Source: Sediminispirochaeta smaragdinae DSM 11293 (GTDB taxonomy: Bacteria; Spirochaetota; Spirochaetia; DSM-16054; Sediminispirochaetaceae). From it: a stretch of DNA of 64,000 nucleotides. Shown in pieces: positions 1-64,000 of the stretch. Position numbers and translations under genes: made by a program. Location of the stretch: contig NC_014364.1 of the NCBI RefSeq assembly GCF_000143985.1, positions 1,674,001 to 1,738,000 on the forward strand, read 5' to 3'. Every line of letters begins with the position of its first letter. The stretch's first letter is position 1. Under the pieces are notes generated by a model, which was not told the DNA's origin, made no database searches, and saw only the letters and a list, made by a program, of their open reading frames with translations.

Positions 1-1344
1 ATGAAACAGGATTTTGACACGATGACACCCCGCCAGATTGTCACTGAGCTGGATAAGTATATTGTCGGTCAGGAAAAGGCGAAAAAGGCCGTTGCAATTG
101 CCCTGCGAAACAGGGTCAGGCGTCGTATGCTGGCCGAAAATCTAAGGGATGAAATCGCGCCGAAGAATATCATCATGATAGGCCCGACCGGCGTAGGAAA
201 GACCGAAATAGCCCGAAGACTTTCGAGGCTTAGCGGTGCGCCGTTTATCAAGGTTGAAGCGACGAAATATACGGAAGTCGGTTATGTGGGGCGGGATGTC
301 GAATCCATGGTCAGAGACCTCATGGCCGTTTCTCTGAATATGGTTAAGGCCGAGATGTCCGAGGGGGTCAAGGAGGAGGCCGAAAACCGGGCGGAGGAGG
401 CCCTTCTTGACCTTTTGCTTCCGGGCATTGGGGGAGATCCTTCTGTTCCCGAGGTCGGTGGCGGGCAGGGTGCTACCCGAGAAAAATTCAGGACCATGTT
501 GAGGGAAGGAAAACTGGACGATAAACTTGTGGAAGTCCAGGTCAGTGGCGGTTCCTTTCCCACCATAGAAGTCTTTAGCGGTCAGAGCCCCGAGGCAATG
601 GATGTTAACTTCGGAAATCTCGGTTCAATCTTCGGAGGCGGTAAGAAGCGCAAACGGGTGAGAGTCGAACAGGCGAAAAAGATCCTGCTTGACGAAGAGA
701 TGGATAAATTGATCGATACCGAGCGGGCCGGAGATATCGCCAGGGAGCGATGCGAGCAGATGGGCATCATCTTTATCGATGAAATTGACAAGGTTGCCGT
801 GAAATCGGACCAGGGTGGTGCCGACGTAAGCAGGGAAGGGGTCCAGCGGGATATCCTCCCCATTGTGGAAGGTTCGACCGTCAACACCAAGTACGGTATG
901 ATCGATACCAGTCACATCCTCTTCATTGCTGCCGGTGCCTTTCATACCAGTAAGCCGAGTGATCTGATTCCCGAGCTCCAGGGGCGATTTCCTCTGCGTG
1001 TGGAACTCGACGACCTCGATGCCGACGACTTTGTCAGAATTCTGACCGAGCCTGAAAATGCCCTGACCAGGCAATATATCGAACTCTTGAAAACCGAAGG
1101 GGTGGATATTGAGTTTACCGATCCCGCGATCAGAAAGCTGAGCGAGATTGCGGCTGAGGTGAATGCCCGGACCGAGAATATCGGAGCACGGCGTCTTCAC
1201 ACCATTATGGAACTGCTGCTGGAGGAGGTCTCCTTTACCGCTCCCGAGCTTAAAGGGCAGAAGATACCGATTACCCCCGAGTATGTGGAGAGCCAACTCG
1301 GAGATATTGTGCAGGATCAGGACCTTGCACGGTACATCCTGTAG
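1..1344 (+). CDS. hslU: HslU, ATPase subunit of the HslUV protease
   Basis: AAA+ unfoldase that feeds substrates to the HslV peptidase in the cytoplasm. The 447-residue length is normal for the family. Walker A (GPTGVGKT) lies at residues 61-68, a Walker B stretch (IIFIDEID) near residue 255, followed by the sensor and C-terminal small domain. The protein ends in RYIL, the kind of C-terminal tail that docks into HslV. The long insertion (I) domain occupies roughly residues 110-240. The ATG is the first base of the window, so its ribosome binding site and the expected upstream hslV lie outside. Known context: hslVU precedes flgB in Borrelia as well. Confidence 0.97.
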
Positions 1345-1351
1345 AAGATGG

Positions 1352-1379
1352 TAAAGAGGGATGGATATCGGACCGATGA
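1352..1379 (+). promoter_or_regulatory. possible sigma-28-like promoter before flgB
   Basis: TAAAGAGG at 1352-1359 and ACCGATGA at 1372-1379 resemble the flagellar sigma-28 elements (TAAA and GCCGATAA) with a spacer one base longer than consensus. The predicted transcript start would fall on the flgB ribosome binding site (GGAGG, 1387-1391), leaving almost no leader, so this is only a weak candidate. Confidence 0.25.
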
Positions 1380-1397
1380 TAAGAACGGAGGCAAAGG

Positions 1398-1814
1398 ATG
1401 TTTCTGAATAATAGTTTTGGAAAAACCCTCGATGTTTTGCACCGTTCCATGGATGTGGAGATGCTCAGGCGTCAGGTGATGGCGAATAATATTGCCAATG
1501 CCGATACGCCGAACTATAAACGGAGTGTCGTTAATTTCGAATCGCAGCTCGCCAGGGCCCTCGATTCTGAAAAGGTAACCAAGCCTCAGGCGGCCCTTAC
1601 CAATGAGCGTCACATTCCATTTAATCGTGTCCAGAATTATCGTGATGTCCGGCCCAAACGGGTCCTGGATTACCTGAGTGAATCGGACAACAACGGTAAT
1701 AATGTGGACGTGGAGGAGGAGAGTATGCTTCTTCTTCAGAATCAGTTGCGATACGACATGATGAGCAGGGTTGTTGCAGGGGAATTTTCCCGGGTCAACA
1801 TCGTTCTGCGTTAG
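1398..1814 (+). CDS. flgB: FlgB, flagellar proximal rod protein
   Basis: Rod protein joining the MS ring to the hook in the periplasmic flagellum. The 138-residue product has the N-terminal rod/hook signature (ANNIANADTPNYKR, about residues 29-42) and a C-terminal helical segment typical of FlgB. It lacks a cleaved signal peptide and should be exported by the flagellar type III apparatus encoded downstream. The ATG is preceded by GGAGG at 1387-1391. It is the first motility gene after hslU and starts the tightly spaced operon (14 bases to flgC). Confidence 0.97.
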   Translation: MFLNNSFGKTLDVLHRSMDVEMLRRQVMANNIANADTPNYKRSVVNFESQLARALDSEKVTKPQAALTNERHIPFNRVQNYRDVRPKRVLDYLSESDNNGNNVDVEEESMLLLQNQLRYDMMSRVVAGEFSRVNIVLR

Positions 1815-1828
1815 TAAGGAGATAGAGT

Positions 1829-2287
1829 ATGGGCCTTTTTAGCAGCATCAACGTGGCGGCCACCGGCATGAGCGCCCAGCGCTTACGTCTGGATGTGGTG
1901 AGCGATAATATTGCCAATGCAAGCACGGCGAGAACCCCCGAAGGGGGGCCCTTCAGACGCAGTCGGGTTATTTTTCGAGCACGTAACAGCCAGCCTTACT
2001 GGCGGAGTCCTTTTCTTCCCACCGCCCTTGATAATGGTGTGGGGCGAGGGGTTCGTGTTGCTTCTGTTCAAAAGGATATGGATGCAAAGCCCAAGCTGGT
2101 CTACGATCCGACCCATCCCGATGCTATTCAGACGGGTCCGAAAAAGGGTTACGTTGAAATGCCCAACGTCAATATTGTGGAGGAGATGGTGGACATGATG
2201 AGTGCCAGCCGCTCCTATGAGGCGAATGTGGCCGTGGTGAACGGAAGCAAGGCAATGTTCATGCGGGCCCTCGAGATTGGGAGGTAA
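1829..2287 (+). CDS. flgC: FlgC, flagellar rod protein
   Basis: Second rod protein of the periplasmic flagellum, 152 residues. The N-terminal rod signature (VSDNIANASTARTPEGGPF) and the C-terminal segment YVEMPNVNIVEEMVDMM are both diagnostic of FlgC. An AAGGAG ribosome binding site precedes the ATG. It lies between flgB and fliE (3 bases apart), as in other spirochetes. Confidence 0.97.
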   Translation: MGLFSSINVAATGMSAQRLRLDVVSDNIANASTARTPEGGPFRRSRVIFRARNSQPYWRSPFLPTALDNGVGRGVRVASVQKDMDAKPKLVYDPTHPDAIQTGPKKGYVEMPNVNIVEEMVDMMSASRSYEANVAVVNGSKAMFMRALEIGR

Positions 2288-2290
2288 TAG

Positions 2291-2629
2291 ATGAGTGCGA
2301 TTACAGGAGCCGCCGTCGGTGATATCGTCAGGCTGGCAAAAACCAACCCTTCACATCTTTCCGGAATCGTGCACGCCAATGAGGAAAAAGTTGATGCTCC
2401 CATGGTCGGGCAGGATTTCGGATCCCTGGTGGAAAAGGCCCTCACCGGGGCCAGTAACCAGGAGCAGGAGGCCAATGCCCTTGCCCAGCAGTTTATTACC
2501 GATCCCGATAGTGTGGATGTTCACGATGTCACCATCGCCATGGGAAAGGCGAATATGGCGGTATCGATGACCAAGAGTGTTGTTGACGAAGCCTTGAAAG
2601 CGTATCGTGAGATTATAAACCTGAGATAG
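2291..2629 (+). CDS. fliE: FliE, rod/MS-ring adaptor
   Basis: Small adaptor connecting the MS ring to the rod, 112 residues, normal length. The central and C-terminal part (SFGSLVEKALTGA-like and VDVHDVTIAMGKANMA) matches FliE, including the conserved DVHDV motif. The ATG follows the flgC stop by three bases with GAGGT just upstream. Location between flgC and fliF supports the call. Confidence 0.95.
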   Translation: MSAITGAAVGDIVRLAKTNPSHLSGIVHANEEKVDAPMVGQDFGSLVEKALTGASNQEQEANALAQQFITDPDSVDVHDVTIAMGKANMAVSMTKSVVDEALKAYREIINLR

Positions 2630-2695
2630 TAATCGATTTTGTGCTCTCAACGGGGAAGAGAGCGCATAATCGTCAGAGAGGATATGGGAGGGGAC

Positions 2696-4405
2696 ATGAA
2701 CGAATGGTTGAAAAAGAGTATCGACCAGCTGAAAGCCTTATGGGGAAAGTGGTCGATGGTGCAAAAGCTCATTCTCGCAGCGGTGGTAGTGGTGGCCGTG
2801 GTGGGGATTGTGCTGATGTTGCATGTCAGTGCGACACCGAGCATGGTGCCTTTGATAACGGCGCCCATTACAGACCAGGATAAACTGGACAAGATTAGTG
2901 TTCGTCTTGATGAAGAAGGGGTTGAACATACAATAACCGCCGAGGGATTGATCCTTGTTCCCGATAAGCGAACGGCCCAGCGAATGGTCTCGATTTTGGC
3001 CCGGGAAGATTTAATCCCTGCAGATACCTCTCCCTGGGATATCTTTAAGATGGACCGCTGGACCCTTACGGACTTCGAACGGAATGTGAACCTCCGGAGG
3101 GCCATCACCGAAAACCTCGAACAGCATATAGAAGCACTTGAGGATGTAGACAATGCGCAGGTAACCCTGGTTTTACCCGAAGACAAGCTTTTTCAGGAAG
3201 ACCAAAATCCTGTTACCGCTTCGGTCATTATTACCCCCAGACCGGGTTCTGATATCACCCAAAGCCGATCCAAAATTGAAGGAATCGTAAAACTGGTACG
3301 CCTGGCAGTAGAAGGTTTAAAAGATGAAAACATCGTTATTAGCGACCAGCGTGGTGTTGTTCTGAACGATTTTGCCGACATGGCCGATTTTGATCGTCTG
3401 GAACTTTCGAAGCGGCAGCTTGACCAGAAGCAGCGGCTTGAGGCTACTTACAAGAATCAGATCTTCACAGAGATGAGTCAGATATTCGGTTCCGATCGTG
3501 TCAGCATCCTCAAGGTTGATATCGATCTCGACTTCCGAAAGGAAACGGTCTCCACCGAAGAACATTTCCCCGTTACCACCGTAGAGGATAATCCCAATAC
3601 CCCTTACAACGAGCGCGAATATGTACTCTCCATTCCCCGTTCCAGTGAGATTGTCAAGGAGGAGTTTAAGGGGACCGGATTCAATCCCGAGGGTCCTCCG
3701 GGACAGGAAGGGCAAACCCCTCCTGCCTACAAGGACATGAATAATCTCGTGGGAAACTACAACAAGAATTCCGAAATCATTAATCAGGAAGTCAATACGA
3801 GGAATATCGTCGAAGAGAAGAGTCCGTGGACCATTCGTCGCATCACTGTCGGTGTGGCCGTCGACGGAGTGTGGCGTTGGAGCTACAATGAAAACGGAAC
3901 GGTGAAACTGGACACCGACGGTTCCATCGAGCGGGAATACACACCGGTCTCCGACGAAGATCTGAATAAGGCCCAGACCCTTATCGAGCATGCGGTCGGC
4001 TTCAACAGGGAACGGGGAGATTCCGTCACCGTTCAGCACATCCAATTCGATCGTTCCAACCAATTTGCCCAGGAAGATGAACATTTTCGGGCCCAGAAAC
4101 GACTGCAGCAGGCGATCCTCTACTCGATTATCGGCCTCGCTGTCATCATCGTCGCCTTTATCGTGTTCAGGCTGATAAGTAGGGAACTTGAGCGGCGAAG
4201 AAGACTTCGGGAAGAAGAGCTTGCCCGTCAGCATCAGATGATGCGGGAAGCGGCCCTGCGGAATGCGGAAGAGGAAGAGATGGAAGTGGCCATGTCGGTG
4301 GAAGAGCGGGCTCGCATGGAGATGCAGGAAAACGCCATCAATATGGCGCGGGAGCATCCGGAGGATGTCGCTCAGCTGATACGGACCTGGTTGGCGGAGG
4401 AGTAG
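2696..4405 (+). CDS. fliF: FliF, flagellar MS-ring protein
   Basis: Forms the MS ring in the inner membrane, the base on which rod, C ring and export gate assemble. About 569 residues. A first membrane segment lies near residues 19-40 and a second near residues 475-495; the N-terminal PDKRTAQRMVSILAREDLIP region is the YscJ/FliF ring-building motif. The cytoplasmic tail after the second segment is charged and should bind FliG. I chose the ATG at 2696 because GGGAGGGG lies at 2686-2693; an in-frame reading opens further upstream at 2639 but has no ribosome binding site. FliG follows three bases after the stop. Confidence 0.95.
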   Translation: MNEWLKKSIDQLKALWGKWSMVQKLILAAVVVVAVVGIVLMLHVSATPSMVPLITAPITDQDKLDKISVRLDEEGVEHTITAEGLILVPDKRTAQRMVSILAREDLIPADTSPWDIFKMDRWTLTDFERNVNLRRAITENLEQHIEALEDVDNAQVTLVLPEDKLFQEDQNPVTASVIITPRPGSDITQSRSKIEGIVKLVRLAVEGLKDENIVISDQRGVVLNDFADMADFDRLELSKRQLDQKQRLEATYKNQIFTEMSQIFGSDRVSILKVDIDLDFRKETVSTEEHFPVTTVEDNPNTPYNEREYVLSIPRSSEIVKEEFKGTGFNPEGPPGQEGQTPPAYKDMNNLVGNYNKNSEIINQEVNTRNIVEEKSPWTIRRITVGVAVDGVWRWSYNENGTVKLDTDGSIEREYTPVSDEDLNKAQTLIEHAVGFNRERGDSVTVQHIQFDRSNQFAQEDEHFRAQKRLQQAILYSIIGLAVIIVAFIVFRLISRELERRRRLREEELARQHQMMREAALRNAEEEEMEVAMSVEERARMEMQENAINMAREHPEDVAQLIRTWLAEE

Positions 4406-4408
4406 CGT

Positions 4409-5461
4409 ATGGCAAAACAGAGCGGAGGTCAGGCCGCCGCTGCCGGCGGGAAAAAGATCAAAAAAGAGCTTTCGGGACGACAGAAGGCTGCTATTTTCCT
4501 CGTTACCCTCGGTTCGGAGATCTCCGCCGAGATCTTCAAGCATATGCGGGAAGACGAGATCGAAACCCTTACCTTCGAGATCGCGCGGCTTGATAATGTG
4601 GATTCTGAGGACCGGGATAGGGTCCTGATGGAGTTCAAGGAGCTTATGATGGCTCAGGACTTCATTACTTCCGGTGGTATAGACTATGCTCGGGAACTTT
4701 TGGAAAAAAGCCTCGGCAGCCAAAAGGCGGTGGATATTATCAACCGTCTCACCAGCAGCCTACAGGTGCGTCCCTTCGATTTTATCAGACGCACCGATCC
4801 TGCCCACCTGATGAACTTCATCCAGCAGGAGCATCCACAGACCATTGCCTTGATTCTGGCCTATCTGGAACCTGCTAAGGCTTCGGCCATTCTGGGCAGT
4901 CTTTCCCACGAACTCCAGTCCGATGTCGCCAAGCGAATAGCCACCATGGATAGAACCAGCCCCGAGACCTTACGTGAGGTGGAACGGGTGCTCGAGAAAA
5001 AGCTTTCGACCCTTTCCAGTGAGGATTTTACCGCTGCCGGTGGTGTTGAGAATATCGTCGAGATCATCAACCTCGTGGACCGCACCACCGAGAAGGCGAT
5101 CATCGAATCCCTTGAGGAAGAGGATCCCGAGTTGGCAGAAGAGATCAAAAAGCGAATGTTTGTCTTCGAGGATATCGTTCTTCTCGACGACCGGGCGATC
5201 CAGAAGGTACTCAGGGAAGTGGATACCGCCGAGCTTGCAAAGGCCTTGCGCGGCGTAGAGGCGGAGGTCCAGGACAAGATCTTCCGGAACATGTCCAAGC
5301 GAGCATCCGCACTTCTGAAGGAAGAGATGGAATACATGGGACCGATCAGGCTCAAGGATGTGGAAGAGACCCAGCAGAAGATTGTCGCCATCATCAGGAA
5401 GCTCGAAGATCAGGGAGAAATTGTTGTGGCCCGCTCCGGCGAAGACGAGATGGTCGTCTGA
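4409..5461 (+). CDS. fliG: FliG, rotor switch protein
   Basis: C-ring protein that takes torque from the MotAB stator. The 350-residue product has the FliG N, middle and C domains in order; the middle domain carries the EHPQ motif (IQQEHPQTIALILAYL, about residue 143) that contacts FliM, and the C-terminal domain carries the charged helix near residues 275-300. The N-terminal 20 residues are Ala/Gly/Lys-rich. It sits between fliF and fliH with a three-base gap to fliF. Spirochetes often have a second fliG elsewhere; this is the operon copy, usually called FliG2. Confidence 0.95.
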   Translation: MAKQSGGQAAAAGGKKIKKELSGRQKAAIFLVTLGSEISAEIFKHMREDEIETLTFEIARLDNVDSEDRDRVLMEFKELMMAQDFITSGGIDYARELLEKSLGSQKAVDIINRLTSSLQVRPFDFIRRTDPAHLMNFIQQEHPQTIALILAYLEPAKASAILGSLSHELQSDVAKRIATMDRTSPETLREVERVLEKKLSTLSSEDFTAAGGVENIVEIINLVDRTTEKAIIESLEEEDPELAEEIKKRMFVFEDIVLLDDRAIQKVLREVDTAELAKALRGVEAEVQDKIFRNMSKRASALLKEEMEYMGPIRLKDVEETQQKIVAIIRKLEDQGEIVVARSGEDEMVV

Positions 5462-5494
5462 TTTCGCGGGAGATAGGACCGGGAGGATATCGAT

Positions 5495-6415
5495 TTGGCC
5501 AAGAATGTGTTTCGTTCCCAGGAGGTTGCAACCTTACAGGATAAGGTTGTGCTGCAAACTCCTTTCCAGCCCATGATCGAGGAAGAGATTCCTGCGGCGG
5601 TGGAGGAGTATACCGGACCCACCGCCGATGATCTGCGACGGGAAGCCGAGCTTTTCCGACAAAACTGGGAGCAGGAAAAGCAGCACATGATGGAAAGCGC
5701 CGAACAAGAGGCGAAGCAAATCGTTTCCGACGCCGAGGAGAGGGCTTTTGCCGAGGTAAAACAAAAAGGAGACGAGGCGCGCAAAACAATCCAGGATGCG
5801 GAAGAGGATGCTCGCCGTATCTTGGAGGATGCCCGCCACCAGGCCGAACAGGCGACTGCCGATGCCGATACTGCGGCCTCCGCGGTTCGGGAGGCCGCAC
5901 GGAAAGAGGGGTATGAGGAAGGAAGACAGGCTGGATACGATGAGGGGCTTGAGGATGCCCACCGTCTTGCCGAACAGCTTCAGCGGGTTCTCGACAAGGC
6001 GATCGAAAAGCGAACCGCCATCATCGAAGAATCGGAGACCCAGATTATCGAGTTGGTTTTGATGATCGCCAGGAAGGTTGTGAAGGTGATCAGCGAAAAC
6101 CAGAAAAACGTGGTTGTCAACAACGTCATCCAGGCCTTGAGAAAGCTTAAAAGCCGGGGAGAGGTCCTTGTCAGGGTCAACCTCGAGGATGTGGAACTTG
6201 CCAGTGACCGCATCAAGGATTTTATCCGTATGGTTGAAAATGTACGGGCCGTTACTGTTGTAGAGGATTCCACTGTGGATCGGGGGGGCTGTGTTATCGA
6301 GACCGATTTCGGTGAAATCGATGCCAGAATCTCCAGTCAGCTGAAAGAGATTGAGGATAGAATTCTGGAGCTGGCTCCCATACGCAGTCGTACGAATGAG
6401 GAGCTCGAGGTATGA
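5495..6415 (+). CDS. fliH: FliH, export ATPase regulator
   Basis: Cytoplasmic stator of the flagellar export ATPase that anchors FliI to the C ring. 306 residues, longer than enterobacterial FliH, with a long Glu/Ala-rich coiled coil at about residues 40-170 and the conserved globular C-terminal domain after it. The start codon is TTG at 5495 with GGGAGGA at 5481-5487. Its stop overlaps the fliI start (ATGA), which suggests translational coupling of the two export partners. Confidence 0.92.
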   Translation: MAKNVFRSQEVATLQDKVVLQTPFQPMIEEEIPAAVEEYTGPTADDLRREAELFRQNWEQEKQHMMESAEQEAKQIVSDAEERAFAEVKQKGDEARKTIQDAEEDARRILEDARHQAEQATADADTAASAVREAARKEGYEEGRQAGYDEGLEDAHRLAEQLQRVLDKAIEKRTAIIEESETQIIELVLMIARKVVKVISENQKNVVVNNVIQALRKLKSRGEVLVRVNLEDVELASDRIKDFIRMVENVRAVTVVEDSTVDRGGCVIETDFGEIDARISSQLKEIEDRILELAPIRSRTNEELEV

Positions 6416-7773
6416 CCGCTCTTTTTCAGAAATATACCGATGTTCTGGAACGAATGGATCCGATCAAGGAGATTGGTACCGTCCGTGAGGTCAAGGGGCT
6501 GCTTGTGGAGAGCCACGGACCCCAGGTCGTTGTCGGAGAATTATGTCAGATCCTTACCTCGGGAGGGGAGCCGGTATGGGCCGAGGTCGTCGGTTTTCGG
6601 GACAGAACCGTTCAGCTGATGCCCTTCGAATCAATGGACGGAATCGAGCCTGGCTCCCAGGTCGTAGCGATGGGTGAAACTCTTTCCGTTCCCGTTTCCG
6701 AAAAGATGCTTGGGAGGGTCCTTGATGCCATGGGCCGCCCCATTGACGGAAAGGGGCCGGTCGGCGGGGCTGAAAGCGTCTCCACGGTCAACACCCCTCC
6801 AAATGTACTGACTCGTAAGCCAATCAAGCGTCAGATGGTTACCGGGGTCCGGGCGATCGACACCATGACCCCTATCGGCAAAGGACAGCGCATTGGTATC
6901 TTTTCGGGAAGCGGAGTGGGAAAATCGACCCTTTTGGGGATGATCGCGCGCAACACCTCGGCCGATATCAATGTCATCGCCCTCATCGGGGAACGAGGAC
7001 GGGAGGTCCAGGAGTTTATCGAGTACGACCTCGGGCCTGAAGGGCTCGAGCGTTCCATTCTCGTTGTCTCCACCGGTGATACCGCTCCTTTGAGCCGACT
7101 TCGCGGAGCCTTTGTGGCTACCACCATCGCCGAGCATTTTCGTGACAAGGGTGCGGATGTCATGCTCTTGTTCGATTCGGTTACCCGCTTTGCCAGAGCC
7201 CAGCGTGAGATTGGCCTTGCGGTCGGAGAACCTCCCGCCACCAGGGGCTACACGCCCTCCGTTTTTTCCACCCTTCCGAAGCTGCTTGAGCGCTGCGGGA
7301 CAGGAGAGCGGGGAACTATTACCGGTTTTTATACCATCCTTGTGGAGGGCGATGATATGGATGAGCCGGTTGCCGACGCCGTTCGTGGTATTCTGGATGG
7401 ACATATCGTCTTGAGCAGGAAGTTGGCCCAGGCCTATCGTTATCCTGCCATCGATGTGCTTGCCAGTTTAAGCCGTCTCGGAACGAAGATCACCTCTCCT
7501 TTGGTCCAGAAGGCCTCAGGAAAGCTTAGATCGCTTCTCGCGGTCTATACCGACGCCGAGGATCTGATCAATGTCGGAGCCTATGCCGAAGGCAGTAATT
7601 CCGCCATCGACGAGGCGATAGAAAAGATCGATGCGATTCGTGAATTCCTGGGACAAGGCATTACCGAAGCGGCACCGATCAGAGAAACCATAGCCCGTAT
7701 GGGAGCGATTGCGGGAATTCCCATTCCTGAAGAGGAGCTGGACGCATATGAAACGGTTTCAATTCGCGCTTGA
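6412..7773 (+). CDS. fliI: FliI, flagellar export ATPase
   Basis: F1-like ATPase that powers unfolding and entry of flagellar export substrates. 453 residues. Walker A GSGVGKST lies near residues 166-173 and the segment MLLFDSVTRFARAQREIGLA contains the Walker B aspartate. PPATRGYTPSVF is typical of the FliI/YscN family. The start overlaps fliH by four bases and the end overlaps fliJ by 26 bases. Confidence 0.97.
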   Translation: MTALFQKYTDVLERMDPIKEIGTVREVKGLLVESHGPQVVVGELCQILTSGGEPVWAEVVGFRDRTVQLMPFESMDGIEPGSQVVAMGETLSVPVSEKMLGRVLDAMGRPIDGKGPVGGAESVSTVNTPPNVLTRKPIKRQMVTGVRAIDTMTPIGKGQRIGIFSGSGVGKSTLLGMIARNTSADINVIALIGERGREVQEFIEYDLGPEGLERSILVVSTGDTAPLSRLRGAFVATTIAEHFRDKGADVMLLFDSVTRFARAQREIGLAVGEPPATRGYTPSVFSTLPKLLERCGTGERGTITGFYTILVEGDDMDEPVADAVRGILDGHIVLSRKLAQAYRYPAIDVLASLSRLGTKITSPLVQKASGKLRSLLAVYTDAEDLINVGAYAEGSNSAIDEAIEKIDAIREFLGQGITEAAPIRETIARMGAIAGIPIPEEELDAYETVSIRA

Positions 7774-8188
7774 ATCTATCCTGGAGCTTCGTCAATGGGA
7801 GGAGCGACAGAAGGAGATCGATCTCGGAAAGATCATTGGAGAATGTGTTACCGTCAGGCGTCAGATCGAAGAGCGTACCATGCAGGAGCGACAAAGTTTT
7901 CTCGACCGGCGAGACGGCTTCGATCTTGAGGAGCTTCTGGAGATTGAGCATTTCGGTCGTCGCATGCGATGCGAGCGACAGGAGCTTTCCATCAGACTGG
8001 AAGATCTCGAGGCAAAACGGGCCGAGGCTCAAGAGGAATTCCTCGAGGCTTCCCGTAAGCGCAAGGTCCTGGAGAAGCTGAAAGAACGGAAGGCCGAAAT
8101 TCATAGAAAGCAGGAGCTGGCCGTACAGCAGAGGAGCCTCGACGAGATTGGTTCTTCTTTGTCGGTACGTGTAAGGCAAGGGAGGTAA
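7748..8188 (+). CDS. fliJ: FliJ (FlbA-type) export chaperone
   Basis: Coiled-coil protein that acts as the central stalk of the FliI hexamer. 146 residues, almost entirely charged helix, beginning MKRFQFALESILELRQWEE, which is the usual FliJ opening. I chose the ATG at 7748; this makes a 26-base overlap with fliI. In Borrelia the gene at this position is named flbA. Sequence conservation of FliJ is low, so position and coiled-coil profile carry much of the call. Confidence 0.88.
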   Translation: MKRFQFALESILELRQWEERQKEIDLGKIIGECVTVRRQIEERTMQERQSFLDRRDGFDLEELLEIEHFGRRMRCERQELSIRLEDLEAKRAEAQEEFLEASRKRKVLEKLKERKAEIHRKQELAVQQRSLDEIGSSLSVRVRQGR

Positions 8189-8191
8189 TTT

Positions 8192-8809
8192 GTGGCATCA
8201 GCGGCACAAACCGGAGCACGGATCTTTGTATTGGTTCTTCTCATCATAGTCCTGATCTTCTCCGGACTGCTTTGGTTCGATTATCTCGGCCTGATTCAGG
8301 TGAAACCGCTTTTTGCGCCGGTCCTGCACATGGTAGGGGTTGACGTTCCCGAAGAGCCTCCCGAAGCACAGAATCTGGACACCCTTATGCTCGAGAAGGA
8401 GCGTCTTTCCAAGCAGCTTGAGGCTCTCGATATTAGGGATGAAGAGCTCGATCGACGGGAGAGTGACCTTGATACCAGGGAAGCTGAGATCGAGCAAAAG
8501 CTGGAAGTGCTTCAGGAACGGGAAGATGGTCTGAAAGAACAAGAAAATTCGTTTAACCAAAGGCTGAAACTGTACGAAAATAAAAGAGCAAACCTGCGAC
8601 AGGCGGCTCAATATTACGTCGGTATGCCGCCTCAGCAGGCCGTCGACCGTCTTTTGGAGATGGACGACCAGGATGTGATTGATATTCTTCGGACGGTTGA
8701 GGAGATAGCCCAGGAAAGTGGTGAGGCTTCCACCGTCTCCTACTGGCTGAGCTTGATGCCTGCGGATCGTGCCGCCGTCCTGAGCAGAAAAATGATCGTA
8801 AAGCCCTGA
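8192..8809 (+). CDS. flbB: FlbB, periplasmic flagellar collar protein
   Basis: In spirochetes FlbB lies at the base of the collar, the spirochete-specific ring that surrounds the periplasmic motor. The 205-residue product has one N-terminal membrane segment (about residues 10-30), a long charged coiled coil (about 65-135) and a C-terminal MgtE-like helical domain. The start is GTG at 8192 with GGAGGT at 8181-8186. Position between fliJ and fliK matches Borrelia. The function is known from that genus; here it is inferred from position and architecture. Confidence 0.87.
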   Translation: MASAAQTGARIFVLVLLIIVLIFSGLLWFDYLGLIQVKPLFAPVLHMVGVDVPEEPPEAQNLDTLMLEKERLSKQLEALDIRDEELDRRESDLDTREAEIEQKLEVLQEREDGLKEQENSFNQRLKLYENKRANLRQAAQYYVGMPPQQAVDRLLEMDDQDVIDILRTVEEIAQESGEASTVSYWLSLMPADRAAVLSRKMIVKP

Positions 8810-8832
8810 CCGACGTCGGGTATGGAGGAAAC

Positions 8833-10257
8833 GTGATTCCAATGATGGCGATTTCGGAAAAGAGTACCGGAGTCGATCTTGCTACCTCATCCGGAGTCAA
8901 AGAGCTACGCTCTTCTATGGAAGAAGGGGCGAATTTCGGGAGCTATTTCGATCGTATTACTGCCGCAAAGGAAAAGGTGGAGGAAAAAAAGAAATCTGAA
9001 GCGGCACCTGTCGAAGCGAAAGTAAGCCAAAAGACGAAAGAACCGAAACGGGAAGAGAAGCCGAAGGAAATGTCCGAAGATAAGGGGACCGAAAAGCTCT
9101 CTTCAAAGCATAAAGGCGATGAAGCCGTCGAAGAAAGTAAGAAAAAGCGTTCTGAGAAGTCCGAAAAGAAAGACCCTTCCGGGGACCTCAAGGGGATAGG
9201 GCTTCATTTTCTTAAAGCGGATACCGATAAAAAGGCCCATGCCCCGGAAAAGAAGGATCTTTCCGACGCGGTGAAAAAAGCAGCTGACAATTCCTCAAAA
9301 GAAGGCAAAATGGCGCAGGAAAAGGCTGAACGTCTCCACCTCGCCCCGGAAAACGAAAAAGGCGCAAAGCTTCGAATCGTCGACCTTAGGGATCGTGGCG
9401 GCCAGCATGAGGTCATGGTGTCTGCGGATGCGACCTCGAGGAAAAAGCAGGGTGCTAAGGTGCTTGCAAAAAAGAATGCGGATCACAGCACCGGTATAAA
9501 GAGATCGGCACTTGTCCCCGAAAAAAAGGTGAAGGAACAGGCGAAAGGCGAAAAATCCTCTTCTGCTTTGGAAAAGCAAAAGAGTGCTTCTTCGACGAAA
9601 CCGGCAGCGCTTGTAAAAGAGAAAACGGAGGGGATAAAGGATCGTATGAACAGTATGGTCCATACATCCCATGATACGGCGGATGCCGGCAAGGCAGGCG
9701 ATACCCTATCGGCCAAGGGCGACGGCGGTGAACAGAATCAGGTTATGCATGTCCACCTATCTCCCCAGGGCGACGGGACGGCGAGGGGAGAAGCTCAAAG
9801 TGTCGAGCGTTCGGCTCAACTCCTTTCTTCGCGGTTACAGCAGGACCTTTCCGGAAAGATTGTAAAGCAGGCTTCTATCGTCGTGAAAAACGATAATGCC
9901 GGTGAGATTCGTCTCATTCTCCATCCTGAAAATCTCGGAAGGGTGAGGATTCGGCTTCAATTGGAAGATAACCATATAGCCGGGAGAATTTTTGTCGACA
10001 ATACAAGTGTACGGGACGCCTTTGAAGCAAGCCTTCGGCAGTTGGAACGAAACTTTGAAGCAAACGGTTTTGAATCGGCAAAGCTGAATGTTTTTGTCGG
10101 TGGCGACCAGGCTAGGGGCGATGCCTCTTCCGAACAAGCCCAAACGTCGGCTTTTCACGGAAACCGTTTTTCTGCGGTAGAGGCGATGGATGCGAACATA
10201 GCGTCGGCGGATCAATATAATGTCGGCGAAGAGAATTTGATAAACCTGGTCGTGTGA
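8833..10257 (+). CDS. fliK: FliK (FlbC/Tap1-like), hook-length control protein
   Basis: Exported molecular ruler that sets hook length and switches export specificity. 474 residues. The first ~330 residues are Lys/Glu-rich and probably disordered; the C-terminal Flg_hook domain (GEIRLILHPENLGRVRIRLQ, about residue 357 onward) is well conserved. The start is uncertain: GTG at 8833 lies four bases after GGAGG (8824-8828), while ATG at 8842 lies 13 bases after it. It sits directly before flgD and flgE, as expected. Confidence 0.88.
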   Translation: MIPMMAISEKSTGVDLATSSGVKELRSSMEEGANFGSYFDRITAAKEKVEEKKKSEAAPVEAKVSQKTKEPKREEKPKEMSEDKGTEKLSSKHKGDEAVEESKKKRSEKSEKKDPSGDLKGIGLHFLKADTDKKAHAPEKKDLSDAVKKAADNSSKEGKMAQEKAERLHLAPENEKGAKLRIVDLRDRGGQHEVMVSADATSRKKQGAKVLAKKNADHSTGIKRSALVPEKKVKEQAKGEKSSSALEKQKSASSTKPAALVKEKTEGIKDRMNSMVHTSHDTADAGKAGDTLSAKGDGGEQNQVMHVHLSPQGDGTARGEAQSVERSAQLLSSRLQQDLSGKIVKQASIVVKNDNAGEIRLILHPENLGRVRIRLQLEDNHIAGRIFVDNTSVRDAFEASLRQLERNFEANGFESAKLNVFVGGDQARGDASSEQAQTSAFHGNRFSAVEAMDANIASADQYNVGEENLINLVV

Positions 10258-10275
10258 CCGGGAGGAGGAAGGTTG

Positions 10276-10725
10276 ATGGATTTTAGCACGGTCATGTCGG
10301 GACAGGACCAGCTGAAGGTGCAGATGCAGGTTGATTCCCTGAATAAAACCCTTGCGGAAGGGAAGGGGCTCAATCAGTCTCTGGGCAAAGATGATTTTCT
10401 CAAACTTTTGCTTACACAGCTTCAGTATCAGGACCCGACCAAGCCGATGGAAGACAAGGAGTTTATTGCTCAGATGGCTCAGTTTTCCTCCCTTGAGCAG
10501 ATGAATAACCTTTCCCAGCAGTTCGTTTCCGTCAAAAATACCTTGGGACGAAATGCCGCCTATGACCTGATTGGCAGGCAGGTTGATATCCTTCAGGGTG
10601 ATCAGAAAATTCACGGGACCGTGGAGGCTGTTTCGGGTAAAGACTATCCCCAACTGCTGGTGAACGGGACCTATTATGACTACGACTCGGTTGAAACAGT
10701 GAGCAACAAGGAGGCTTCCAGATGA
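10276..10725 (+). CDS. flgD: FlgD, hook capping/scaffold protein
   Basis: Scaffold for hook assembly. About 149 residues, shorter than enterobacterial FlgD but usual for spirochetes. The N-terminal motif [20 protein letters not shown] is diagnostic. A GGAGGAGGAAGG stretch at 10261-10272 precedes both a TTG (10273) and the chosen ATG (10276). Its stop overlaps the flgE start, indicating coupled translation of scaffold and hook subunit. Confidence 0.95.
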
Positions 10726-12107
10726 TGCGATCACTTTATGCCGGTGTTTCCGGCCTGCAGAACCATCAGACCAGGATGGACGTCATCGGAAATAATATAT
10801 CGAATGTAAATACCGTTGGTTTTAAAAAGGGACGGGTCAACTTTCAGGATCTTTTGAGTCAGACCATGTCCGGGGCAGCCAGACCTACCGACGAGGTAGG
10901 CGGTGTCAACCCGAAGCAGGTTGGTCTGGGTATGAATGTGGCTTCCATCGATACGGTCCACACCCAGGGTTCTCTTCAGACCACCGGTATCATGACCGAT
11001 ATCGCCATTCAGGGTGACGGCTTTTTTATTGAACGTTCCGGCGATAAAGAGTTCTACACCAGGGCCGGAGCCTTCGGTCTTGATGAAAACGGTACGCTGG
11101 TCAATCCCTCAAACGGACTGAGGGTTCAGGGCTGGATGGCACAGGATGTCGATGGACGGACCTTCATAAATACCGCTACCGATGTAGAAGACCTTGTTAT
11201 TCCTGTAGGGAGCAAGGACCCCGCACGCGCCACCGGTGAGGTCGATCTCGCTTGTAACTTGGATAAGCGTACTCCCCTGATTCCTGCTGGTGCCGGAGAT
11301 GCGGATGTTGCCGAAGGTACTTGGAGCATCGACAAGACCATCTACGACAGTTTCGGAGAAGAGCATGTTCTTCGTATTAATTTTACCCGTGTAGCGGGTA
11401 CGGAAAACCAGTGGCAGGGCTCTGTTACCGTTGACCCCGATGCCGAAGCACCAACCAACACCCTGGTGGACATTGGCGAAGCCAACAACGATACCAACAC
11501 CTTTGTGGTGGAGTTTGATAATCTCGGAACCCTCCAGGCCGCCGTCGACGGTCAGGGCGACAGAATCGATAACGGAACCCTCCAGGTGAATGTTGCCTTC
11601 GATGTTGCCGGAGCAACGCCCGAGGCCGGGGCTCCGGTTCGTCAGGACATGGTTCTCAATCTTGGAGATGTAGGAAGCGTCGTTGACACCATCACTCAGT
11701 TCGCCGAAAAAAGTTCGACCAAGGCCTTTAAACAGGATGGTTACGGCATGGGCTATCTTGAAAGTTTCAAGATCGATCAGAGTGGTGTCATTACCGGGGT
11801 TTACTCCAACGGTGCGAACAGGACCTTGGGACAGGTAGCCCTCGCAAGTTTTACCAATCCCGGGGGACTGGAAAAGGCTGGCGAGAGCACCTTCGTTGTG
11901 TCGAATAACTCGGGAGAGGCGCGTATTGGAGAATCAGGCGTGGCAGGAAAAGGTAAGCTGATTGCGGGAGCCCTTGAGATGAGCAACGTCGACCTTGCTG
12001 AACAGTTTACCGATATGATCGTGACTCAGCGTGGTTTTCAGGCAAACAGCAGAACCATCACCACCAGCGATCAGATGCTTCAGGAGCTTCTGACGCTCAA
12101 ACGTTAA
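10722..12107 (+). CDS. flgE: FlgE, flagellar hook protein
   Basis: Hook subunit, 461 residues. The N-terminal rod/hook signature ([18 protein letters not shown], residues 21-38) and the C-terminal segment [20 protein letters not shown] are conserved. Counting from the first ATG, Lys165 (in PVGSKDP) and Cys178 (in [10 protein letters not shown]) fall exactly at the numbers reported for the lysinoalanine cross-link between hook subunits of Treponema denticola. The start at 10722 overlaps the flgD stop; a second ATG follows at 10725. flbD comes next, after 31 bases. Confidence 0.97.
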
Positions 12108-12138
12108 TAGGGATACTTATGAATAGGAGCCGATCTGC

Positions 12139-12336
12139 ATGATCAAGGTGACCCAGCTGAACGGAAAAGAGTTTTTTGTTAACCCTCATCAGATAGAGTC
12201 GATGGAAGCGGTACCCGACACGGTGCTGACCATGCTTTCGGGAAAACGTCTGATCCTTCGTGAAACTGCAGATGTCGTCATTGATCGAATCGTCGAATAC
12301 CGGCGACTCATCGGCTCCTTTGGCAACGAGGAGTAG
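12139..12336 (+). CDS. flbD: FlbD family small protein
   Basis: 65-residue protein of the FlbD (swarming motility) family. It begins MIKVTQLNGKEFFVNPHQIE and contains the conserved VLTMLSGKRLILRE segment. AGGAG lies 9-13 bases upstream of the ATG. Position between flgE and motA (3-base gap) is the same in Borrelia and Treponema. Its biochemical role is not established. Confidence 0.9.
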   Translation: MIKVTQLNGKEFFVNPHQIESMEAVPDTVLTMLSGKRLILRETADVVIDRIVEYRRLIGSFGNEE

Positions 12337-12339
12337 GGA

Positions 12340-13122
12340 ATGGATATAGCTACAATAGGCGGATTGATCCTCGGCGTGGCAATGGTCGCCATGGGAATCA
12401 TCATCGGCGGCGTTGGTGTGGGCATCTACATTGATATTCCTTCTATTTTGATCGTCCTTGGCGGTTCCTTTGCCGGTTTGATGGTTTCTAACCCCCTCCC
12501 CAGGATCCTCGGAGTCATGAAGTATGTCCGTCATGCCATTCAAGTCCCCAACTACGAGGTCGAGAAGACAATCACCACCCTGGTAAACTTTTCGGAGCGG
12601 GCACGCCGTGAGGGGTTGCTTGCCTTGGAAGATGATATCGAAGAGGTGGAGGATGAGTTTCTCAAAAACGGTATACAGTTGGTGGTCGACGGAACAGACC
12701 CCGAGCTGATAAAGTCAATCCTCTACAACGATGTGGGGCAGCTGGAGGAGCGCCACGCAGTCGGTATCAAGATATTTGATGACTGGGGTGCCCTGACTCC
12801 CGCCTTCGGAATGATCGGAACCCTGATCGGGCTTATCGCCATGCTTGCCAACCTCGACGATCCTGACGCTATCGGTTCCGGTATGGCGACTGCCCTTATC
12901 ACCACCCTGTATGGTTCGTTTCTGGCCAACCTCCTGTTCATTCCCTTTAAGAATAAGCTCGAAGACAGAGACAGGGCGGAACGACTGAGCAGGGACATCA
13001 TGATCGAGGGGATTCTCTCCATACAAGCAGGAGATAACCCCAATATTCTCAAGTACAAATTGATCTCCTTCCTCGAGCCGGCAAAGAGAAAAGAGATGCT
13101 TGACGTGATGATGCAGGAGTAA
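12340..13122 (+). CDS. motA: MotA, flagellar stator protein
   Basis: Inner-membrane stator subunit that forms the proton or ion channel with MotB. 260 residues with four predicted membrane segments: two near the N terminus and two at about residues 145-215. The conserved DWGALTPAFGMIGTLIGLI segment holds the proline and loop typical of MotA. Followed at 11 bases by motB, forming the usual pair. Confidence 0.97.
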   Translation: MDIATIGGLILGVAMVAMGIIIGGVGVGIYIDIPSILIVLGGSFAGLMVSNPLPRILGVMKYVRHAIQVPNYEVEKTITTLVNFSERARREGLLALEDDIEEVEDEFLKNGIQLVVDGTDPELIKSILYNDVGQLEERHAVGIKIFDDWGALTPAFGMIGTLIGLIAMLANLDDPDAIGSGMATALITTLYGSFLANLLFIPFKNKLEDRDRAERLSRDIMIEGILSIQAGDNPNILKYKLISFLEPAKRKEMLDVMMQE

Positions 13123-13133
13123 CGGGGTATACT

Positions 13134-13862
13134 ATGGCAGATGGCCCGAAAAAAAAGAAGAAGAAATGTCCCACAGGTTCTCCGGCATGGATGAACACCT
13201 ATGGGGACATGGTGACGCTTCTTCTTACGTTTTTCGTCATGCTTTACACTACCTCGACTCCGGACGATTCAAAGATGAATTTGATCCTGGCAGCCTTCAG
13301 CGGCCTGGGAATGTATACCGGCGGTCAGACCCTCCAGGAGGGAAAGCTGGCCGAACTCGGAAACATGATCATGTCTCTTCCCTCGACCAATCGTGGGCGT
13401 GCTCTGGACGAGGCGAGGCGCAAGGCGATAAGTCAGTTTGAGCCGGAGATCAAAAGCCAGAAGGTCCGGGTACAACAGGATGAGCGGGGATTGATCATAA
13501 CCCTTGCCTCCGACGCTTTTTTTAAACCGGCCAGTGCCGAGGTTCAGATCGAGGAGAGCCGCGAGACCCTTCAGAAGCTTTCGGCTCTGCTGCGATCCAT
13601 GCCCGGCAGGAAGTTCAGAATAGAGGGGCATACCGATTCGACCCCTACCGACCCCACCGGTCCATGGCCGACCAATTGGGAGCTTTCGACGGATCGGGCA
13701 ACCAATGTTCTGCACTATTTAGTCGATTTCGGTGTAACCGAGAATCAGTTTCAGGTGGCGGGGTTCGCAGATACGGTCCCCCTCGCTTCAGAGTCTACCG
13801 AGGAAGGAAAGGCCTATAATCGGAGGGTAGATATCATTATACTCTCCGATGGACACCTTTGA
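13134..13862 (+). CDS. motB: MotB, stator peptidoglycan anchor
   Basis: Partner of MotA that carries the ion-conducting aspartate and anchors the stator to peptidoglycan. 242 residues. After a Lys-rich start, the single membrane helix contains YGDMVTLLLTFFVMLY; Asp25 is the predicted ion-binding residue. The OmpA/MotB domain covers roughly residues 130-240 with the FRIEGHTDSTP motif. The gap to fliL (over 80 bases) is the largest within the first half of the operon. Confidence 0.97.
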   Translation: MADGPKKKKKKCPTGSPAWMNTYGDMVTLLLTFFVMLYTTSTPDDSKMNLILAAFSGLGMYTGGQTLQEGKLAELGNMIMSLPSTNRGRALDEARRKAISQFEPEIKSQKVRVQQDERGLIITLASDAFFKPASAEVQIEESRETLQKLSALLRSMPGRKFRIEGHTDSTPTDPTGPWPTNWELSTDRATNVLHYLVDFGVTENQFQVAGFADTVPLASESTEEGKAYNRRVDIIILSDGHL

Positions 13863-13913
13863 TCCTTCCGAGGATATAAGTTGGTGAAAGCGGGGTTTGC
13901 AATAATCCCGCTT
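13862..13913 (+). other. two small hairpins in the motB-fliL gap
   Basis: ATCCT/AGGAT with the tetraloop TCCG (13862-13875) and AAGCGGG/CCCGCTT (13888-13894 and 13907-13913) can each fold. Neither is followed by a T tract, so they are not clear terminators; mRNA processing or pausing is possible. Confidence 0.25.
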
Positions 13914-13954
13914 CTCTGGTAAAATTTTCCTGATATGAGCTTCAGGAGCGTGTG

Positions 13955-14500
13955 ATGGGCGATGAAGAAGTATTTGTCGATGAAGAAATAGGCGGCGGCG
14001 ATGCCGGAGGCGGTGGAAAGCCGGGCTTTGTTCCCGCAGCTATTCTCAAGATTCTCAAATGGGTGGCCCTCGGGCTTGCAGCCATCATCTTTATCGTAAC
14101 CGTTGTGTTCATTACCGTCAGCGTCATGACCAAGGGGCCGAAGGCCGAGGCCTATCCATCCCCCTCCGAGGCGTACCAGCAGGTTCAGCCGATTTTACAG
14201 TGGTACGACGTTGGTGAAATTCGTACCCGAACAAGCGATGAAAATCCTGCGACGGTTATTGTCTCCATCAAGCTTGGCTATGACATGGACAATAAAAACG
14301 CTCAGAACGAGATCAACCAGCGCCGCGAGCAGATTGTGGATCAGACACGTTACTTTTTTTCCAGGAAGCTGGAAGCGGAGTTGAACGCCAACTACGAGCC
14401 GCAGCTGAAGAACGAATTGAAAGAGATGATCAACAAGATGATGGATAAACCCTATGTGAAGGATGTGGTGTTCCTCTCCTTCAATGTCATGGAGTTTTAG
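13955..14500 (+). CDS. fliL: FliL, stator-associated membrane protein
   Basis: Single-pass inner-membrane protein that rings the stator. About 181 residues: a short acidic, glycine-rich cytoplasmic N terminus, one membrane helix (ILKWVALGLAAIIFIVTVVF, near residues 30-50) and a periplasmic FliL domain. ATG at 13955 has AGGAG at 13944-13948; a GTG lies three bases upstream. Between motB and fliM, as in other spirochete operons. Confidence 0.92.
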   Translation: MGDEEVFVDEEIGGGDAGGGGKPGFVPAAILKILKWVALGLAAIIFIVTVVFITVSVMTKGPKAEAYPSPSEAYQQVQPILQWYDVGEIRTRTSDENPATVIVSIKLGYDMDNKNAQNEINQRREQIVDQTRYFFSRKLEAELNANYEPQLKNELKEMINKMMDKPYVKDVVFLSFNVMEF

Positions 14501-14509
14501 GAAGGGCGA

Positions 14510-15535
14510 ATGAACGAGGTTCTCTCCCAGGACGAAATTGATCAGCTGCTCACCGCTATCTCAAGCGGAGAGATTGAGACCGAATCGGTTACTCAGGTTC
14601 AGGATCAGCGTAAGATCAAGATCTACGATTTCAAACGTCCTGATAAATTTTCCAAGGAGCAGATCCGTACGGTCTCCATCATGCACGAGACCTTTGCCCG
14701 TTTGACTACTACTGCGCTTTCGGCCCAGCTTCGAAGTATGGTCCATGTCCACGTTGCTTCGGTAGATCAGCTTACCTACGAGGAGTTTATTCGTTCCATC
14801 CCAAACCCGACTACCCTCGGGATTATCAATATGGACCCGTTGAAGGGGTCGGCGGTGCTGGAGATCGATCCTGCAATCACCTTTTCGGTGATCGACCGTC
14901 TCATGGGCGGCCAGGGTGAAGGAAGCAAGGTGAATCGTGATCTTACCGATATCGAGCAGACGGTAATGGAGGGGATCATTGTTCGGATACTGGGAAACCT
15001 GCGGGAAGCGTGGAGTCAGGTGATCGACCTCCGTCCCCGTCTGGGACAAATCGAAACGAATCCGCAGTTTGCCCAGATCGTGCCGCCTACGGAGATGGTT
15101 GTCCTGGTTACCCTTGAGACGAAGGTGGGTGAGGTGGAAGGTATGATGAACTTCTGTATTCCCTACCTGACCATTGAGCCGATCATTTCGAAACTGTCGG
15201 CCCAGTATATGTACTCTTCGGTTCGCAGTGGCGCCACCACCGAGAACCTCAATATATTAAAAGATCGCCTTTCGACCGTGGCCATTCCGGTGGTCGCCGA
15301 GATCGGCGAGATGAATCTTACCGTACGGGATGTCTTGAGCCTTCGGGCGGGAGATGTCATCCGGCTGCCGGATGTACGGGTAGGGGATCCGATGACCATC
15401 AAAATCGGAAACCGAAAGAAGTTCGAGTGCCGCCCCGGTCTTGTCGGGAACAAGGTTGCGGTACAGATAGTGCACAGACTCGAGGAACTCGGTAAGGAAG
15501 AGTTCGAAGAGCTTGTAGCCGAGGAAGGGGAATAG
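14510..15535 (+). CDS. fliM: FliM, C-ring switch protein
   Basis: Switch protein that binds CheY-P and reverses the motor. 341 residues. The N-terminal VLSQDEIDQLLTAIS is the CheY-P docking peptide; the CheC-like middle domain and the C-terminal SpoA domain follow. The conserved MGG of the middle domain is seen at VIDRLMGGQGEG. One base separates its stop from the fliY start. Confidence 0.97.
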   Translation: MNEVLSQDEIDQLLTAISSGEIETESVTQVQDQRKIKIYDFKRPDKFSKEQIRTVSIMHETFARLTTTALSAQLRSMVHVHVASVDQLTYEEFIRSIPNPTTLGIINMDPLKGSAVLEIDPAITFSVIDRLMGGQGEGSKVNRDLTDIEQTVMEGIIVRILGNLREAWSQVIDLRPRLGQIETNPQFAQIVPPTEMVVLVTLETKVGEVEGMMNFCIPYLTIEPIISKLSAQYMYSSVRSGATTENLNILKDRLSTVAIPVVAEIGEMNLTVRDVLSLRAGDVIRLPDVRVGDPMTIKIGNRKKFECRPGLVGNKVAVQIVHRLEELGKEEFEELVAEEGE

Positions 15536-15536
15536 C

Positions 15537-16664
15537 ATGAGCGACGGCTCTCTCTCACAAGACGAAATTGATGCTCTGCTTCAGGGCGGAGGAATGGACT
15601 TCGGTGCTGCGGACAGCGGGGCCGATCAGGGGCTTTCGCCTCAGGAGAGGAACCGCTTTGCGGAATTGCTTGGCGGAATCGTAGGCCCCCAGGCCTCTAA
15701 TCTCTCGGGAATGATCGATGAGAATGTCGATCTTAAGGCCCCGACGGTAGAGGTACTCTCTCCCGGCGAGGCGGGCTCCGGTCTTCCTGATCGGCTTGTC
15801 GAGATCAAAATCGATTATAGCGACGGTATTTCCGGGGAGCATTCCTATCTCATTCCGGAGGATATTGCCGTTCAGATAGCCGGGAAGATGATGGGTCAGG
15901 AGGGGGTCGAACTCAATGAGGCGGCCCTGTCGGCTATTGAGGAGGCTGGTAACACCCTTGCCGGTTCCGCGGCTACGGTGATCGGGGATTCCATCGGTAA
16001 AACCGTGATGAATGCTCCCGGTGATACCAAGCTGATTGATTCGTCCGATATTCGCGTTCCTGCAGGTTCTTCGCTGGTTCGTGCCAGCTATCCTCTGGTT
16101 ATCGACGATACACCGCCCAGTTATCTCTACGAGATTTTTTCCATTGGTGCCGTACAGGAAATCCTCGGTGCATCGGCCGGGCCTGCTCAGTCGGCAAATG
16201 CCGGCATGAATATGAACCAGCAGCCGCAGGTTCAGGGCGGAGCCCCTGGAGCCATGGGTGGTACAAACATGGGGAATATGGGTATGAATAATATGGGCAT
16301 GGGCGCCATGCCCGGTTACGGAGGCGGTCAGGGAATGTACAACCAGGCCAATGTGCAGCCTGTGCAGTTTCCTCCGCTGAATCCCCAGATGGTAAGTGGC
16401 GAACAGGGTAATATCGGTTTGCTGATGGATGTTTACATGGAGATGACCGTTGAGTTGGGAAGGACAAAACGGCTCATCAAAGACATCCTGGGGATGGGAG
16501 AGGGAACCATCATCGAACTTGATAAGCTTGCCGGTGAACCGGTAGATATATTGGTAAATCATAAGTTAATCGCCAAGGGAGAGGTCGTCGTTATCGACGA
16601 AAACTTCGGCGTTCGTGTTACGGAGATCGTTTCGCCCATGGATAGGGTGGAGGGGTTTTCGTGA
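15537..16664 (+). CDS. fliY: FliY, FliN-type switch protein with CheC-like phosphatase domain
   Basis: C-ring component combining a second CheY-P docking peptide (LSQDEIDALL, residues 6-15), a CheC-like domain (about 35-215), a Gly/Met/Asn-rich linker (about 215-280) and a C-terminal SpoA/FliN domain (about 290-370). The CheC domain contains an intact phosphatase motif Ser132-x3-Glu136-x2-Asn139-x21-Pro161. A second, earlier copy (around Glu43) has Gly where Asn is expected and so looks inactive. 375 residues, far longer than the Borrelia FliN. CheY-P phosphatase activity is inferred. Confidence 0.93.
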   Translation: MSDGSLSQDEIDALLQGGGMDFGAADSGADQGLSPQERNRFAELLGGIVGPQASNLSGMIDENVDLKAPTVEVLSPGEAGSGLPDRLVEIKIDYSDGISGEHSYLIPEDIAVQIAGKMMGQEGVELNEAALSAIEEAGNTLAGSAATVIGDSIGKTVMNAPGDTKLIDSSDIRVPAGSSLVRASYPLVIDDTPPSYLYEIFSIGAVQEILGASAGPAQSANAGMNMNQQPQVQGGAPGAMGGTNMGNMGMNNMGMGAMPGYGGGQGMYNQANVQPVQFPPLNPQMVSGEQGNIGLLMDVYMEMTVELGRTKRLIKDILGMGEGTIIELDKLAGEPVDILVNHKLIAKGEVVVIDENFGVRVTEIVSPMDRVEGFS

Positions 16665-16684
16665 TGCGTTAGATTCATCGATAA

Positions 16685-16711
16685 GCCGCATCGAACGGGG
16701 AACGATGCGGC
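16685..16711 (+). other. perfect 9-bp hairpin between fliY and fliO
   Basis: GCCGCATCG (16685-16693) pairs with CGATGCGGC (16703-16711) around a 9-base loop. It lies in the 64-base gap and ends before the fliO ribosome binding site (GGGAGGGG). There is no T tract, so a role in mRNA processing or in balancing switch versus export gene expression is more likely than termination. Confidence 0.45.
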
Positions 16712-16728
16712 AAACGGGAGGGGAATAG

Positions 16729-17340
16729 ATGAATTGGACACTCAAAGGGGTGGTCCTGGCTCTTATCTTTTGTACAGCCATGATAGCGCCCTTTACTCTT
16801 TTTTCTCAGGAATCGGAAGATACCCAGCCGCTAAGTGTACAGGAAAATGGGCCAGTCGACGAACAGGATTTGGTTGTCAACGATGCCCAGCAGCCGTCCG
16901 TTCAGCTTGAAAGTGAGCTGACGACCTTCTCAGGCTGGGATTTCCTTCGGATGGTGCTGGTCCTTGTCGCCGTCATAGCCGTTATCTATGCTCTTTTTCT
17001 CTTTCTCAAGCGAATCGGTCATCCGAAGAGCGGGGGCGGAGATTTGATTACCCTCTTTGCAAGCCAGCCACTTTCCGGCAGCCGTGCACTTTACCTTGTC
17101 GGTGTCGGAAACGAGGTCTTTCTCATCGGTTCCGCCGATGGCGGTGTGAGCCTCGTTTCCAAGGTGGAAGATAAAGAGACCCTCGATCGCATAGCCCTTG
17201 TCGAATCCACTCAGAAAGTAGGTGGGAAGAGCTTTACCGGTACCTTTCGTTCGATTTTCGGTGATGCAGCCCGGGGAAGCGGTGGTGATTCCGGGGTCCA
17301 TTTTCTTCAAAAACAGCGGGACCGGTTGAAGAAGCTATGA
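16729..17340 (+). CDS. fliO: FliO/FliZ-like export gate assembly protein
   Basis: Membrane protein that helps assemble the FliPQR core. 203 residues with an N-terminal signal-like helix (about residues 7-26), a second helix near residues 68-88 (FLRMVLVLVAVIAVIYALFL) and a cytoplasmic domain containing PLSGSRALYLVGVGNEVFLI, which is the FliO core. Named fliZ in Borrelia. The stop overlaps the fliP start. Confidence 0.9.
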   Translation: MNWTLKGVVLALIFCTAMIAPFTLFSQESEDTQPLSVQENGPVDEQDLVVNDAQQPSVQLESELTTFSGWDFLRMVLVLVAVIAVIYALFLFLKRIGHPKSGGGDLITLFASQPLSGSRALYLVGVGNEVFLIGSADGGVSLVSKVEDKETLDRIALVESTQKVGGKSFTGTFRSIFGDAARGSGGDSGVHFLQKQRDRLKKL

Positions 17341-18119
17341 AAAAGCGCATAACGGTTATTCTTCTATTTTTACTTTTCGTTGTGGGCGGTAGCTCCTTTG
17401 CACAAGAGCGACCTACCGAACGGAGCGACAACGGTATTACCGTTCCCTTTATCGATCTCACGGTTCGTGAACCACAGAGTAATCAGGAGGTTGCCCTCTC
17501 GATACAGCTTCTGCTTTTTCTTGCGGTTATTACCCTTTCCCCTTCGATCATCATTCTTACCACCTGCTTTCTTCGCATTGCCATTGTCTTCGATTTTATA
17601 AAGCGAAGCCTCTCTCTTCAGCAGGTGCCTCCCAATCAGGTAATGATGGGGGTGGCGATTTTCCTGACGATTTTCATCATGTGGCCGACGGGAGAACAGA
17701 TATATCAAAACTCCTTCCGTCCTTTTGCCGATGGCGAGATCGGCATCCAGGAGATGTACGATGAGGCTGCTGCGCCTTTGCGACTCTTTATGTATCGCCA
17801 GATGGACGGCGATCATGAGAATATTCAGCTTTTTATGCGTATGAGGGGATTAGGAAAACCGGAAAATTTTTCCCAGGTTCCCACCTACGTTCTTATTCCC
17901 AGCTTTGTGCTTCATGAACTAACCGTAGCCTTTAAGATCGGCATATTGCTGTTTGTTCCGTTTATCATCATCGATATGGTGGTTGCCTCTACCCTTATGT
18001 CCATGGGCATGATTATGTTGCCGCCGGTCATGATTTCTTTACCGTTTAAGTTGATCCTTTTCGTCCTTGTCGACGGATGGGATCTTATTACACAGCAATT
18101 GATTCTCAGTTTTAAATAG
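17337..18119 (+). CDS. fliP: FliP, export gate protein
   Basis: Core channel subunit of the flagellar type III export gate. 260 residues, with a predicted cleavable signal peptide (MKKRITVILLFLLFVVGGSS) typical of FliP and four further membrane segments. FLRIAIVFDFIKRSLSLQQ and PPNQVMMGVAIFLTIFIMWP are conserved FliP stretches. The start overlaps fliO by four bases. Confidence 0.97.
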   Translation: MKKRITVILLFLLFVVGGSSFAQERPTERSDNGITVPFIDLTVREPQSNQEVALSIQLLLFLAVITLSPSIIILTTCFLRIAIVFDFIKRSLSLQQVPPNQVMMGVAIFLTIFIMWPTGEQIYQNSFRPFADGEIGIQEMYDEAAAPLRLFMYRQMDGDHENIQLFMRMRGLGKPENFSQVPTYVLIPSFVLHELTVAFKIGILLFVPFIIIDMVVASTLMSMGMIMLPPVMISLPFKLILFVLVDGWDLITQQLILSFK

Positions 18120-18130
18120 GGAGGTAAAAG

Positions 18131-18400
18131 GTGACGTTGGGTTTTGCAATAGAGCTTATTCGAAGTGCTGTTTTCCAGATTTTGGTACTCTCCGGTCCCG
18201 TGCTTCTGATCGGGGTCGGGGTTGGTCTCATCATTTCCATTTTTCAGGCGACGACCTCGATTCAGGAACAAACCCTCACCTTTGTGCCGAAGATTGCCGC
18301 TATTCTGCTGGCGCTCGCTATTTTCGGTCCCTGGATGCTTCAGACGCTCAAAACCTTTACCATAGATTTGTTCATGGTGATCCCCAGGATAGGAGGATAG
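18131..18400 (+). CDS. fliQ: FliQ, export gate protein
   Basis: Small two-helix subunit of the FliPQR gate, 89 residues. Contains the conserved segment SIFQATTSIQEQTLTFVPKI between the two membrane helices. Start is GTG at 18131 with GGAGGT at 18120-18125. Lies between fliP and fliR as is universal. Confidence 0.95.
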   Translation: MTLGFAIELIRSAVFQILVLSGPVLLIGVGVGLIISIFQATTSIQEQTLTFVPKIAAILLALAIFGPWMLQTLKTFTIDLFMVIPRIGG

Positions 18401-18408
18401 TGTAAGCC

Positions 18409-19209
18409 TTGAATATCGATGCCTTGACCGGTGGTGCACAGCTTCTTCTCCTCCTTTTCGCGCGCATTTTTGCTATGCTGGCGGTCGCTCCCGTCATGTC
18501 CAGTAGTGCCGTTCCCGGAATCGTTCGCGCGGTTTTGGCCCTTCTTTCTTCAATTATCATCTATCCGTGGGTGGCTGAATCCGGTTACCCCATTCCCGAG
18601 GCCGCTCTCCAATACGCCATGCTCCTTTTGGGCGAGGTTCTCATCGGTGTGGTGATCGGATTTATGATGACGGTGGTTTTTACCGTTTTTCTGGTTGCCG
18701 GTCAGTTTTTCTCATTTCAGATGGGCTTCGGGGCGAGCGAGGTTTACGACCCCCTCGCCCAGGTGGAAATCCCGTTGATGGGGCAATTCCTCAATCTGGT
18801 TGCCATGCTCGTCTTTCTTATCAACGACGGCCTGCGAAAGCTCTTTCTCTACGGTGTACTCGGCTCATTTCAATCCCTTCGCGCCTGGGACCTCTTGGAA
18901 CGCCGCCAGCAATTCGCCACCCTTGCTGTCCGGTCAATGGTTGATCTTTTCCGTCAGGCGATGATCATCAGTTTCCCTATTCTCGGAACGATGTTGCTTG
19001 TTTCTGTGGCCCTCGGTCTTCTTGCAAAGGCTGCCCCGCAAATGAATCTGCTTATGCTCGGTTTTCCTCTGAAAATCGCCATTGCCTTTTTTATGATGTT
19101 CGTTACCATGCCTTTTCTCATGGAGGCCTTCGGGAAGATGATCGATGCTGGTTTTGTCGAGATGGCCGGTTTTCTGACGGGCGTTGTGCCACAAGCAGGG
19201 GGGCTATGA
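18409..19209 (+). CDS. fliR: FliR, export gate protein
   Basis: Gate subunit with six predicted membrane segments, 266 residues. GEVLIGVVIGFMMTVVF and MGFGASEVYDP match the FliR family. The only available start is TTG at 18409, because an in-frame TAA lies at 18403-18405; AGGAGG is at 18391-18396. The stop overlaps the flhB start. Confidence 0.95.
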   Translation: MNIDALTGGAQLLLLLFARIFAMLAVAPVMSSSAVPGIVRAVLALLSSIIIYPWVAESGYPIPEAALQYAMLLLGEVLIGVVIGFMMTVVFTVFLVAGQFFSFQMGFGASEVYDPLAQVEIPLMGQFLNLVAMLVFLINDGLRKLFLYGVLGSFQSLRAWDLLERRQQFATLAVRSMVDLFRQAMIISFPILGTMLLVSVALGLLAKAAPQMNLLMLGFPLKIAIAFFMMFVTMPFLMEAFGKMIDAGFVEMAGFLTGVVPQAGGL

Positions 19210-20345
19210 TGGAAACATTGTTGCGTCCTTTTGGTAGCCCATTCGCCGAATCCCGTTGGAATATCGATCTTCAGTGGTTCGCGGCCGAGGATGAGGGACG
19301 TACCGAGGATCCTACAGAGCAAAAAATCAGAAAGGCACGGGAAGAAGGTAAAGTTGCCAAGAGTTCAGAGTTTACCTCCTCCCTGGTTCTTCTCTTTCCC
19401 ATTGTTGCCCTTGGTATTTTGGCGCCTCGCATGTTCGGTACCATGGAGGAGATGCTCCGTTATTATCTTTCGCTCCTTTCCGAAGCTGACCTGACAGGTG
19501 AGCAGATTGTGGCTTTTTTCCGGTACTTTATCAGGCTTGTGGCTCCCGTTGCCAGCGTTGCCGTTGCCGCCGCTCTTTTCGGTAATATCATCCAGGTCGG
19601 CTTTCTCTTTACATCAAAGCCGATTACTCCCGATTTTTCAAAGATCGTGCCCCGTTTTGGAAAATTCATTCAAAGGAGTTTCCTCTCCGGTGAGGCACTT
19701 TTCAATTTGATGAAATCTATTTTGAAGGTCTTGATTATCGGGATCATCGCCTATATCAACATAAAAAATAACCTCGATATTTTTGCCTTTTTCGTGAATG
19801 CTCCCTTTGAGGTCGCCTTTAGTACCATTGGAAGTGTCGCCTTCAGGATTCTTGTGGAATCGAGTATCGCTCTCTTGGCCCTCTCTTTGCCCGACTATCT
19901 TTTTCAACGGCGTCAGCACCGGGAATCCCTGAAAATGACCAAACAGGAAATAAAAGAAGAGCGGAAAACCATGGAAGGAGACCCTTTGATAAAAAGCCGG
20001 CTAAGGGAGCGGATGCGCGATGTTTTAAATCGGAATATGATCAGGAAGGTGCCCGAAGCGGATGTCATCATTACAAACCCGACCCACTTCGCCGTTGGCA
20101 TGGAATGGGAGCGGGAGCGAATGGTTGCTCCCATGGTGATTGCCAAGGGACAGGATAATATGGCCCAAAGGATCAAGGCCATTGCGCGGGAGCATGATGT
20201 TCCCATTGTAGAGAACAAACCCCTTGCCAGGGCCCTGTACGCGGAAGTCGAGGTCGGAGAGGTTATCCCTGAACGCTACTACGAGGTGATGGCCACCATT
20301 CTTGCTGAGGTGTATCGTGTAAACGGAGGATCAAAGGTATCATGA
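19206..20345 (+). CDS. flhB: FlhB, export switch protein
   Basis: Controls the change from rod/hook to filament export. 379 residues with four membrane helices and a cytoplasmic domain bearing the autocleavage motif NPTH (about residues 291-294). The N-terminal RTEDPTEQKIRKAREEG sequence is typical. Start at 19206 overlaps the fliR stop; a second ATG follows immediately at 19209. Confidence 0.97.
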   Translation: MMETLLRPFGSPFAESRWNIDLQWFAAEDEGRTEDPTEQKIRKAREEGKVAKSSEFTSSLVLLFPIVALGILAPRMFGTMEEMLRYYLSLLSEADLTGEQIVAFFRYFIRLVAPVASVAVAAALFGNIIQVGFLFTSKPITPDFSKIVPRFGKFIQRSFLSGEALFNLMKSILKVLIIGIIAYINIKNNLDIFAFFVNAPFEVAFSTIGSVAFRILVESSIALLALSLPDYLFQRRQHRESLKMTKQEIKEERKTMEGDPLIKSRLRERMRDVLNRNMIRKVPEADVIITNPTHFAVGMEWERERMVAPMVIAKGQDNMAQRIKAIAREHDVPIVENKPLARALYAEVEVGEVIPERYYEVMATILAEVYRVNGGSKVS

Positions 20346-20369
20346 TGATAATGGTAGATGGAGGCCTGT

Positions 20370-22460
20370 ATGGCTGACGTACATACTCTTATTGGGAGGA
20401 CCCTTCGCAATGAGCGAAGCGATATGCTTGTCGCTATCGGTGTCATTGTTATCGTTGGGATGCTCATTATTCCCCTGCCAACGGTTCTGCTGGACCTTCT
20501 CATGAGCTTTAATCTGATGTTGAGCCTTCTGATTATTCTTATTGTCCTGTATGCAAAGCGTGCTCTTGATTTTTCGGTTTTTCCGACCCTCCTGTTGGTA
20601 ACCACTGTCTTCGGACTGGCTCTTAACGTCAGCTCAACACGATTGATCCTGAGTCAGGGTATCGACTTCGACGGTAAGGTGGTAAAGGCCTTTGCCACTT
20701 TCGTCACGGGGACAAGTGGAAGTGAAGGACTGGTCATCGGATTTATCATCTTTATCATTCTCATCGCCGTTCAGTTTATCGTCATCACCAAGGGATCCAC
20801 GAGGGTTGCAGAGGTAGCGGCTCGTTTTACCCTGGATGCTCTTCCCGGAAAGCAGATGGCGATCGAAGCGGCCTATAATTCCGGTTCACTGACAGAGGAA
20901 GAGGCCACCCGTCAGAAGAACGATCTCCAGCGGGAGGTCGATTTTTACGGCGCCATGGACGGTGCCAGCAAATTTGTTTCTGGTAACGTCAAGGTTAGTA
21001 TCCTCATCACTGCCATCAATGTCATCGGTGGACTTATCGTTGGGACAACGATCCACGGGGAGCCTTTGGCTCAGGCCGCGAATACCTATGTTTCCCTTAC
21101 CATCGGTGATGGTCTTGTCAGCCAGTTCCCGGCCCTCCTTATCTCCACGGCCACCGGTCTGATCGTTACAAGGGCCATAAGCGACGGGACCTTCGGAAGC
21201 GATATCTCAAAACAGTTTACTCAGCAAAGCAGGATCTACTGGATTGCCGCGGTTTGTCTGGCCCTCCTTGGCTTGCTGCCCGGTTTCCCATGGTATATTC
21301 TGCTCCCGTTGAGTTTCCTTTCCGGCTTGCTTGCCTACCGTCTCGGCCGTAAGGAGATAAAACAGTTTGAGGCCGAAAAAAGTGCCGAGGCGCAGACTCC
21401 CGAGCGTTCTGCTCCCGCAGAGATGAGCCCCGTGGTACCCCTCGATCCGTTGAGCCTTGAACTCGGTTACGGCTTGATTCCTTTAGTCGATAAGGATCAG
21501 GGTGCCGAACTTCTGGACCGGATCACCCGAATTAGGCGGGAGGCGGCACTCGAATTGGGACTTGTAGTTCCGAGGATCCGAATCATCGACAATATGCGCC
21601 TGGAACCCAACGAGTATTGCGTCAAAATAAAGGGTGTGGAAGTGGGGCGGGGTAGTATCCGTGTGGGACACTTCCTTGCCATCAATCCCGGAACCGCAGC
21701 AGAAGAAATTCCGGGTGAGGCGACAAAAGATCCTACCTTTGGGCTCCCCGCGCTCTGGATTAGCGAACAGGATCGGGATGATGCTGAACGGGCAGGCTAC
21801 ACAGTAGTGGATGGTCCCTCGATTGTCGCCACCCACCTGACCGAGGTGATTAAAAAGCATGCCTTCGAAATGCTCGGGCGGCAGGAGGTCAAATCGATCC
21901 TGGATACCCTTCGGGAAGATTTTCCCGCGGTTGTCGATGAGGTTTCCAAGGCCCTTAGTCTTGGGGAGATTCAGAAAGTGTTGCAGGGATTATTGATCGA
22001 ACAGGTTTCTATTCGTAATATGGTACCCATACTTGAGACCTTGGCCGATTTTGGTCCCGTTTCAAAAGAAACATCTTTTCTTGTGGAAAAGACCAGACAA
22101 ACCTTGGGTCGCCAGATTTGTCTCCAATATGCAGGGGAAGAGCGAGTTCTCAGGGTTCTGACCATCGCACCTGCTCTCGAGCAGATGATTGTCGATGCCC
22201 GAGTCGATACGGCATCGGGTCCTGTTGCGGCCTTGGAGCCGGGAATATATCGGCAATGGATACGGGCCGTCACCAATGGCATTCACACGGTCCAGCAGCA
22301 GGGGGTTTTTCCTGTTGTTCTTTGTTCAGAGGCTGCAAGGTTACTGGTAAAGAAAAGTATTCAGCGGGAGCTGCCCGAGATAGCGGTGCTTTCCGTTCCT
22401 GAAATAGCCGCCGACATCGATACCGAAGGGGTCGGTGAAATCAACCTGGATGAAGAATGA
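20370..22460 (+). CDS. flhA: FlhA, export gate platform protein
   Basis: Large export gate protein, 696 residues from the chosen start, with about eight N-terminal membrane helices and a cytoplasmic docking domain from about residue 330. The FHIPEP-type segment appears as AEVAARFTLDALPGKQMAIE. I chose ATG at 20370 because GGAGG lies at 20360-20364; an ATG at 20358 would overlap that site. flhF follows after 21 bases. Confidence 0.96.
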   Translation: MADVHTLIGRTLRNERSDMLVAIGVIVIVGMLIIPLPTVLLDLLMSFNLMLSLLIILIVLYAKRALDFSVFPTLLLVTTVFGLALNVSSTRLILSQGIDFDGKVVKAFATFVTGTSGSEGLVIGFIIFIILIAVQFIVITKGSTRVAEVAARFTLDALPGKQMAIEAAYNSGSLTEEEATRQKNDLQREVDFYGAMDGASKFVSGNVKVSILITAINVIGGLIVGTTIHGEPLAQAANTYVSLTIGDGLVSQFPALLISTATGLIVTRAISDGTFGSDISKQFTQQSRIYWIAAVCLALLGLLPGFPWYILLPLSFLSGLLAYRLGRKEIKQFEAEKSAEAQTPERSAPAEMSPVVPLDPLSLELGYGLIPLVDKDQGAELLDRITRIRREAALELGLVVPRIRIIDNMRLEPNEYCVKIKGVEVGRGSIRVGHFLAINPGTAAEEIPGEATKDPTFGLPALWISEQDRDDAERAGYTVVDGPSIVATHLTEVIKKHAFEMLGRQEVKSILDTLREDFPAVVDEVSKALSLGEIQKVLQGLLIEQVSIRNMVPILETLADFGPVSKETSFLVEKTRQTLGRQICLQYAGEERVLRVLTIAPALEQMIVDARVDTASGPVAALEPGIYRQWIRAVTNGIHTVQQQGVFPVVLCSEAARLLVKKSIQRELPEIAVLSVPEIAADIDTEGVGEINLDEE

Positions 22461-22481
22461 GAGCCCAAAGGAGCGAAAACG

Positions 22482-23687
22482 ATGCAGTACTTTACTGAAC
22501 AAGCCTATACCCACCAGGAAGTGCTTCGAAAGATTCGGGAAAAGTACGGAGAGAGGGCTAAAATTTTGACCCAACGCTCCATACGCATGGGGGGATTCCT
22601 CGGTATGTTCAGCAGGGAGGGGGTGGAGATGAGCGGCTACATTGCCCAGGATCCCGTCCCACGCCCGAAAAAGAGCGATCCTGCGGATGAGAAGAAGAAG
22701 ATCCTCGAAAGTGTCAAGGGAGAGAAAACCCTTCAGCAGCTACTCGATGAGGTTCGGGGACTGCGTGAAAAGATTGAGGAGGGACCCTATCCCGTCAAAG
22801 CTGAAAAGCATCAGTCGATCGAGAAAATCGAACGGCTGCTTTCAGAAAATGAATTTACCTACACCTATATCACGGCCATGGTAGAACGACTTCGAAAGGA
22901 GCTTTCCGTTGACCAGCTGGAGGATTTTCAGCTCGTGCAGGACAAGGTTCTTGGATGGATCATGGAGACGATTTTACTCACTCCTCGTACGGGCCAGGAT
23001 GGGCCACAGGTTATGATCCTCATCGGCCCAACCGGCGTCGGAAAGACCACCACCATTGCAAAGATGGCGGCAATCCACAGCCTCGGGACGAAGGGGGAGA
23101 AGCAGAAATCGGTCAGGCTTATTACCATCGACAATTATCGAATCGGTGCCAGGCAGCAGATAGAGACCTACGGGGATATCATGGGGGTTCCTGTTTCCTG
23201 TGTCGAAACCTATCAGGAGCTGCAGAAACAGGTTCTGATCTACAAAGATACCGACCTCGTGCTGGTGGATACCATCGGTAAGAGCCCGAAGGATTATGTC
23301 AACCTTGCGAAAATGCGGGAGATGCTTTCCGCCTGCGGAACTCGTGCTGAGGTTCATCTTGCCTTGAGCGCCACCACCAAGGCAAGCGACGTAAAAGATA
23401 TTCTCGCTCAGTTCGAGCCCTTCGGATATTCGTCTGTAGTGCTTACAAAACTTGACGAAACAATGCGCATAGGAAATATCATAAGTTCGCTCTACGAGAA
23501 GCGGAAAACACTTTCCTATATTACCAATGGACAATCGGTTCCGGAGGATATTTTGCAGGCCGATCGAATGGTCCTGCTGAAGACCCTCGAGGGATTTGAT
23601 CTGCGGGAGACCTTCATCAGAAAGGAAGAAGAGGAAGGAATTACCGAAGTCGAGCAGCGTTATCTTAGCGGAAAGGAATGGAGATAA
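22482..23687 (+). CDS. flhF: FlhF, SRP-type GTPase for flagellar placement
   Basis: Signal-recognition-family GTPase that fixes flagellar number and polar position. 401 residues: a basic N-terminal domain, then the NG domain with the G1 loop [10 protein letters not shown] (about residue 181) and the DTIGKS motif. In spirochetes FlhF and FlhG set the subpolar position of the motors. flhG follows two bases after the stop. Confidence 0.95.
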   Translation: MQYFTEQAYTHQEVLRKIREKYGERAKILTQRSIRMGGFLGMFSREGVEMSGYIAQDPVPRPKKSDPADEKKKILESVKGEKTLQQLLDEVRGLREKIEEGPYPVKAEKHQSIEKIERLLSENEFTYTYITAMVERLRKELSVDQLEDFQLVQDKVLGWIMETILLTPRTGQDGPQVMILIGPTGVGKTTTIAKMAAIHSLGTKGEKQKSVRLITIDNYRIGARQQIETYGDIMGVPVSCVETYQELQKQVLIYKDTDLVLVDTIGKSPKDYVNLAKMREMLSACGTRAEVHLALSATTKASDVKDILAQFEPFGYSSVVLTKLDETMRIGNIISSLYEKRKTLSYITNGQSVPEDILQADRMVLLKTLEGFDLRETFIRKEEEEGITEVEQRYLSGKEWR

Positions 23688-23689
23688 GC

Positions 23690-24559
23690 ATGGCGGATCA
23701 GGCGCAGCAGTTGCGGGAAATGATGAAGGGGCGGGAAGAGGCTCCTGTTCAAGAGAAGAAAAACACGCGGATTATTGCCGTAACCAGCGGAAAAGGCGGG
23801 GTGGGAAAGACCAATATGTCGGTCAATATTGCCATTGCCTATGCTCAGCTGGGAAAAAAGGTTATTGTGATGGATGCCGACCTGGGCTTGGCGAATGTCA
23901 ACGTTGCCTTGGGCATTATCCCAAAATACAACCTCTATCACGTGATTCGGAAGCAAAAACGACTCGAGGATATTATCCTTGATACGGATTACGGAATCAG
24001 CTTTGTTGCCGGTGCATCGGGCTTTTCCAAGATTGCAAACCTTACGGCGGAGGAGCGGGAAAGCTTTGTTGTGGAACTTGCTTCCTTATCATCGGCAGAT
24101 GTCATTATCATCGATACGAGTGCGGGTGTCTCGGCAAACGTGCTTTCGTTTGTGGCTGCAGCCGATGATGCAATCATCGTTACGACTCCCGAACCTACCG
24201 CAATTACCGATGCCTATGGCATCATCAAAATTATCGCTACGGAGATCGACAGTCTAAATCTGGGGCTTAAGCTGATAGTGAATCGGGTAAAGAGCGTTAC
24301 CGAAGGGAAAAAGGTTGCCGAACGGGTCATCAACATTGCCGGACAGTTTCTTAATCTTAAGGTCGATTATCTCGGTTACGTCTACGACGACCTTTCGGTG
24401 CCTCAATCGGTACTGAAACAACGCCCGTTTCTGGTGAACGAACCGAACGGAAAGGCCGCCATCTGTGTGAAACATATTGTTTCCCGGCTGGAAAAGGTAG
24501 AATACAAGGAAGGCGGCGGAGTCGGCCGTTTCATCCGCCGTCTGATCGGAAGGATGTAG
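23690..24559 (+). CDS. flhG: FlhG (YlxH/FleN-type) MinD-like ATPase
   Basis: MinD-family ATPase that restrains flagellar number and stimulates FlhF. 289 residues from the chosen ATG at 23690, which has GGAG at 23680-23683. The deviant Walker A TSGKGGVGKTN is near residues 28-38, and VIVMDADLGLANVNVALG is the conserved switch segment. A C-terminal amphipathic tail is likely. A 54-base gap separates it from the next gene. Confidence 0.95.
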   Translation: MADQAQQLREMMKGREEAPVQEKKNTRIIAVTSGKGGVGKTNMSVNIAIAYAQLGKKVIVMDADLGLANVNVALGIIPKYNLYHVIRKQKRLEDIILDTDYGISFVAGASGFSKIANLTAEERESFVVELASLSSADVIIIDTSAGVSANVLSFVAAADDAIIVTTPEPTAITDAYGIIKIIATEIDSLNLGLKLIVNRVKSVTEGKKVAERVINIAGQFLNLKVDYLGYVYDDLSVPQSVLKQRPFLVNEPNGKAAICVKHIVSRLEKVEYKEGGGVGRFIRRLIGRM

Positions 24560-24613
24560 CTTGACGCTTGCGGCTGCTTGTCCTAAGCTGAGATGAGGAG
24601 GGGAATTATTGTC

Positions 24614-25228
24614 ATGGACGGACTGAAATTTGCCTACATACCTGGGGCCGCCGCCTTTGCTCTTTCCCTTCTTACCGGTATCTTGTTCGGGGTCGGTTTC
24701 TTGGCTCTTTTGTTACGGGCGATAGGCTTCGGTCTGCTATTTGCAGCCGCCGGTTTCGGGGTTCGTTCTCTATTCGTCCGTTTTCTGCCCGAGTTGTTTG
24801 AAGCCGACCAGGGTGATGAAGAGGATGGGACGATTGCGGATGCAGCTCCTGCGGCCGATACGGAAAGTGACCGACAAGAGCGTATGGTCGATATTGTTGT
24901 CGAAGATGACGACGATTCGACCTCTTCCATCTACAGGAGTGAACAAGAAGAGGAGCAGGACTCGTTTGTCGATACGAATGGTGGCGACGAAGGGGACGAT
25001 GATATGGGAACGCTCGAGGCTGTCTCGGATGATGAAGATGAAGGGAATTTGCCCGACTTAGACTCCTTTAGTGATTCATTTCAGTCGGTTGCGGCAAGTC
25101 AGGAAGAGGTTGAGAACCAAGGGGGCACATCACCTGGTTCCGAAGTCGATTTTCTTGGTACCAGTCATGATCCTGCAACGGTGGCAAAGGCGGTAAGGAC
25201 ATTTATGAAAAAAGATCAGGAAGGGTAA
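24614..25228 (+). CDS. uncharacterised membrane protein with acidic tail
   Basis: About 204 residues. Two hydrophobic segments near the N terminus (roughly residues 8-30 and 32-55) are followed by a long Asp/Glu/Ser-rich tail, probably cytoplasmic and disordered, and a short C-terminal helix ending in VRTFMKKDQEG. I recognise no domain. It lies between flhG and the sigma factor gene, with three bases to the latter, so it is probably motility-linked. The ATG at 24614 is chosen; another in-frame ATG lies at 24593, on the far side of the GGAGGGG that would serve as ribosome binding site. Confidence 0.75.
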   Translation: MDGLKFAYIPGAAAFALSLLTGILFGVGFLALLLRAIGFGLLFAAAGFGVRSLFVRFLPELFEADQGDEEDGTIADAAPAADTESDRQERMVDIVVEDDDDSTSSIYRSEQEEEQDSFVDTNGGDEGDDDMGTLEAVSDDEDEGNLPDLDSFSDSFQSVAASQEEVENQGGTSPGSEVDFLGTSHDPATVAKAVRTFMKKDQEG

Positions 25229-25231
25229 TAT

Positions 25232-26020
25232 ATGGGGGATCAGTTATTGGAAGAGAAGACGGAAGCCGAGCTCTGGGAGCTCTACCGGAACAGCCGTGAT
25301 CCTAAAATCCGGGATCGCTTCATCGAACAATACTCTCCGCTGGTCAAGTATGTGGCCGGAAAAGTGGCGATCGGAATGCCCCAGAATGTTGAATTCGACG
25401 ATCTTGTCGGATTCGGCGTTTTTGGGCTCTTCGATGCCATTGAGAAATTCGACCCCGAGAAGCATGTAAAGTTCAAGACCTATGCGGTTACGAGAATCAG
25501 GGGCGCCATCTACGATGAACTTCGAAGCATCGACTGGGTTCCCCGATCGGTACGTCAGAAAGCGAGAGAGATCGAAGAGACTATTCATCGACTCGAGGCC
25601 TCCCTCGGACGGGCTGCGTCCGATAAGGAGATTGCCGATGAGCTTGGGATCAGCGTCGCTGATTTTCAGAAATTGATGCTCAAGATAAGCGGTACTTCCG
25701 TCCTTTCTCTCAATGATGTCTGGTATACCGGAGATGAGAATGATACGGTTGCCATCGTAGACGGTATAGAGAGCCCTCAGAGTTTGAATCCGGATATCAT
25801 CATTGAGAAAGAAGAAATTCGCAGGGTTATTGTTCAGGCGATCAGCGAACTTCCCGAAAAAGAAAAAAAGGTGCTGGTCCTTTATTACTATGAAGACTTG
25901 ACCTTGAAGGAGATCGGAAAGGTCCTGGATGTCACGGAGTCGCGGGTGAGCCAACTCCATACAAAGGCCATCATGCGTCTTCGCTCAAAACTGACCAATA
26001 TGAAAAAGGGGATCTATTGA
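25232..26020 (+). CDS. fliA: FliA/WhiG-type flagellar sigma factor (sigma-28)
   Basis: RNA polymerase sigma factor of the flagellar/sporulation class, 262 residues. Region 2 ([33 protein letters not shown]), region 3 and the region 4 helix-turn-helix ([20 protein letters not shown]) are all present. It should transcribe late motility genes such as filament proteins and chemotaxis genes elsewhere in the genome. Named whiG in Treponema. No anti-sigma factor flgM is seen in the window. Confidence 0.95.
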
Positions 26021-26036
26021 CCCCGGGAGAGATCAA

Positions 26037-27983
26037 GTGGTCGAGCTGAAAGAGATTCGTGAATACATGAAGGCTCAAGCTGATGAAGATCGTAATCGGC
26101 GTTGGGTACAGACTGAAGGAGAGGATCTCGAAGATGCCCTTAGACAGGCTGCAATAGAGCTGGGGGTTCCCGTTAAAAAGCTTGAGTATGAGATTCGTGA
26201 TCAGGGGAAACGCGGGCTCTTCGGTCTGGGAAAAGGTCATTGTGTTGTCGTTGCATATCCAATGGTCGAACAGGTTGAAGAGGCGGATGGGGCGGATTTA
26301 CTTTCCATGGATCTCGGCCTCGGGGATAAGCAAGAGGTAAAAGATCGGGACGGTGGCGTCGTGGTCCAACTCCGTCCCGAAGGGGCTTTTCTCAAGGTGC
26401 TTCCACCTGTCGGTTCCGGTGTTGCGATCAGCGAGAAAACGGCGGTTGATACCCTTACAGGCAGGGCCGTTCACGATTTTGACCGGTCTATGGTAAAACG
26501 GGTCGTAAAACAGGCGGACGGGGAGTTTATCAAGGTCGGAGAGTTTATATACAATCCTGCCGCCGATGCAATGCTTTCGGTCGATATAACGGACTTTGAT
26601 ATGAAGGCTTTCATCGTTGCGAAACCCCCTTCACCCGGAGGGGCCGATCTCAATTTCGATAGTATTATAAGTGCTCTAAAAAATAACGGTGTCGTACACG
26701 GAATCGATGAAGATGCGGTTCGGGATTTTGAGAACGACCCCCGTTATGGAGAACCCATTCTTGTTGCCTCCGGTACGAAACCGAAAAATGGGGATGACGC
26801 CAGGATTATCTACAACTTTGAAGTGGACCGCTCCAAGATCCGCCTCAAAGAGAAGAATGGAAAGGTTGATTTCAAAGAAACCAACCTTGTCCAGAATGTG
26901 GTCGAAGGCCAGGCCCTTGCAAAAAAGATACCGGCTGGGGAGGGGCAGTCCGGACGCACTGTTTCCGGCAAGCTCTTACCGGCGAAGGACGGAAAGGACG
27001 TCCAGATCGGCATCGGGAAGAACGCCAGGTTGTCGGAGGACGGTCTTACCGCCATTGCCTCTATCAACGGGCAGGTGATGCTCCAAAACGAAAAAATCAA
27101 CGTCGAACCTGTCTATGTCGTTCCCGGTGATGTCAATTTAAAAACCGGTGGAAACGTCATATTCCTCGGAACGGTGATGGTGAAGGGAAATGTCGACGAC
27201 GGCTTTAAGGTAAAAGCCGCCGGCAATATCGAGGTCCTCGGCAATGTGGGCAAGTGCGAGCTTGATGCCGAGGGTGATGTGATTGTTCATCAGGGAATTC
27301 TCGGTAAAGGTGGCGGTAAGGTTGTCGCAGGGAAAGGGGTCTGGGCGAAATTTATTGAGAACGCAAATGTCGAAGCGGGAGAACTGGTGGTTGCCAGCGA
27401 CGGGATCATCAACAGTTCCGTTGAGGCTGTCCAGCGGATTATTTGTCAAGGAAAGCGGGCGACCATTGTCGGCGGCCGCCTTCGTTCCGCCGAAGAGATT
27501 GCAGCAAAAACCCTTGGTTCGGTTTCCGGATCGGAGACGATTCTCGAAGTTGGCTTCGATCCCAAAAGCAAGGAAAAGCTTGTCCGTCTGAATGAAAAAC
27601 GAAACGATATAGAAAAGCAGCTTGACGACCTCGGCCGGAATATCACCACCCTTGAAACCTTGAAGAAGCAGCGGAAAAAAGAGCTTTCGGAAGAAAAGGA
27701 AAAGTATCTCCAGGATCTGTTGAAGCAACGGCGGACTCTCCAACAGGAAAAAAACACCCTTTCCGAGGAGATCGAAGAGCTTCAGAATTATCTTTCCAGT
27801 CTAAAGGTGCGGGGGAAGATATCGGCAAGCGATCGCATTTTCCCTGGAGTAAAGATTGTCATCAAGGATGCTACGCTCGAAACAAAGAGTGAGTATAAAG
27901 CCTCTACCTTCATCAACGAGGGGAATCTTGTGAAGGTCACGAAGTATGAGGAACCGGAGGAGGATTACTCCCAAAAACGGTAA
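26037..27983 (+). CDS. FapA/DUF342 protein with N-terminal Jag-like domain
   Basis: 648 residues. The first ~65 residues resemble the Jag/KhpB N-terminal domain (GEDLEDALRQAAIELGVPVK followed by KRGLFGLGK). A FapA/DUF342 core follows at about 120-500 with beta-helix-like repeats (GNVDDGFKVKAAGNIEVLGN), then a charged coiled coil at about 510-590. GTG at 26037 follows GGGAGAG at 26024-26030. FapA in Vibrio affects flagellar assembly; in this position the same role is a reasonable inference. A paralogue without the Jag-like domain lies at 59754-61490. Confidence 0.85.
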   Translation: MVELKEIREYMKAQADEDRNRRWVQTEGEDLEDALRQAAIELGVPVKKLEYEIRDQGKRGLFGLGKGHCVVVAYPMVEQVEEADGADLLSMDLGLGDKQEVKDRDGGVVVQLRPEGAFLKVLPPVGSGVAISEKTAVDTLTGRAVHDFDRSMVKRVVKQADGEFIKVGEFIYNPAADAMLSVDITDFDMKAFIVAKPPSPGGADLNFDSIISALKNNGVVHGIDEDAVRDFENDPRYGEPILVASGTKPKNGDDARIIYNFEVDRSKIRLKEKNGKVDFKETNLVQNVVEGQALAKKIPAGEGQSGRTVSGKLLPAKDGKDVQIGIGKNARLSEDGLTAIASINGQVMLQNEKINVEPVYVVPGDVNLKTGGNVIFLGTVMVKGNVDDGFKVKAAGNIEVLGNVGKCELDAEGDVIVHQGILGKGGGKVVAGKGVWAKFIENANVEAGELVVASDGIINSSVEAVQRIICQGKRATIVGGRLRSAEEIAAKTLGSVSGSETILEVGFDPKSKEKLVRLNEKRNDIEKQLDDLGRNITTLETLKKQRKKELSEEKEKYLQDLLKQRRTLQQEKNTLSEEIEELQNYLSSLKVRGKISASDRIFPGVKIVIKDATLETKSEYKASTFINEGNLVKVTKYEEPEEDYSQKR

Positions 27984-28312
27984 TGTCGATTCAACCTATT
28001 GACCTACAAACCCTATTTGCCCATCTCCACAGTGTCGGCAAAGAGCAGGCGATTTTGAAGGATGCCGCGGTTTTGCAGCAGGAAGCCCAGGGGTCAGAGC
28101 TCGTTAAAGAGACGCAACATCGGGACAAGAGTGTCAATGAAGCTGGAGAGATGGAAGACGGCCCCGGAAAGGTGGAGGATGGGAAAAATCGTAACCCCCA
28201 ATCCGAAGAGGAGAAGTCTAAAAAGAAGAAGCAGGAAGAGGAAAACGATGGGGAAGGACGACAAATATATGAGGATCCGGATATCGGAAAAAATATCGAT
28301 ATAAGCGGGTGA
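27983..28312 (+). CDS. uncharacterised Lys/Glu-rich small protein
   Basis: 109 residues; the start overlaps the previous stop by one base (TAATG). The N-terminal 25 residues (MSIQPIDLQTLFAHLHSVGK) look ordered, the rest is highly charged and probably disordered. I recognise no family. Its place between the FapA-like protein and the Hsp70 genes suggests it belongs to the same unit. Confidence 0.65.
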   Translation: MSIQPIDLQTLFAHLHSVGKEQAILKDAAVLQQEAQGSELVKETQHRDKSVNEAGEMEDGPGKVEDGKNRNPQSEEEKSKKKKQEEENDGEGRQIYEDPDIGKNIDISG

Positions 28313-28319
28313 TGAAAAA

Positions 28320-28874
28320 ATGCTTGTTACCGCTGTCGCCTTAAGTGTTGCTATTAATATTATCCTCATGGCCTTTGCTTATATACGGCTCTCTAAGGAG
28401 ATTGGGCGAAGACGAAAGAGCGATTCCCTGTTGCGGGAGATCAGGGAGGAGGCGGAAGAGATCGTGCGCGAAATCAATCAGGTTACCGATCGGAATGTCG
28501 GTTTAATCGAGGATAGCATACGCCGTCTCACTGAAAAACTCTCCGATGCCGATAAAAGAATTACGCTCCTCGGAAAAGCGGCCGAAAATAAAGAGAAGGA
28601 GCGAATAACCTATTCTCATCTGCGTCATCCCTTACCGGAGGTGCAGAACCCATTACCTGATTTTGATCAGATGAGGGGAGATCAAAAAGAGATTCCTGCG
28701 AAACAGAAGCAGGAAACACTGCCTCCTCTTCGGGAGCGAGTTCTTGAGATGAGCCGAAACGGCTTTTCCAGTCAGGTTATTGCTCAGAAAACCGGTGCTA
28801 CCGTTGGTGAGGTTGAACTTATGATCAATCTTTCCGGCGGCAGGGAAGAGGTAGAGCATGGTAATCGGTATTGA
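28320..28874 (+). CDS. membrane-anchored coiled-coil protein with C-terminal HTH-like segment
   Basis: 184 residues: one N-terminal membrane helix (about residues 3-22), a charged coiled coil (about 28-100), a linker, and a C-terminal stretch (VLEMSRNGFSSQVIAQKTGA) that reads like a helix-turn-helix of the MerR/sigma-factor type. No known family is recognised with confidence. The last 17 bases overlap the DnaK-like gene, so the two are probably translated together. Confidence 0.7.
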   Translation: MLVTAVALSVAINIILMAFAYIRLSKEIGRRRKSDSLLREIREEAEEIVREINQVTDRNVGLIEDSIRRLTEKLSDADKRITLLGKAAENKEKERITYSHLRHPLPEVQNPLPDFDQMRGDQKEIPAKQKQETLPPLRERVLEMSRNGFSSQVIAQKTGATVGEVELMINLSGGREEVEHGNRY

Positions 28875-30534
28875 CCTTGGAACGACGAATTCTGCAGCAG
28901 CCTTTCTCGAACAGGAGCAGCCCACTATCATACCGAACGATCGTGGTAATCGTATTACCCCCTCCATTGTGGCGGTGACTGGCTCCGGTGAACTTTTAGT
29001 CGGCGAAGCGGCAAAAAACCAGGCAATGATAAACCCCGGGGGAACAGCCACCGCCGTAAAGCGAAGTATGGGAAGTACGTCCCCCCTAAAACTTGGAAAT
29101 CGAGAGATGCTGCCCGAGGTCGTTAGTGCCGAAATTCTCAGGAAGTTGAAAAGCGATGCCGAGGCCTATCTTGGTGAAGAGATAAAAGAGGCGGTTATCA
29201 CCGTTCCTGCCTATTTTACGGAGCCTCAGCGTCGAAAAACAAAAGAGGCCGGACATCTTGCAGGCTTGCGAATATCGCGTATTATCAACGAACCAACCGC
29301 TGCTGCTTTGGCTTATGCATCTTCGTGTGGGAAGAGTCGCAATATCATGGTATATGATCTCGGAGGCGGAACCTTTGATGTTACGATTCTTTCTTCTTCC
29401 GATGGTCACTTTCGGGTTCTTTCGAGCTGTGGCGACAACAAGCTCGGAGGGATCGATTTCGACCAACTGCTTTTCCAGGAGGTGGTTCGTGACTTTTCCC
29501 GTAGGGCACCTTCCGTGGATTTTGAGGGAGATCCGACCCTTCGCCAGCAGCTGATGGAGCAAGTAGAGCGGGCAAAAATCGAACTCTCCAGCCGTGAGAG
29601 CGCCTCCATTAGCCTGCCTTTTATCGGAGGAGGGACTTCTCCATTGCATCTCGCCTTCGAGATCAGCAGAAACCGTTTTAATGAACTTATTCGTCCTTTT
29701 ATCGAGAAGACCGTTTCTCTGTGTCGTCAGGCCATGGATGATGCAAAGGTTCGTCCCGACACGCTTATCCTTTCCGGCGGTTCCAGCAGAATCCCCCTGG
29801 TCAGAAGCCTTCTTGGTGAACTGACAGGGCTGCGTCCCGAAAATCGCATCAATCCGGAAGAGGTCGTTGCCCTCGGTGCTGCGGTTCATGCCGGCATGAT
29901 CCAGGATGGGCGAAAGAGTCTCTTTCATGATGTGACGCCTCTTCCTCTCGGTGTCGAGATTGAGGGAGGAAATGTCGTTACCATCCTTGAAAAAAACAGC
30001 CCGCTTCCCGCTGTTGGCAAACAGCATTTCACCACAATCTGTGATGGACAGCGTTCTGTTGAGATTCATGTCCTTCAGGGAAACAGTAAAAGGGTCGAAG
30101 CGAACACTTCTCTTGGGCGATTTTTGCTCGGTGGTATTCGCAACGGTTGCAAGGGCGAACCATTAATCGAAGTGAGTTTTCGGGTCGACGAAGATGGTAT
30201 TCTCCATGCCCTTGCACGCGATGTGGATACGGGATCGCTTCAGCACGTGACGATCAGCAGAGAACCGAATCCCCCGACGGTTTCCGGTAATTTCGAAACA
30301 GGTGTACGGGACAAGGTCCTCCATCTTGTCGATCGGGTGAAGCAGGAGAGGCGGAGAGCCGGATCCGGCATTGATTCCTCTTTTGAAAAAGAAATTTCCG
30401 AAATCCTCGTTGCTGCGACAGAGGCGTGTGCAGGCAATGGAGGAAAAGATTTGAACAGTTGTCGTATCGCTTTAGAAACGGTATTGGGCGAGATTGAGGC
30501 CATTCTTCGTGATCAGGAGCTCAAATATGGATGA
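28858..30534 (+). CDS. DnaK-like Hsp70 with shortened C terminus
   Basis: Hsp70-family ATPase, 558 residues compared with about 610-640 for canonical DnaK. The nucleotide-binding domain is complete (IGIDLGTTNS at the start, VPAYF, YDLGGGTFDVT, LSGGSSRIPLVRSLL) and the beta substrate-binding domain is present (DVTPLPLGVEI). The alpha lid is short and the disordered tail is missing. It is followed at once by a J-domain protein, so it probably has a dedicated co-chaperone; no GrpE is nearby. This is likely not the housekeeping dnaK but a specialised copy tied to the motility operon. Confidence 0.88.
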   Translation: MVIGIDLGTTNSAAAFLEQEQPTIIPNDRGNRITPSIVAVTGSGELLVGEAAKNQAMINPGGTATAVKRSMGSTSPLKLGNREMLPEVVSAEILRKLKSDAEAYLGEEIKEAVITVPAYFTEPQRRKTKEAGHLAGLRISRIINEPTAAALAYASSCGKSRNIMVYDLGGGTFDVTILSSSDGHFRVLSSCGDNKLGGIDFDQLLFQEVVRDFSRRAPSVDFEGDPTLRQQLMEQVERAKIELSSRESASISLPFIGGGTSPLHLAFEISRNRFNELIRPFIEKTVSLCRQAMDDAKVRPDTLILSGGSSRIPLVRSLLGELTGLRPENRINPEEVVALGAAVHAGMIQDGRKSLFHDVTPLPLGVEIEGGNVVTILEKNSPLPAVGKQHFTTICDGQRSVEIHVLQGNSKRVEANTSLGRFLLGGIRNGCKGEPLIEVSFRVDEDGILHALARDVDTGSLQHVTISREPNPPTVSGNFETGVRDKVLHLVDRVKQERRRAGSGIDSSFEKEISEILVAATEACAGNGGKDLNSCRIALETVLGEIEAILRDQELKYG

Positions 30535-31159
30535 TAGTCGACTCTATCAAATCCTTGGCCTTCGACGTGGGGCCAGCCAGGAAGAGATAAAATCTGCCTA
30601 CAGAAGGCTTGTCAAACAGCTTCATCCCGATCTTTCTCACACCCCTGCCACGAGCGAGCAGTTTAAGCGGGTGGTTCGGGCCTATAAGGTATTGAGCGTA
30701 AGGCAGGTGGACGGCAGTTGTATACAGTTTCCCGGCGGGGGGCGTAAACGGCCCTCGACGCGCGCCCATGCAAAAAAAGAGATCAATACCGATGCCCTCG
30801 GCAGAATGGTCACGGAGGCAAAAGTGCCCGAGCTCCGTGCCTTTGCCGTAAAACAATTGGGTAACAGCGGTAAGCGAAGTAGCTATCAATTCATCCGAAA
30901 GGCCCTTTTTGATCCTGCCCCTCTTGTGGTACGATCGGCTGTTGATGCGGTGGGAAAGCTTGGTGTCCGGCAATGTGCCGGTGAGCTTTCCGCTGTCTTC
31001 TCCCGTTCCGACCAGGAAATACGGCTTGCCGTTTTGGATGCCGTGGGACGGATAGGGGGCGGAGGCTTTTCCACGATCATCAATCTTGCAATGCAGGATG
31101 GAAACAGAGCGGTCAGGAATCGGGCCGTTACTCTGTTCGTCGCAGGAAAAGGGGCTTAA
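30527..31159 (+). CDS. J-domain protein with HEAT-like repeats
   Basis: 210 residues. The J domain covers residues 1-65, with the HPD motif at 33-35 (QLHPDLS), so it should stimulate Hsp70 ATPase activity. Instead of the zinc-finger and substrate domains of DnaJ, it carries HEAT-like repeats from about residue 85 to the end (VPELRAFAVKQLGNSG, APLVVRSAVDAVGKLG, DQEIRLAVLDAVGRIG). The ATG at 30527 overlaps the Hsp70 stop. This combination suggests a client-specific adaptor for the neighbouring DnaK-like protein. Confidence 0.85.
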   Translation: MDDSRLYQILGLRRGASQEEIKSAYRRLVKQLHPDLSHTPATSEQFKRVVRAYKVLSVRQVDGSCIQFPGGGRKRPSTRAHAKKEINTDALGRMVTEAKVPELRAFAVKQLGNSGKRSSYQFIRKALFDPAPLVVRSAVDAVGKLGVRQCAGELSAVFSRSDQEIRLAVLDAVGRIGGGGFSTIINLAMQDGNRAVRNRAVTLFVAGKGA

Positions 31160-31162
31160 GGA

Positions 31163-33151
31163 ATGCAGAGTGGCGATCGCTTGTATACGACCTTTCTCGA
31201 CGACGGAAAGGCCTTTTCTCAAAATATTCACCATTTATTGTTGAAGCTGAGCTCCAGACCGAATAGTGTGGAATTCCTTCGTCAGCTTCTGCGGAACGCG
31301 CACTCGCTTAAATCCGAAGCCGCCTATATCGGAATTGATGAGGTCACCTCCATTGCCCACCAGATGGAAACGACCATCAATCTTGCTTTGACCGGCAAAG
31401 AGCTCCTTTCTTCACGGAAGGTGGATGACTTGATTTTTTCCAACGATCGCATCGGGGAGATCCTCGATTTCCTTCTATCCGGAGGCGATTCAAAGGAAAC
31501 TATATCCGTCGAAGGCACAAAGGATTCGGAGACGTCCCCTGCGCATGCTCTTTCCGACGGAGGTCTCCTTTCCGGCCTAAAGGAACGGGACGGCACTTCT
31601 ATCCCGAGCATTGTCGGAACGGCCCTTCCCGATTTTTCTCCCTTCGAAACCAATTTGCTGAAAGAAGCCCGTCGTCGGGGTGAAGGGCTGTACCGCCTCT
31701 TCCTGAATATTAGCCGTGACGCGGCCATGCCTTTTGCCAAGGCCTACCTTCTTTTGAGTAACCTGGAACAGGTCTCCAATGTGATTCGCACCATTCCGCT
31801 TTTTCGTCCTGATCAGGATATCTCCGCCAATGGTGATGATTTTAGGTCCCTGACCATTTTCCTTACAAGCAAGGGTGCTGTAAAGCAGCTGTATCAGGCC
31901 GTGCATATCGATCAGGTTGATTCGATCAGCCTGACGCCCGTCTCCTATGCCGCAGTGCTGGAGAGCGAGGGCGAAGAGGATGAAGGAGTGCATGGGGATG
32001 TTTCGGCTACCATTAGGGTTGAACCGAGGCTGCTGAATCTCCTTGCAGGTTACATCGACGAGCTGAAGCTTTCACTTCACCAGCTCGAACGGCGAATCGA
32101 TAGACGGAAAGAAGAACCGGAGGCCGTTGCCTCCAACTTAGCGGAACTGGGTAATCTTATCGAGGGATTGGAATCGGTCGGTAAGACCCTTTCAAAGGTT
32201 CGTCTCTCGGAACTTTTTGCCGGATATCCCGGATATGTGGCAGAGATGGCCCAGCGGCTTGGGAAAAAAGTCAGGCTTGTCTTGTCGGGGGGAGAGCTCG
32301 ATGTCGATCGAAGAATCGCCGAACTTCTGGGAGAGACGATCCTCCATCTTTTGAGGAACGGCGTTGATCACGGGATTGAGTTTCCCGGGGAACGACTGAA
32401 AGCGGGCAAGGACGAAGAAGGGACAATTCGGCTTGATGTCCATCGTGGAGCTGGAGGCTTGAGCCTTTCGGTATCCGACGACGGAAGGGGTATTGATAAA
32501 GAAAAGCTTTCTGCCAGGCTTGGTGAAGATCTTACCTTGGAGGGTGATGCTGAGGGAACGGACGGTGGCCGGGCTAACAAACTTGCCGCACTTCTTGCCA
32601 GGCCCGGAATAACGACAAAGGATGAAGCGACGGACCTCTCTGGCCGCGGCTTTGGTTTGGATATTGTGTACCGAAAGATAGGCCGCATTGAGGGCGCCTA
32701 TCTTGAAGCGGAGAGTGAAGATGGAAAGGGCACTAGGTTTACCATTACCATACCTGGAGGGGCTTCCTTCATTACCCTAAAAATGGTGCGTTGCGAGCAG
32801 CTTGTCCTGGCTGTTCCTGAACGGAGTATTCTCTCCGTCGAGGAGGCCTCGGACGGGACCTTCGGAGGGGATGCTGAAGGGCGCCTTGAGTGGAACGGCA
32901 TACCGGTTTTCAGTCCCGATGGGCGCCTTTTCCGAACCGATCGCCTTCCTCCTCAAGAGCTTGTTCTTATCATGCAGCACCTTGATCGTAAGGGTGCCTT
33001 TTTGGTTGACGAACTCCTCTTTACCAGGGAAGTGCCCGAAGAACAGTTTACCCTCTTTGTGGAGGAGAGCCCGTTTCTCTACCGTAGCTCAATAGGAGGG
33101 CGTAAAAGCGGTTTCCTCTATCTTTCGCCTTCGGTTGTGGCAATAAACTAA
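31163..33151 (+). CDS. CheA-like histidine kinase
   Basis: 662 residues. An Hpt domain (phosphorylatable His47 in LLRNAHSLKSEAAYIG), a P2-like middle domain (about 155-270), a dimerisation region, an HATPase domain (N box LLRNGVDHGIEFPGE, G1 DDGRGID, G2 GRGFGLDIV) and a CheW-like C-terminal domain (from about residue 530) are present in CheA order. No cheW, cheY or cheR lies next to it, and the operon position is after chaperone genes. It may be an accessory CheA; a role as the main chemotaxis kinase cannot be excluded. Confidence 0.85.
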   Translation: MQSGDRLYTTFLDDGKAFSQNIHHLLLKLSSRPNSVEFLRQLLRNAHSLKSEAAYIGIDEVTSIAHQMETTINLALTGKELLSSRKVDDLIFSNDRIGEILDFLLSGGDSKETISVEGTKDSETSPAHALSDGGLLSGLKERDGTSIPSIVGTALPDFSPFETNLLKEARRRGEGLYRLFLNISRDAAMPFAKAYLLLSNLEQVSNVIRTIPLFRPDQDISANGDDFRSLTIFLTSKGAVKQLYQAVHIDQVDSISLTPVSYAAVLESEGEEDEGVHGDVSATIRVEPRLLNLLAGYIDELKLSLHQLERRIDRRKEEPEAVASNLAELGNLIEGLESVGKTLSKVRLSELFAGYPGYVAEMAQRLGKKVRLVLSGGELDVDRRIAELLGETILHLLRNGVDHGIEFPGERLKAGKDEEGTIRLDVHRGAGGLSLSVSDDGRGIDKEKLSARLGEDLTLEGDAEGTDGGRANKLAALLARPGITTKDEATDLSGRGFGLDIVYRKIGRIEGAYLEAESEDGKGTRFTITIPGGASFITLKMVRCEQLVLAVPERSILSVEEASDGTFGGDAEGRLEWNGIPVFSPDGRLFRTDRLPPQELVLIMQHLDRKGAFLVDELLFTREVPEEQFTLFVEESPFLYRSSIGGRKSGFLYLSPSVVAIN

Positions 33152-33174
33152 CACATCGATGACAGGAGCATTTC

Positions 33175-34860
33175 ATGGCCGATGACGATCGGAAGATCAT
33201 CTATTCGATGGTCGGTGTCAGTAAGCGGCACGGAACAAAAACGATTCTCGACTCAATCTCCCTATCCTACTTCTACGGCGCAAAGATAGGAGTTCTTGGT
33301 CTCAATGGAGCGGGTAAAAGCTCACTTTTGAAGATCCTCGCCGGGGCCGACAAGGATTTCGATGGTCGGACCATTCTGGCTCCCGGTTTTTCCATCGGGT
33401 ACCTTGAGCAGGAACCTCGACTGAGAAAGGGCGCTTCGGTTCGTGAAATTGTTGAAGAAGGTGTCCAGGAACTTGTTGCCCTTCTTGCCGAATATGATGC
33501 GATCAATGAAAGCTTTGCCGAACCTATGGATGATACGCAGATGGAAAAAGTGCTTGCCCGCTTGGGTGAGGTTCAGGAGGCATTGGACCATCTTGATGCC
33601 TGGAATCTCGACAGCCGACTTGAACTTGCTATGGATGCCCTTCGTTGCCCACCTCCCGATCAGATCGTTGATTCCCTTTCCGGTGGAGAACGCCGGCGCA
33701 TCGCCCTGTGTCGACTGCTCCTTCAAAAGCCCGATATTCTTCTGCTTGATGAGCCGACAAACCATCTTGATGCAGAAACCGTTGCCTGGCTCGAACATCA
33801 TCTGCAAACATATAGTGGCACCGTTATAGCGGTCACCCATGATCGCTATTTTCTTGACAATGTAGCGGGCTGGATTCTCGAATTGGATCGTGGAAAAGGA
33901 ATTCCCTGGAAGGGAAACTATTCGAGTTGGCTCGAGCAGAAGAATCGGCGGCTGGCTACCGAAGAAAAGCAGGAAACCAGTCGCCGAAAAACCCTTGAGC
34001 GGGAGCTCGAATGGATAAAAATGGCGCCGAAGGGGCGACATGCCAAGGGAAAAGCAAGGGTCAACGCCTACGAATCGCTACTCTCCCAGGAATCCACACA
34101 GCAGGATCGTGATCTCCAAATCTACATACCGCCGGGGCCACGTTTAGGCTCCCTGGTAGTAGAGGCCAGGACCGTTTCCAAGGCGTACGGCGAAAATATT
34201 CTGGTAGAAGATATGAGCTTTTCTGTTCCGCCTGGTGCCATTGTCGGTATTATCGGCCCGAATGGAGCAGGCAAAACGACGCTGTTTCGTATGATGACGG
34301 GCAGTGAGGTTCCCGATTCGGGAAGGCTTCGTATCGGCGAGAGCGTACGTCTTGCCTATGTGGAACAGACCCGAGCCTCTCTTGACCCGGAGAAGAGTGT
34401 CTGGGAACAGATTTCTGGCGGTGAAGATGAAATTCTGCTTGGAAAGAGAAGTGTCAATAGCAGGGCCTATGTTGCTCAGTTCAATTTTCTGGGAGCGGAT
34501 CAGCAGAAAAAATTGCAGACCCTTTCCGGTGGAGAACGAAATCGGGTGCAACTTGCCATGATACTCAAAAGCGGTGCCAATCTCTTGCTACTCGATGAGC
34601 CTACAAACGATCTGGACGTTAATACCATGCGGGCTTTGGAGGAGGGGCTCCTCGGCTTCGGGGGATCGGTCATGGTGGTCAGCCATGATCGCTGGTTTCT
34701 GGACAGGATAGCGAGCCATATTCTTGCATTCGAGGGAGAGAGCAAGGTGTTCTGGTTTGAAGGTAATTACAGCGAATATGCTGCGGACCGTCGTCGACGA
34801 CTTGGTGATGATGCTCTCATTCCTCACAGGATAAAATTTCGAAAACTTACAAGGGACTGA
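33175..34860 (+). CDS. ettA: EttA-type ABC-F translation factor
   Basis: Cytoplasmic ABC-F ATPase that binds the ribosomal E site and gates early elongation. 561 residues, close to the family length. Two ABC domains each show Walker A (GLNGAGKSS, GPNGAGKTT), the signature (LSGGERRR, LSGGERNR) and Walker B (LLLDEPTNHLD, LLLDEPTNDLD). The arm/linker between them is lysine- and arginine-rich. There are no membrane segments. EttA is the best match among ABC-F classes by the N-terminal sequence and length. Confidence 0.93.
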   Translation: MADDDRKIIYSMVGVSKRHGTKTILDSISLSYFYGAKIGVLGLNGAGKSSLLKILAGADKDFDGRTILAPGFSIGYLEQEPRLRKGASVREIVEEGVQELVALLAEYDAINESFAEPMDDTQMEKVLARLGEVQEALDHLDAWNLDSRLELAMDALRCPPPDQIVDSLSGGERRRIALCRLLLQKPDILLLDEPTNHLDAETVAWLEHHLQTYSGTVIAVTHDRYFLDNVAGWILELDRGKGIPWKGNYSSWLEQKNRRLATEEKQETSRRKTLERELEWIKMAPKGRHAKGKARVNAYESLLSQESTQQDRDLQIYIPPGPRLGSLVVEARTVSKAYGENILVEDMSFSVPPGAIVGIIGPNGAGKTTLFRMMTGSEVPDSGRLRIGESVRLAYVEQTRASLDPEKSVWEQISGGEDEILLGKRSVNSRAYVAQFNFLGADQQKKLQTLSGGERNRVQLAMILKSGANLLLLDEPTNDLDVNTMRALEEGLLGFGGSVMVVSHDRWFLDRIASHILAFEGESKVFWFEGNYSEYAADRRRRLGDDALIPHRIKFRKLTRD

Positions 34861-34862
34861 TA

Positions 34863-35795
34863 ATGGAAAAACGCGACACAATTCATGCACTTGCTTTTGG
34901 AGAGATCCTCTGGGATATTATAGATAATGAACCGCACATTGGTGGGGCCCCCTTTAACCTCGCCGCACATATGGCGGCCCTAGGCGGTGAGGTCTCAATA
35001 GCTTCGGCCGTTGGCAAGGATCGCCTTGGGTCCGCGGCCCTTGAAGAGGTGAAACACCTCGGTATTGACAATAGTTTTATCAATATTCATCCTCAGCTGG
35101 CTACGGGAACGGTTCCCGTTAGCCTTGATGCTCAAGGTAAACCGGAGTACGAAATCGTTGAGAACGTTGCCTGGGATGCGATAACCCTTTCGGATGCGGC
35201 ATTGGAAGCTATCTCAAAGCGCAATTGGGATCTCTTTGTTTTCGGTACCCTTGCCCAACGAAGCAAGGAAAATCGCCAGGTGCTCAGAGAGCTTGTGGAT
35301 CACAGCAATGCAGGCGAGCGCTTTTTTGATGTAAATCTCAGACTCAGCTATTATTCAGCGAAAATCCTCCATGATTCCCTTATGCTTACCACTATTCTTA
35401 AATTGAATGACGAAGAGGTCCCCATAGTCTCAGATGCTCTGTTTTCCCGAACCATGAGGGAAGAGGAGTTTTGTAAAGCCATTTTTGATACCTTTCCAGT
35501 CCGGATGATATGTATAACCAAGGGGAAAGATGGATCGACACTCTTTGACGGAAAGATGCGCTATGACGAGCCCATTGTTGATATTCCTGTTGTGGATACC
35601 GTCGGAGCGGGTGACAGTTTCTCAGCCGCCTTCCTGACTGCCTATCTCAAAGGGCTGACCAAAGCAAAGGCCCTTCGCTTTGCAAGCAGACTAAGCAGCT
35701 TCGTCGCAGGCAGCAGCGGTGCCGTTCCCGCATATACGGGGTGGATCCTCGATGACATCACTGCGATGAAAGATTCTCCCGATCGAAGAGAATGA
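34863..35795 (+). CDS. PfkB-family sugar kinase (fructokinase-like)
   Basis: 310 residues. Ribokinase/PfkB fold with the N-terminal GEILWDII and GGAPFNLAAHMAALGG substrate segment and the C-terminal anion-hole motif DTVGAGDSFSAAF with the catalytic Asp. Similar to fructokinases, but the exact sugar cannot be read from sequence. It starts two bases after the ettA stop. The 3' end overlaps the opposite-strand cupin gene by 38 bases. Confidence 0.88.
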   Translation: MEKRDTIHALAFGEILWDIIDNEPHIGGAPFNLAAHMAALGGEVSIASAVGKDRLGSAALEEVKHLGIDNSFINIHPQLATGTVPVSLDAQGKPEYEIVENVAWDAITLSDAALEAISKRNWDLFVFGTLAQRSKENRQVLRELVDHSNAGERFFDVNLRLSYYSAKILHDSLMLTTILKLNDEEVPIVSDALFSRTMREEEFCKAIFDTFPVRMICITKGKDGSTLFDGKMRYDEPIVDIPVVDTVGAGDSFSAAFLTAYLKGLTKAKALRFASRLSSFVAGSSGAVPAYTGWILDDITAMKDSPDRRE

Positions 35796-36123
35796 GAGCG
35801 ATAAGGCGAAGGGGCGTATTTCCGTTGTTCCTAATGCTGTGACTTTCCCCGTTGCCGGTCACCACCAAATCTCCGGCTGCTATCGCTATAGGTCCGGTCC
35901 CTTCGTCGACTTCTCCTGTTCCCTCAAGAATGTAATAGTATTCGGTCTCTCCCGTGTGGGTATGCTCTCCGATAGACGAGCCGGGAACGAGAGTCAGCTC
36001 ACTGAAAAGACGTCCTCCCGGTACCTGCTCCGGAGAGAGCAAATGACGTAAAGCGATATTACCTTCTCCGTCTCTCATATGCTCTTTCACTTCGTTGCGC
36101 ATCGACGTCTGTCTAATAATCAT
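35758..36123 (-). CDS. small cupin-domain protein
   Basis: 121 residues forming one cupin barrel: the first motif is seen as SIGEHTHTGETEYYYILEG and the second as VTGNGESHSIRNNG. Two His and one Glu are positioned to bind a metal. Substrate is unknown. The start overlaps the HPr stop (ATGA), so it is in one operon with HPr and convergent with the sugar kinase. Confidence 0.85.
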   Translation of the reverse strand: MIIRQTSMRNEVKEHMRDGEGNIALRHLLSPEQVPGGRLFSELTLVPGSSIGEHTHTGETEYYYILEGTGEVDEGTGPIAIAAGDLVVTGNGESHSIRNNGNTPLRLIALILFDRENLSSQ

Positions 36124-36401
36124 CCCGATTCCCTCCCAGGATAGTCGAAATTGTGTTGAAACAACTCTACCAGTTTCTCAGCCTTTTTATTTTCGTCGGG
36201 ACCTTCAATGTGGATTGTTATCTTGTCACCCTGGACAAGGCCGAGGGAAAGCAATGCCATGATGCTTGTCAATTCGACCTCGACATCCTCCTTTTTCAGG
36301 ATGACCTTCCCTTCGTACGGCGAGACCTCATTCATAATGACACCGGAAGGCCGAACATGAATTCCCGCCTTGTTTTGTATCACTGCAGAACGCTGAACCA
36401 T
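36120..36401 (-). CDS. ptsH: HPr-family phosphocarrier protein
   Basis: 93 residues, beginning MVQRSAVIQNKAGIHVRPSG. His15 is the PTS phosphorylation site and Ser46 (in LTSIMALLSLG) is the regulatory site phosphorylated by HPr kinase in other bacteria; both lie at the canonical numbers. No enzyme I or EII gene is adjacent, so it may serve regulation rather than transport. The start has no recognisable Shine-Dalgarno sequence (TTCCGTT precedes ATG). Confidence 0.9.
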   Translation of the reverse strand: MVQRSAVIQNKAGIHVRPSGVIMNEVSPYEGKVILKKEDVEVELTSIMALLSLGLVQGDKITIHIEGPDENKKAEKLVELFQHNFDYPGRESG

Positions 36402-36447
36402 AACGGAAAGTATATAAAACTCCCGAACATTTTACCAGAGCAAAGGG

Positions 36448-36534
36448 TAGTGTTCCGAATCCTGGTGTTTCTCAGCCCCAAGCATACGAGGGAAGATAGT
36501 CAATCGGTGGAAGCCACCAGGATTCCGGACACTA
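36448..36534. repeat. long imperfect inverted repeat upstream of the chemoreceptor
   Basis: A 20-base arm at 36448-36467 (TAGTGTTCCGAATCC...) and its reverse complement at 36515-36534 match at 18 of 20 positions, separated by 47 bases. A smaller hairpin, GGTGG-AAG-CCACC (36506-36518), overlaps the right arm and would compete with it. There is no T tract. It could be a 5' leader fold, or a relic of a small mobile repeat. The rest of the 168-base gap holds nothing else that I can identify. Confidence 0.55.
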
Positions 36535-36569
36535 TTTACTACAAAGAAAAAGTCAGATACTATTATTTC

Positions 36570-38360
36570 ATGAAAGTTCGTTCAAAATTGCTCTTACTGA
36601 ATGTTGTTTTTTTAGTCGGTTTTCTTTGTGCGGGATTTGTACTGACCCTTTCCATCCGGACGCTTATGTCCGAATACCATATCGGTCTTGAAGGAACCAG
36701 CCTCATAGGCGAACTCCATGAGTTAAGTAACCTTACGAAGGAAATCCTGCTTGCCGAGGACTTACACGATACGCTTCCTGAGGTTATCGCACAGGTCCGC
36801 CGTGTCGACGATAGAATCGAAACGTATCTTACCGAGAGTGTTAAGACGGCTCCCCGGGAAACCAAAGACGTTCTTGAGATATACGATGTTACAAAACGGC
36901 AGCTGGAATCGGTTTTGGCAAAGGTTGAGGAGATTGAAAAGCGTTACCCCGATTATCTGCCCGGGCTGGTTGAGGCTTACTCCTACTACCAGGTTTTTAC
37001 CATAGACCGGGCGGCAAAAGAGGTGTTGCAGCTTTCAACTTATTTAAGCGAAACCCTTACTGTACGCCTGAAAGCACTTGTTGACGAGGTATCACGACAG
37101 AACGCTCGGCTTGCTTCCTCGGCAATTCGCTTCTCGATCATTGTTTCTGCCATCATTCTTTTTATACTCACCTTTTTCTCGCTTCTAACGATCAGGGGTC
37201 TTGATAGAAGGATAGGGGAATTCCGGCGGCAACTTCTCCGTTTTGAGACGGGGGATATTTCTTCCGATGTGGTCCTGACGGGACGGGATGAGTTCTCGGC
37301 TATTGCCGAGGCGATGAATCAGTTTATTATCCTCTTAAGAGAATTATTGTATGATGTTCGTAAGATCATCTTTGCTCATCATGAAAGCCAAAAGGAAACA
37401 ATAGGCATCATTGAAACCTCTGATCGTGTACGCGAAGAGGCTATCGCTGGTGTCAAGACTGCGGAGGATGAGGCGGAACAGCTCCACACAATGGTATCCG
37501 CTGGGGAGTCGGAACTAAAAGAGCTTCGAAAAGGGTTTTCCGATCTCAGTATGAAGCTTTCAAGCCAGAACACTTCGATTAGTGAATCGAGTGCCGCAGT
37601 GGAGGAGATGAACGCCTCAATTGCAAGTGCCACCCGTATTGCACGAGAACGGCAGGAAGCTTCCGGCCGGCTTGCCGTAAGTACTCAGAAAGGGCATACG
37701 ATGCTTGAGGCGACAGGAAAAATGGTCTCCGATACGGTTTCTGATATGGAAAAAATCAAAGACATCGTTACTATTATTAACGACATAAGCGAAAAGACCA
37801 ACCTGCTTTCGATGAATGCCGCTATCCAGGCCTCTCATGCGGGAGAGGCGGGTAAGGGCTTTGCCGTTCTTGCCGGTGAGATTCGCAGGCTTGCCGATAG
37901 TACAGGTGAAAATGCCCGTATGATTCAGGAAGCCATTGAAACGGCTGCAAAGCGATCTGTGGAGATGAACCAGGGGGCAGTCAATACATTACAGCTCTTC
38001 CGGGAAATCCTTGCGGAAAGCGATAGGGCTCAGTCGTCGATGTCAGAGATCGTCGGAGCAATGGAAGAGATTCTTTCCGGAAGCGGAGAAATTACCAGGG
38101 CGATCCTCTCCATCCGTGATACATCTGTGGAAATGGATGAACGATCTGCTGAAATGGATAATGCGTCGTTGAAGGTAAGCAAGACCATCGGACGGGTGGG
38201 AGGGCATGCTTCCACCATGGAAAATGCGACCACAGACCTTGGCAAAGCGGTCCTTTCAATGGGAGAAAGGGTGACGCAGCTGGGAGAGGCCGGCCGCAAT
38301 ACTGCTGCCGTGATTGCCTCTCTTGCAGAAAAAATCGGCCGGTTTCGATTGGAAGATTAA
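36570..38360 (+). CDS. methyl-accepting chemotaxis protein
   Basis: 596 residues. First membrane helix at about residues 7-30, a periplasmic four-helix-like sensing region, second helix at about 182-205, HAMP, then the signalling domain with the hairpin tip EKTNLLSMNAAIQASHAGEAGKGFAVLAGE in family-typical form. Glu/Gln-rich methylation helices flank it. The ligand is unknown. ATG at 36570 is chosen because it opens the membrane helix; upstream codons do not look like coding sequence. The 3' end overlaps the opposite-strand polyprenyl synthase gene by four bases. Confidence 0.93.
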   Translation: MKVRSKLLLLNVVFLVGFLCAGFVLTLSIRTLMSEYHIGLEGTSLIGELHELSNLTKEILLAEDLHDTLPEVIAQVRRVDDRIETYLTESVKTAPRETKDVLEIYDVTKRQLESVLAKVEEIEKRYPDYLPGLVEAYSYYQVFTIDRAAKEVLQLSTYLSETLTVRLKALVDEVSRQNARLASSAIRFSIIVSAIILFILTFFSLLTIRGLDRRIGEFRRQLLRFETGDISSDVVLTGRDEFSAIAEAMNQFIILLRELLYDVRKIIFAHHESQKETIGIIETSDRVREEAIAGVKTAEDEAEQLHTMVSAGESELKELRKGFSDLSMKLSSQNTSISESSAAVEEMNASIASATRIARERQEASGRLAVSTQKGHTMLEATGKMVSDTVSDMEKIKDIVTIINDISEKTNLLSMNAAIQASHAGEAGKGFAVLAGEIRRLADSTGENARMIQEAIETAAKRSVEMNQGAVNTLQLFREILAESDRAQSSMSEIVGAMEEILSGSGEITRAILSIRDTSVEMDERSAEMDNASLKVSKTIGRVGGHASTMENATTDLGKAVLSMGERVTQLGEAGRNTAAVIASLAEKIGRFRLED

Positions 38361-39325
38361 TAGGATCGAGCCAGGACGGTTCGGGTCAGCGCAAGTAGTT
38401 GCTCTCTTGCCTGGTTCGCCGGAAGATGGTCAAGTGCCTCTATGGCCCTGTCGGTGTAGCATTGAGCCTCCTCCCGGGCGGTGGCGAGAGCCCCACTTCC
38501 TTCTACTATCGAAAGAAGCGCATCAACTACGCCGGGATCATTGGGCAGGCGTTGAATCAAAGCGGATATCTCTTCCGACTGCTTTGTTTCTCTGGCAATA
38601 ATCAACGGCAGGGTACATACCCCTTGGCGTAGATCACTGCCCGCAGGTTTTCCGAGTACCTCTTTGCTGCCTGTGTAATCAAGGATGTCGTCGATGATCT
38701 GAAATGCCATGCCTATGGCATACCCGGCCCGTCGTGCCCACATCACCTGAGTTTTATTCATTTTGCTTTGGCTCGCTCCTGCATGAAATGAAAGAAGGAA
38801 AAGCGCTGCTGTCTTTCCCGCAATTCTTCGAAGATATGTCCTGCGGGAAATGGCAAAATCGTACTCTTTCGTGGACTGATCAATTTCGCTTTGACAGATA
38901 AAACCAACAGCAGTGCTGAGGGACCTGCCGTTTTCAATTGTCGCATATTGGGCGGCAATCGAAAAACAGCGGCTGAAGAGGTAGTCCCCCATCAGGATAG
39001 CCTTTCGAATGCCTATCTTTGTATGAACGGCGGGAACTCCCCTACGGGTATCCGCATCGTCTATGACATCGTCATGAATAAGTGTTGCGATATGAAGCAT
39101 CTCAATGGCCGCGGCAATATCGTACGCCTTTTTTTTGGAGAACTTACCGCATCGCGCCGTGAGAAGGAGAAAGGATGGCCTGAGCATCTTACCCTGTGCA
39201 AGAATAAGCTCTTCAAGTCCCTCTCTGATTGTCGGGCTGCTGTTTCTAATATGAGTAAGTATAACCTCCCTGACCCGAAGGAGATCGGAGTCGAGGGAGG
39301 GAATACCAAGAACGGATTGCTTCAT
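38357..39325 (-). CDS. polyprenyl diphosphate synthase (DmkB/HepT/IspB-like)
   Basis: Trans-isoprenyl diphosphate synthase making the side chain of a quinone or a lipid carrier. 322 residues. The first aspartate-rich motif is HDDVIDDADTRRG and the second is QIIDDILDYTG. Chain length cannot be read from sequence. It begins at the base next to the NDH-2 stop, so both are one minus-strand unit; that pairing argues for (demethyl)menaquinone synthesis. Confidence 0.92.
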   Translation of the reverse strand: MKQSVLGIPSLDSDLLRVREVILTHIRNSSPTIREGLEELILAQGKMLRPSFLLLTARCGKFSKKKAYDIAAAIEMLHIATLIHDDVIDDADTRRGVPAVHTKIGIRKAILMGDYLFSRCFSIAAQYATIENGRSLSTAVGFICQSEIDQSTKEYDFAISRRTYLRRIAGKTAALFLLSFHAGASQSKMNKTQVMWARRAGYAIGMAFQIIDDILDYTGSKEVLGKPAGSDLRQGVCTLPLIIARETKQSEEISALIQRLPNDPGVVDALLSIVEGSGALATAREEAQCYTDRAIEALDHLPANQAREQLLALTRTVLARSY

Positions 39326-41410
39326 CTATTTGGGTTCACCGCTATAGAGGTAACTCTTTTTCGCTAATTTCGTTCCATTCCACCACTTTTTGATCCAAGG
39401 CATTACCCAATGGTCAAGACCCAGGCCGCGACCTGCTCCGCCCATCATAAGAATGGCCGCGAATACAAACCAGAGCTGATTCCAGCTGAACATTCCCGAC
39501 AAGGTGAAGATCAGGCACATACCGATCGACACAACTGCGGCAATCCAGGTAAAAAGACCACCCATGAGGGCAAGACCGATACCTATCTCTACAACAACAA
39601 CCATGACCTGGAACAACTGAAAGGGCAGGTGAACAAAGATGCCGTCCATGAAGGTTTGGCGAAACCATGTCACCAAGGGATTATCATAGGCAAGGATAGA
39701 GTTCGCCGTATCCCAGATGGTATGGAAGGCCTGCTCGGCATGGGCGACTGCAGTGGATGCGGCACCTGCAACGGCATCGGAAGCGGCGGATACCGCGTCT
39801 GAAGCTGCCTTGACCGTATTTGCGGCGGCGTCTGCCGCTGTACCGCTTGCGGCTGTGACGGCATCTGAGGCTGCGTGGGCCACGGTGGCGGCTGCATCTG
39901 TTGCTGCACCGCTTGCGGCTGTGACCGCCTCGGTGGCAGTCTGAGCAGCCTGCGTTCCTGCCTCTGCAGCGGAAGCGGCACTGGTTGCGTCTGTAACTGC
40001 CTGTACACCCGCCTGCACAACTCCTTGGCTAAACATCCATCCCGATTTCGAACCGGCCGAGAAATGAAACCATCCTTCACCAATCTTATTGATCCCTTCG
40101 AAGACCCACATCAGGCCGAGCCAGAGACGCAAGAGGACTGCCCAGTAATTGGGAATCTTCGCTGAAATGAGATTGCGAACCAGGGAACGTCCCTCTTTGA
40201 TGTCGAGGATTTCGTGTCGCAGGTAGCCCCATACGGCATTGAAGCCTGCAAGACCAAAAAGATAATGAACGTTGATGAGGTGCTTCAAAGCTGTTGCGAA
40301 AAAGCCCGACATCGATATGCCCATATTGTGGCTTACGGCATATTTCCCACCAAGGGAGACCATGAAACCGTGGTAGTTCGACTTGAACGCCTTCATGGGA
40401 CTTCCTTCGATGGAAGCGGCGACATTATGAGCGACTACCTCTGCGGTTTGCAGTGCCGTCTCTACAATCTGGGGAAGTGGCTTTTCGTTTTCAAGGAACC
40501 ACACCATATCCCCGGTAAGAAAGACGTTTTCTTTACCCGGACTTCTCAGATATTCGTCTGCCTTTTGCCTGCTGCAGTGTCCCTGCTCGAGATCCAACTC
40601 CCCGCCAAAGGCTGTTCCGAAAACACCGCAGGTCCAGATAAAGGTTTTTGCATCATGGGAATCGCAGTTGTTTGTTGAAAAGCCGTCGGGAGTCACTTCG
40701 GTAATTCTGCTTTCGAGGCAGATTTCCACGCCGTGCTTTTCCAGATACTTCATCGTTTTCTGCTGAAGTTTTTCCGGCAGGATCGGAAGTATTTCACCGA
40801 GGGCCTCGACGACCATGATCCTTACTTCCGATTCATCGATGCCGTACTCTCTGCAGAGCGTGCTTCGCCGTTCAACCAACTCTCCCGCCAGTTCGATACC
40901 GGTAAAACCGGCACCAGCGACGGCAAAGGTCAGAAGCTTTTTTCGCTCTTCCGGGTCCAATGTCTGACTCGCTTCCAAAAACATCCGCTCGGTATGCTCA
41001 CGGATCTTCATCGCATCTTCAAAGGACCAGAGCGTGAAAGCGTGCTCTTGTGCTCCCGGGACACCGAAAAAACATGGTTCGGCACCGGTCCCCAGAACCA
41101 GGTAGTCATACTCATAAGAGTCGCTTTTACCCGTTAATTTCTTTCCTGTGAAGTCGATAGCGGTGATTTCATCGAGAACGACATGTACTCGTTTTCCGGA
41201 AAAAATACGAGCAAAGGAGACCCTGACCGAATCAGGTTCAACCCTTGCTCCTGCGACTTCATGGAGTTCCGTCATCAGGGTATGATAGGGGTTTCGGTCT
41301 ATAAGGGTAATTTCTATCTCAGGTCGTTTCTTGAACTGTTTATGTAATTTCTTTGCAGTTTCAACACCCCCATATCCACCGCCGAGAATCACAATATTGG
41401 TTTTACCCAT
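39326..41410 (-). CDS. type II NADH dehydrogenase fused to a DoxX membrane domain
   Basis: 694 residues. Residues 1-400 are an NDH-2 flavoprotein: FAD-binding VILGGGYGGVETAKK at the N terminus and the NAD(P)H-binding FAVAGAGFTGIELAGE near residue 165. From about 420 a DoxX-like membrane domain starts (LLRLWLGLMWVFEGINKIG), is interrupted by an Ala/Thr/Asp/Val-rich segment at about 470-565, and resumes with three helices from about 590. The insert shows an 18-base DNA repeat 66 bases apart (39842 and 39908), a 22-residue period. The start has GGAGGAAGGA upstream. Electrons would pass from NADH to a quinone at the membrane. Confidence 0.9.
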   Translation of the reverse strand: MGKTNIVILGGGYGGVETAKKLHKQFKKRPEIEITLIDRNPYHTLMTELHEVAGARVEPDSVRVSFARIFSGKRVHVVLDEITAIDFTGKKLTGKSDSYEYDYLVLGTGAEPCFFGVPGAQEHAFTLWSFEDAMKIREHTERMFLEASQTLDPEERKKLLTFAVAGAGFTGIELAGELVERRSTLCREYGIDESEVRIMVVEALGEILPILPEKLQQKTMKYLEKHGVEICLESRITEVTPDGFSTNNCDSHDAKTFIWTCGVFGTAFGGELDLEQGHCSRQKADEYLRSPGKENVFLTGDMVWFLENEKPLPQIVETALQTAEVVAHNVAASIEGSPMKAFKSNYHGFMVSLGGKYAVSHNMGISMSGFFATALKHLINVHYLFGLAGFNAVWGYLRHEILDIKEGRSLVRNLISAKIPNYWAVLLRLWLGLMWVFEGINKIGEGWFHFSAGSKSGWMFSQGVVQAGVQAVTDATSAASAAEAGTQAAQTATEAVTAASGAATDAAATVAHAASDAVTAASGTAADAAANTVKAASDAVSAASDAVAGAASTAVAHAEQAFHTIWDTANSILAYDNPLVTWFRQTFMDGIFVHLPFQLFQVMVVVVEIGIGLALMGGLFTWIAAVVSIGMCLIFTLSGMFSWNQLWFVFAAILMMGGAGRGLGLDHWVMPWIKKWWNGTKLAKKSYLYSGEPK

Positions 41411-41433
41411 TCCTTCCTCCAGATTCTGTTATG

Positions 41434-41455
41434 ATTTTCACGTTATTGTGAATAT
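41434..41455. promoter_or_regulatory. inverted repeat TTCAC-N6-GTGAA
   Basis: Arms ATTTTCAC (41434-41441) and GTGAATAT (41448-41455) pair at seven of eight positions. It lies just upstream of the NDH-2 ribosome binding site and downstream of the predicted start of that transcript. It may be an operator; the regulator is unknown. Confidence 0.35.
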
Positions 41456-41464
41456 TTTCTAAAT

Positions 41465-41481
41465 ATGATCGATTCGATCAT
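41465..41481. promoter_or_regulatory. perfect 17-bp palindrome, candidate operator
   Basis: ATGATCGA (41465-41472), one central base, and TCGATCAT (41474-41481). It falls immediately downstream of the predicted minus-strand transcription start (about 41484), a typical repressor position. Confidence 0.45.
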
Positions 41482-41490
41482 GCTTTAGTG

Positions 41491-41519
41491 ATGATAGAAG
41501 ATAATTATCTTTTCTGCAA
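41491..41519 (-). promoter_or_regulatory. predicted promoter of the NDH-2/polyprenyl synthase operon
   Basis: Read on the minus strand: -35 TTGCAG (41519-41514), 17-base spacer, -10 TATCAT (41496-41491). The spacer contains the palindrome AAGATAATTATCTT (41498-41511), which resembles part of a Fur-type box; binding there would occlude the promoter. Confidence 0.5.
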
Positions 41520-41525
41520 CTACAT

Positions 41526-41540
41526 GCTTCTGTCAGAAGC
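41526..41540. promoter_or_regulatory. perfect 15-bp inverted repeat before apbE
   Basis: GCTTCTG (41526-41532), central T, CAGAAGC (41534-41540), 37 bases upstream of the ApbE start. Too short a loop to be a terminator hairpin, so an operator is likelier. Confidence 0.35.
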
Positions 41541-41577
41541 TTGACTTTTCAAGAGAAATAAGAGAAATTTTCGCACC

Positions 41578-42618
41578 ATGAAATATCGTCTATATGCTTT
41601 TTTTTTCTTACTATGTATTCTATCGTCATGCGGGACGGAGAAATCGCAAGATCCTATAGCGGAGACACGTTTTGCTTTGGGGACAACCTGCACCATCACG
41701 GTCTTTCGAAAGGCGGATGCCCATCATATACAAGAGGCCTTTGATGCCGTTCACCGTGTGGAGTCTCTCATGAGTGTGAATTTGGATGATTCGGAGATCT
41801 CGGTTCTCAATGACCATGCAGGCAGGGATCCTTTGCAGTTTTCCGATGATACCTTTTTTCTTCTTTCCAAGGCAAAGGAGTATGCCCAGCTTTCGGGTGG
41901 CGCCTTTGATCCCACCGTCGGACCTCTTGTCTCTCTTTGGGGAATAGGAAGTGATGAAGCAAGGCTTCCTGAGCGATCCGAGATCTTGGATGCACTTGCG
42001 TTGATTGATTATCACAATCTGGTTCTCAATAGTGAACATCGTACAGCCGAACTCCTGAAAAAAGGGATGGCCGTCGATCTTGGGGCAATCGCCAAGGGCT
42101 ATGCCGCGGATGCCGCCGCACAGGTCCTGAAAGATGATGAGGTGCCGTATGCTATTATCAACTTCGGCGGGAATGTTTTTGCGATGGGGCAGCGCTACGG
42201 AGATGGGCCCTGGAAGATTGGAATTCAGGATCCCGACGCCGAGCGGGGAAACTATATTGCCATTGCCCGAGTCGAGGATAGTGCCGTTGTCACCAGTGGG
42301 AAATATGAACGTTTTTTCATCCAGGACGGCGTGCGTTATCACCATATCCTCAGTACCGTCGACGGCTATCCGATAGAAAACGGGATAGCCTCGGTGACTG
42401 TTGTCGCCAGGGACTCGACCCTGGCGGACGCCTTCTCCACCATGTTGTTTGCCTTAGGCCCGGAGAAAGGTCTGCGGCTGGCAAGAGAGACCCCCTTTCT
42501 CCAGGCCGTGTTTGTTATGGAAGATAAATCGGTGCTGACATCCTCCGACCCCGACGGGTGGCTTACGATAGAGGACAGCCGGTACCATTTTGTGCAGGAT
42601 AGCGAGGTGACGGAATGA
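41578..42618 (+). CDS. apbE: ApbE-family FAD:protein FMN transferase, lipoprotein
   Basis: Attaches FMN covalently to Thr/Ser of exported flavoproteins. 346 residues. N-terminal lipoprotein signal with lipobox LSSC (Cys19), so it should be anchored outside the cytoplasmic membrane. The ApbE core is seen in GTTCTITVFRKADAHHIQ, GGAFDPTVGPLV and VDLGAIAKGYAADAAAQVLK. The ribosome binding site is weak. It is divergent from NDH-2 and its stop overlaps the next gene. Confidence 0.93.
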   Translation: MKYRLYAFFFLLCILSSCGTEKSQDPIAETRFALGTTCTITVFRKADAHHIQEAFDAVHRVESLMSVNLDDSEISVLNDHAGRDPLQFSDDTFFLLSKAKEYAQLSGGAFDPTVGPLVSLWGIGSDEARLPERSEILDALALIDYHNLVLNSEHRTAELLKKGMAVDLGAIAKGYAADAAAQVLKDDEVPYAIINFGGNVFAMGQRYGDGPWKIGIQDPDAERGNYIAIARVEDSAVVTSGKYERFFIQDGVRYHHILSTVDGYPIENGIASVTVVARDSTLADAFSTMLFALGPEKGLRLARETPFLQAVFVMEDKSVLTSSDPDGWLTIEDSRYHFVQDSEVTE

Positions 42619-42893
42619 GTAAATTTGACGATGTCCGGCTTATTTCCGGAGTGTGGTACCGACTTGACCTTTCCATGGGCAAGAGTTTTACCGCCTGCTG
42701 TATCATGGAAGAATCCGACGAGGGAGTGATTACCTTTTTCGAGTTCCCCGACGAGAGTAGAAAAGCTGCCGCAGATATTCTGCCCCATCTTGTCGATCTT
42801 GTGCCCATAGAACCTCCCGCAGAGATCAGCTACCGTATCGAGGATTTCCTCGATGACGAGGATGAAGTGGACGGGGAATCTGATGAGTGGTGA
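42615..42893 (+). CDS. uncharacterised 92-residue acidic protein
   Basis: Soluble, acidic, with no membrane helix or signal. The start overlaps the apbE stop (ATGA) and its end overlaps the next gene by 11 bases, so it is co-translated with both. It contains VWYRLDLSMGKSFTACCIME and an Asp/Glu-rich tail (FLDDEDEVDGESDEW). I recognise no domain; it is not the NusG-II-like protein often found beside ApbE in electron-transfer loci. Confidence 0.7.
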   Translation: MSKFDDVRLISGVWYRLDLSMGKSFTACCIMEESDEGVITFFEFPDESRKAAADILPHLVDLVPIEPPAEISYRIEDFLDDEDEVDGESDEW

Positions 42894-43395
42894 TCGTCAC
42901 AAGCCTGTTGCGGTTTTGGGCGGGCTGGCGCTTTTCCTTTCGGTCTTGGAGTTTATGATACCAAAGCCCGTGCCCTTTATGCGCTTGGGCATTGCGAATA
43001 TTCCGATTCTTATTGCACTTGCCCTTTTCGATGACCGTGAAGTGTGGCTTTTGGCTTTTCTAAAGATTGCAGGACAAGGGATTGTAAATGGGACACTCTT
43101 TTCATATATCATCCTTTTTTCCGCTACGGGAACCCTTGTCAGTGTGGCTGTTATGGTCCTTCTTCGGCGTTTTGCAAGGAAAGGCATCAGTCTCGTCGGT
43201 ATGAGCGTGGCGGGAGCCTTTGTCGGAAATTTGTCGCAAATAGTGCTTGCCAACCGCTTTATTTTCGGCAATGCGGCCCTTCTTATCGCTCCCCCCTTTC
43301 TGATCATCGGTTTGATCAGCGGGGCCATTATGGGATTTTTCGGTGATCGTTTTATTGCCGGAAGCCTTTGGGCTCGTAACTTCACGGAGGCCTAA
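42883..43395 (+). CDS. Gx transporter / heptaprenyl diphosphate synthase component I family membrane protein
   Basis: 170 residues with about five membrane helices. The N-terminal VLGGLALFLSVLEFMIP and FMRLGIANIPILIALALF match the Hpre_diP_synt_I family, related to ECF-transporter substrate-binding components. In the flavin-based electron transfer loci of Firmicutes a member of this family is called EetB. The ATG at 42883 gives an 11-base overlap with the previous gene; an earlier in-frame ATG lies at 42853. Function is not known from sequence. Confidence 0.8.
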   Translation: MSGDRHKPVAVLGGLALFLSVLEFMIPKPVPFMRLGIANIPILIALALFDDREVWLLAFLKIAGQGIVNGTLFSYIILFSATGTLVSVAVMVLLRRFARKGISLVGMSVAGAFVGNLSQIVLANRFIFGNAALLIAPPFLIIGLISGAIMGFFGDRFIAGSLWARNFTEA

Positions 43396-43398
43396 ACA

Positions 43399-44016
43399 TT
43401 GAATAAATTTCGTTTTATGGCGGGAGTCCTTTTAATTCCCGCCTTCGTATTTCAGCAGTCGCTTCTTTTCAGGATCATTCAAGTCGTCCTGCTTATCGTC
43501 TACTCCTTGCTTCTGGGGCGCCGGTTTCGATTCCTTCCCAATATTGCCCTCTTGCTGGGAGTCACTGTAGCGAATCTCCTTACTCCGGTAGGGGAGGTGC
43601 TCTTTCGTATCGGAACCTTCCCGGTCACCTCCGTCGCTCTGGTACAGGGCTTGATGAGGGCCCTACTTTTTATCGGTCTTGTCTATCTCTCCCGTTCTTC
43701 GATAAGCGCATCCCTCGCCCTTCCGGGCAAGGGGGGCGCTCTTGTCGCCAGGACCCTGTATTATTTTGAGAAAATTATAAACTTCGATCCTCCGGCAAAA
43801 GAGAAGGGCTTCTGGTATGCCCTCACTCACCTTGGGAAGCGGCTGGATCAGATCCTTCTTTTTTGCTTTCAAGAGGCTGACGAGTCACCGGCTGACACCC
43901 TTGCCGGGAAGAGGGGAGAGGCTGTGGTGCCTCTGATCGGGATTCGTATCTATATTGTGGTCCTGATTCTCCTCTTCTGGACGCTTTTTGTGATTTCACA
44001 AGTTATAAAGGCTTGA
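43399..44016 (+). CDS. uncharacterised membrane protein, possibly EcfT-like
   Basis: 205 residues with three to four hydrophobic N-terminal segments, an amphipathic middle (VARTLYYFEKIINF) and one C-terminal membrane helix. It starts at TTG 43399 with CGGAGG at 43385-43390, three bases after the previous stop. The layout vaguely resembles the coupling (T) component of ECF transporters, which would suit the S-like neighbour, but no diagnostic motif is clear. Its stop codon lies within the -35 element of the ilv promoter. Confidence 0.65.
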   Translation: MNKFRFMAGVLLIPAFVFQQSLLFRIIQVVLLIVYSLLLGRRFRFLPNIALLLGVTVANLLTPVGEVLFRIGTFPVTSVALVQGLMRALLFIGLVYLSRSSISASLALPGKGGALVARTLYYFEKIINFDPPAKEKGFWYALTHLGKRLDQILLFCFQEADESPADTLAGKRGEAVVPLIGIRIYIVVLILLFWTLFVISQVIKA

Positions 44017-44041
44017 CACGTTTTTTTCCCCTCGATACCCT
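44013..44041 (+). promoter_or_regulatory. predicted promoter of the ilv-leu operon
   Basis: TTGACA (44013-44018) is a perfect -35 element; 17 bases later TACCCT (44036-44041) is a weak -10. The -35 overlaps the stop of the preceding gene. Transcription would begin near 44048, leaving a leader of about 320 bases before ilvB. Confidence 0.5.
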
Positions 44042-44076
44042 TAGTTCTAAGATTTTTCCTTTAAGGAGTCCAAGGT

Positions 44077-44241
44077 ATGTTTACGATTATTGCTCGGTCC
44101 ATAAACCTTATTGTCCCGGTTATGAGCATTATTATTATCGTAAACATCCTCCTCTCCAGCCTACCAATTTCGATTATTATCCTATCCATTATTGGAAAGT
44201 TTCGCCGTTCGAGTATGGCGGCAGGTAATCGAGCCTGTTAG
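44077..44241 (+). CDS. putative Ile/Leu/Val-rich leader peptide of the ilv operon
   Basis: 54-codon reading frame with AAGGAG at 44063-44068, eight bases before the ATG. Residues 4-39 contain 15 Ile, 5 Leu and 3 Val, including runs of four and three Ile codons (SIIIIVNILL, ISIIIL). This is the expected composition of a leader peptide sensing the three products of the downstream operon. It is followed by hairpins 44226-44250 and 44295-44342. A small membrane protein is the alternative reading, since the peptide is hydrophobic. Confidence 0.6.
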   Translation: MFTIIARSINLIVPVMSIIIIVNILLSSLPISIIILSIIGKFRRSSMAAGNRAC

Positions 44242-44250
44242 GCTCGGTTA
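44226..44250 (+). promoter_or_regulatory. leader hairpin at the leader-peptide stop codon
   Basis: TAATCGAGCC (44226-44235) pairs with GGCTCGGTTA (44241-44250) over a five-base loop, with one G-U pair. It spans the leader-peptide stop (44239-44241), so ribosome position would decide whether it folds. Confidence 0.5.
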
Positions 44251-44294
44251 TCTGACCTAAATTACCCCGAACGACGAAACTGACTCGCTGTCTC

Positions 44295-44342
44295 CCTCCC
44301 GGAAGGTGCATCCATATGCACCGGGAATGCCGGAGAGGTTTT
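44295..44342 (+). terminator. terminator-like hairpin of the ilv attenuator
   Basis: Inner hairpin GGTGCAT-CCAT-ATGCACC (44305-44322) is enclosed by CCTCCCGG (44295-44302) pairing with CCGGAGAGG (44330-44338, one bulge), followed by TTTT (44339-44342). It lies just before the ilvB ribosome binding site. No T-box consensus (AGGGTGG...) is present, so peptide-controlled attenuation is the better model. Confidence 0.5.
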
Positions 44343-44370
44343 GTCGTGCCCGGGGAAGATCAAGGAGGTT

Positions 44371-46053
44371 ATGATCTTGAAAGGTGCACGAATATTGGTT
44401 GAAAGTCTTTTACTCGAAGGTGTGGACACGATTTTTGCCTATACCGGCGGAAAAGTTATTTCCATCTTTGATCAACTGCAGGAATTTGAGGATCGTGTCC
44501 GCTTGATTCTCCCCCGTCATGAGCAAGGGGGGGCCCATGCGGCTGATGGCTATGCCCGTTCCACCGGCAGGCCCGGCGTTGTTATTGTTACCTCCGGTCC
44601 CGGAGCCACCAACACCGTTACCGGTATTGCAACGGCCTATATGGATTCAGTTCCCATGGTTGTCATCACCGGGCAGGTCAACCTCGATCAAATCGGAAGC
44701 GATGCTTTTCAGGAAGCAGATGTAGTTGGAATTACCATGCCGATCACAAAGGCCAATTTTCTGGTACGGGATGCAAGTGAGATCGCCTATACGGTAAAGA
44801 AGGCCTTTCACCTTGCAACCACCGGTCGCCCCGGCCCTGTGGTTATCGATATCCCCGGGGATGTGCAAGCCCAGGATGTGCCCTTTGCGTATCCTGATAC
44901 GATTGAGCTGCGGGGGTACAAGCCGAACATGAACGGCCATCCGAAGCAGATCAAGTCGGTCATCGGCATGCTGAAACAGTCCCGTAAGCCTTTGATCATC
45001 GCCGGCGGTGGTGTCAATCTTTCCGGAGCAACGGAAATGGTGAATCGTCTTGCGGACGAGAAGGGTATTCCCGTCGTCTGTACCCTCATGGGGCATGGCG
45101 TGATGCCGAAGCGAAGTGAGCTGCTTCTGGGGCCTATCGGAATGCATGGTACCCTTTACGGTAATTATGCCGTTCAGAATGCCGATCTCATCCTTGCCCT
45201 TGGGGTTCGGTTTTCGGACCGTATCGTCGGTGACGGGGCAGGCTTTGCCCCGAAGGCAAAGCTGGTCCATGTGGACATCGATCCTGCGGAGATCGGCAAG
45301 AGCATCAAGGCCGACCTTCCCATCGTCGGTACGATCCAATCGGTGCTGGGTGATTTGAACAAGGCCGATATTCCGGTTGATTCCGAACAGTGGATCCGCG
45401 AACTCGTCGAGTATCGATCCGCCCACCCTCTGGTTGCCGAGGATCCGAAGAATCCCGGGGGGCTGGCCCCGCAACGATTGATTCAGCTTGCCGGAGAAAT
45501 CTTCCCCAAAGAGACCATCGTCGTCACTGATGTGGGCCAGAATCAGATGTGGGCCGCCCTGTTTTTCGGCTTTTCCAGGGGGCGCTCCTTTCTTACCAGC
45601 GGGGGACTCGGAACCATGGGTTTCGGCCTTCCCGCAGCAATAGGGGCGGCTGTCGGAAATCCCGACAAACCGGTGCTGATGATAAGTGGCGACGGAGGTT
45701 TTCAGATGAACCTTCAGGAGCTTGCCACCATCAGGCGTTATCGCCTTCCTGTGAAGATGCTGGTGATAGACAACGGCTATCTCGGAATGGTTCGCCAATG
45801 GCAGGAGCTTTTGTTCGAGAAGCGTTACGCCGGTACCGTCATGGATGATAATCCCGATTTTGCCGCCCTTGCCGAGGTCTTTGGCATTCACGGCCGCACC
45901 CTCTGGGATGCCAAGGATGCGCAAGATGTTCTCAGGGAACTTGCCGAATGCGAGGGGCCGATGCTGCTTCATGCCCATGTCAGTCCGTCGGCAAACGTCT
46001 TGCCGATGGTCCCTGCGGGGAAACCCCTTGAACAAGTTGTTGAGAAGATCTGA
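44371..46053 (+). CDS. ilvB: acetolactate synthase large (catalytic) subunit
   Basis: Thiamine-diphosphate enzyme that condenses pyruvate (or pyruvate plus 2-oxobutyrate) in the first common step of Val/Leu/Ile synthesis. About 560 residues. The N-terminal GVDTIFAYTGG and PRHEQGGAHAADGYAR carry the catalytic Glu, and GDGGFQMNLQELATIRRY is the ThDP/Mg motif. AAGGAGG at 44362-44368 is only two bases from ATG 44371 but eight from TTG 44377, so TTG may be the true start. The small subunit follows after 20 bases. Confidence 0.96.
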   Translation: MILKGARILVESLLLEGVDTIFAYTGGKVISIFDQLQEFEDRVRLILPRHEQGGAHAADGYARSTGRPGVVIVTSGPGATNTVTGIATAYMDSVPMVVITGQVNLDQIGSDAFQEADVVGITMPITKANFLVRDASEIAYTVKKAFHLATTGRPGPVVIDIPGDVQAQDVPFAYPDTIELRGYKPNMNGHPKQIKSVIGMLKQSRKPLIIAGGGVNLSGATEMVNRLADEKGIPVVCTLMGHGVMPKRSELLLGPIGMHGTLYGNYAVQNADLILALGVRFSDRIVGDGAGFAPKAKLVHVDIDPAEIGKSIKADLPIVGTIQSVLGDLNKADIPVDSEQWIRELVEYRSAHPLVAEDPKNPGGLAPQRLIQLAGEIFPKETIVVTDVGQNQMWAALFFGFSRGRSFLTSGGLGTMGFGLPAAIGAAVGNPDKPVLMISGDGGFQMNLQELATIRRYRLPVKMLVIDNGYLGMVRQWQELLFEKRYAGTVMDDNPDFAALAEVFGIHGRTLWDAKDAQDVLRELAECEGPMLLHAHVSPSANVLPMVPAGKPLEQVVEKI

Positions 46054-46073
46054 TCGATAGAAAGGAGAGGCGT

Positions 46074-46583
46074 ATGCGCGAAGAAGAATATACCGATCAC
46101 ACCATTTCCGTGTTGGTGAACAACCACCCGGGGGTTCTTTCGAAGCTGACCAGTCTGATTACCAGGCGGGGCTTTAATATCGAGTCGATCGCTGCCGGAC
46201 CGACCAAAGATCCCGATATGTTCAGGCTCACCATCATTGTAAAGGGTGATGATCAGAGTGTGGAACAGATTCAGAAACAGCTTTACAAGATCGTCGATAC
46301 GGTAAAGGTGAGTCCCATCGACCCGCGCAATAAGGTTGAACGAGAGATTGGGCTTATCAAACTCAGGGCCACCAACGGATCTCGAAATGAGGTTCTGCAG
46401 ATGGTCAACGTATTCAAGGGCCAGGTGATCGATTCCGGCCCCGGCGGCTTTGTTGTGGAGATCGTCGGAAGCAGTGAAAAAGTGGATTCGTTTATCGGCC
46501 TTTTTCCACCTCAGCAGGTGGTTGAGGTGGCGAGGACCGGCATCGTTGCGATGAACCGGTGGGAAAAGAAGCAGACCCGATAG
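46074..46583 (+). CDS. ilvN: acetolactate synthase small (regulatory) subunit
   Basis: ACT-domain regulator that confers valine feedback on IlvB. 169 residues, the normal long form. ISVLVNNHPGVLSKLTSLIT and RRGFNIESIAAGP are the ACT-domain signature; a second domain follows. AAAGGAGAGG precedes the ATG. Placed between ilvB and ilvC. Confidence 0.96.
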   Translation: MREEEYTDHTISVLVNNHPGVLSKLTSLITRRGFNIESIAAGPTKDPDMFRLTIIVKGDDQSVEQIQKQLYKIVDTVKVSPIDPRNKVEREIGLIKLRATNGSRNEVLQMVNVFKGQVIDSGPGGFVVEIVGSSEKVDSFIGLFPPQQVVEVARTGIVAMNRWEKKQTR

Positions 46584-47645
<1,062 letters not shown>

Positions 47646-47659
47646 AAAACCATGAAGAA

Positions 47660-47689
47660 ACTCCGGCGGCCAGGGTCGCCGGGGTTTTT
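47660..47689 (+). terminator. terminator-like hairpin between ilvC and ilvD
   Basis: ACTCCGGCG (47660-47668) pairs with CGCCGGGGT (47677-47685) with one G-U pair and an eight-base loop, followed by a five-T run (47685-47689). It lies inside an otherwise continuous operon and may lower expression of the distal genes. Confidence 0.5.
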
Positions 47690-47711
47690 CGAAACAAAGG
47701 AGAAGGGAACT

Positions 47712-49451
47712 ATGCGAAGTGATAAAATGAAACTGGGATCAAAACGGGCTCCCCACCGATCTTTGATGAAGGCGCTGGGACTCACCGACCGGGAGATTGC
47801 CGGTCCTATTATCGGGATTGCCTCGTCGGCGAGTGAACTCATTCCCGGTCATATGCACCTCGCTCAGGTTGAGGATGCGGTAAAGGCCGGCGTTCGAATG
47901 GCCGGCGCCACGCCCCTGCGATTTTCCACCATTGGTGTCTGTGACGGGATCGCCATGGATCATAAGGGAATGTACTACTCCCTGCCCAGCCGGGAGCTGA
48001 TTGCCGATTCCATCGAGATCGTGGCCGAAGGCCACCCCTTCGACGGTATGGTCTTTATTTCCAACTGCGATAAAATCACCCCGGGTATGCTTATGGCCAT
48101 GGGGCGGCTCAATATCCCTTCGGTTCTCATAAGCGGCGGTCCCATGCTTGCCGGTAACTACCACGGCAAGAGCCTGGATCTTATCTCGGTCTTCGAAGCG
48201 GTAGGGCGCCATGCCCAGGGGAACATTGACGATGATGAGCTTGCCGCCATCGAAAGCTATGCCTGTCCGGGAGCGGGAAGCTGTTCAGGCCTTTTTACCG
48301 CAAACTCCATGAACTCCCTTGCCGAAGTACTTGGCCTTGCCCTTCCCGGAAACGGAACCATTCCTGCCGTCGATTCCGGTCGTATTCGCCTTGCCAAGGA
48401 GGCCGGAATGGCGGTGGTCAGGCTGGTGAAAGAGGATATCTGTCCCCGAAATATTGCAACCGAAGATTCTTTTATGAACGCCGTTGCCGCAGACCTCGCC
48501 CTTGGCGGCTCTTCCAATACCGCACTTCATTTGCCTGCGATTGCCAAGGCCTTCGATGTTGATTTCTCAATCGACAACTTTGATCTGCTCGGCCGCAGGA
48601 TTCCCCATCTCTGCAATCTCTCTCCTGTGGGAAAGCACCATATTCAGGATTTGGAGGCCGCAGGTGGCATCGGCGCAATCCTTTCCCGTCTCAACGAGTT
48701 GGGGGAACTGAAAAGGGATGCGAGAAGCGTGACCGGAAAAACCATTGGTGAGATTGCCGATGCTTCCCGGGTTTGGGATGATGAGGTGGTTCGTCCTGTA
48801 GGTCGTCCCTACCATTCCGAAGGGGGCCTTGCCGTTCTTCACGGTTCGCTTGCACCGGACGGCGCCGTTGTCAAACTTGCCGGGGTCCCTGAAGCCCTCC
48901 GCGTTCATGAAGGACCTGCCGTTGTTTATGAAGATGGGGAAGTCGCAACCGAGGCTATCCTGGCTGGAAAGGTAAAAAGCGGAGATGTTGTCGTGATTCG
49001 TAACGAAGGGCCCAAAGGCGGCCCGGGTATGCGTGAGATGCTCAGCCCCACAAGCGCCATCGTCGGCCTGGGCTTGATAGAGAAAGTTGTTTTGATCACG
49101 GACGGTCGCTTTTCCGGCGGGTCGACGGGAGCGGTTATCGGCCACGTTTCTCCCGAAGCGGCAAACGGAGGGCCCATCGGCCTTGTCCAGGAGGGAGATC
49201 GCATACGGGTCGATTTCAACAAGCGGAGTCTCGACCTCTTGGTGGAGGAGGACGAAAAGAAACGGCGTGCAGGTGCCTTGGCTGAGGCTTCGGCCGAAAA
49301 ACCTGTGGCCGCCAAGCACAATCCCGATGGCTACCTTGCACGCTATTCGATATTTGTCGGCAGTGCCGCCGAAGGGGCCATCTACCGTAAGGATTTTGTT
49401 GAGGCTGCCTCCGAGTCGGTGAAGCGGCTTCAATCGGGAGAAACGTCATGA
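47712..49451 (+). CDS. ilvD: dihydroxy-acid dehydratase
   Basis: Iron-sulfur dehydratase for the fourth step of Val/Ile synthesis. 579 residues. The cluster cysteines are in [12 protein letters not shown] and [18 protein letters not shown]. The N terminus [20 protein letters not shown] is typical, which together with AAAGGAGAAGGG upstream fixes the ATG at 47712 rather than at 47652. The stop overlaps the cimA start. Confidence 0.96.
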
Positions 49452-51124
49452 GTAATGCTTCGCGTGAAAAGATCATGATCTTTGATACCACCCTCAGGGA
49501 TGGCGCCCAGACCAGGGGAGTCGCCTTTTCGGTGGAAGATAAAATCAGGATTGCCCGGGGACTGGACCAACTTGGTGTCGATTTCATCGAGGGGGGCTGG
49601 CCCGGGAGCAATCCCAAGGATGTCGCTTTCTTTCACGAGATGAAAAAGGCCCCCCTTTCCCGGGCCTCTCTGACCGCCTTCAGCTCCACGCGGATGAAGA
49701 ATATGGCGGTGGAAGAGGATGCCAATATCAGGACCCTTTGCGAGACTGGGGTACCGGCGGTGGCGATCTTTGGCAAAAGTTGGGACCTCCATGTAACCGA
49801 GGCTCTTGAAACCTCGTTGGATGAAAACCTTGCAATGGTTTCCTCGACCATCTCCTATCTTCGCGGTCGTTTTGAGAAGATCATCTTCGATGCGGAGCAT
49901 TATTTCGACGGTTTCAAGGCCGACCGGGGGTATGCCCTGGCGGTCATCGAAGCAGCGGCGTCGGCGGGGGCTGACTGGATTGCCCTTTGCGATACCAATG
50001 GCGGCTCCCTGCCTTCGGAGATCCTTGAAGCGCAGGAGGCTGCCGCCGCCCGGGTTACCGTTCCCCTCGGTATCCACGCCCACAACGACAGCGAGCTTGC
50101 CGTTGCCAACAGCCTCGTTGCCGTCGGTGCGGGGGCAAGGATGGTGCAGGGAACGATAAACGGCCTTGGCGAACGGTGCGGGAATGCCAATCTCTGCAGC
50201 GTGATCCCCAATCTTGAATTGAAAGGGAACTTCCGCTGTCTTCCCGAGGGGCAGCTGGAAAAGCTTACTCATATAAGCCATCTTGTCAGCGAGGCGGCGA
50301 ACCGGAGCCAGCCCGACTGGCTTCCTTATGTCGGCCGGAATGCCTTTGCCCATAAAGGGGGTATCCATGTCTCTGCAGTTCGGAAAAATAGTCGTTGTTA
50401 TGAACATGTTTCCCCCGAGCTTGTAGGCAACGACCGTATCGTGACCATCAGCGAATTATCGGGGAAGAGCAATGTGCTTGAGAAGGTGAAAAAGCTGGGG
50501 ATCGATCTTTCCGACGACCCGAAACGGACCGCAGGAATCCTCAAAGCGGTGAAGGAGTTGGAGGCCAGAGGCTATCATTTCGAGGGTGCCGATGCATCCT
50601 TTGAACTGCTTTCGGCAAGGGAACTGGGGACCTTGAAGGATTACTTTACCCTTCAGGGCTTCAGGGTTCTTACCTGGGCGGAGGGCGATGGCAAGTCCTG
50701 GTCCGAAGCCACTATCAAGGCAGCGGTTCCCGAGGAGGTCAGTCTCTCCGGCGGCTATTCCGATCCCGTGGAACACACCTCGGCCGATGGAAGCGGCCCT
50801 GTGGAGGCCCTTGACAGGGCCCTTCGGAAGGTCCTGGAAAAGTTTTATCCCGTTCTTGGGACGGTAAAGCTTTCGGACTATAAGGTGCGGATTCTCAATG
50901 AAGAAGCTGGCACAAATGCGACCACACGAGTCATGATAAGCAGCACGGACGGGGTCGATCATTGGACCACCGTGGGTGTTTCCGACAATATCCTGGATGC
51001 ATCGTGGCATGCCCTTTGTGATTCGCTTATTTATAAACTGAAGAAAGAGGATGAATCCCGCCGCCATTCCGGCGGCGGGAGCATTGAAGAGGATAAGGAG
51101 GTGGCGTATGCCGCGCAGAATTAA
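49448..51124 (+). CDS. cimA: (R)-citramalate synthase
   Basis: Condenses acetyl-CoA with pyruvate to citramalate, giving 2-oxobutyrate for isoleucine without threonine deaminase. 558 residues with the DRE-TIM metallolyase domain ([28 protein letters not shown]) and a C-terminal LeuA-type allosteric domain. [10 protein letters not shown] is characteristic of the long CimA branch rather than of LeuA. No ilvA is present in the window, which supports a citramalate route. Its start overlaps ilvD and its end overlaps leuA by 17 bases. Confidence 0.9.
51057..51079 (+). other. GC-rich hairpin in the 3' end of cimA
   Basis: CCCGCCGCC (51057-51065) and GGCGGCGGG (51071-51079) form a perfect 9-bp stem with a five-base loop inside the last codons of cimA, about 15 bases before the leuA ribosome binding site. 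It may affect leuA translation or protect the message. Confidence 0.4.
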
Positions 51125-52625
51125 GATTTTCGATACAACCCTCAGAGATGGCGAACAATCTCCCGGCGCATCCATGTCGCTGGAACAGAAAATAAAGATG
51201 GCCAGTGCCCTGGAGCGCCTGGGTGTCGATAGAATCGAAGCGGGCTTTCCCGTTTCCAGTCCCGTGCAGTTCGAGGCCGTTCAACGGGTCAGTGCAACGG
51301 TAAAGAAGGCGGAAGTCGTGGGACTGGCCCGCTGTGTACAGCGTGATATTGACGCCGCCTATGATGCACTCCGGGATGCCGCCCATCCCATGCTCCATAT
51401 TTTCATCGCCACCAGTCCCCTTCACCGGGAGTACAAACTGAAAAAAAGTAAGGAAGAGATTCTTGATACGGTTCGGGAATGCCTCAATTACGGTGGAAAA
51501 GGCTTTTCACGGATGGAATTCAGCCCTGAGGATGCCAGCCGTACCGAGCCTGATTACCTGGTCGAGGTGGTAAAAACCGCCATCGAGTGCGGTGCCACCA
51601 GCATCAATATTCCCGATACCGTCGGTTACGCGGTTCCTAAAGAATTCGGCCAGCTTATAAGCTTTCTTGTCGAACAGGTCCCCCAGTTTTCCGACGGTTC
51701 GGTTGATCTTTCTGTTCACTGCCATAACGATTTGGGCCTTGCACTGGCAAACAGCCTGGCTGCTGTTCGCAGCGGAGCCAGCCAGGTTGAGGTCACCCTC
51801 AACGGTATAGGAGAAAGGGCGGGAAACTGTCCCATGGAAGAGCTTATTATGAGCCTCGATGTAAGAAAAGACATGTTCGATGTCGAGACCGGGATTCATA
51901 CCGAGTATCTCTATCCCACAGGAAAACTGCTTCAAAGCATTACCGGATTATTAATCCCGCGAAATAAGCCGATCTTCGGAGACAATGTCTTTGTTCACGA
52001 ATCCGGGATACATCAACATGGGGTACTCAATAAGCGGGAAACCTATGAGATTATGAAGCCGGAACGGATCGGAAGGTCCAGCGAAACCATCATTATGGGG
52101 CGCCATTCAGGAAAGCATGCATTGGAAGATAAGCTTTCCCAGTACAATATAAAACTGACCCGTCAGCAATTTGAGGATGTCTTTGCCCGCTTTACCGCGA
52201 TTGCGGATAAAAAGAAAGAGGTGTACGACGAAGATCTCTTTTCTATCGTCGGTACCGTTTTAGGTGGAGTGGTGAAGGGCTTCTCCCTTCTGTATTTTCA
52301 TACATTTACCGGTAACAGCCTCATTCCCGGAGCCACGGTAAAGGTACGTTCCGAAGCCGGAGAGAAGGTTGCCTCGGCAACCGGTGATGGCCCCGTTGAT
52401 GCGGTCTTTAATGCCATAGACGAGTGTGTCGGCATAAATGCCAGACTGAAAGAGTACATTATCCACGCCATTGGATCGGGAAAGGATGCTCAGGGAGAGG
52501 TAAAGCTTGAGGTTGAGATAGAGGGCGCTACCTACGGGGGAAAGGCCTCATCAACGGATATTATCGAGGCATCTGCCATGGCCTACCTGAACGCTGTTAA
52601 TCGTTTTGAGCTGCGTAAGCGGTGA
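51108..52625 (+). CDS. leuA: 2-isopropylmalate synthase
   Basis: First committed step of leucine synthesis: acetyl-CoA plus 2-oxoisovalerate. 505 residues, with the catalytic [26 protein letters not shown] and NGIGERAGNCPMEE motifs and a C-terminal regulatory domain from about residue 385. AAGGAGGT lies upstream of ATG 51108. The overlap with cimA implies coupled translation. The pairing of LeuA with CimA in one operon makes mis-assignment between the two unlikely, though substrate preference was not tested. Confidence 0.94.
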   Translation: MPRRIKIFDTTLRDGEQSPGASMSLEQKIKMASALERLGVDRIEAGFPVSSPVQFEAVQRVSATVKKAEVVGLARCVQRDIDAAYDALRDAAHPMLHIFIATSPLHREYKLKKSKEEILDTVRECLNYGGKGFSRMEFSPEDASRTEPDYLVEVVKTAIECGATSINIPDTVGYAVPKEFGQLISFLVEQVPQFSDGSVDLSVHCHNDLGLALANSLAAVRSGASQVEVTLNGIGERAGNCPMEELIMSLDVRKDMFDVETGIHTEYLYPTGKLLQSITGLLIPRNKPIFGDNVFVHESGIHQHGVLNKRETYEIMKPERIGRSSETIIMGRHSGKHALEDKLSQYNIKLTRQQFEDVFARFTAIADKKKEVYDEDLFSIVGTVLGGVVKGFSLLYFHTFTGNSLIPGATVKVRSEAGEKVASATGDGPVDAVFNAIDECVGINARLKEYIIHAIGSGKDAQGEVKLEVEIEGATYGGKASSTDIIEASAMAYLNAVNRFELRKR

Positions 52626-52695
52626 GAAGTGGACATACAAAAACATGAAGCAACGAAACGTGGTGAGACAATACACTTGAGTAAAGGAGATTGAT

Positions 52696-53964
52696 GTGGC
52701 AACAGGCCAGAGTATGAGTGAGAAAATTTTCTCCCGAAAGGCGGGCCGAAGGGTCCACCCTGGGGAGTATCTGATGCTCGATGTTGATGTCGCCCTGGGG
52801 AACGATATTACCGCCCCGGTGGCCATTAACGAGTTTCGGAAGGCGGGAGGGAAAAAACTTCGTTACCCCGACCGTGTGGTCCTTGTTCCCGACCATTTTG
52901 CGCCGAACAAGGATATTAAGTCTGCCCAGCAGGTGAAGCTGGTGAGGGATTTTGCCAATGAGCAGGGTGTGAAGCACTTCTTCGAAGTGGGACGCATGGG
53001 AATAGAGCATGTGATCCTGCCGGAGATGGGGATCGTAAGGTCCGGTGATTTGGTTATCGGCGCAGACAGCCATACCTGCACCTACGGGGCCCTCGGTGCC
53101 TTTGCTACCGGTGTCGGCTCTACGGATCTTGCCGGTGTGTATCTCACCGGCAAGGCGTGGTTCAAGGTCCCTTCAGCCATACAAGTCCGGCTTACAGGAA
53201 AATTTAGAAAGGGTGTGGCTGGAAAGGATCTGGTGCTTTACCTGATTCATATCCTCGGAGTAGATGGAGCCAACTACCGGGCAATAGAATTTACCGGTCC
53301 GGGAGTCGCCAGTGTTTCCATGGACAGCCGTTTTACCGTCAGTAATATGGCTATCGAGGCTGGCGGTAAGGCTGGACTCTTTCCCGTGGACGATGTCACC
53401 ATCGCCTACGAAGCGGAGCGAGGCATCAAGGTTGAGCCCTTTGCGGCCGATGAAGATGCCGTCTGGGAGCGCAGCATCGATATCGATCTCGCCGATGTTC
53501 CTCCCATGGTTGCATATCCCTTCCTTCCTTCCAACGGTAAGAGTGCGGCGGAGGCAGAGAAGGAGAAGGTGAAAATCGATCAGGTCGTCATCGGAAGCTG
53601 TACCAACGGAAGAATCGAAGATCTCAGGGTAGCTGCCGAAATACTGAAAGGGAAAAAGGTTGCGCCATCCGTGAGGTGTATCATCTTTCCGGGAAGCCAG
53701 AAGATCTATCGCCAGGCGGTAGAGGAAGGCCTTGCCTCGATTTTTGTAGATGCCGAATGTGCCTTCTCCACACCAACCTGCGGTCCCTGCCTTGGCGGTC
53801 ACATGGGGATCCTTGCAGAAGATGAGGTTGCCTTGAGTACCACAAACCGGAATTTCGTCGGAAGGATGGGGCATCTGAAAAGCAAGGTCTATCTTGCAGG
53901 ACCGGCGGTCGCCGCACATTCGGCGATTACCGGCTACATCACCGATATCCGTGAGGGGGCGTAA
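52696..53964 (+). CDS. leuC: 3-isopropylmalate dehydratase large subunit
   Basis: Aconitase-family enzyme, 422 residues, of the shorter class common in anaerobes and archaea rather than the ~470-residue enterobacterial form. Cluster cysteines are in VIGSCTNGR and TPTCGPCLGGH. It probably also handles citramalate in the isoleucine route. Start GTG at 52696 with AAAGGAGA at 52683-52690; an ATG follows at 52714. Confidence 0.93.
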   Translation: MATGQSMSEKIFSRKAGRRVHPGEYLMLDVDVALGNDITAPVAINEFRKAGGKKLRYPDRVVLVPDHFAPNKDIKSAQQVKLVRDFANEQGVKHFFEVGRMGIEHVILPEMGIVRSGDLVIGADSHTCTYGALGAFATGVGSTDLAGVYLTGKAWFKVPSAIQVRLTGKFRKGVAGKDLVLYLIHILGVDGANYRAIEFTGPGVASVSMDSRFTVSNMAIEAGGKAGLFPVDDVTIAYEAERGIKVEPFAADEDAVWERSIDIDLADVPPMVAYPFLPSNGKSAAEAEKEKVKIDQVVIGSCTNGRIEDLRVAAEILKGKKVAPSVRCIIFPGSQKIYRQAVEEGLASIFVDAECAFSTPTCGPCLGGHMGILAEDEVALSTTNRNFVGRMGHLKSKVYLAGPAVAAHSAITGYITDIREGA

Positions 53965-54483
53965 ATGAGCGATACCACCATGAAACGCAAGGGCAGATGT
54001 TTTGTCTTCGGGGATAACGTCAATACGGACGAGATTATCCCCGCACGTTACCTTTCCACCAGCGACCCTGCAGAGTTGGCTCTCTACTGCATGGAGGATG
54101 CCAGAAGCGGCTTCGGCCGTAGGGACGATCTTGCAGGATCGATCATGATTGCCGGTGAAAACTTCGGCTGCGGCTCCAGCCGCGAGCATGCTCCCATATC
54201 GATCAAGGCCTCGGGTATCGGCTGCGTCATCGCCAAGAGCTTTGCTCGGATATTCCTGCGCAATAGCTTCAATATCGGTCTTCCCATCATTGAGCTTCCC
54301 GAAGCCGACCAATTCGGCGAGGGCGACGAGGTCGAGATCGATTTTGATCGGGGACTTGTACGTAACCTTACGAAGAATAAAGAGTTTACGTTCAACCCCT
54401 ATCCCGAGTTTTTGAAAAAGGTGATCGATTACGGGGGCTGGCTTTCCTATGCCAAGGCCGAATTGATGAAGGAGGGAGCATGA
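53965..54483 (+). CDS. leuD: 3-isopropylmalate dehydratase small subunit
   Basis: 172 residues, swivel domain of the dehydratase. The conserved FGDNVNTDEIIPARYL and GENFGCGSSREHAP motifs are present. It begins at the base after the leuC stop and its stop overlaps leuB, so the three genes are strictly coupled. A second in-frame ATG lies five codons in. Confidence 0.95.
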   Translation: MSDTTMKRKGRCFVFGDNVNTDEIIPARYLSTSDPAELALYCMEDARSGFGRRDDLAGSIMIAGENFGCGSSREHAPISIKASGIGCVIAKSFARIFLRNSFNIGLPIIELPEADQFGEGDEVEIDFDRGLVRNLTKNKEFTFNPYPEFLKKVIDYGGWLSYAKAELMKEGA

Positions 54484-55541
54484 AGACCTTTCGTGTTGCA
54501 GTCCTTCCTGGAGACGGTATCGGCCCCGAGGTCATGACCGAGAGCCTTCGGGTTCTTGAGGCGGCCGGAAAGAAGTATGACATAGCAATGAAATTCGAGC
54601 AGGCGCTTATCGGGGGAGCCGCCATCGATGCCACGGGATCTCCCCTTCCTGATGAAACCCTCAACCTCTGCCGGTCTGCAGATGCCGTTCTCCTCGGTTC
54701 TGTCGGCGGACCGAAATGGGACAACTTGCCGCCGAAACAGCGGCCGGAGTTGGGCGGCTTACTTGCCATTCGCAAGGCCCTCAAGCTCTATGCAAACCTG
54801 CGGCCGGTTCGCCTCTATCCCGCGCTCTTTGATCAGTGTCCGGTTCGGATTCCTTCGGGATCGGGCGTTGACCTTTTAACGGTCAGAGAGCTTTCTTCGG
54901 GAATCTACTTTGGCGAGCCGAAAGAGCTTGATGAGAGCCATGGCCTCGATACGATGCTGTATGAGGCAGAGACGGTGAGCCGAATTGCAAAGGTGGCCTT
55001 CGAGGCGGCAGCGCGGCGCAGGGGAACATTGACCAGCGTGGACAAGGCAAATGTACTTTCCGCCAGCATCCTCTGGCGTAATGTGGTGGCAAAAATGGGA
55101 GCCGATTACCCTTCCGTTGAGCTGAACCACATGTATGTTGACAATGCTGCCATGCAACTTATTCTCAATCCAGGGGGCTTCGATGTCCTCGTAACGGGGA
55201 ATCTTTTCGGCGACATCCTCTCCGATGAATCGGCGGCCCTTGCCGGCAGCCTGGGAATGCTTCCTTCGGCAAGCATTGGTGAAAGCGTGAATCTTTTTGA
55301 ACCGTCCGGGGGATCTGCACCCGACATTGCGGGAAAGGGCATTGCAAATCCGATTGCCCAGATCCTTTCGGGAGCCATGATGTTCGAATATTCCTTCGAC
55401 CGGGTGGATGCCGCACGTGCCGTTGAAGCTGCCATTGAGGCTGCCCTAAACGACGGCGTTCGTACAGGCGACGTAGCCGGTGGCGCCTCCTCTGTCGGGA
55501 CCCGACAGATGGCTGACGCGGTGATCAAACGACTCTCCTAA
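54480..55541 (+). CDS. leuB: 3-isopropylmalate dehydrogenase
   Basis: NAD-dependent oxidative decarboxylase, 353 residues. Substrate and cofactor motifs are in VLPGDGIGPEVM, RVRL-equivalent RPVRLYPA and NLFGDILSDESAAL; EPSGGSAPDIAGKG binds the cofactor. It also acts on methylmalate in citramalate-based isoleucine synthesis in other organisms. Last gene of the operon; two hairpins follow. Confidence 0.96.
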   Translation: MKTFRVAVLPGDGIGPEVMTESLRVLEAAGKKYDIAMKFEQALIGGAAIDATGSPLPDETLNLCRSADAVLLGSVGGPKWDNLPPKQRPELGGLLAIRKALKLYANLRPVRLYPALFDQCPVRIPSGSGVDLLTVRELSSGIYFGEPKELDESHGLDTMLYEAETVSRIAKVAFEAAARRRGTLTSVDKANVLSASILWRNVVAKMGADYPSVELNHMYVDNAAMQLILNPGGFDVLVTGNLFGDILSDESAALAGSLGMLPSASIGESVNLFEPSGGSAPDIAGKGIANPIAQILSGAMMFEYSFDRVDAARAVEAAIEAALNDGVRTGDVAGGASSVGTRQMADAVIKRLS

Positions 55542-55555
55542 AGTAACTTTTTTAT

Positions 55556-55597
55556 CACGTATAGCGGCGGGCCCTTCTGGGAGTGCCGCTATACGTG
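55556..55597. repeat. 13-bp perfect inverted repeat downstream of leuB
   Basis: CACGTATAGCGGC (55556-55568) and GCCGCTATACGTG (55585-55597) flank a 16-base loop that can itself form CCC/GGG pairs. No T tract follows, but it lies four bases before a clear terminator, so it may protect the 3' end of the message. Confidence 0.5.
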
Positions 55598-55600
55598 TCT

Positions 55601-55635
55601 ATATTGGTGTATTGATACCAATATCTTTTTTCTTT
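55601..55635 (+). terminator. rho-independent terminator of the ilv-leu operon
   Basis: ATATTGGTGT (55601-55610), loop ATTG, ATACCAATAT (55615-55624) with one G-U pair, followed by CTTTTTTCTTT (55625-55635). A complete intrinsic terminator in the 180-base gap before the two-component genes. Confidence 0.8.
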
Positions 55636-55721
55636 ATTTGCGTTTTCTAGTCTCGGCATATAAAATTGTGAGAGAAAGGGTCCGGATTGTTTGAAAGACG
55701 CCTTTGAGCAGGGAGTGACGC

Positions 55722-56873
55722 ATGGAAATCGAGAGTTCGGAAGAGATCCTCACGTTTTTTCAAAATCTTCTCAAATCAACCGATACCATTATCATTATTG
55801 CCGATGCCGATGTTCATATTAAATATTGGAATGAGAAAGCAGAACAGTTTTTTAATATAAAAGAGTCCTCTGTCCGGGGACGAAAACTAAGCGATATCGC
55901 TATTCCTCAATTTATAAAACCGGTCATGGAGGCCGTCAAAGAAGCGGTGGAAAAACGATGGCAGGTATTTCTCCCCGACCTTTACATCAGGCAGGAGAAT
56001 GATACCGGACGATATATCGGGCTGAATATTGTTCCGATCTATCTCCAAAGCGGTACTCATGCCGGTTTTCTTATCGATGGAAAGGACATTACCGAAACCA
56101 GGGAGATGAAGCGACAAAATGAAGAAAGCCAGAAATTTCGTGCCATAGGAGAGATGGCTGCGGGGATTATCCATGAAATCAATACCCCGGTCCAATTTAT
56201 AAAGAACAACCTACAATATTTGAATGCCTGTACCGATGAGGTGAGATCTTGGCTTAACACGCCGGGAAGCGAGGGAAAGAGGGAGATTCTTTCCACCGTA
56301 GAGGATTTTCCGGAGGTCCTTCACCAATCCCTTGAAGGAATCGATCGTATCACCAGCATCATTCGGTCTCTCCGCAATTATGCGCATCCGGGCTATGATA
56401 AACCGGTGCCGTTTTCTCCCTCCCAGGCCCTTGAGGATGCAGTGACGCTTTCCGAGAATCAGTGGAAACATATAGCCCGACTTCATACCCTTCTCCCGGA
56501 AAAGCCTATCATGGTTCAGGGCTTCCCTTCGCTCTTTTCTCAGGCCATGGTCAACATCATTATAAACGCTACCCATGCCATAGAAGAACGATTTGGCGAT
56601 GACGCCCTCTCTAAGGGAATTATTGAGATAGAACTTGAAGAAGTTGGCAGTAGGGCGGTAATTCGGATCAGCGATAACGGTACGGGAATGACCGAAGAGG
56701 TTAAAAGTAGGGTATTTGAGCCTTTTTTTACCACGAAGCCTCAGGGCAAGGGCACAGGGCAGGGACTTGCCATTGTCTATACGGCCATAACCGGTAAGCA
56801 TAGGGGTTCGATCCATGTGGATTCTCTTTCCGGAGAGGGGACCACATTTACCATCGAGGTGCCGAAAGGATGA
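55722..56873 (+). CDS. PAS-domain sensor histidine kinase
   Basis: 383 residues, no membrane segment, so cytoplasmic. PAS domain at about residues 10-125, then the dimerisation helix with His151 (AAGIIHEINTPVQF) and an HATPase domain (INIIINATHAI, DNGTGMTEEV, FTTKPQGKGTGQGLAI). The 'HEINTP' form is typical of kinases that work with single-domain regulators. First gene of a five-gene unit; RR1 follows four bases after the stop. A weak promoter-like TTGCGT/TATAAA pair lies at 55638-55664 with a short spacer. Confidence 0.9.
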   Translation: MEIESSEEILTFFQNLLKSTDTIIIIADADVHIKYWNEKAEQFFNIKESSVRGRKLSDIAIPQFIKPVMEAVKEAVEKRWQVFLPDLYIRQENDTGRYIGLNIVPIYLQSGTHAGFLIDGKDITETREMKRQNEESQKFRAIGEMAAGIIHEINTPVQFIKNNLQYLNACTDEVRSWLNTPGSEGKREILSTVEDFPEVLHQSLEGIDRITSIIRSLRNYAHPGYDKPVPFSPSQALEDAVTLSENQWKHIARLHTLLPEKPIMVQGFPSLFSQAMVNIIINATHAIEERFGDDALSKGIIEIELEEVGSRAVIRISDNGTGMTEEVKSRVFEPFFTTKPQGKGTGQGLAIVYTAITGKHRGSIHVDSLSGEGTTFTIEVPKG

Positions 56874-56877
56874 AAGC

Positions 56878-57225
56878 ATGCTGAAGGTGTTTTTTGTTGA
56901 CGATGATACAAGTATACTGAATAGTTTTCGGCGTTTGCTTCAGTATTATCGAAAACAATTTGATTTCTCCTTTTTCAATAACGGAAACGATGCTGTAGCC
57001 TCCGATATTGTCCCTGATGTTTTGATTACGGATGCCATGATGCCGGGACTTTCCGGCATGGACTTGATCAGCTTGCTGAAGGAACGCATTCCCGGCCTCA
57101 TAACGATCATTTTGAGCGGAGAGGTCGGTGCAAGCTTTCCCGACGAACTTGGTATCGACTATTTTCTTGAGAAGCCCTGCGATGTTGAGGATATCATCGA
57201 TATTTTGGAGAAGTATGAAGCATGA
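56878..57225 (+). CDS. single-domain response regulator
   Basis: 115 residues, a receiver domain only. Acidic pocket Asp8-Asp10 (FFVDDD), phosphorylation site Asp52 (LITDAMMPG), Ser80 and Lys99 (FLEKP). With no output domain it may pass phosphate to another protein or bind a partner directly. Start chosen at ATG 56878. The stop overlaps the next kinase gene by four bases. Confidence 0.88.
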   Translation: MLKVFFVDDDTSILNSFRRLLQYYRKQFDFSFFNNGNDAVASDIVPDVLITDAMMPGLSGMDLISLLKERIPGLITIILSGEVGASFPDELGIDYFLEKPCDVEDIIDILEKYEA

Positions 57226-58838
57226 GACTGTTTAGCGTTTTCAACAAGCTTTCCTCTATCCCGAATAGTCCCTTTGAGGTTTTAAAGGGAGAATACGATC
57301 GTGAGGGGATCCTTTCCAATTCGAATGAACAACTCAGGCGCATCATCGATCTTTCCGGGTTTTCCGATCCCGTTCGCCTGAGCGATATCTTCCCCAAAAC
57401 CTTTCCAGTTTCATATCCCAAAACTATGTTCTCCCAGCTGACCAACGAAAGTGTTTCTATAAAACCCTTTTTTTTCGGGAAAAGAAAGGTCTCCTACCTC
57501 TGTTTTGAAAGATTAGGCCATCTGGAAAACTCCATCACCTTTATCGCCTTGCCCTTTGATAAAACGAGCATCCTCCAGCTCTTGCAGATGTATACGCAGT
57601 TTGAAGGCTATTACAACAGTAACCCCGATCTTGTTATTTGCGTGGACAGCACATGGCACATTGCCGACATCAATAGCGCAGGCTACCTCAAGCTCGGATA
57701 CGCTTCCAAGGATGAAGCCCTGAATGAAGATATCAATGCCGTTTTCATCCTTTCGGAAGAGGCGATGAAGTATATCGCGGGTGAGCTTGCCATGGGGAAC
57801 TCCATTACCGAATTCGAGTTGCTTTTAAACCAAAAGGGGGGCGGACATATTTCCGGACTTGCTTCAATTTTTGCCCTCTCGTACGGTGACGATGAACCCC
57901 AGATGTACTATTTCCACATCAAGGATACGACCCTTCAAACCGAGGCCTTTACCGGTCAGCTTCAGATGAACATGGAGTTGAGCGAATTAAATGAGGAGCT
58001 GAACAGGGCCTATGCCTCGATGCTTTCCCAGGAAAAGATGGCGGCTTTGGGGCTTCTTGCTGCCGGTATGGCCCATGAGATTAACAATCCTCTCGGTTTT
58101 ATCTTCAATAATGTTACCGTGTTGATGAATCATTTTAAGGATCTGAAGAGTTTCGTTACCACCGTGAGGGAACTCTACGGACAGGACGGTGAGCTTGCCC
58201 TTAAGATCTCCGAGATTCAGTCGCTTGATAAGCGGCTTGACCTTGATTTTGTTTTCGACGATATCACTTCCATTGAACAGGAAAATCATGAGGGTATCGA
58301 TCGCATCAAAAAGCTTCTCGGAAGTCTTAAAAGCTTTGCCCGCAAGGATCAAACCGAACGACTGAGCTACTATGATCTTAACGCTGCAGTAAAAGACACC
58401 CTTACCATTTCGAAAAACGAGTATAAGTATTCTATTGATATTGAAGAACACTACGGTAAGGTTCAGCAGTTTCTCTGCATTGCCGCCGAAATAAACCAGG
58501 TCCTGTTGAATCTTTTAATCAATGCAGTAGAGGCTATCCAGCAAAAAAAGGGGAGGGCTGAACGTGGCTTGATCATTATTGAAACAAGTCAGGATAATAA
58601 GTACAGCTACTTCCGCATCTGTGACAATGGCCCCGGCATCAGTGAAGAATATGTGCGAAAAATATTCGATCCCTTTTTTACAACCAAACCGATAGGCGGC
58701 GGTAGCGGACTTGGGCTGACCCTGGCCCATGATATTATTGTGAATAAGCATAAGGGAAAACTGGAGGTGAAACCTTCGGAAAACGGTGCCTGTTTTCTCG
58801 TTTCCATTCCCAGAAATTTGGAATCGATTGAGGAGTAA
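57222..58838 (+). CDS. second PAS-type sensor histidine kinase
   Basis: 538 residues, soluble. A poorly conserved N-terminal region (about 1-115), a PAS-like domain (about 120-245), a coiled-coil linker, the dimerisation helix with His285 (AAGMAHEINNPLGF) and an HATPase domain (INAVEAIQQKKG, DNGPGISEEYV, FTTKPIGGGSGLGLTL). Overlap with RR1 and a two-base gap to RR2 place it inside one relay. Confidence 0.9.
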   Translation: MRLFSVFNKLSSIPNSPFEVLKGEYDREGILSNSNEQLRRIIDLSGFSDPVRLSDIFPKTFPVSYPKTMFSQLTNESVSIKPFFFGKRKVSYLCFERLGHLENSITFIALPFDKTSILQLLQMYTQFEGYYNSNPDLVICVDSTWHIADINSAGYLKLGYASKDEALNEDINAVFILSEEAMKYIAGELAMGNSITEFELLLNQKGGGHISGLASIFALSYGDDEPQMYYFHIKDTTLQTEAFTGQLQMNMELSELNEELNRAYASMLSQEKMAALGLLAAGMAHEINNPLGFIFNNVTVLMNHFKDLKSFVTTVRELYGQDGELALKISEIQSLDKRLDLDFVFDDITSIEQENHEGIDRIKKLLGSLKSFARKDQTERLSYYDLNAAVKDTLTISKNEYKYSIDIEEHYGKVQQFLCIAAEINQVLLNLLINAVEAIQQKKGRAERGLIIIETSQDNKYSYFRICDNGPGISEEYVRKIFDPFFTTKPIGGGSGLGLTLAHDIIVNKHKGKLEVKPSENGACFLVSIPRNLESIEE

Positions 58839-58840
58839 AA

Positions 58841-59767
58841 ATGGATCACACGATTCTTTTTGTCGATGATGAAGAAAATATTCTGAAAGCGCTCGGCCGG
58901 CTGATGAGAAAGACCGGCTATACCTGTTTTTTTGCATCCAGCGCCAAAGAAGGGCTCGAGATCATAAAAAAAGAGCGCCTGAGCGTGGTTGTTTCGGATA
59001 TGCGGATGCCGGAGATGAACGGGGTCGAGCTCGTCCGTGCCGCAAACGAGATTGATCCCGTGAGCGTGAAGATTATCCTCTCCGGCTATTCGGATATCGA
59101 CGATATTATGAGCGCCGTGAACGGCGGCCACATCCATAGTTATATTACCAAACCGTGGAGAGAGGCCGACCTCATGATTACCTTGATGAATGCATGCGAG
59201 ATGTACGAGCGGCGTATTCGGGAAAAAGAGATGTTGCAGGAGCTGAAAGAGAAAAATGAGGCTCTGAAAGAGTTGAATGAAAATTTAGAAAAGATCGTTC
59301 AGGCGCGCACCTGGGAGATTAAGGCCAGTAATCTGCTTCTTAATTCCATTCTCAAGGGCACTGGGGAGCAGGATATCCTGGAACAGGGGGCTCTCATTAT
59401 TTCTAAACTTGCAGGGAATGTTCCTGTCTTCGCCTACTCCTTGGTAAGTGGAAACAGTTTTACCTCACAGAAAGGAGTGCCCCCTGTAGAAATCGGGGAG
59501 AAAATTCTTGATCAGCTGAAAAAAAGCTTGAAGGCCGTAGTATCCGGCGCCGATCTCTATATCCCCCTTCTTAAACGCGACCGACTTCTCGGTATCCTGT
59601 CTCTTACCGGGGCAGGCCGAGGTGATGTTCCGGCCCTGCTTCACCGGATGGCAAATGTACTCTCGGGGATACGGCTCTATCTTTCTCAGCAGGAACTTGT
59701 CGGATCCTCGTCCGAAATTATCAGTTCTATCGATATGATGATCGAGGAAGCCGATGCCGCTACCTGA
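58841..59767 (+). CDS. response regulator with coiled coil and GAF-like output
   Basis: 308 residues. Receiver domain with Asp53 (VSDMRMPEMNG) and Lys104 (YITKPWREADL); the KPWRE form is common in RpfG/HD-GYP-type regulators. A coiled coil follows at about 125-165, then a GAF-like domain (about 170-290) instead of a DNA-binding or HD-GYP output. The end overlaps the FapA-like gene by 14 bases. Confidence 0.85.
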   Translation: MDHTILFVDDEENILKALGRLMRKTGYTCFFASSAKEGLEIIKKERLSVVVSDMRMPEMNGVELVRAANEIDPVSVKIILSGYSDIDDIMSAVNGGHIHSYITKPWREADLMITLMNACEMYERRIREKEMLQELKEKNEALKELNENLEKIVQARTWEIKASNLLLNSILKGTGEQDILEQGALIISKLAGNVPVFAYSLVSGNSFTSQKGVPPVEIGEKILDQLKKSLKAVVSGADLYIPLLKRDRLLGILSLTGAGRGDVPALLHRMANVLSGIRLYLSQQELVGSSSEIISSIDMMIEEADAAT

Positions 59768-61490
59768 TGACACGTTGCTGGAAGTGACGGGATTTGAAGA
59801 TATTCATAGCCTGAAAGATCTTCTTCAACTTAGAGAATCTCTTATGCGGCTTTATACTGCAATGGCACCAGAGGGCGGAGGAGATGCGTTCGATCAGCTT
59901 CCCAAAACCGTTTTCCTTACCGAAGGTGATCCTGTCTGCCGCCTTATGGCCGATGTTGCTTCTGCAGAGGGGCTTTCCCTTTCTCGGCAACTTCCCTTTG
60001 ATCGCCAAAGTATCGAGTTTTCACGGGATGGAAAATGGTTTTTGTACCAGACAAAGCTCTCCGGCTATCTTGTTTGGAATGAGGGCCTTGCCGTTATTTC
60101 TCCGATTCTTCGACTCTCTCCCTATCTTCTCAGTTTTCGAAGAGTACCACTTTGCGACGGCAAGGAAGGACTCTCTTTCTATCTTTCGACCTTCTGTGAA
60201 GCACGCCGCCGCAGCAACCTTGATCCGAATATTACCATACTCTCTCCAGAAGAGGCGGCGCTGCTTCCCAACGGGCCTGAGGTGGAAACTCCATTAATCA
60301 GGGGCCTTGAGCCGCTTCCGGGCAGAGATGCCCGGATTCGTGTTCTTGTCAAGGAAGAGACGCCCGTGGATTCTCTGCTCGATCAGGTCGATTATCGGGA
60401 TTTTCATCACTATATTGTCGCCTCTACGGATCAGCTTCTGGTTGAAAAAGAGGAAGCGACGGCTGGACGGACAGGCGTTACCGTCGACGGTAAGCGTATC
60501 GAGGTCGATCCCGGAAAGGATCGTCCCTTTACCGGGGAAGAAAATATCCGGGCCGAATCGAAAAATGGCGTAACCCGTTTTTTTGCGGCTATCGGTGGTG
60601 TCGTTCATCTTTCCGATCACAGTGTGTCTGTTACCGAGCTTATGGTCGTCGAAGGTAATGTCGATCTGAAAACTGGCAACGTCGTCTATGAGAAAGATGT
60701 ACTCATCAAGGGATCGGTGCTAAGCGGCTTTTCCGTTTTTTCCAAAGGATCGGTCTTTATTACCGGCCTGGTGGAAAACGGTGTAGAGCTTCGAAGCGAA
60801 GGTAATCTTTCGGTTCAAGGTGGTGTCATTGGTTCTGATACCAGGATCCAGGCAGGTGGGGATGCCGCTTTCGGTTTTGTACAGGATGCCCGTGTCTACT
60901 GTGAAGGTAATCTACTGATCAACAAGTATGCACTCAATGCACATCTCTTTGCAGGAGGAGTTCTTTCCGTTTTTGGTAAGGGAGTAAAGGAACGGCACCA
61001 GGCCGTGAGCGGGGGTAGTTGTGCGGCAATGTTGGAACTTCGCCTTCACAGTGTCGGTTCTTCGGTCCAGGATACCTCTCTCATTGCCGGTTACAACAGC
61101 TATGCGGAACAGTCCCTTCGGAATATCGAGGAGGCAATAGCGGCTCTTGAGCTTCATATCAATAAGCTCATGAGTCATATCGGCCTTGATTTAGATCTGA
61201 CAAAGGCAAAGGACCGAATTATAAACATGCGACCGGATCAACGTGCAAAATTGAAAGGAAAACTTGTTGAATTAAAGATGCATGGCGCCAAACGAGAGGA
61301 GCTTTTGCTTGAACTGGAGCGACGGAAGGAAGCGGTCTATCAACACAATCCCGAACTTTTGAAAATCACGATACATGGACAGCTTGTTCCGCGTGTATCG
61401 GTCCAGATGATGGATGACTTACGACTCTATAAAGCAGCAACCAGTGGTGTGGCACTTTCTTTTCGCGATGGGGCCATTGTTGGAATATAG
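59754..61490 (+). CDS. second FapA/DUF342 protein
   Basis: 578 residues. N-terminal ~240 residues are unassigned; the DUF342 core follows at about 240-460 (GNVDLKTGNVVYEKDVLIKG and repeats of GSV/GNL), with a C-terminal helical region. Unlike the copy at 26037-27983 it has no Jag-like N-terminal domain. It overlaps RR2, so it is the likely effector or target of the two-component unit. The start at 59754 is taken from the overlap. Confidence 0.82.
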   Translation: MPLPDDTLLEVTGFEDIHSLKDLLQLRESLMRLYTAMAPEGGGDAFDQLPKTVFLTEGDPVCRLMADVASAEGLSLSRQLPFDRQSIEFSRDGKWFLYQTKLSGYLVWNEGLAVISPILRLSPYLLSFRRVPLCDGKEGLSFYLSTFCEARRRSNLDPNITILSPEEAALLPNGPEVETPLIRGLEPLPGRDARIRVLVKEETPVDSLLDQVDYRDFHHYIVASTDQLLVEKEEATAGRTGVTVDGKRIEVDPGKDRPFTGEENIRAESKNGVTRFFAAIGGVVHLSDHSVSVTELMVVEGNVDLKTGNVVYEKDVLIKGSVLSGFSVFSKGSVFITGLVENGVELRSEGNLSVQGGVIGSDTRIQAGGDAAFGFVQDARVYCEGNLLINKYALNAHLFAGGVLSVFGKGVKERHQAVSGGSCAAMLELRLHSVGSSVQDTSLIAGYNSYAEQSLRNIEEAIAALELHINKLMSHIGLDLDLTKAKDRIINMRPDQRAKLKGKLVELKMHGAKREELLLELERRKEAVYQHNPELLKITIHGQLVPRVSVQMMDDLRLYKAATSGVALSFRDGAIVGI

Positions 61491-61504
61491 ATGCTTGATT
61501 AATT

Positions 61505-61541
61505 AAACAAAATCAAATATTGTTTTGTTTATGTTAAACAA
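61505..61541. promoter_or_regulatory. nested AT-rich inverted repeats over the start of the DUF2087 gene
   Basis: AAACAAAA (61505-61512) pairs with TTTTGTTT (61523-61530); alternatively TTGTTTA (61525-61531) pairs with TAAACAA (61535-61541) across the start codon. Such nested symmetry suggests an autoregulatory operator. Confidence 0.35.
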
Positions 61542-62322
61542 TAACGATATTTATCTATCAAAAACCATTCAGGAAGATCTTTCCCGCGGTTACCGAAGCG
61601 AGTTTGCATCAGGGAGAGAACGCTATTGTTGTCTTTTCTGCGGTATGGTCCGTGAAAAGGGCCGTGTATATCCCCAGGATGATCTTTTGTTGGATGCCGA
61701 GGCTTCCATGCGCTATCATCTGCAGGAACGTCATGGAGGAGTCTTCGCCGCTCTTCTTAAGGCTGGAAAAGAGCTCCACGGTTTTTCTCAACTACAGTGT
61801 GACATGCTTTCTCTCATGTATGAAGGGAAAAACGATCAGGAGATTGCTGCGATGAGCGGCGGAAAGGCGACATCGACCGTTCGAAATCATCGTTTCCAAT
61901 TCCGTCGCAGGAGACGAGAGGCCTTAATTCAGTTGGCTATCCTCAACCTTTTGGAAATGAGAGAACGAGAGGGCAGTGACCAGGATGGTCTGTACTCCTT
62001 TGCCGCAGGTTTGTCGGTTCATGATGACCGTACCGTGGTAACGCGTCGGGAAGCAGAAACAATCATGCGGAAATATCTTGATCTTGCCGTCGACGGACAT
62101 GTGGTGTGCCTAAAAAAATGGCCCAAAAAACAAAAAGAAAAACTCCTTGTTCTCGATCGGATCGTTCGCCGATTTGAAGCGGGGAAACATTATGCTGAAG
62201 TCGAGGTGAATGATATTCTCGGATCCATTACCGATGATTATGTCACCATACGGCGTTATCTCATCGATTACGGCCTATTGGAACGAAAAGAGGGAGGGGG
62301 TGAATATTACCGGGGGCGCTGA
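61531..62322 (+). CDS. putative regulator: zinc-finger-like N terminus, HTH, DUF2087 C terminus
   Basis: 263 residues. The N-terminal part has CCLFCG and a downstream H-x4-H (RYHLQERHGG), a possible zinc-binding site. A LuxR/sigma-like helix-turn-helix follows (LMYEGKNDQEIAAMSGGKA, residues ~95-130). The C-terminal DUF2087 domain begins near residue 190 (KKQKEKLLVLDRIVRRFEAG). A transcription regulator is likely; targets are unknown. ATG 61531 is chosen; no ribosome binding site is obvious. The stop codon lies in a hairpin loop. Confidence 0.8.
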   Translation: MLNNNDIYLSKTIQEDLSRGYRSEFASGRERYCCLFCGMVREKGRVYPQDDLLLDAEASMRYHLQERHGGVFAALLKAGKELHGFSQLQCDMLSLMYEGKNDQEIAAMSGGKATSTVRNHRFQFRRRRREALIQLAILNLLEMREREGSDQDGLYSFAAGLSVHDDRTVVTRREAETIMRKYLDLAVDGHVVCLKKWPKKQKEKLLVLDRIVRRFEAGKHYAEVEVNDILGSITDDYVTIRRYLIDYGLLERKEGGGEYYRGR

Positions 62323-62332
62323 GCGCTCCCGG
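62310..62332 (+). other. GC-rich hairpin with the DUF2087 stop codon in its loop
   Basis: CCGGGGGCGC (62310-62319) and GCGCTCCCGG (62323-62332) form a 10-bp stem with one G-U pair; the three-base loop is the TGA stop. No T tract follows. The three-base loop is tight but usable. Confidence 0.4.
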
Positions 62333-62359
62333 ATTGATTCGGATTACTGGAATCGTTCC

Positions 62360-62388
62360 TTGACACTATGGGAAGGGGCCTGTATTAT
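62360..62388 (+). promoter_or_regulatory. consensus sigma-70-type promoter of the GntR operon
   Basis: TTGACA (62360-62365), 17-base spacer, TATTAT (62383-62388). This is the best promoter match in the window. Transcription should start near 62395, just ahead of the operator. Confidence 0.7.
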
Positions 62389-62401
62389 GGCTTGTAAAGG
62401 T

Positions 62402-62429
62402 TATATCGTTATAACAAAATAACGATATA
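62402..62429. promoter_or_regulatory. perfect 11-bp inverted repeat, likely GntR operator
   Basis: TATATCGTTAT (62402-62412) and ATAACGATATA (62419-62429) with a six-base spacer, located about 7 to 34 bases after the predicted transcription start. Binding here would block transcription, so autoregulation by the adjacent GntR protein is likely. Confidence 0.6.
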
Positions 62430-62446
62430 TTATTTGTGAGGTGTCT

Positions 62447-63190
62447 GTGAAACAAAACAGCGGACTTGATCCTTCCAGCCCCATCCCCCTCTATTTCCAG
62501 TTGCAGGAGATCCTTCGCAAACAGATCGGAGCCGGGGAGTACAAACCGGGAGACCTTATTCCAAGTGAAAAGGAACTACAGGAACGGTTCGGTGTTAGTA
62601 GAATTACGGTCAGAAATGCCATTAATGGCCTGGTCTTCGAAGATCTTTTGGTAAAAAAGCAGGGCCATGGTACCATGGTTGCCTTACCCCGAATCGTCGA
62701 GGATTTTTCCCGCCTTAAAAGCTTTACCGAAAAGATGCGGGATTTGGGGACGGATCCCGACAGGATTGAGACCCGTGTCCTCCGCGCCAAGCGGATTAGT
62801 GCCTCTCAAAGAATCGGGGGGCATCTGAAGATTCCCGTTTCCGATACACTGATTTATATCAAAAGACTTCGTCTTATCGATGGTGAGCCCGTTGCCGTTT
62901 TTGAAAGCTATATCAGGGCGGAGCTCGGTATTGGTGAGGACGAGGACTTTACCAGATCCATCTATGAGATTTTCGAAAAGGACCACAAGTTGAAGATTAT
63001 CGGTGCTGAAAAGAGCATCGAGGCAAGTTGTGCACAGGGTGAGGAGGCGGCACTTTTGCACCTTCAGGAGGGCGACTCGACCCTGATTATTCGCCATACG
63101 ACCTTTGCCGAGGGTAACCTTCCGATCGAATATGCCGAGGGAGTGTATCGCGCCGATCGCTACAAATATGTTGTGCGGCTCAAGAGGTAG
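62447..63190 (+). CDS. GntR-family (HutC-type) transcription regulator
   Basis: 247 residues. N-terminal winged helix (IPLYFQLQEILRKQIGAG, LIPSEKELQERFGVSRITVR) and a C-terminal UTRA ligand-binding domain from about residue 85 (DTLIYIKRLRLIDGEPVAVF). Start GTG at 62447 with GAGGTG at 62437-62442. Followed four bases later by a sugar kinase, so the ligand is probably a sugar or sugar phosphate. Confidence 0.93.
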   Translation: MKQNSGLDPSSPIPLYFQLQEILRKQIGAGEYKPGDLIPSEKELQERFGVSRITVRNAINGLVFEDLLVKKQGHGTMVALPRIVEDFSRLKSFTEKMRDLGTDPDRIETRVLRAKRISASQRIGGHLKIPVSDTLIYIKRLRLIDGEPVAVFESYIRAELGIGEDEDFTRSIYEIFEKDHKLKIIGAEKSIEASCAQGEEAALLHLQEGDSTLIIRHTTFAEGNLPIEYAEGVYRADRYKYVVRLKR

Positions 63191-63193
63191 CGC

Positions 63194-64000
63194 ATGTTTT
63201 TGGGTTTTGATATCGGTACCGGCAGCGTAAAGTGCACGCTACTTTCCGAAGCGGGAAGTGTGAAAACTTTTTCGGCAGGCTACGAGGGATTACCCGGAAG
63301 TGTAGGCCGTCAGGAAAGCGGGACGCTGATAGACGCCCTAAGACGGCTACTCGGAGAGGCGGCGAGCTTTGCCCGTTCTTCGGGAGAGGCGATCAAAGCC
63401 CTTTCGGCTTCGGGCCATGGTCCCTCTCTGGTGGTTCTCAATAAGCGTGGAGAGGCCGAACCGACGTTTTTGACCTGGCAGGATGCCTCCGCTTCGGCCG
63501 AAGCGGAGGAGATTGCGGCTGCCATCCCCGGCTTTACCAAAACCGGCGAATGTTGGGAGGCTAAGCTTTTATCCGCCTGGCGCCGCCTCGGTTCTGCGTG
63601 GCATGGCGAGAGGGCCCTTTATCCGAAGGATTTTGCCCTTTATCTTTTGTGCGGCAGAATCTTTACCGACCGTTCGACGGCAACAACGCTCGCCTTTTAC
63701 GATGCCGATGCCTCTACCTGGCGTCAGCCCTTGTGTGGCATCGACGAACGCTTTTTTCCGGAGGTTCTTGAGTCCTGGGAAGAGGTGGGGCGTACCAGAA
63801 CCACCTTCAGCAGAGCCTGCGGGCTCGAGGACGGAATAGCGGTTTTCGGCGGAGGGATAGACGCTTGGTGCGAGGCCTTGGGCGCGGGAGCAGTGGAAGA
63901 GGGGATGTTGGTTGACGGCTCAGGAACCTCCACCTGCCTGAGTATCTGCCGTCCCAAGGATGAGGAGCCCTTGGAACATGTGATTCCCGGCAAAAGCTAT
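63194..64000 (+). CDS. FGGY-family sugar kinase (xylulokinase-like), truncated by the window end
   Basis: First 269 codons of a sugar kinase; no stop before the window end. The N-terminal phosphate-binding motif GFDIGTGSVKCTLLS is present, followed by ASGHGPSLVVLN and, near the end, VDGSGTSTCLS, which resembles the adenosine/phosphate motif of the second domain. ATG at 63194 has GAGGT at 63184-63188. Substrate (xylulose or another pentulose/hexulose) cannot be fixed from half a protein. Co-transcribed with the GntR gene. Confidence 0.9.
   Translation, partial: MFLGFDIGTGSVKCTLLSEAGSVKTFSAGYEGLPGSVGRQESGTLIDALRRLLGEAASFARSSGEAIKALSASGHGPSLVVLNKRGEAEPTFLTWQDASASAEAEEIAAAIPGFTKTGECWEAKLLSAWRRLGSAWHGERALYPKDFALYLLCGRIFTDRSTATTLAFYDADASTWRQPLCGIDERFFPEVLESWEEVGRTRTTFSRACGLEDGIAVFGGGIDAWCEALGAGAVEEGMLVDGSGTSTCLSICRPKDEEPLEHVIPGKSY

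Follow-up and report, generated by a model that had tools for sequence, protein, structure and literature searches.

A probable spirochaete variant, with rearranged genes, of the flavin-based electron transfer locus of Listeria

The window analysed here, a 64,000 bp stretch comprising bases 1,674,001-1,738,000 of the closed, one-contig genome of Sediminispirochaeta smaragdinae DSM 11293 (4,653,970 bp), contains six genes arranged around a divergent intergenic region. An earlier note had proposed a possible spirochaete version of a flavin-based extracellular electron transfer (EET) locus at this site, and open frames together with Pfam profiles confirm all six genes at the coordinates and in the families it gave. 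On the minus strand, ndh2 (39326-41410) encodes a type II NADH dehydrogenase of 694 residues with a hydrophobic C-terminus (Pyr_redox_2, E=8e-37) and is followed, with a gap of 0, by hepT (38357-39325), which encodes a DmkB-like polyprenyl diphosphate synthase (322 aa; PF00348, E=5e-63). On the plus strand, apbE (41578-42618) encodes an FmnB-like FAD:protein FMN transferase (346 aa; PF02424, E=1e-91), with the lipobox LSSC in agreement with the lipoprotein described earlier. It is followed by p92 (42615-42893), encoding a small soluble protein; by eetB (42853-43395), encoding an ECF-S-type membrane protein of the Gx family (PF07456, E=4.5e-36); and by an ecfT-like gene (43399-44016), encoding a 205-residue membrane protein in the FmnA position. 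Both p92 and the ecfT-like gene are Pfam orphans. The start of eetB is either the ATG at 42853 or, judged by conservation in an alignment, 42883. Neighbouring plus-strand genes overlap or abut, suggesting that the four form one transcript.

All six genes are under purifying selection relative to a same-genus genome (dN/dS 0.06-0.11, with p92 at 0.06), in which their order is identical. The 167 bp gap between ndh2 and apbE (41411-41577) differs from that genome by a single substitution and contains palindromes at 41465-41481 and 41498-41511, making it a candidate shared operator with promoters. A search around apbE found no FMN riboswitch or other RNA.

The membrane domain and EET kinship previously suggested for the NDH-2 are both borne out by comparison. 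The membrane domain lies at the C-terminus, the protein also has an Ala-rich linker, and its residues 1-393 match NDH-2 in the PDB at 1.7e-74; a sulfide:quinone reductase was ruled out, the corresponding match being at 1.7e-10. Pairwise alignment with Listeria Ndh2 gives 42% identity over residues 1-679, membrane domain included. The best full-length matches outside Spirochaetota in a plasmid collection come from Acetoanaerobium, Enterococcus and Listeria, all with the membrane domain. Although its title calls it a plasmid, the Listeria record carries ribosomal-protein genes and is thus probably chromosomal; its annotation lists fmnA, an FMN transferase, pplA, a FAD-dependent oxidoreductase, eetA, eetB and a polyprenyl synthetase. 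In a maximum likelihood tree of the NADH domain, a 100/100 branch parts the membrane-domain proteins (those of the window, Listeria, Enterococcus and Acetoanaerobium among them) from ten ordinary NDH-2s of the phylum, with the branching around the window protein unresolved within the EET side. By its sequence, the window NDH-2 is of the EET type rather than an ordinary NDH-2. The adjoining HepT, likewise recognised earlier as a polyprenyl synthase, shares 41% identity in pairwise alignment with the synthetase encoded in the Listeria EET locus, and would make the quinone side chain.

ApbE is the sole member of its family detected by a family search of the genome. It is 35% identical to Listeria FmnB in pairwise alignment, and FmnB is also its best solved relative (7esa/7f2u, 231 bits). 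The score against the PDB 4ifu group, which we take to be Treponema pallidum Ftp (TP0796), is slightly lower at ~220 bits. Like Ftp, the window protein is a spirochaete lipoprotein ApbE; it differs in belonging to an ndh2/eetB locus and in scoring slightly nearer to FmnB. In T. pallidum, Ftp functions in periplasmic flavin processing, and the 2015 study of this enzyme stated that the source of periplasmic flavin was not known (PMC4767422).

Candidate targets of ApbE are numerous. A family search for FMN_bind returned 15 matches in 12 proteins genome-wide. Eight of these are fumarate-reductase-like, combining FMN_bind and FAD_binding_2 domains with lipoprotein-like signals, and seven of the eight contain the flavinylation motif [ST]GA[ST]. 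RnfG and NqrC are also FMN_bind proteins, each encoded in its own separate cluster (rnf at about 2.07 Mb, nqr at about 0.62 Mb) away from the window, while a 191-residue protein lacking a clear motif is a doubtful member. A one-domain FMN lipoprotein of 137 residues (genome positions 1,206,965-1,207,378) is PplA-like: it carries the motif DTVTGAT, is 35% identical to domain 1 of Listeria PplA, and has PplA as its one NCBIfam match (E=3.7e-20), which falls under a curated cut-off that was set for longer proteins. The search for motif-bearing FMN-binding lipoproteins suggested in the earlier note yielded seven reductase-like proteins and one PplA-like protein. The possibility raised there, that an Rnf or Nqr complex is the only target, is at odds with at least nine further FMN_bind proteins; nor is the window cluster dedicated to either complex, both being encoded elsewhere.

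EetB is the sole member of its family found by a genome-wide family search and, as anticipated from its Gx assignment, is related to Listeria EetB (28% identity in pairwise alignment, shuffle z 24). ECF transporters are usually importers, the Pfam title of PF07456 is heptaprenyl diphosphate synthase component I, and hepT lies nearby, so that the protein could be read as a vitamin importer or as a heptaprenyl synthase component instead of a FAD exporter. We consider this highly improbable. According to PMC9973259, Listeria EetB, which belongs to the same Pfam family, is itself ECF-S-type and binds FAD, and PplA flavinylation requires it unless FAD is supplied. A grouping of the window protein with vitamin transporters is therefore no argument against an EET role. 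Furthermore, eetB lies within the apbE operon in four further genomes, and the window hepT is on the opposite strand. A generic vitamin importer was rejected on the published EetB work together with this operon context, leaving EetB as a candidate FAD exporter by analogy with its Listeria relative. FAD export for flavinylation in Listeria is described as needing both EetB and FmnA, its ECF-T protein (PMC9973259), and on these roles the plus-strand operon reads as a putative module for FAD export and flavinylation.

The last gene of this operon had been regarded as unknown and as taking the place of PplA or EetA. Its fold and its position beside EetB instead point to an ECF-T-like protein. In a PDB search with a model built from 21 sequences (mean pLDDT 75), ECF-T/CbiQ subunits take all of ranks 1-9, with Foldseek probabilities of 1.00 to 0.38 and E values of 1.9e-3 to 1.5, so that the predicted structure has the EcfT/CbiQ fold. 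Profile matches are weak: hhalign of the family against Listeria FmnA gives a probability of 70% and covers the first half, with no pairwise similarity; the probability against the profile of the genome's own ECF-T proteins is 24%; and Pfam CbiQ matched 3 of 21 family members, with E no better than 0.16. The assignment accordingly draws on fold and position. A motif check showed that the Ala-Arg-Gly coupling motif is absent from the protein and its family, while Listeria FmnA has it, as do, by exact pattern, four of the six other ECF-T proteins of the genome. The protein is also shorter than FmnA. It occupies the FmnA position and, as judged from the model, is best called an ECF-T-like, shortened partner of EetB. 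The six other ECF transporters of the genome come with ATPase genes, making shared ATPases available. Among 198 genomes sampled from the phylum, 31 have the 205-residue family; in the Spirochaetia loci examined, it lies directly 3' of EetB or is fused with it into a protein of ~340-430 residues.

The second gene formerly taken as a replacement for a missing EET component, p92, was ruled out as an EetA substitute, since no transmembrane segment is predicted and pairwise comparison revealed no similarity to Listeria EetA. It is predicted to form a small beta-barrel (pLDDT 76) with no confident structural match. Homologues 38-97% identical occupy the same apbE/eetB slot in four related genomes. 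Weak matches in other spirochaete classes are ~300-residue proteins that appear alpha/beta hydrolase-like by eye, and were taken as chance. Our guess is that p92 is an accessory of the exporter.

It is possible, and we put it forward tentatively, that spirochaetes export FAD through EetB and a paired or fused shortened ECF-T-like protein, with ECF ATPases absent or differently coupled. Such a system would provide FAD to the periplasmic ApbE/Ftp enzymes of the whole class, including those of Treponema, and in one lineage p92 would act as its cytosolic accessory. The EetB-ECF-T pairs and fusions of Spirochaetia thereby offer a testable answer to the question of the FAD source for periplasmic ApbE/Ftp.

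Other components are missing from the site. The observation that PplA and EetA are not seen holds for the locus, which has neither the NusG-II protein nor a two-domain PplA, but not for the genome: besides the PplA-like lipoprotein described above, a single NusG_II gene (EetA) lies well away from the window, at 298 kb, beside ResB- and CcsA-type genes. Absences from the genome refer to family searches at stated thresholds. No MenA-type DmkA was found by such a search, and the sole UbiA-family protein detected is MqnP-like, encoded at 4.39 Mb in a UbiX-UbiA-UbiD cluster. Family searches gave nothing above cut-off for MqnC and weak matches only for PF02621, leaving futalosine menaquinone synthesis via MqnC unsupported.

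To place the locus among its relatives, we surveyed the best 80 Ndh2 loci at one genome per species, of which 79 are titled spirochaetes and one a Clostridia MAG (L229). The gene hepT is beside ndh2 in 77 of these 80. For the 49 loci with enough flank, hepT was found within 4.5 kb of ndh2 in every case and apbE in eight, against an expectation for apbE of roughly 0.1-0.2 with one apbE per ~3-Mb genome, the loci being phylogenetically non-independent. Clustering of EET-type genes exceeds chance, and the co-occurrence of components remarked on earlier is matched by conserved synteny. In seven of the 49, apbE is directly divergent from ndh2, as in the window. Five spirochaete loci (L203, L219, L223, L225 and L227) combine PplA, EetA, EetB, ApbE and HepT with Ndh2; in L225, a MenA-type prenyltransferase is additionally encoded upstream of pplA, and the PplA-like protein there has PplA as its single NCBIfam match. 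PplA, MenA, HepT and Ndh2 adjoin in L139 and L140, and ndh2-hepT-apbE-ubiD-ubiA are consecutive in L133 and L218. The presence of nearly the whole set in some other spirochaetes indicates that the system extends beyond Gram-positive bacteria, and the recurrence makes the Listeria comparison well founded, though the window version is incomplete.

The two halves of the locus can nevertheless exist apart. In three related genomes the apbE-p92-eetB(-ecfT) operon has no neighbouring ndh2-hepT, showing that adjacency is not obligatory, and EetB-ECF-T pairs or fusions occur in Treponema-like genomes without a membrane-domain Ndh2. Together with the presence of rnf and nqr in the genome, this would fit a plus-strand operon that serves as a general flavinylation module, exporting FAD and supplying ApbE for Rnf, Nqr and reductases, next to an ndh2-hepT pair that is a separate respiratory entry, adjacent by happenstance, with no EET as such. 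We regard this as unlikely, because the divergent apbE/ndh2-hepT arrangement recurs with pplA and eetA in several spirochaetes and the same genes are clustered in Listeria and Enterococcus.

We therefore favour, as the probable reading, a spirochaete locus that is related to the flavin-based electron transfer locus of Listeria but rearranged, and that would carry electrons from NADH via quinone to periplasmic flavoproteins. The proposal of the earlier note is supported in this corrected form by the Listeria comparison, the Ndh2 tree and the complete or near-complete spirochaete loci. Against it stand, as far as sequence goes, the absence on site of PplA, EetA and a MenA-type DmkA, a quinone route for which the searches gave an MqnP-like protein but no MqnC above cut-off, an ECF-T-like protein devoid of the coupling motif, and the dispensable adjacency of ndh2-hepT. 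Membrane-anchored Ndh2 would oxidise cytosolic NADH at the inner membrane face and reduce a prenylated quinone, the side chain of which HepT would supply. The quinol would then pass electrons to FMN covalently bound on lipoproteins beyond the cytoplasmic membrane. FAD export is presumed to be the task of the EetB/ECF-T-like pair, and ApbE would move the FMN part of the FAD onto the [ST]GA[ST] motifs of extracytosolic proteins, likely recipients being the 137-residue PplA-like lipoprotein, the eight fumarate-reductase-like lipoproteins, RnfG and NqrC. The terminal acceptors are presumably reached in the periplasm; the scheme allows transfer past the outer membrane but does not depend on it.

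A full EET system, one that delivers electrons to insoluble acceptors outside the cell (ferric oxides or electrodes, for example), would draw on the same homology of Ndh2, ApbE, EetB, HepT and the PplA-like lipoprotein to the Listeria system. It appears improbable given the diderm envelope and the eight reductase-like targets, which suggest soluble acceptors, and an EET phenotype was not found in the literature searched. The many reductase-like targets, with an envelope that would keep the PplA-like lipoprotein periplasmic, make small molecules such as fumarate, reduced in the periplasm, more likely acceptors than minerals. In parallel, an extracytosolic fumarate reductase is among the proteins that FmnB flavinylates in Listeria (PMC9973259). 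Near-complete copies in outer-membrane spirochaetes make the basic role testable, namely whether the system powers periplasmic flavin reductases or mineral reduction.

The EET locus was described in Gram-positive bacteria, with PplA facing outward. Like the Listeria monocytogenes locus (fmnA, dmkA, fmnB, pplA, ndh2, eetA, eetB, dmkB), the window has ndh2 with its membrane domain, a polyprenyl synthase (dmkB), an exported ApbE (FmnB), EetB and an ECF-T-like gene next to eetB. It differs in that the pplA-like gene and eetA are elsewhere in the genome and a MenA-type dmkA is absent, as well as in having p92, a shortened ECF-T-like protein lacking the coupling motif, and a diderm host. With three Listeria-locus genes missing on site, we file it as a variant rather than a full Listeria-type locus. 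The operational EET definition of PMC8238504, an NADH dehydrogenase with a transmembrane helix in an apbE or FMN_bind cluster carrying a signal peptide or lipidation site, describes the arrangement of ndh2 beside a lipoprotein apbE, as judged by Pfam profile rather than KEGG K03885. We found no paper on a spirochaete EET locus in the literature searched, the supplementary tables of PMC8238504 and PMC9973259 aside, which may list some. The Enterococcus gilvus locus (L233) resembles the window in an NDH-2 that is 43% identical and has the membrane domain, and combines it with NusG-II, Gx, HepT, ApbE, PplA and MenA; MenA, a two-domain PplA and the Gram-positive host set it apart. The five near-complete spirochaete loci share with the window an apbE divergent from ndh2-hepT and an EetB followed by the ECF-T-like protein. 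They are mostly from Sphaerochaetaceae or unclassified Spirochaetia MAGs. They have eetA and a three-domain PplA on site, with eetA-eetB-ecfT convergent with apbE, whereas the window has p92 and a single co-directional operon.

An EetA (NusG-II) gene is found in the S. smaragdinae genome away from eetB (locus L015, 7421–9247), where its neighbours are cytochrome c maturation genes of the ResB and CcsA types. EetB itself is joined to an ECF-T-like domain in a single protein in Treponema-type genomes (L083, 7961–9085; L075, 7616–8704; L078, 7450–8730).

The region between the divergent apbE and ndh2 genes contains two palindromes, ATGATCGATTCGATCAT (41465–41481) and AAGATAATTATCTT (41498–41511). 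Each occurs once in the 317 kb of S. smaragdinae genome examined, and both can be considered candidate operators. The Ndh2 protein (39326–41410) has an Ala-rich low-complexity linker located between membrane segments (residues ~465–560), the length of which differs from one spirochaete to another. In two relatives, the operon slot of apbE is occupied by genes for highly divergent ApbE-like proteins (L149, 6123–7160, 22% identity; L150, 2725–3768). The L149 protein lacks the GGN and HHI-type motifs, and both proteins may be inactive.

Downstream of hepT lies a chemoreceptor ORF (36153–38360, + strand). An HPr-like gene (36120–36401, − strand) occupies part of the same DNA on the opposite strand, so the start of the chemoreceptor ORF is probably over-called. 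The stops of the chemoreceptor ORF and hepT also overlap. On the other side of the locus, a 54-codon ORF (44077–44241, + strand) located 5' of ilvB (44341) is composed of 43% Ile/Leu/Val and is kept in a same-genus genome; it resembles an attenuation leader peptide for the ilv-leu operon.

Comparison of ndh2-hepT neighbourhoods in other genomes reveals that in two MAGs (L178 and L180) the pair is followed immediately downstream by an rnf operon. Another genome contains an ndh2-hepT-apbE-ubiD-ubiA operon (L133, 3300–10080), a gene order repeated in L218, and this arrangement ties together NDH-2, flavinylation and quinone assembly.
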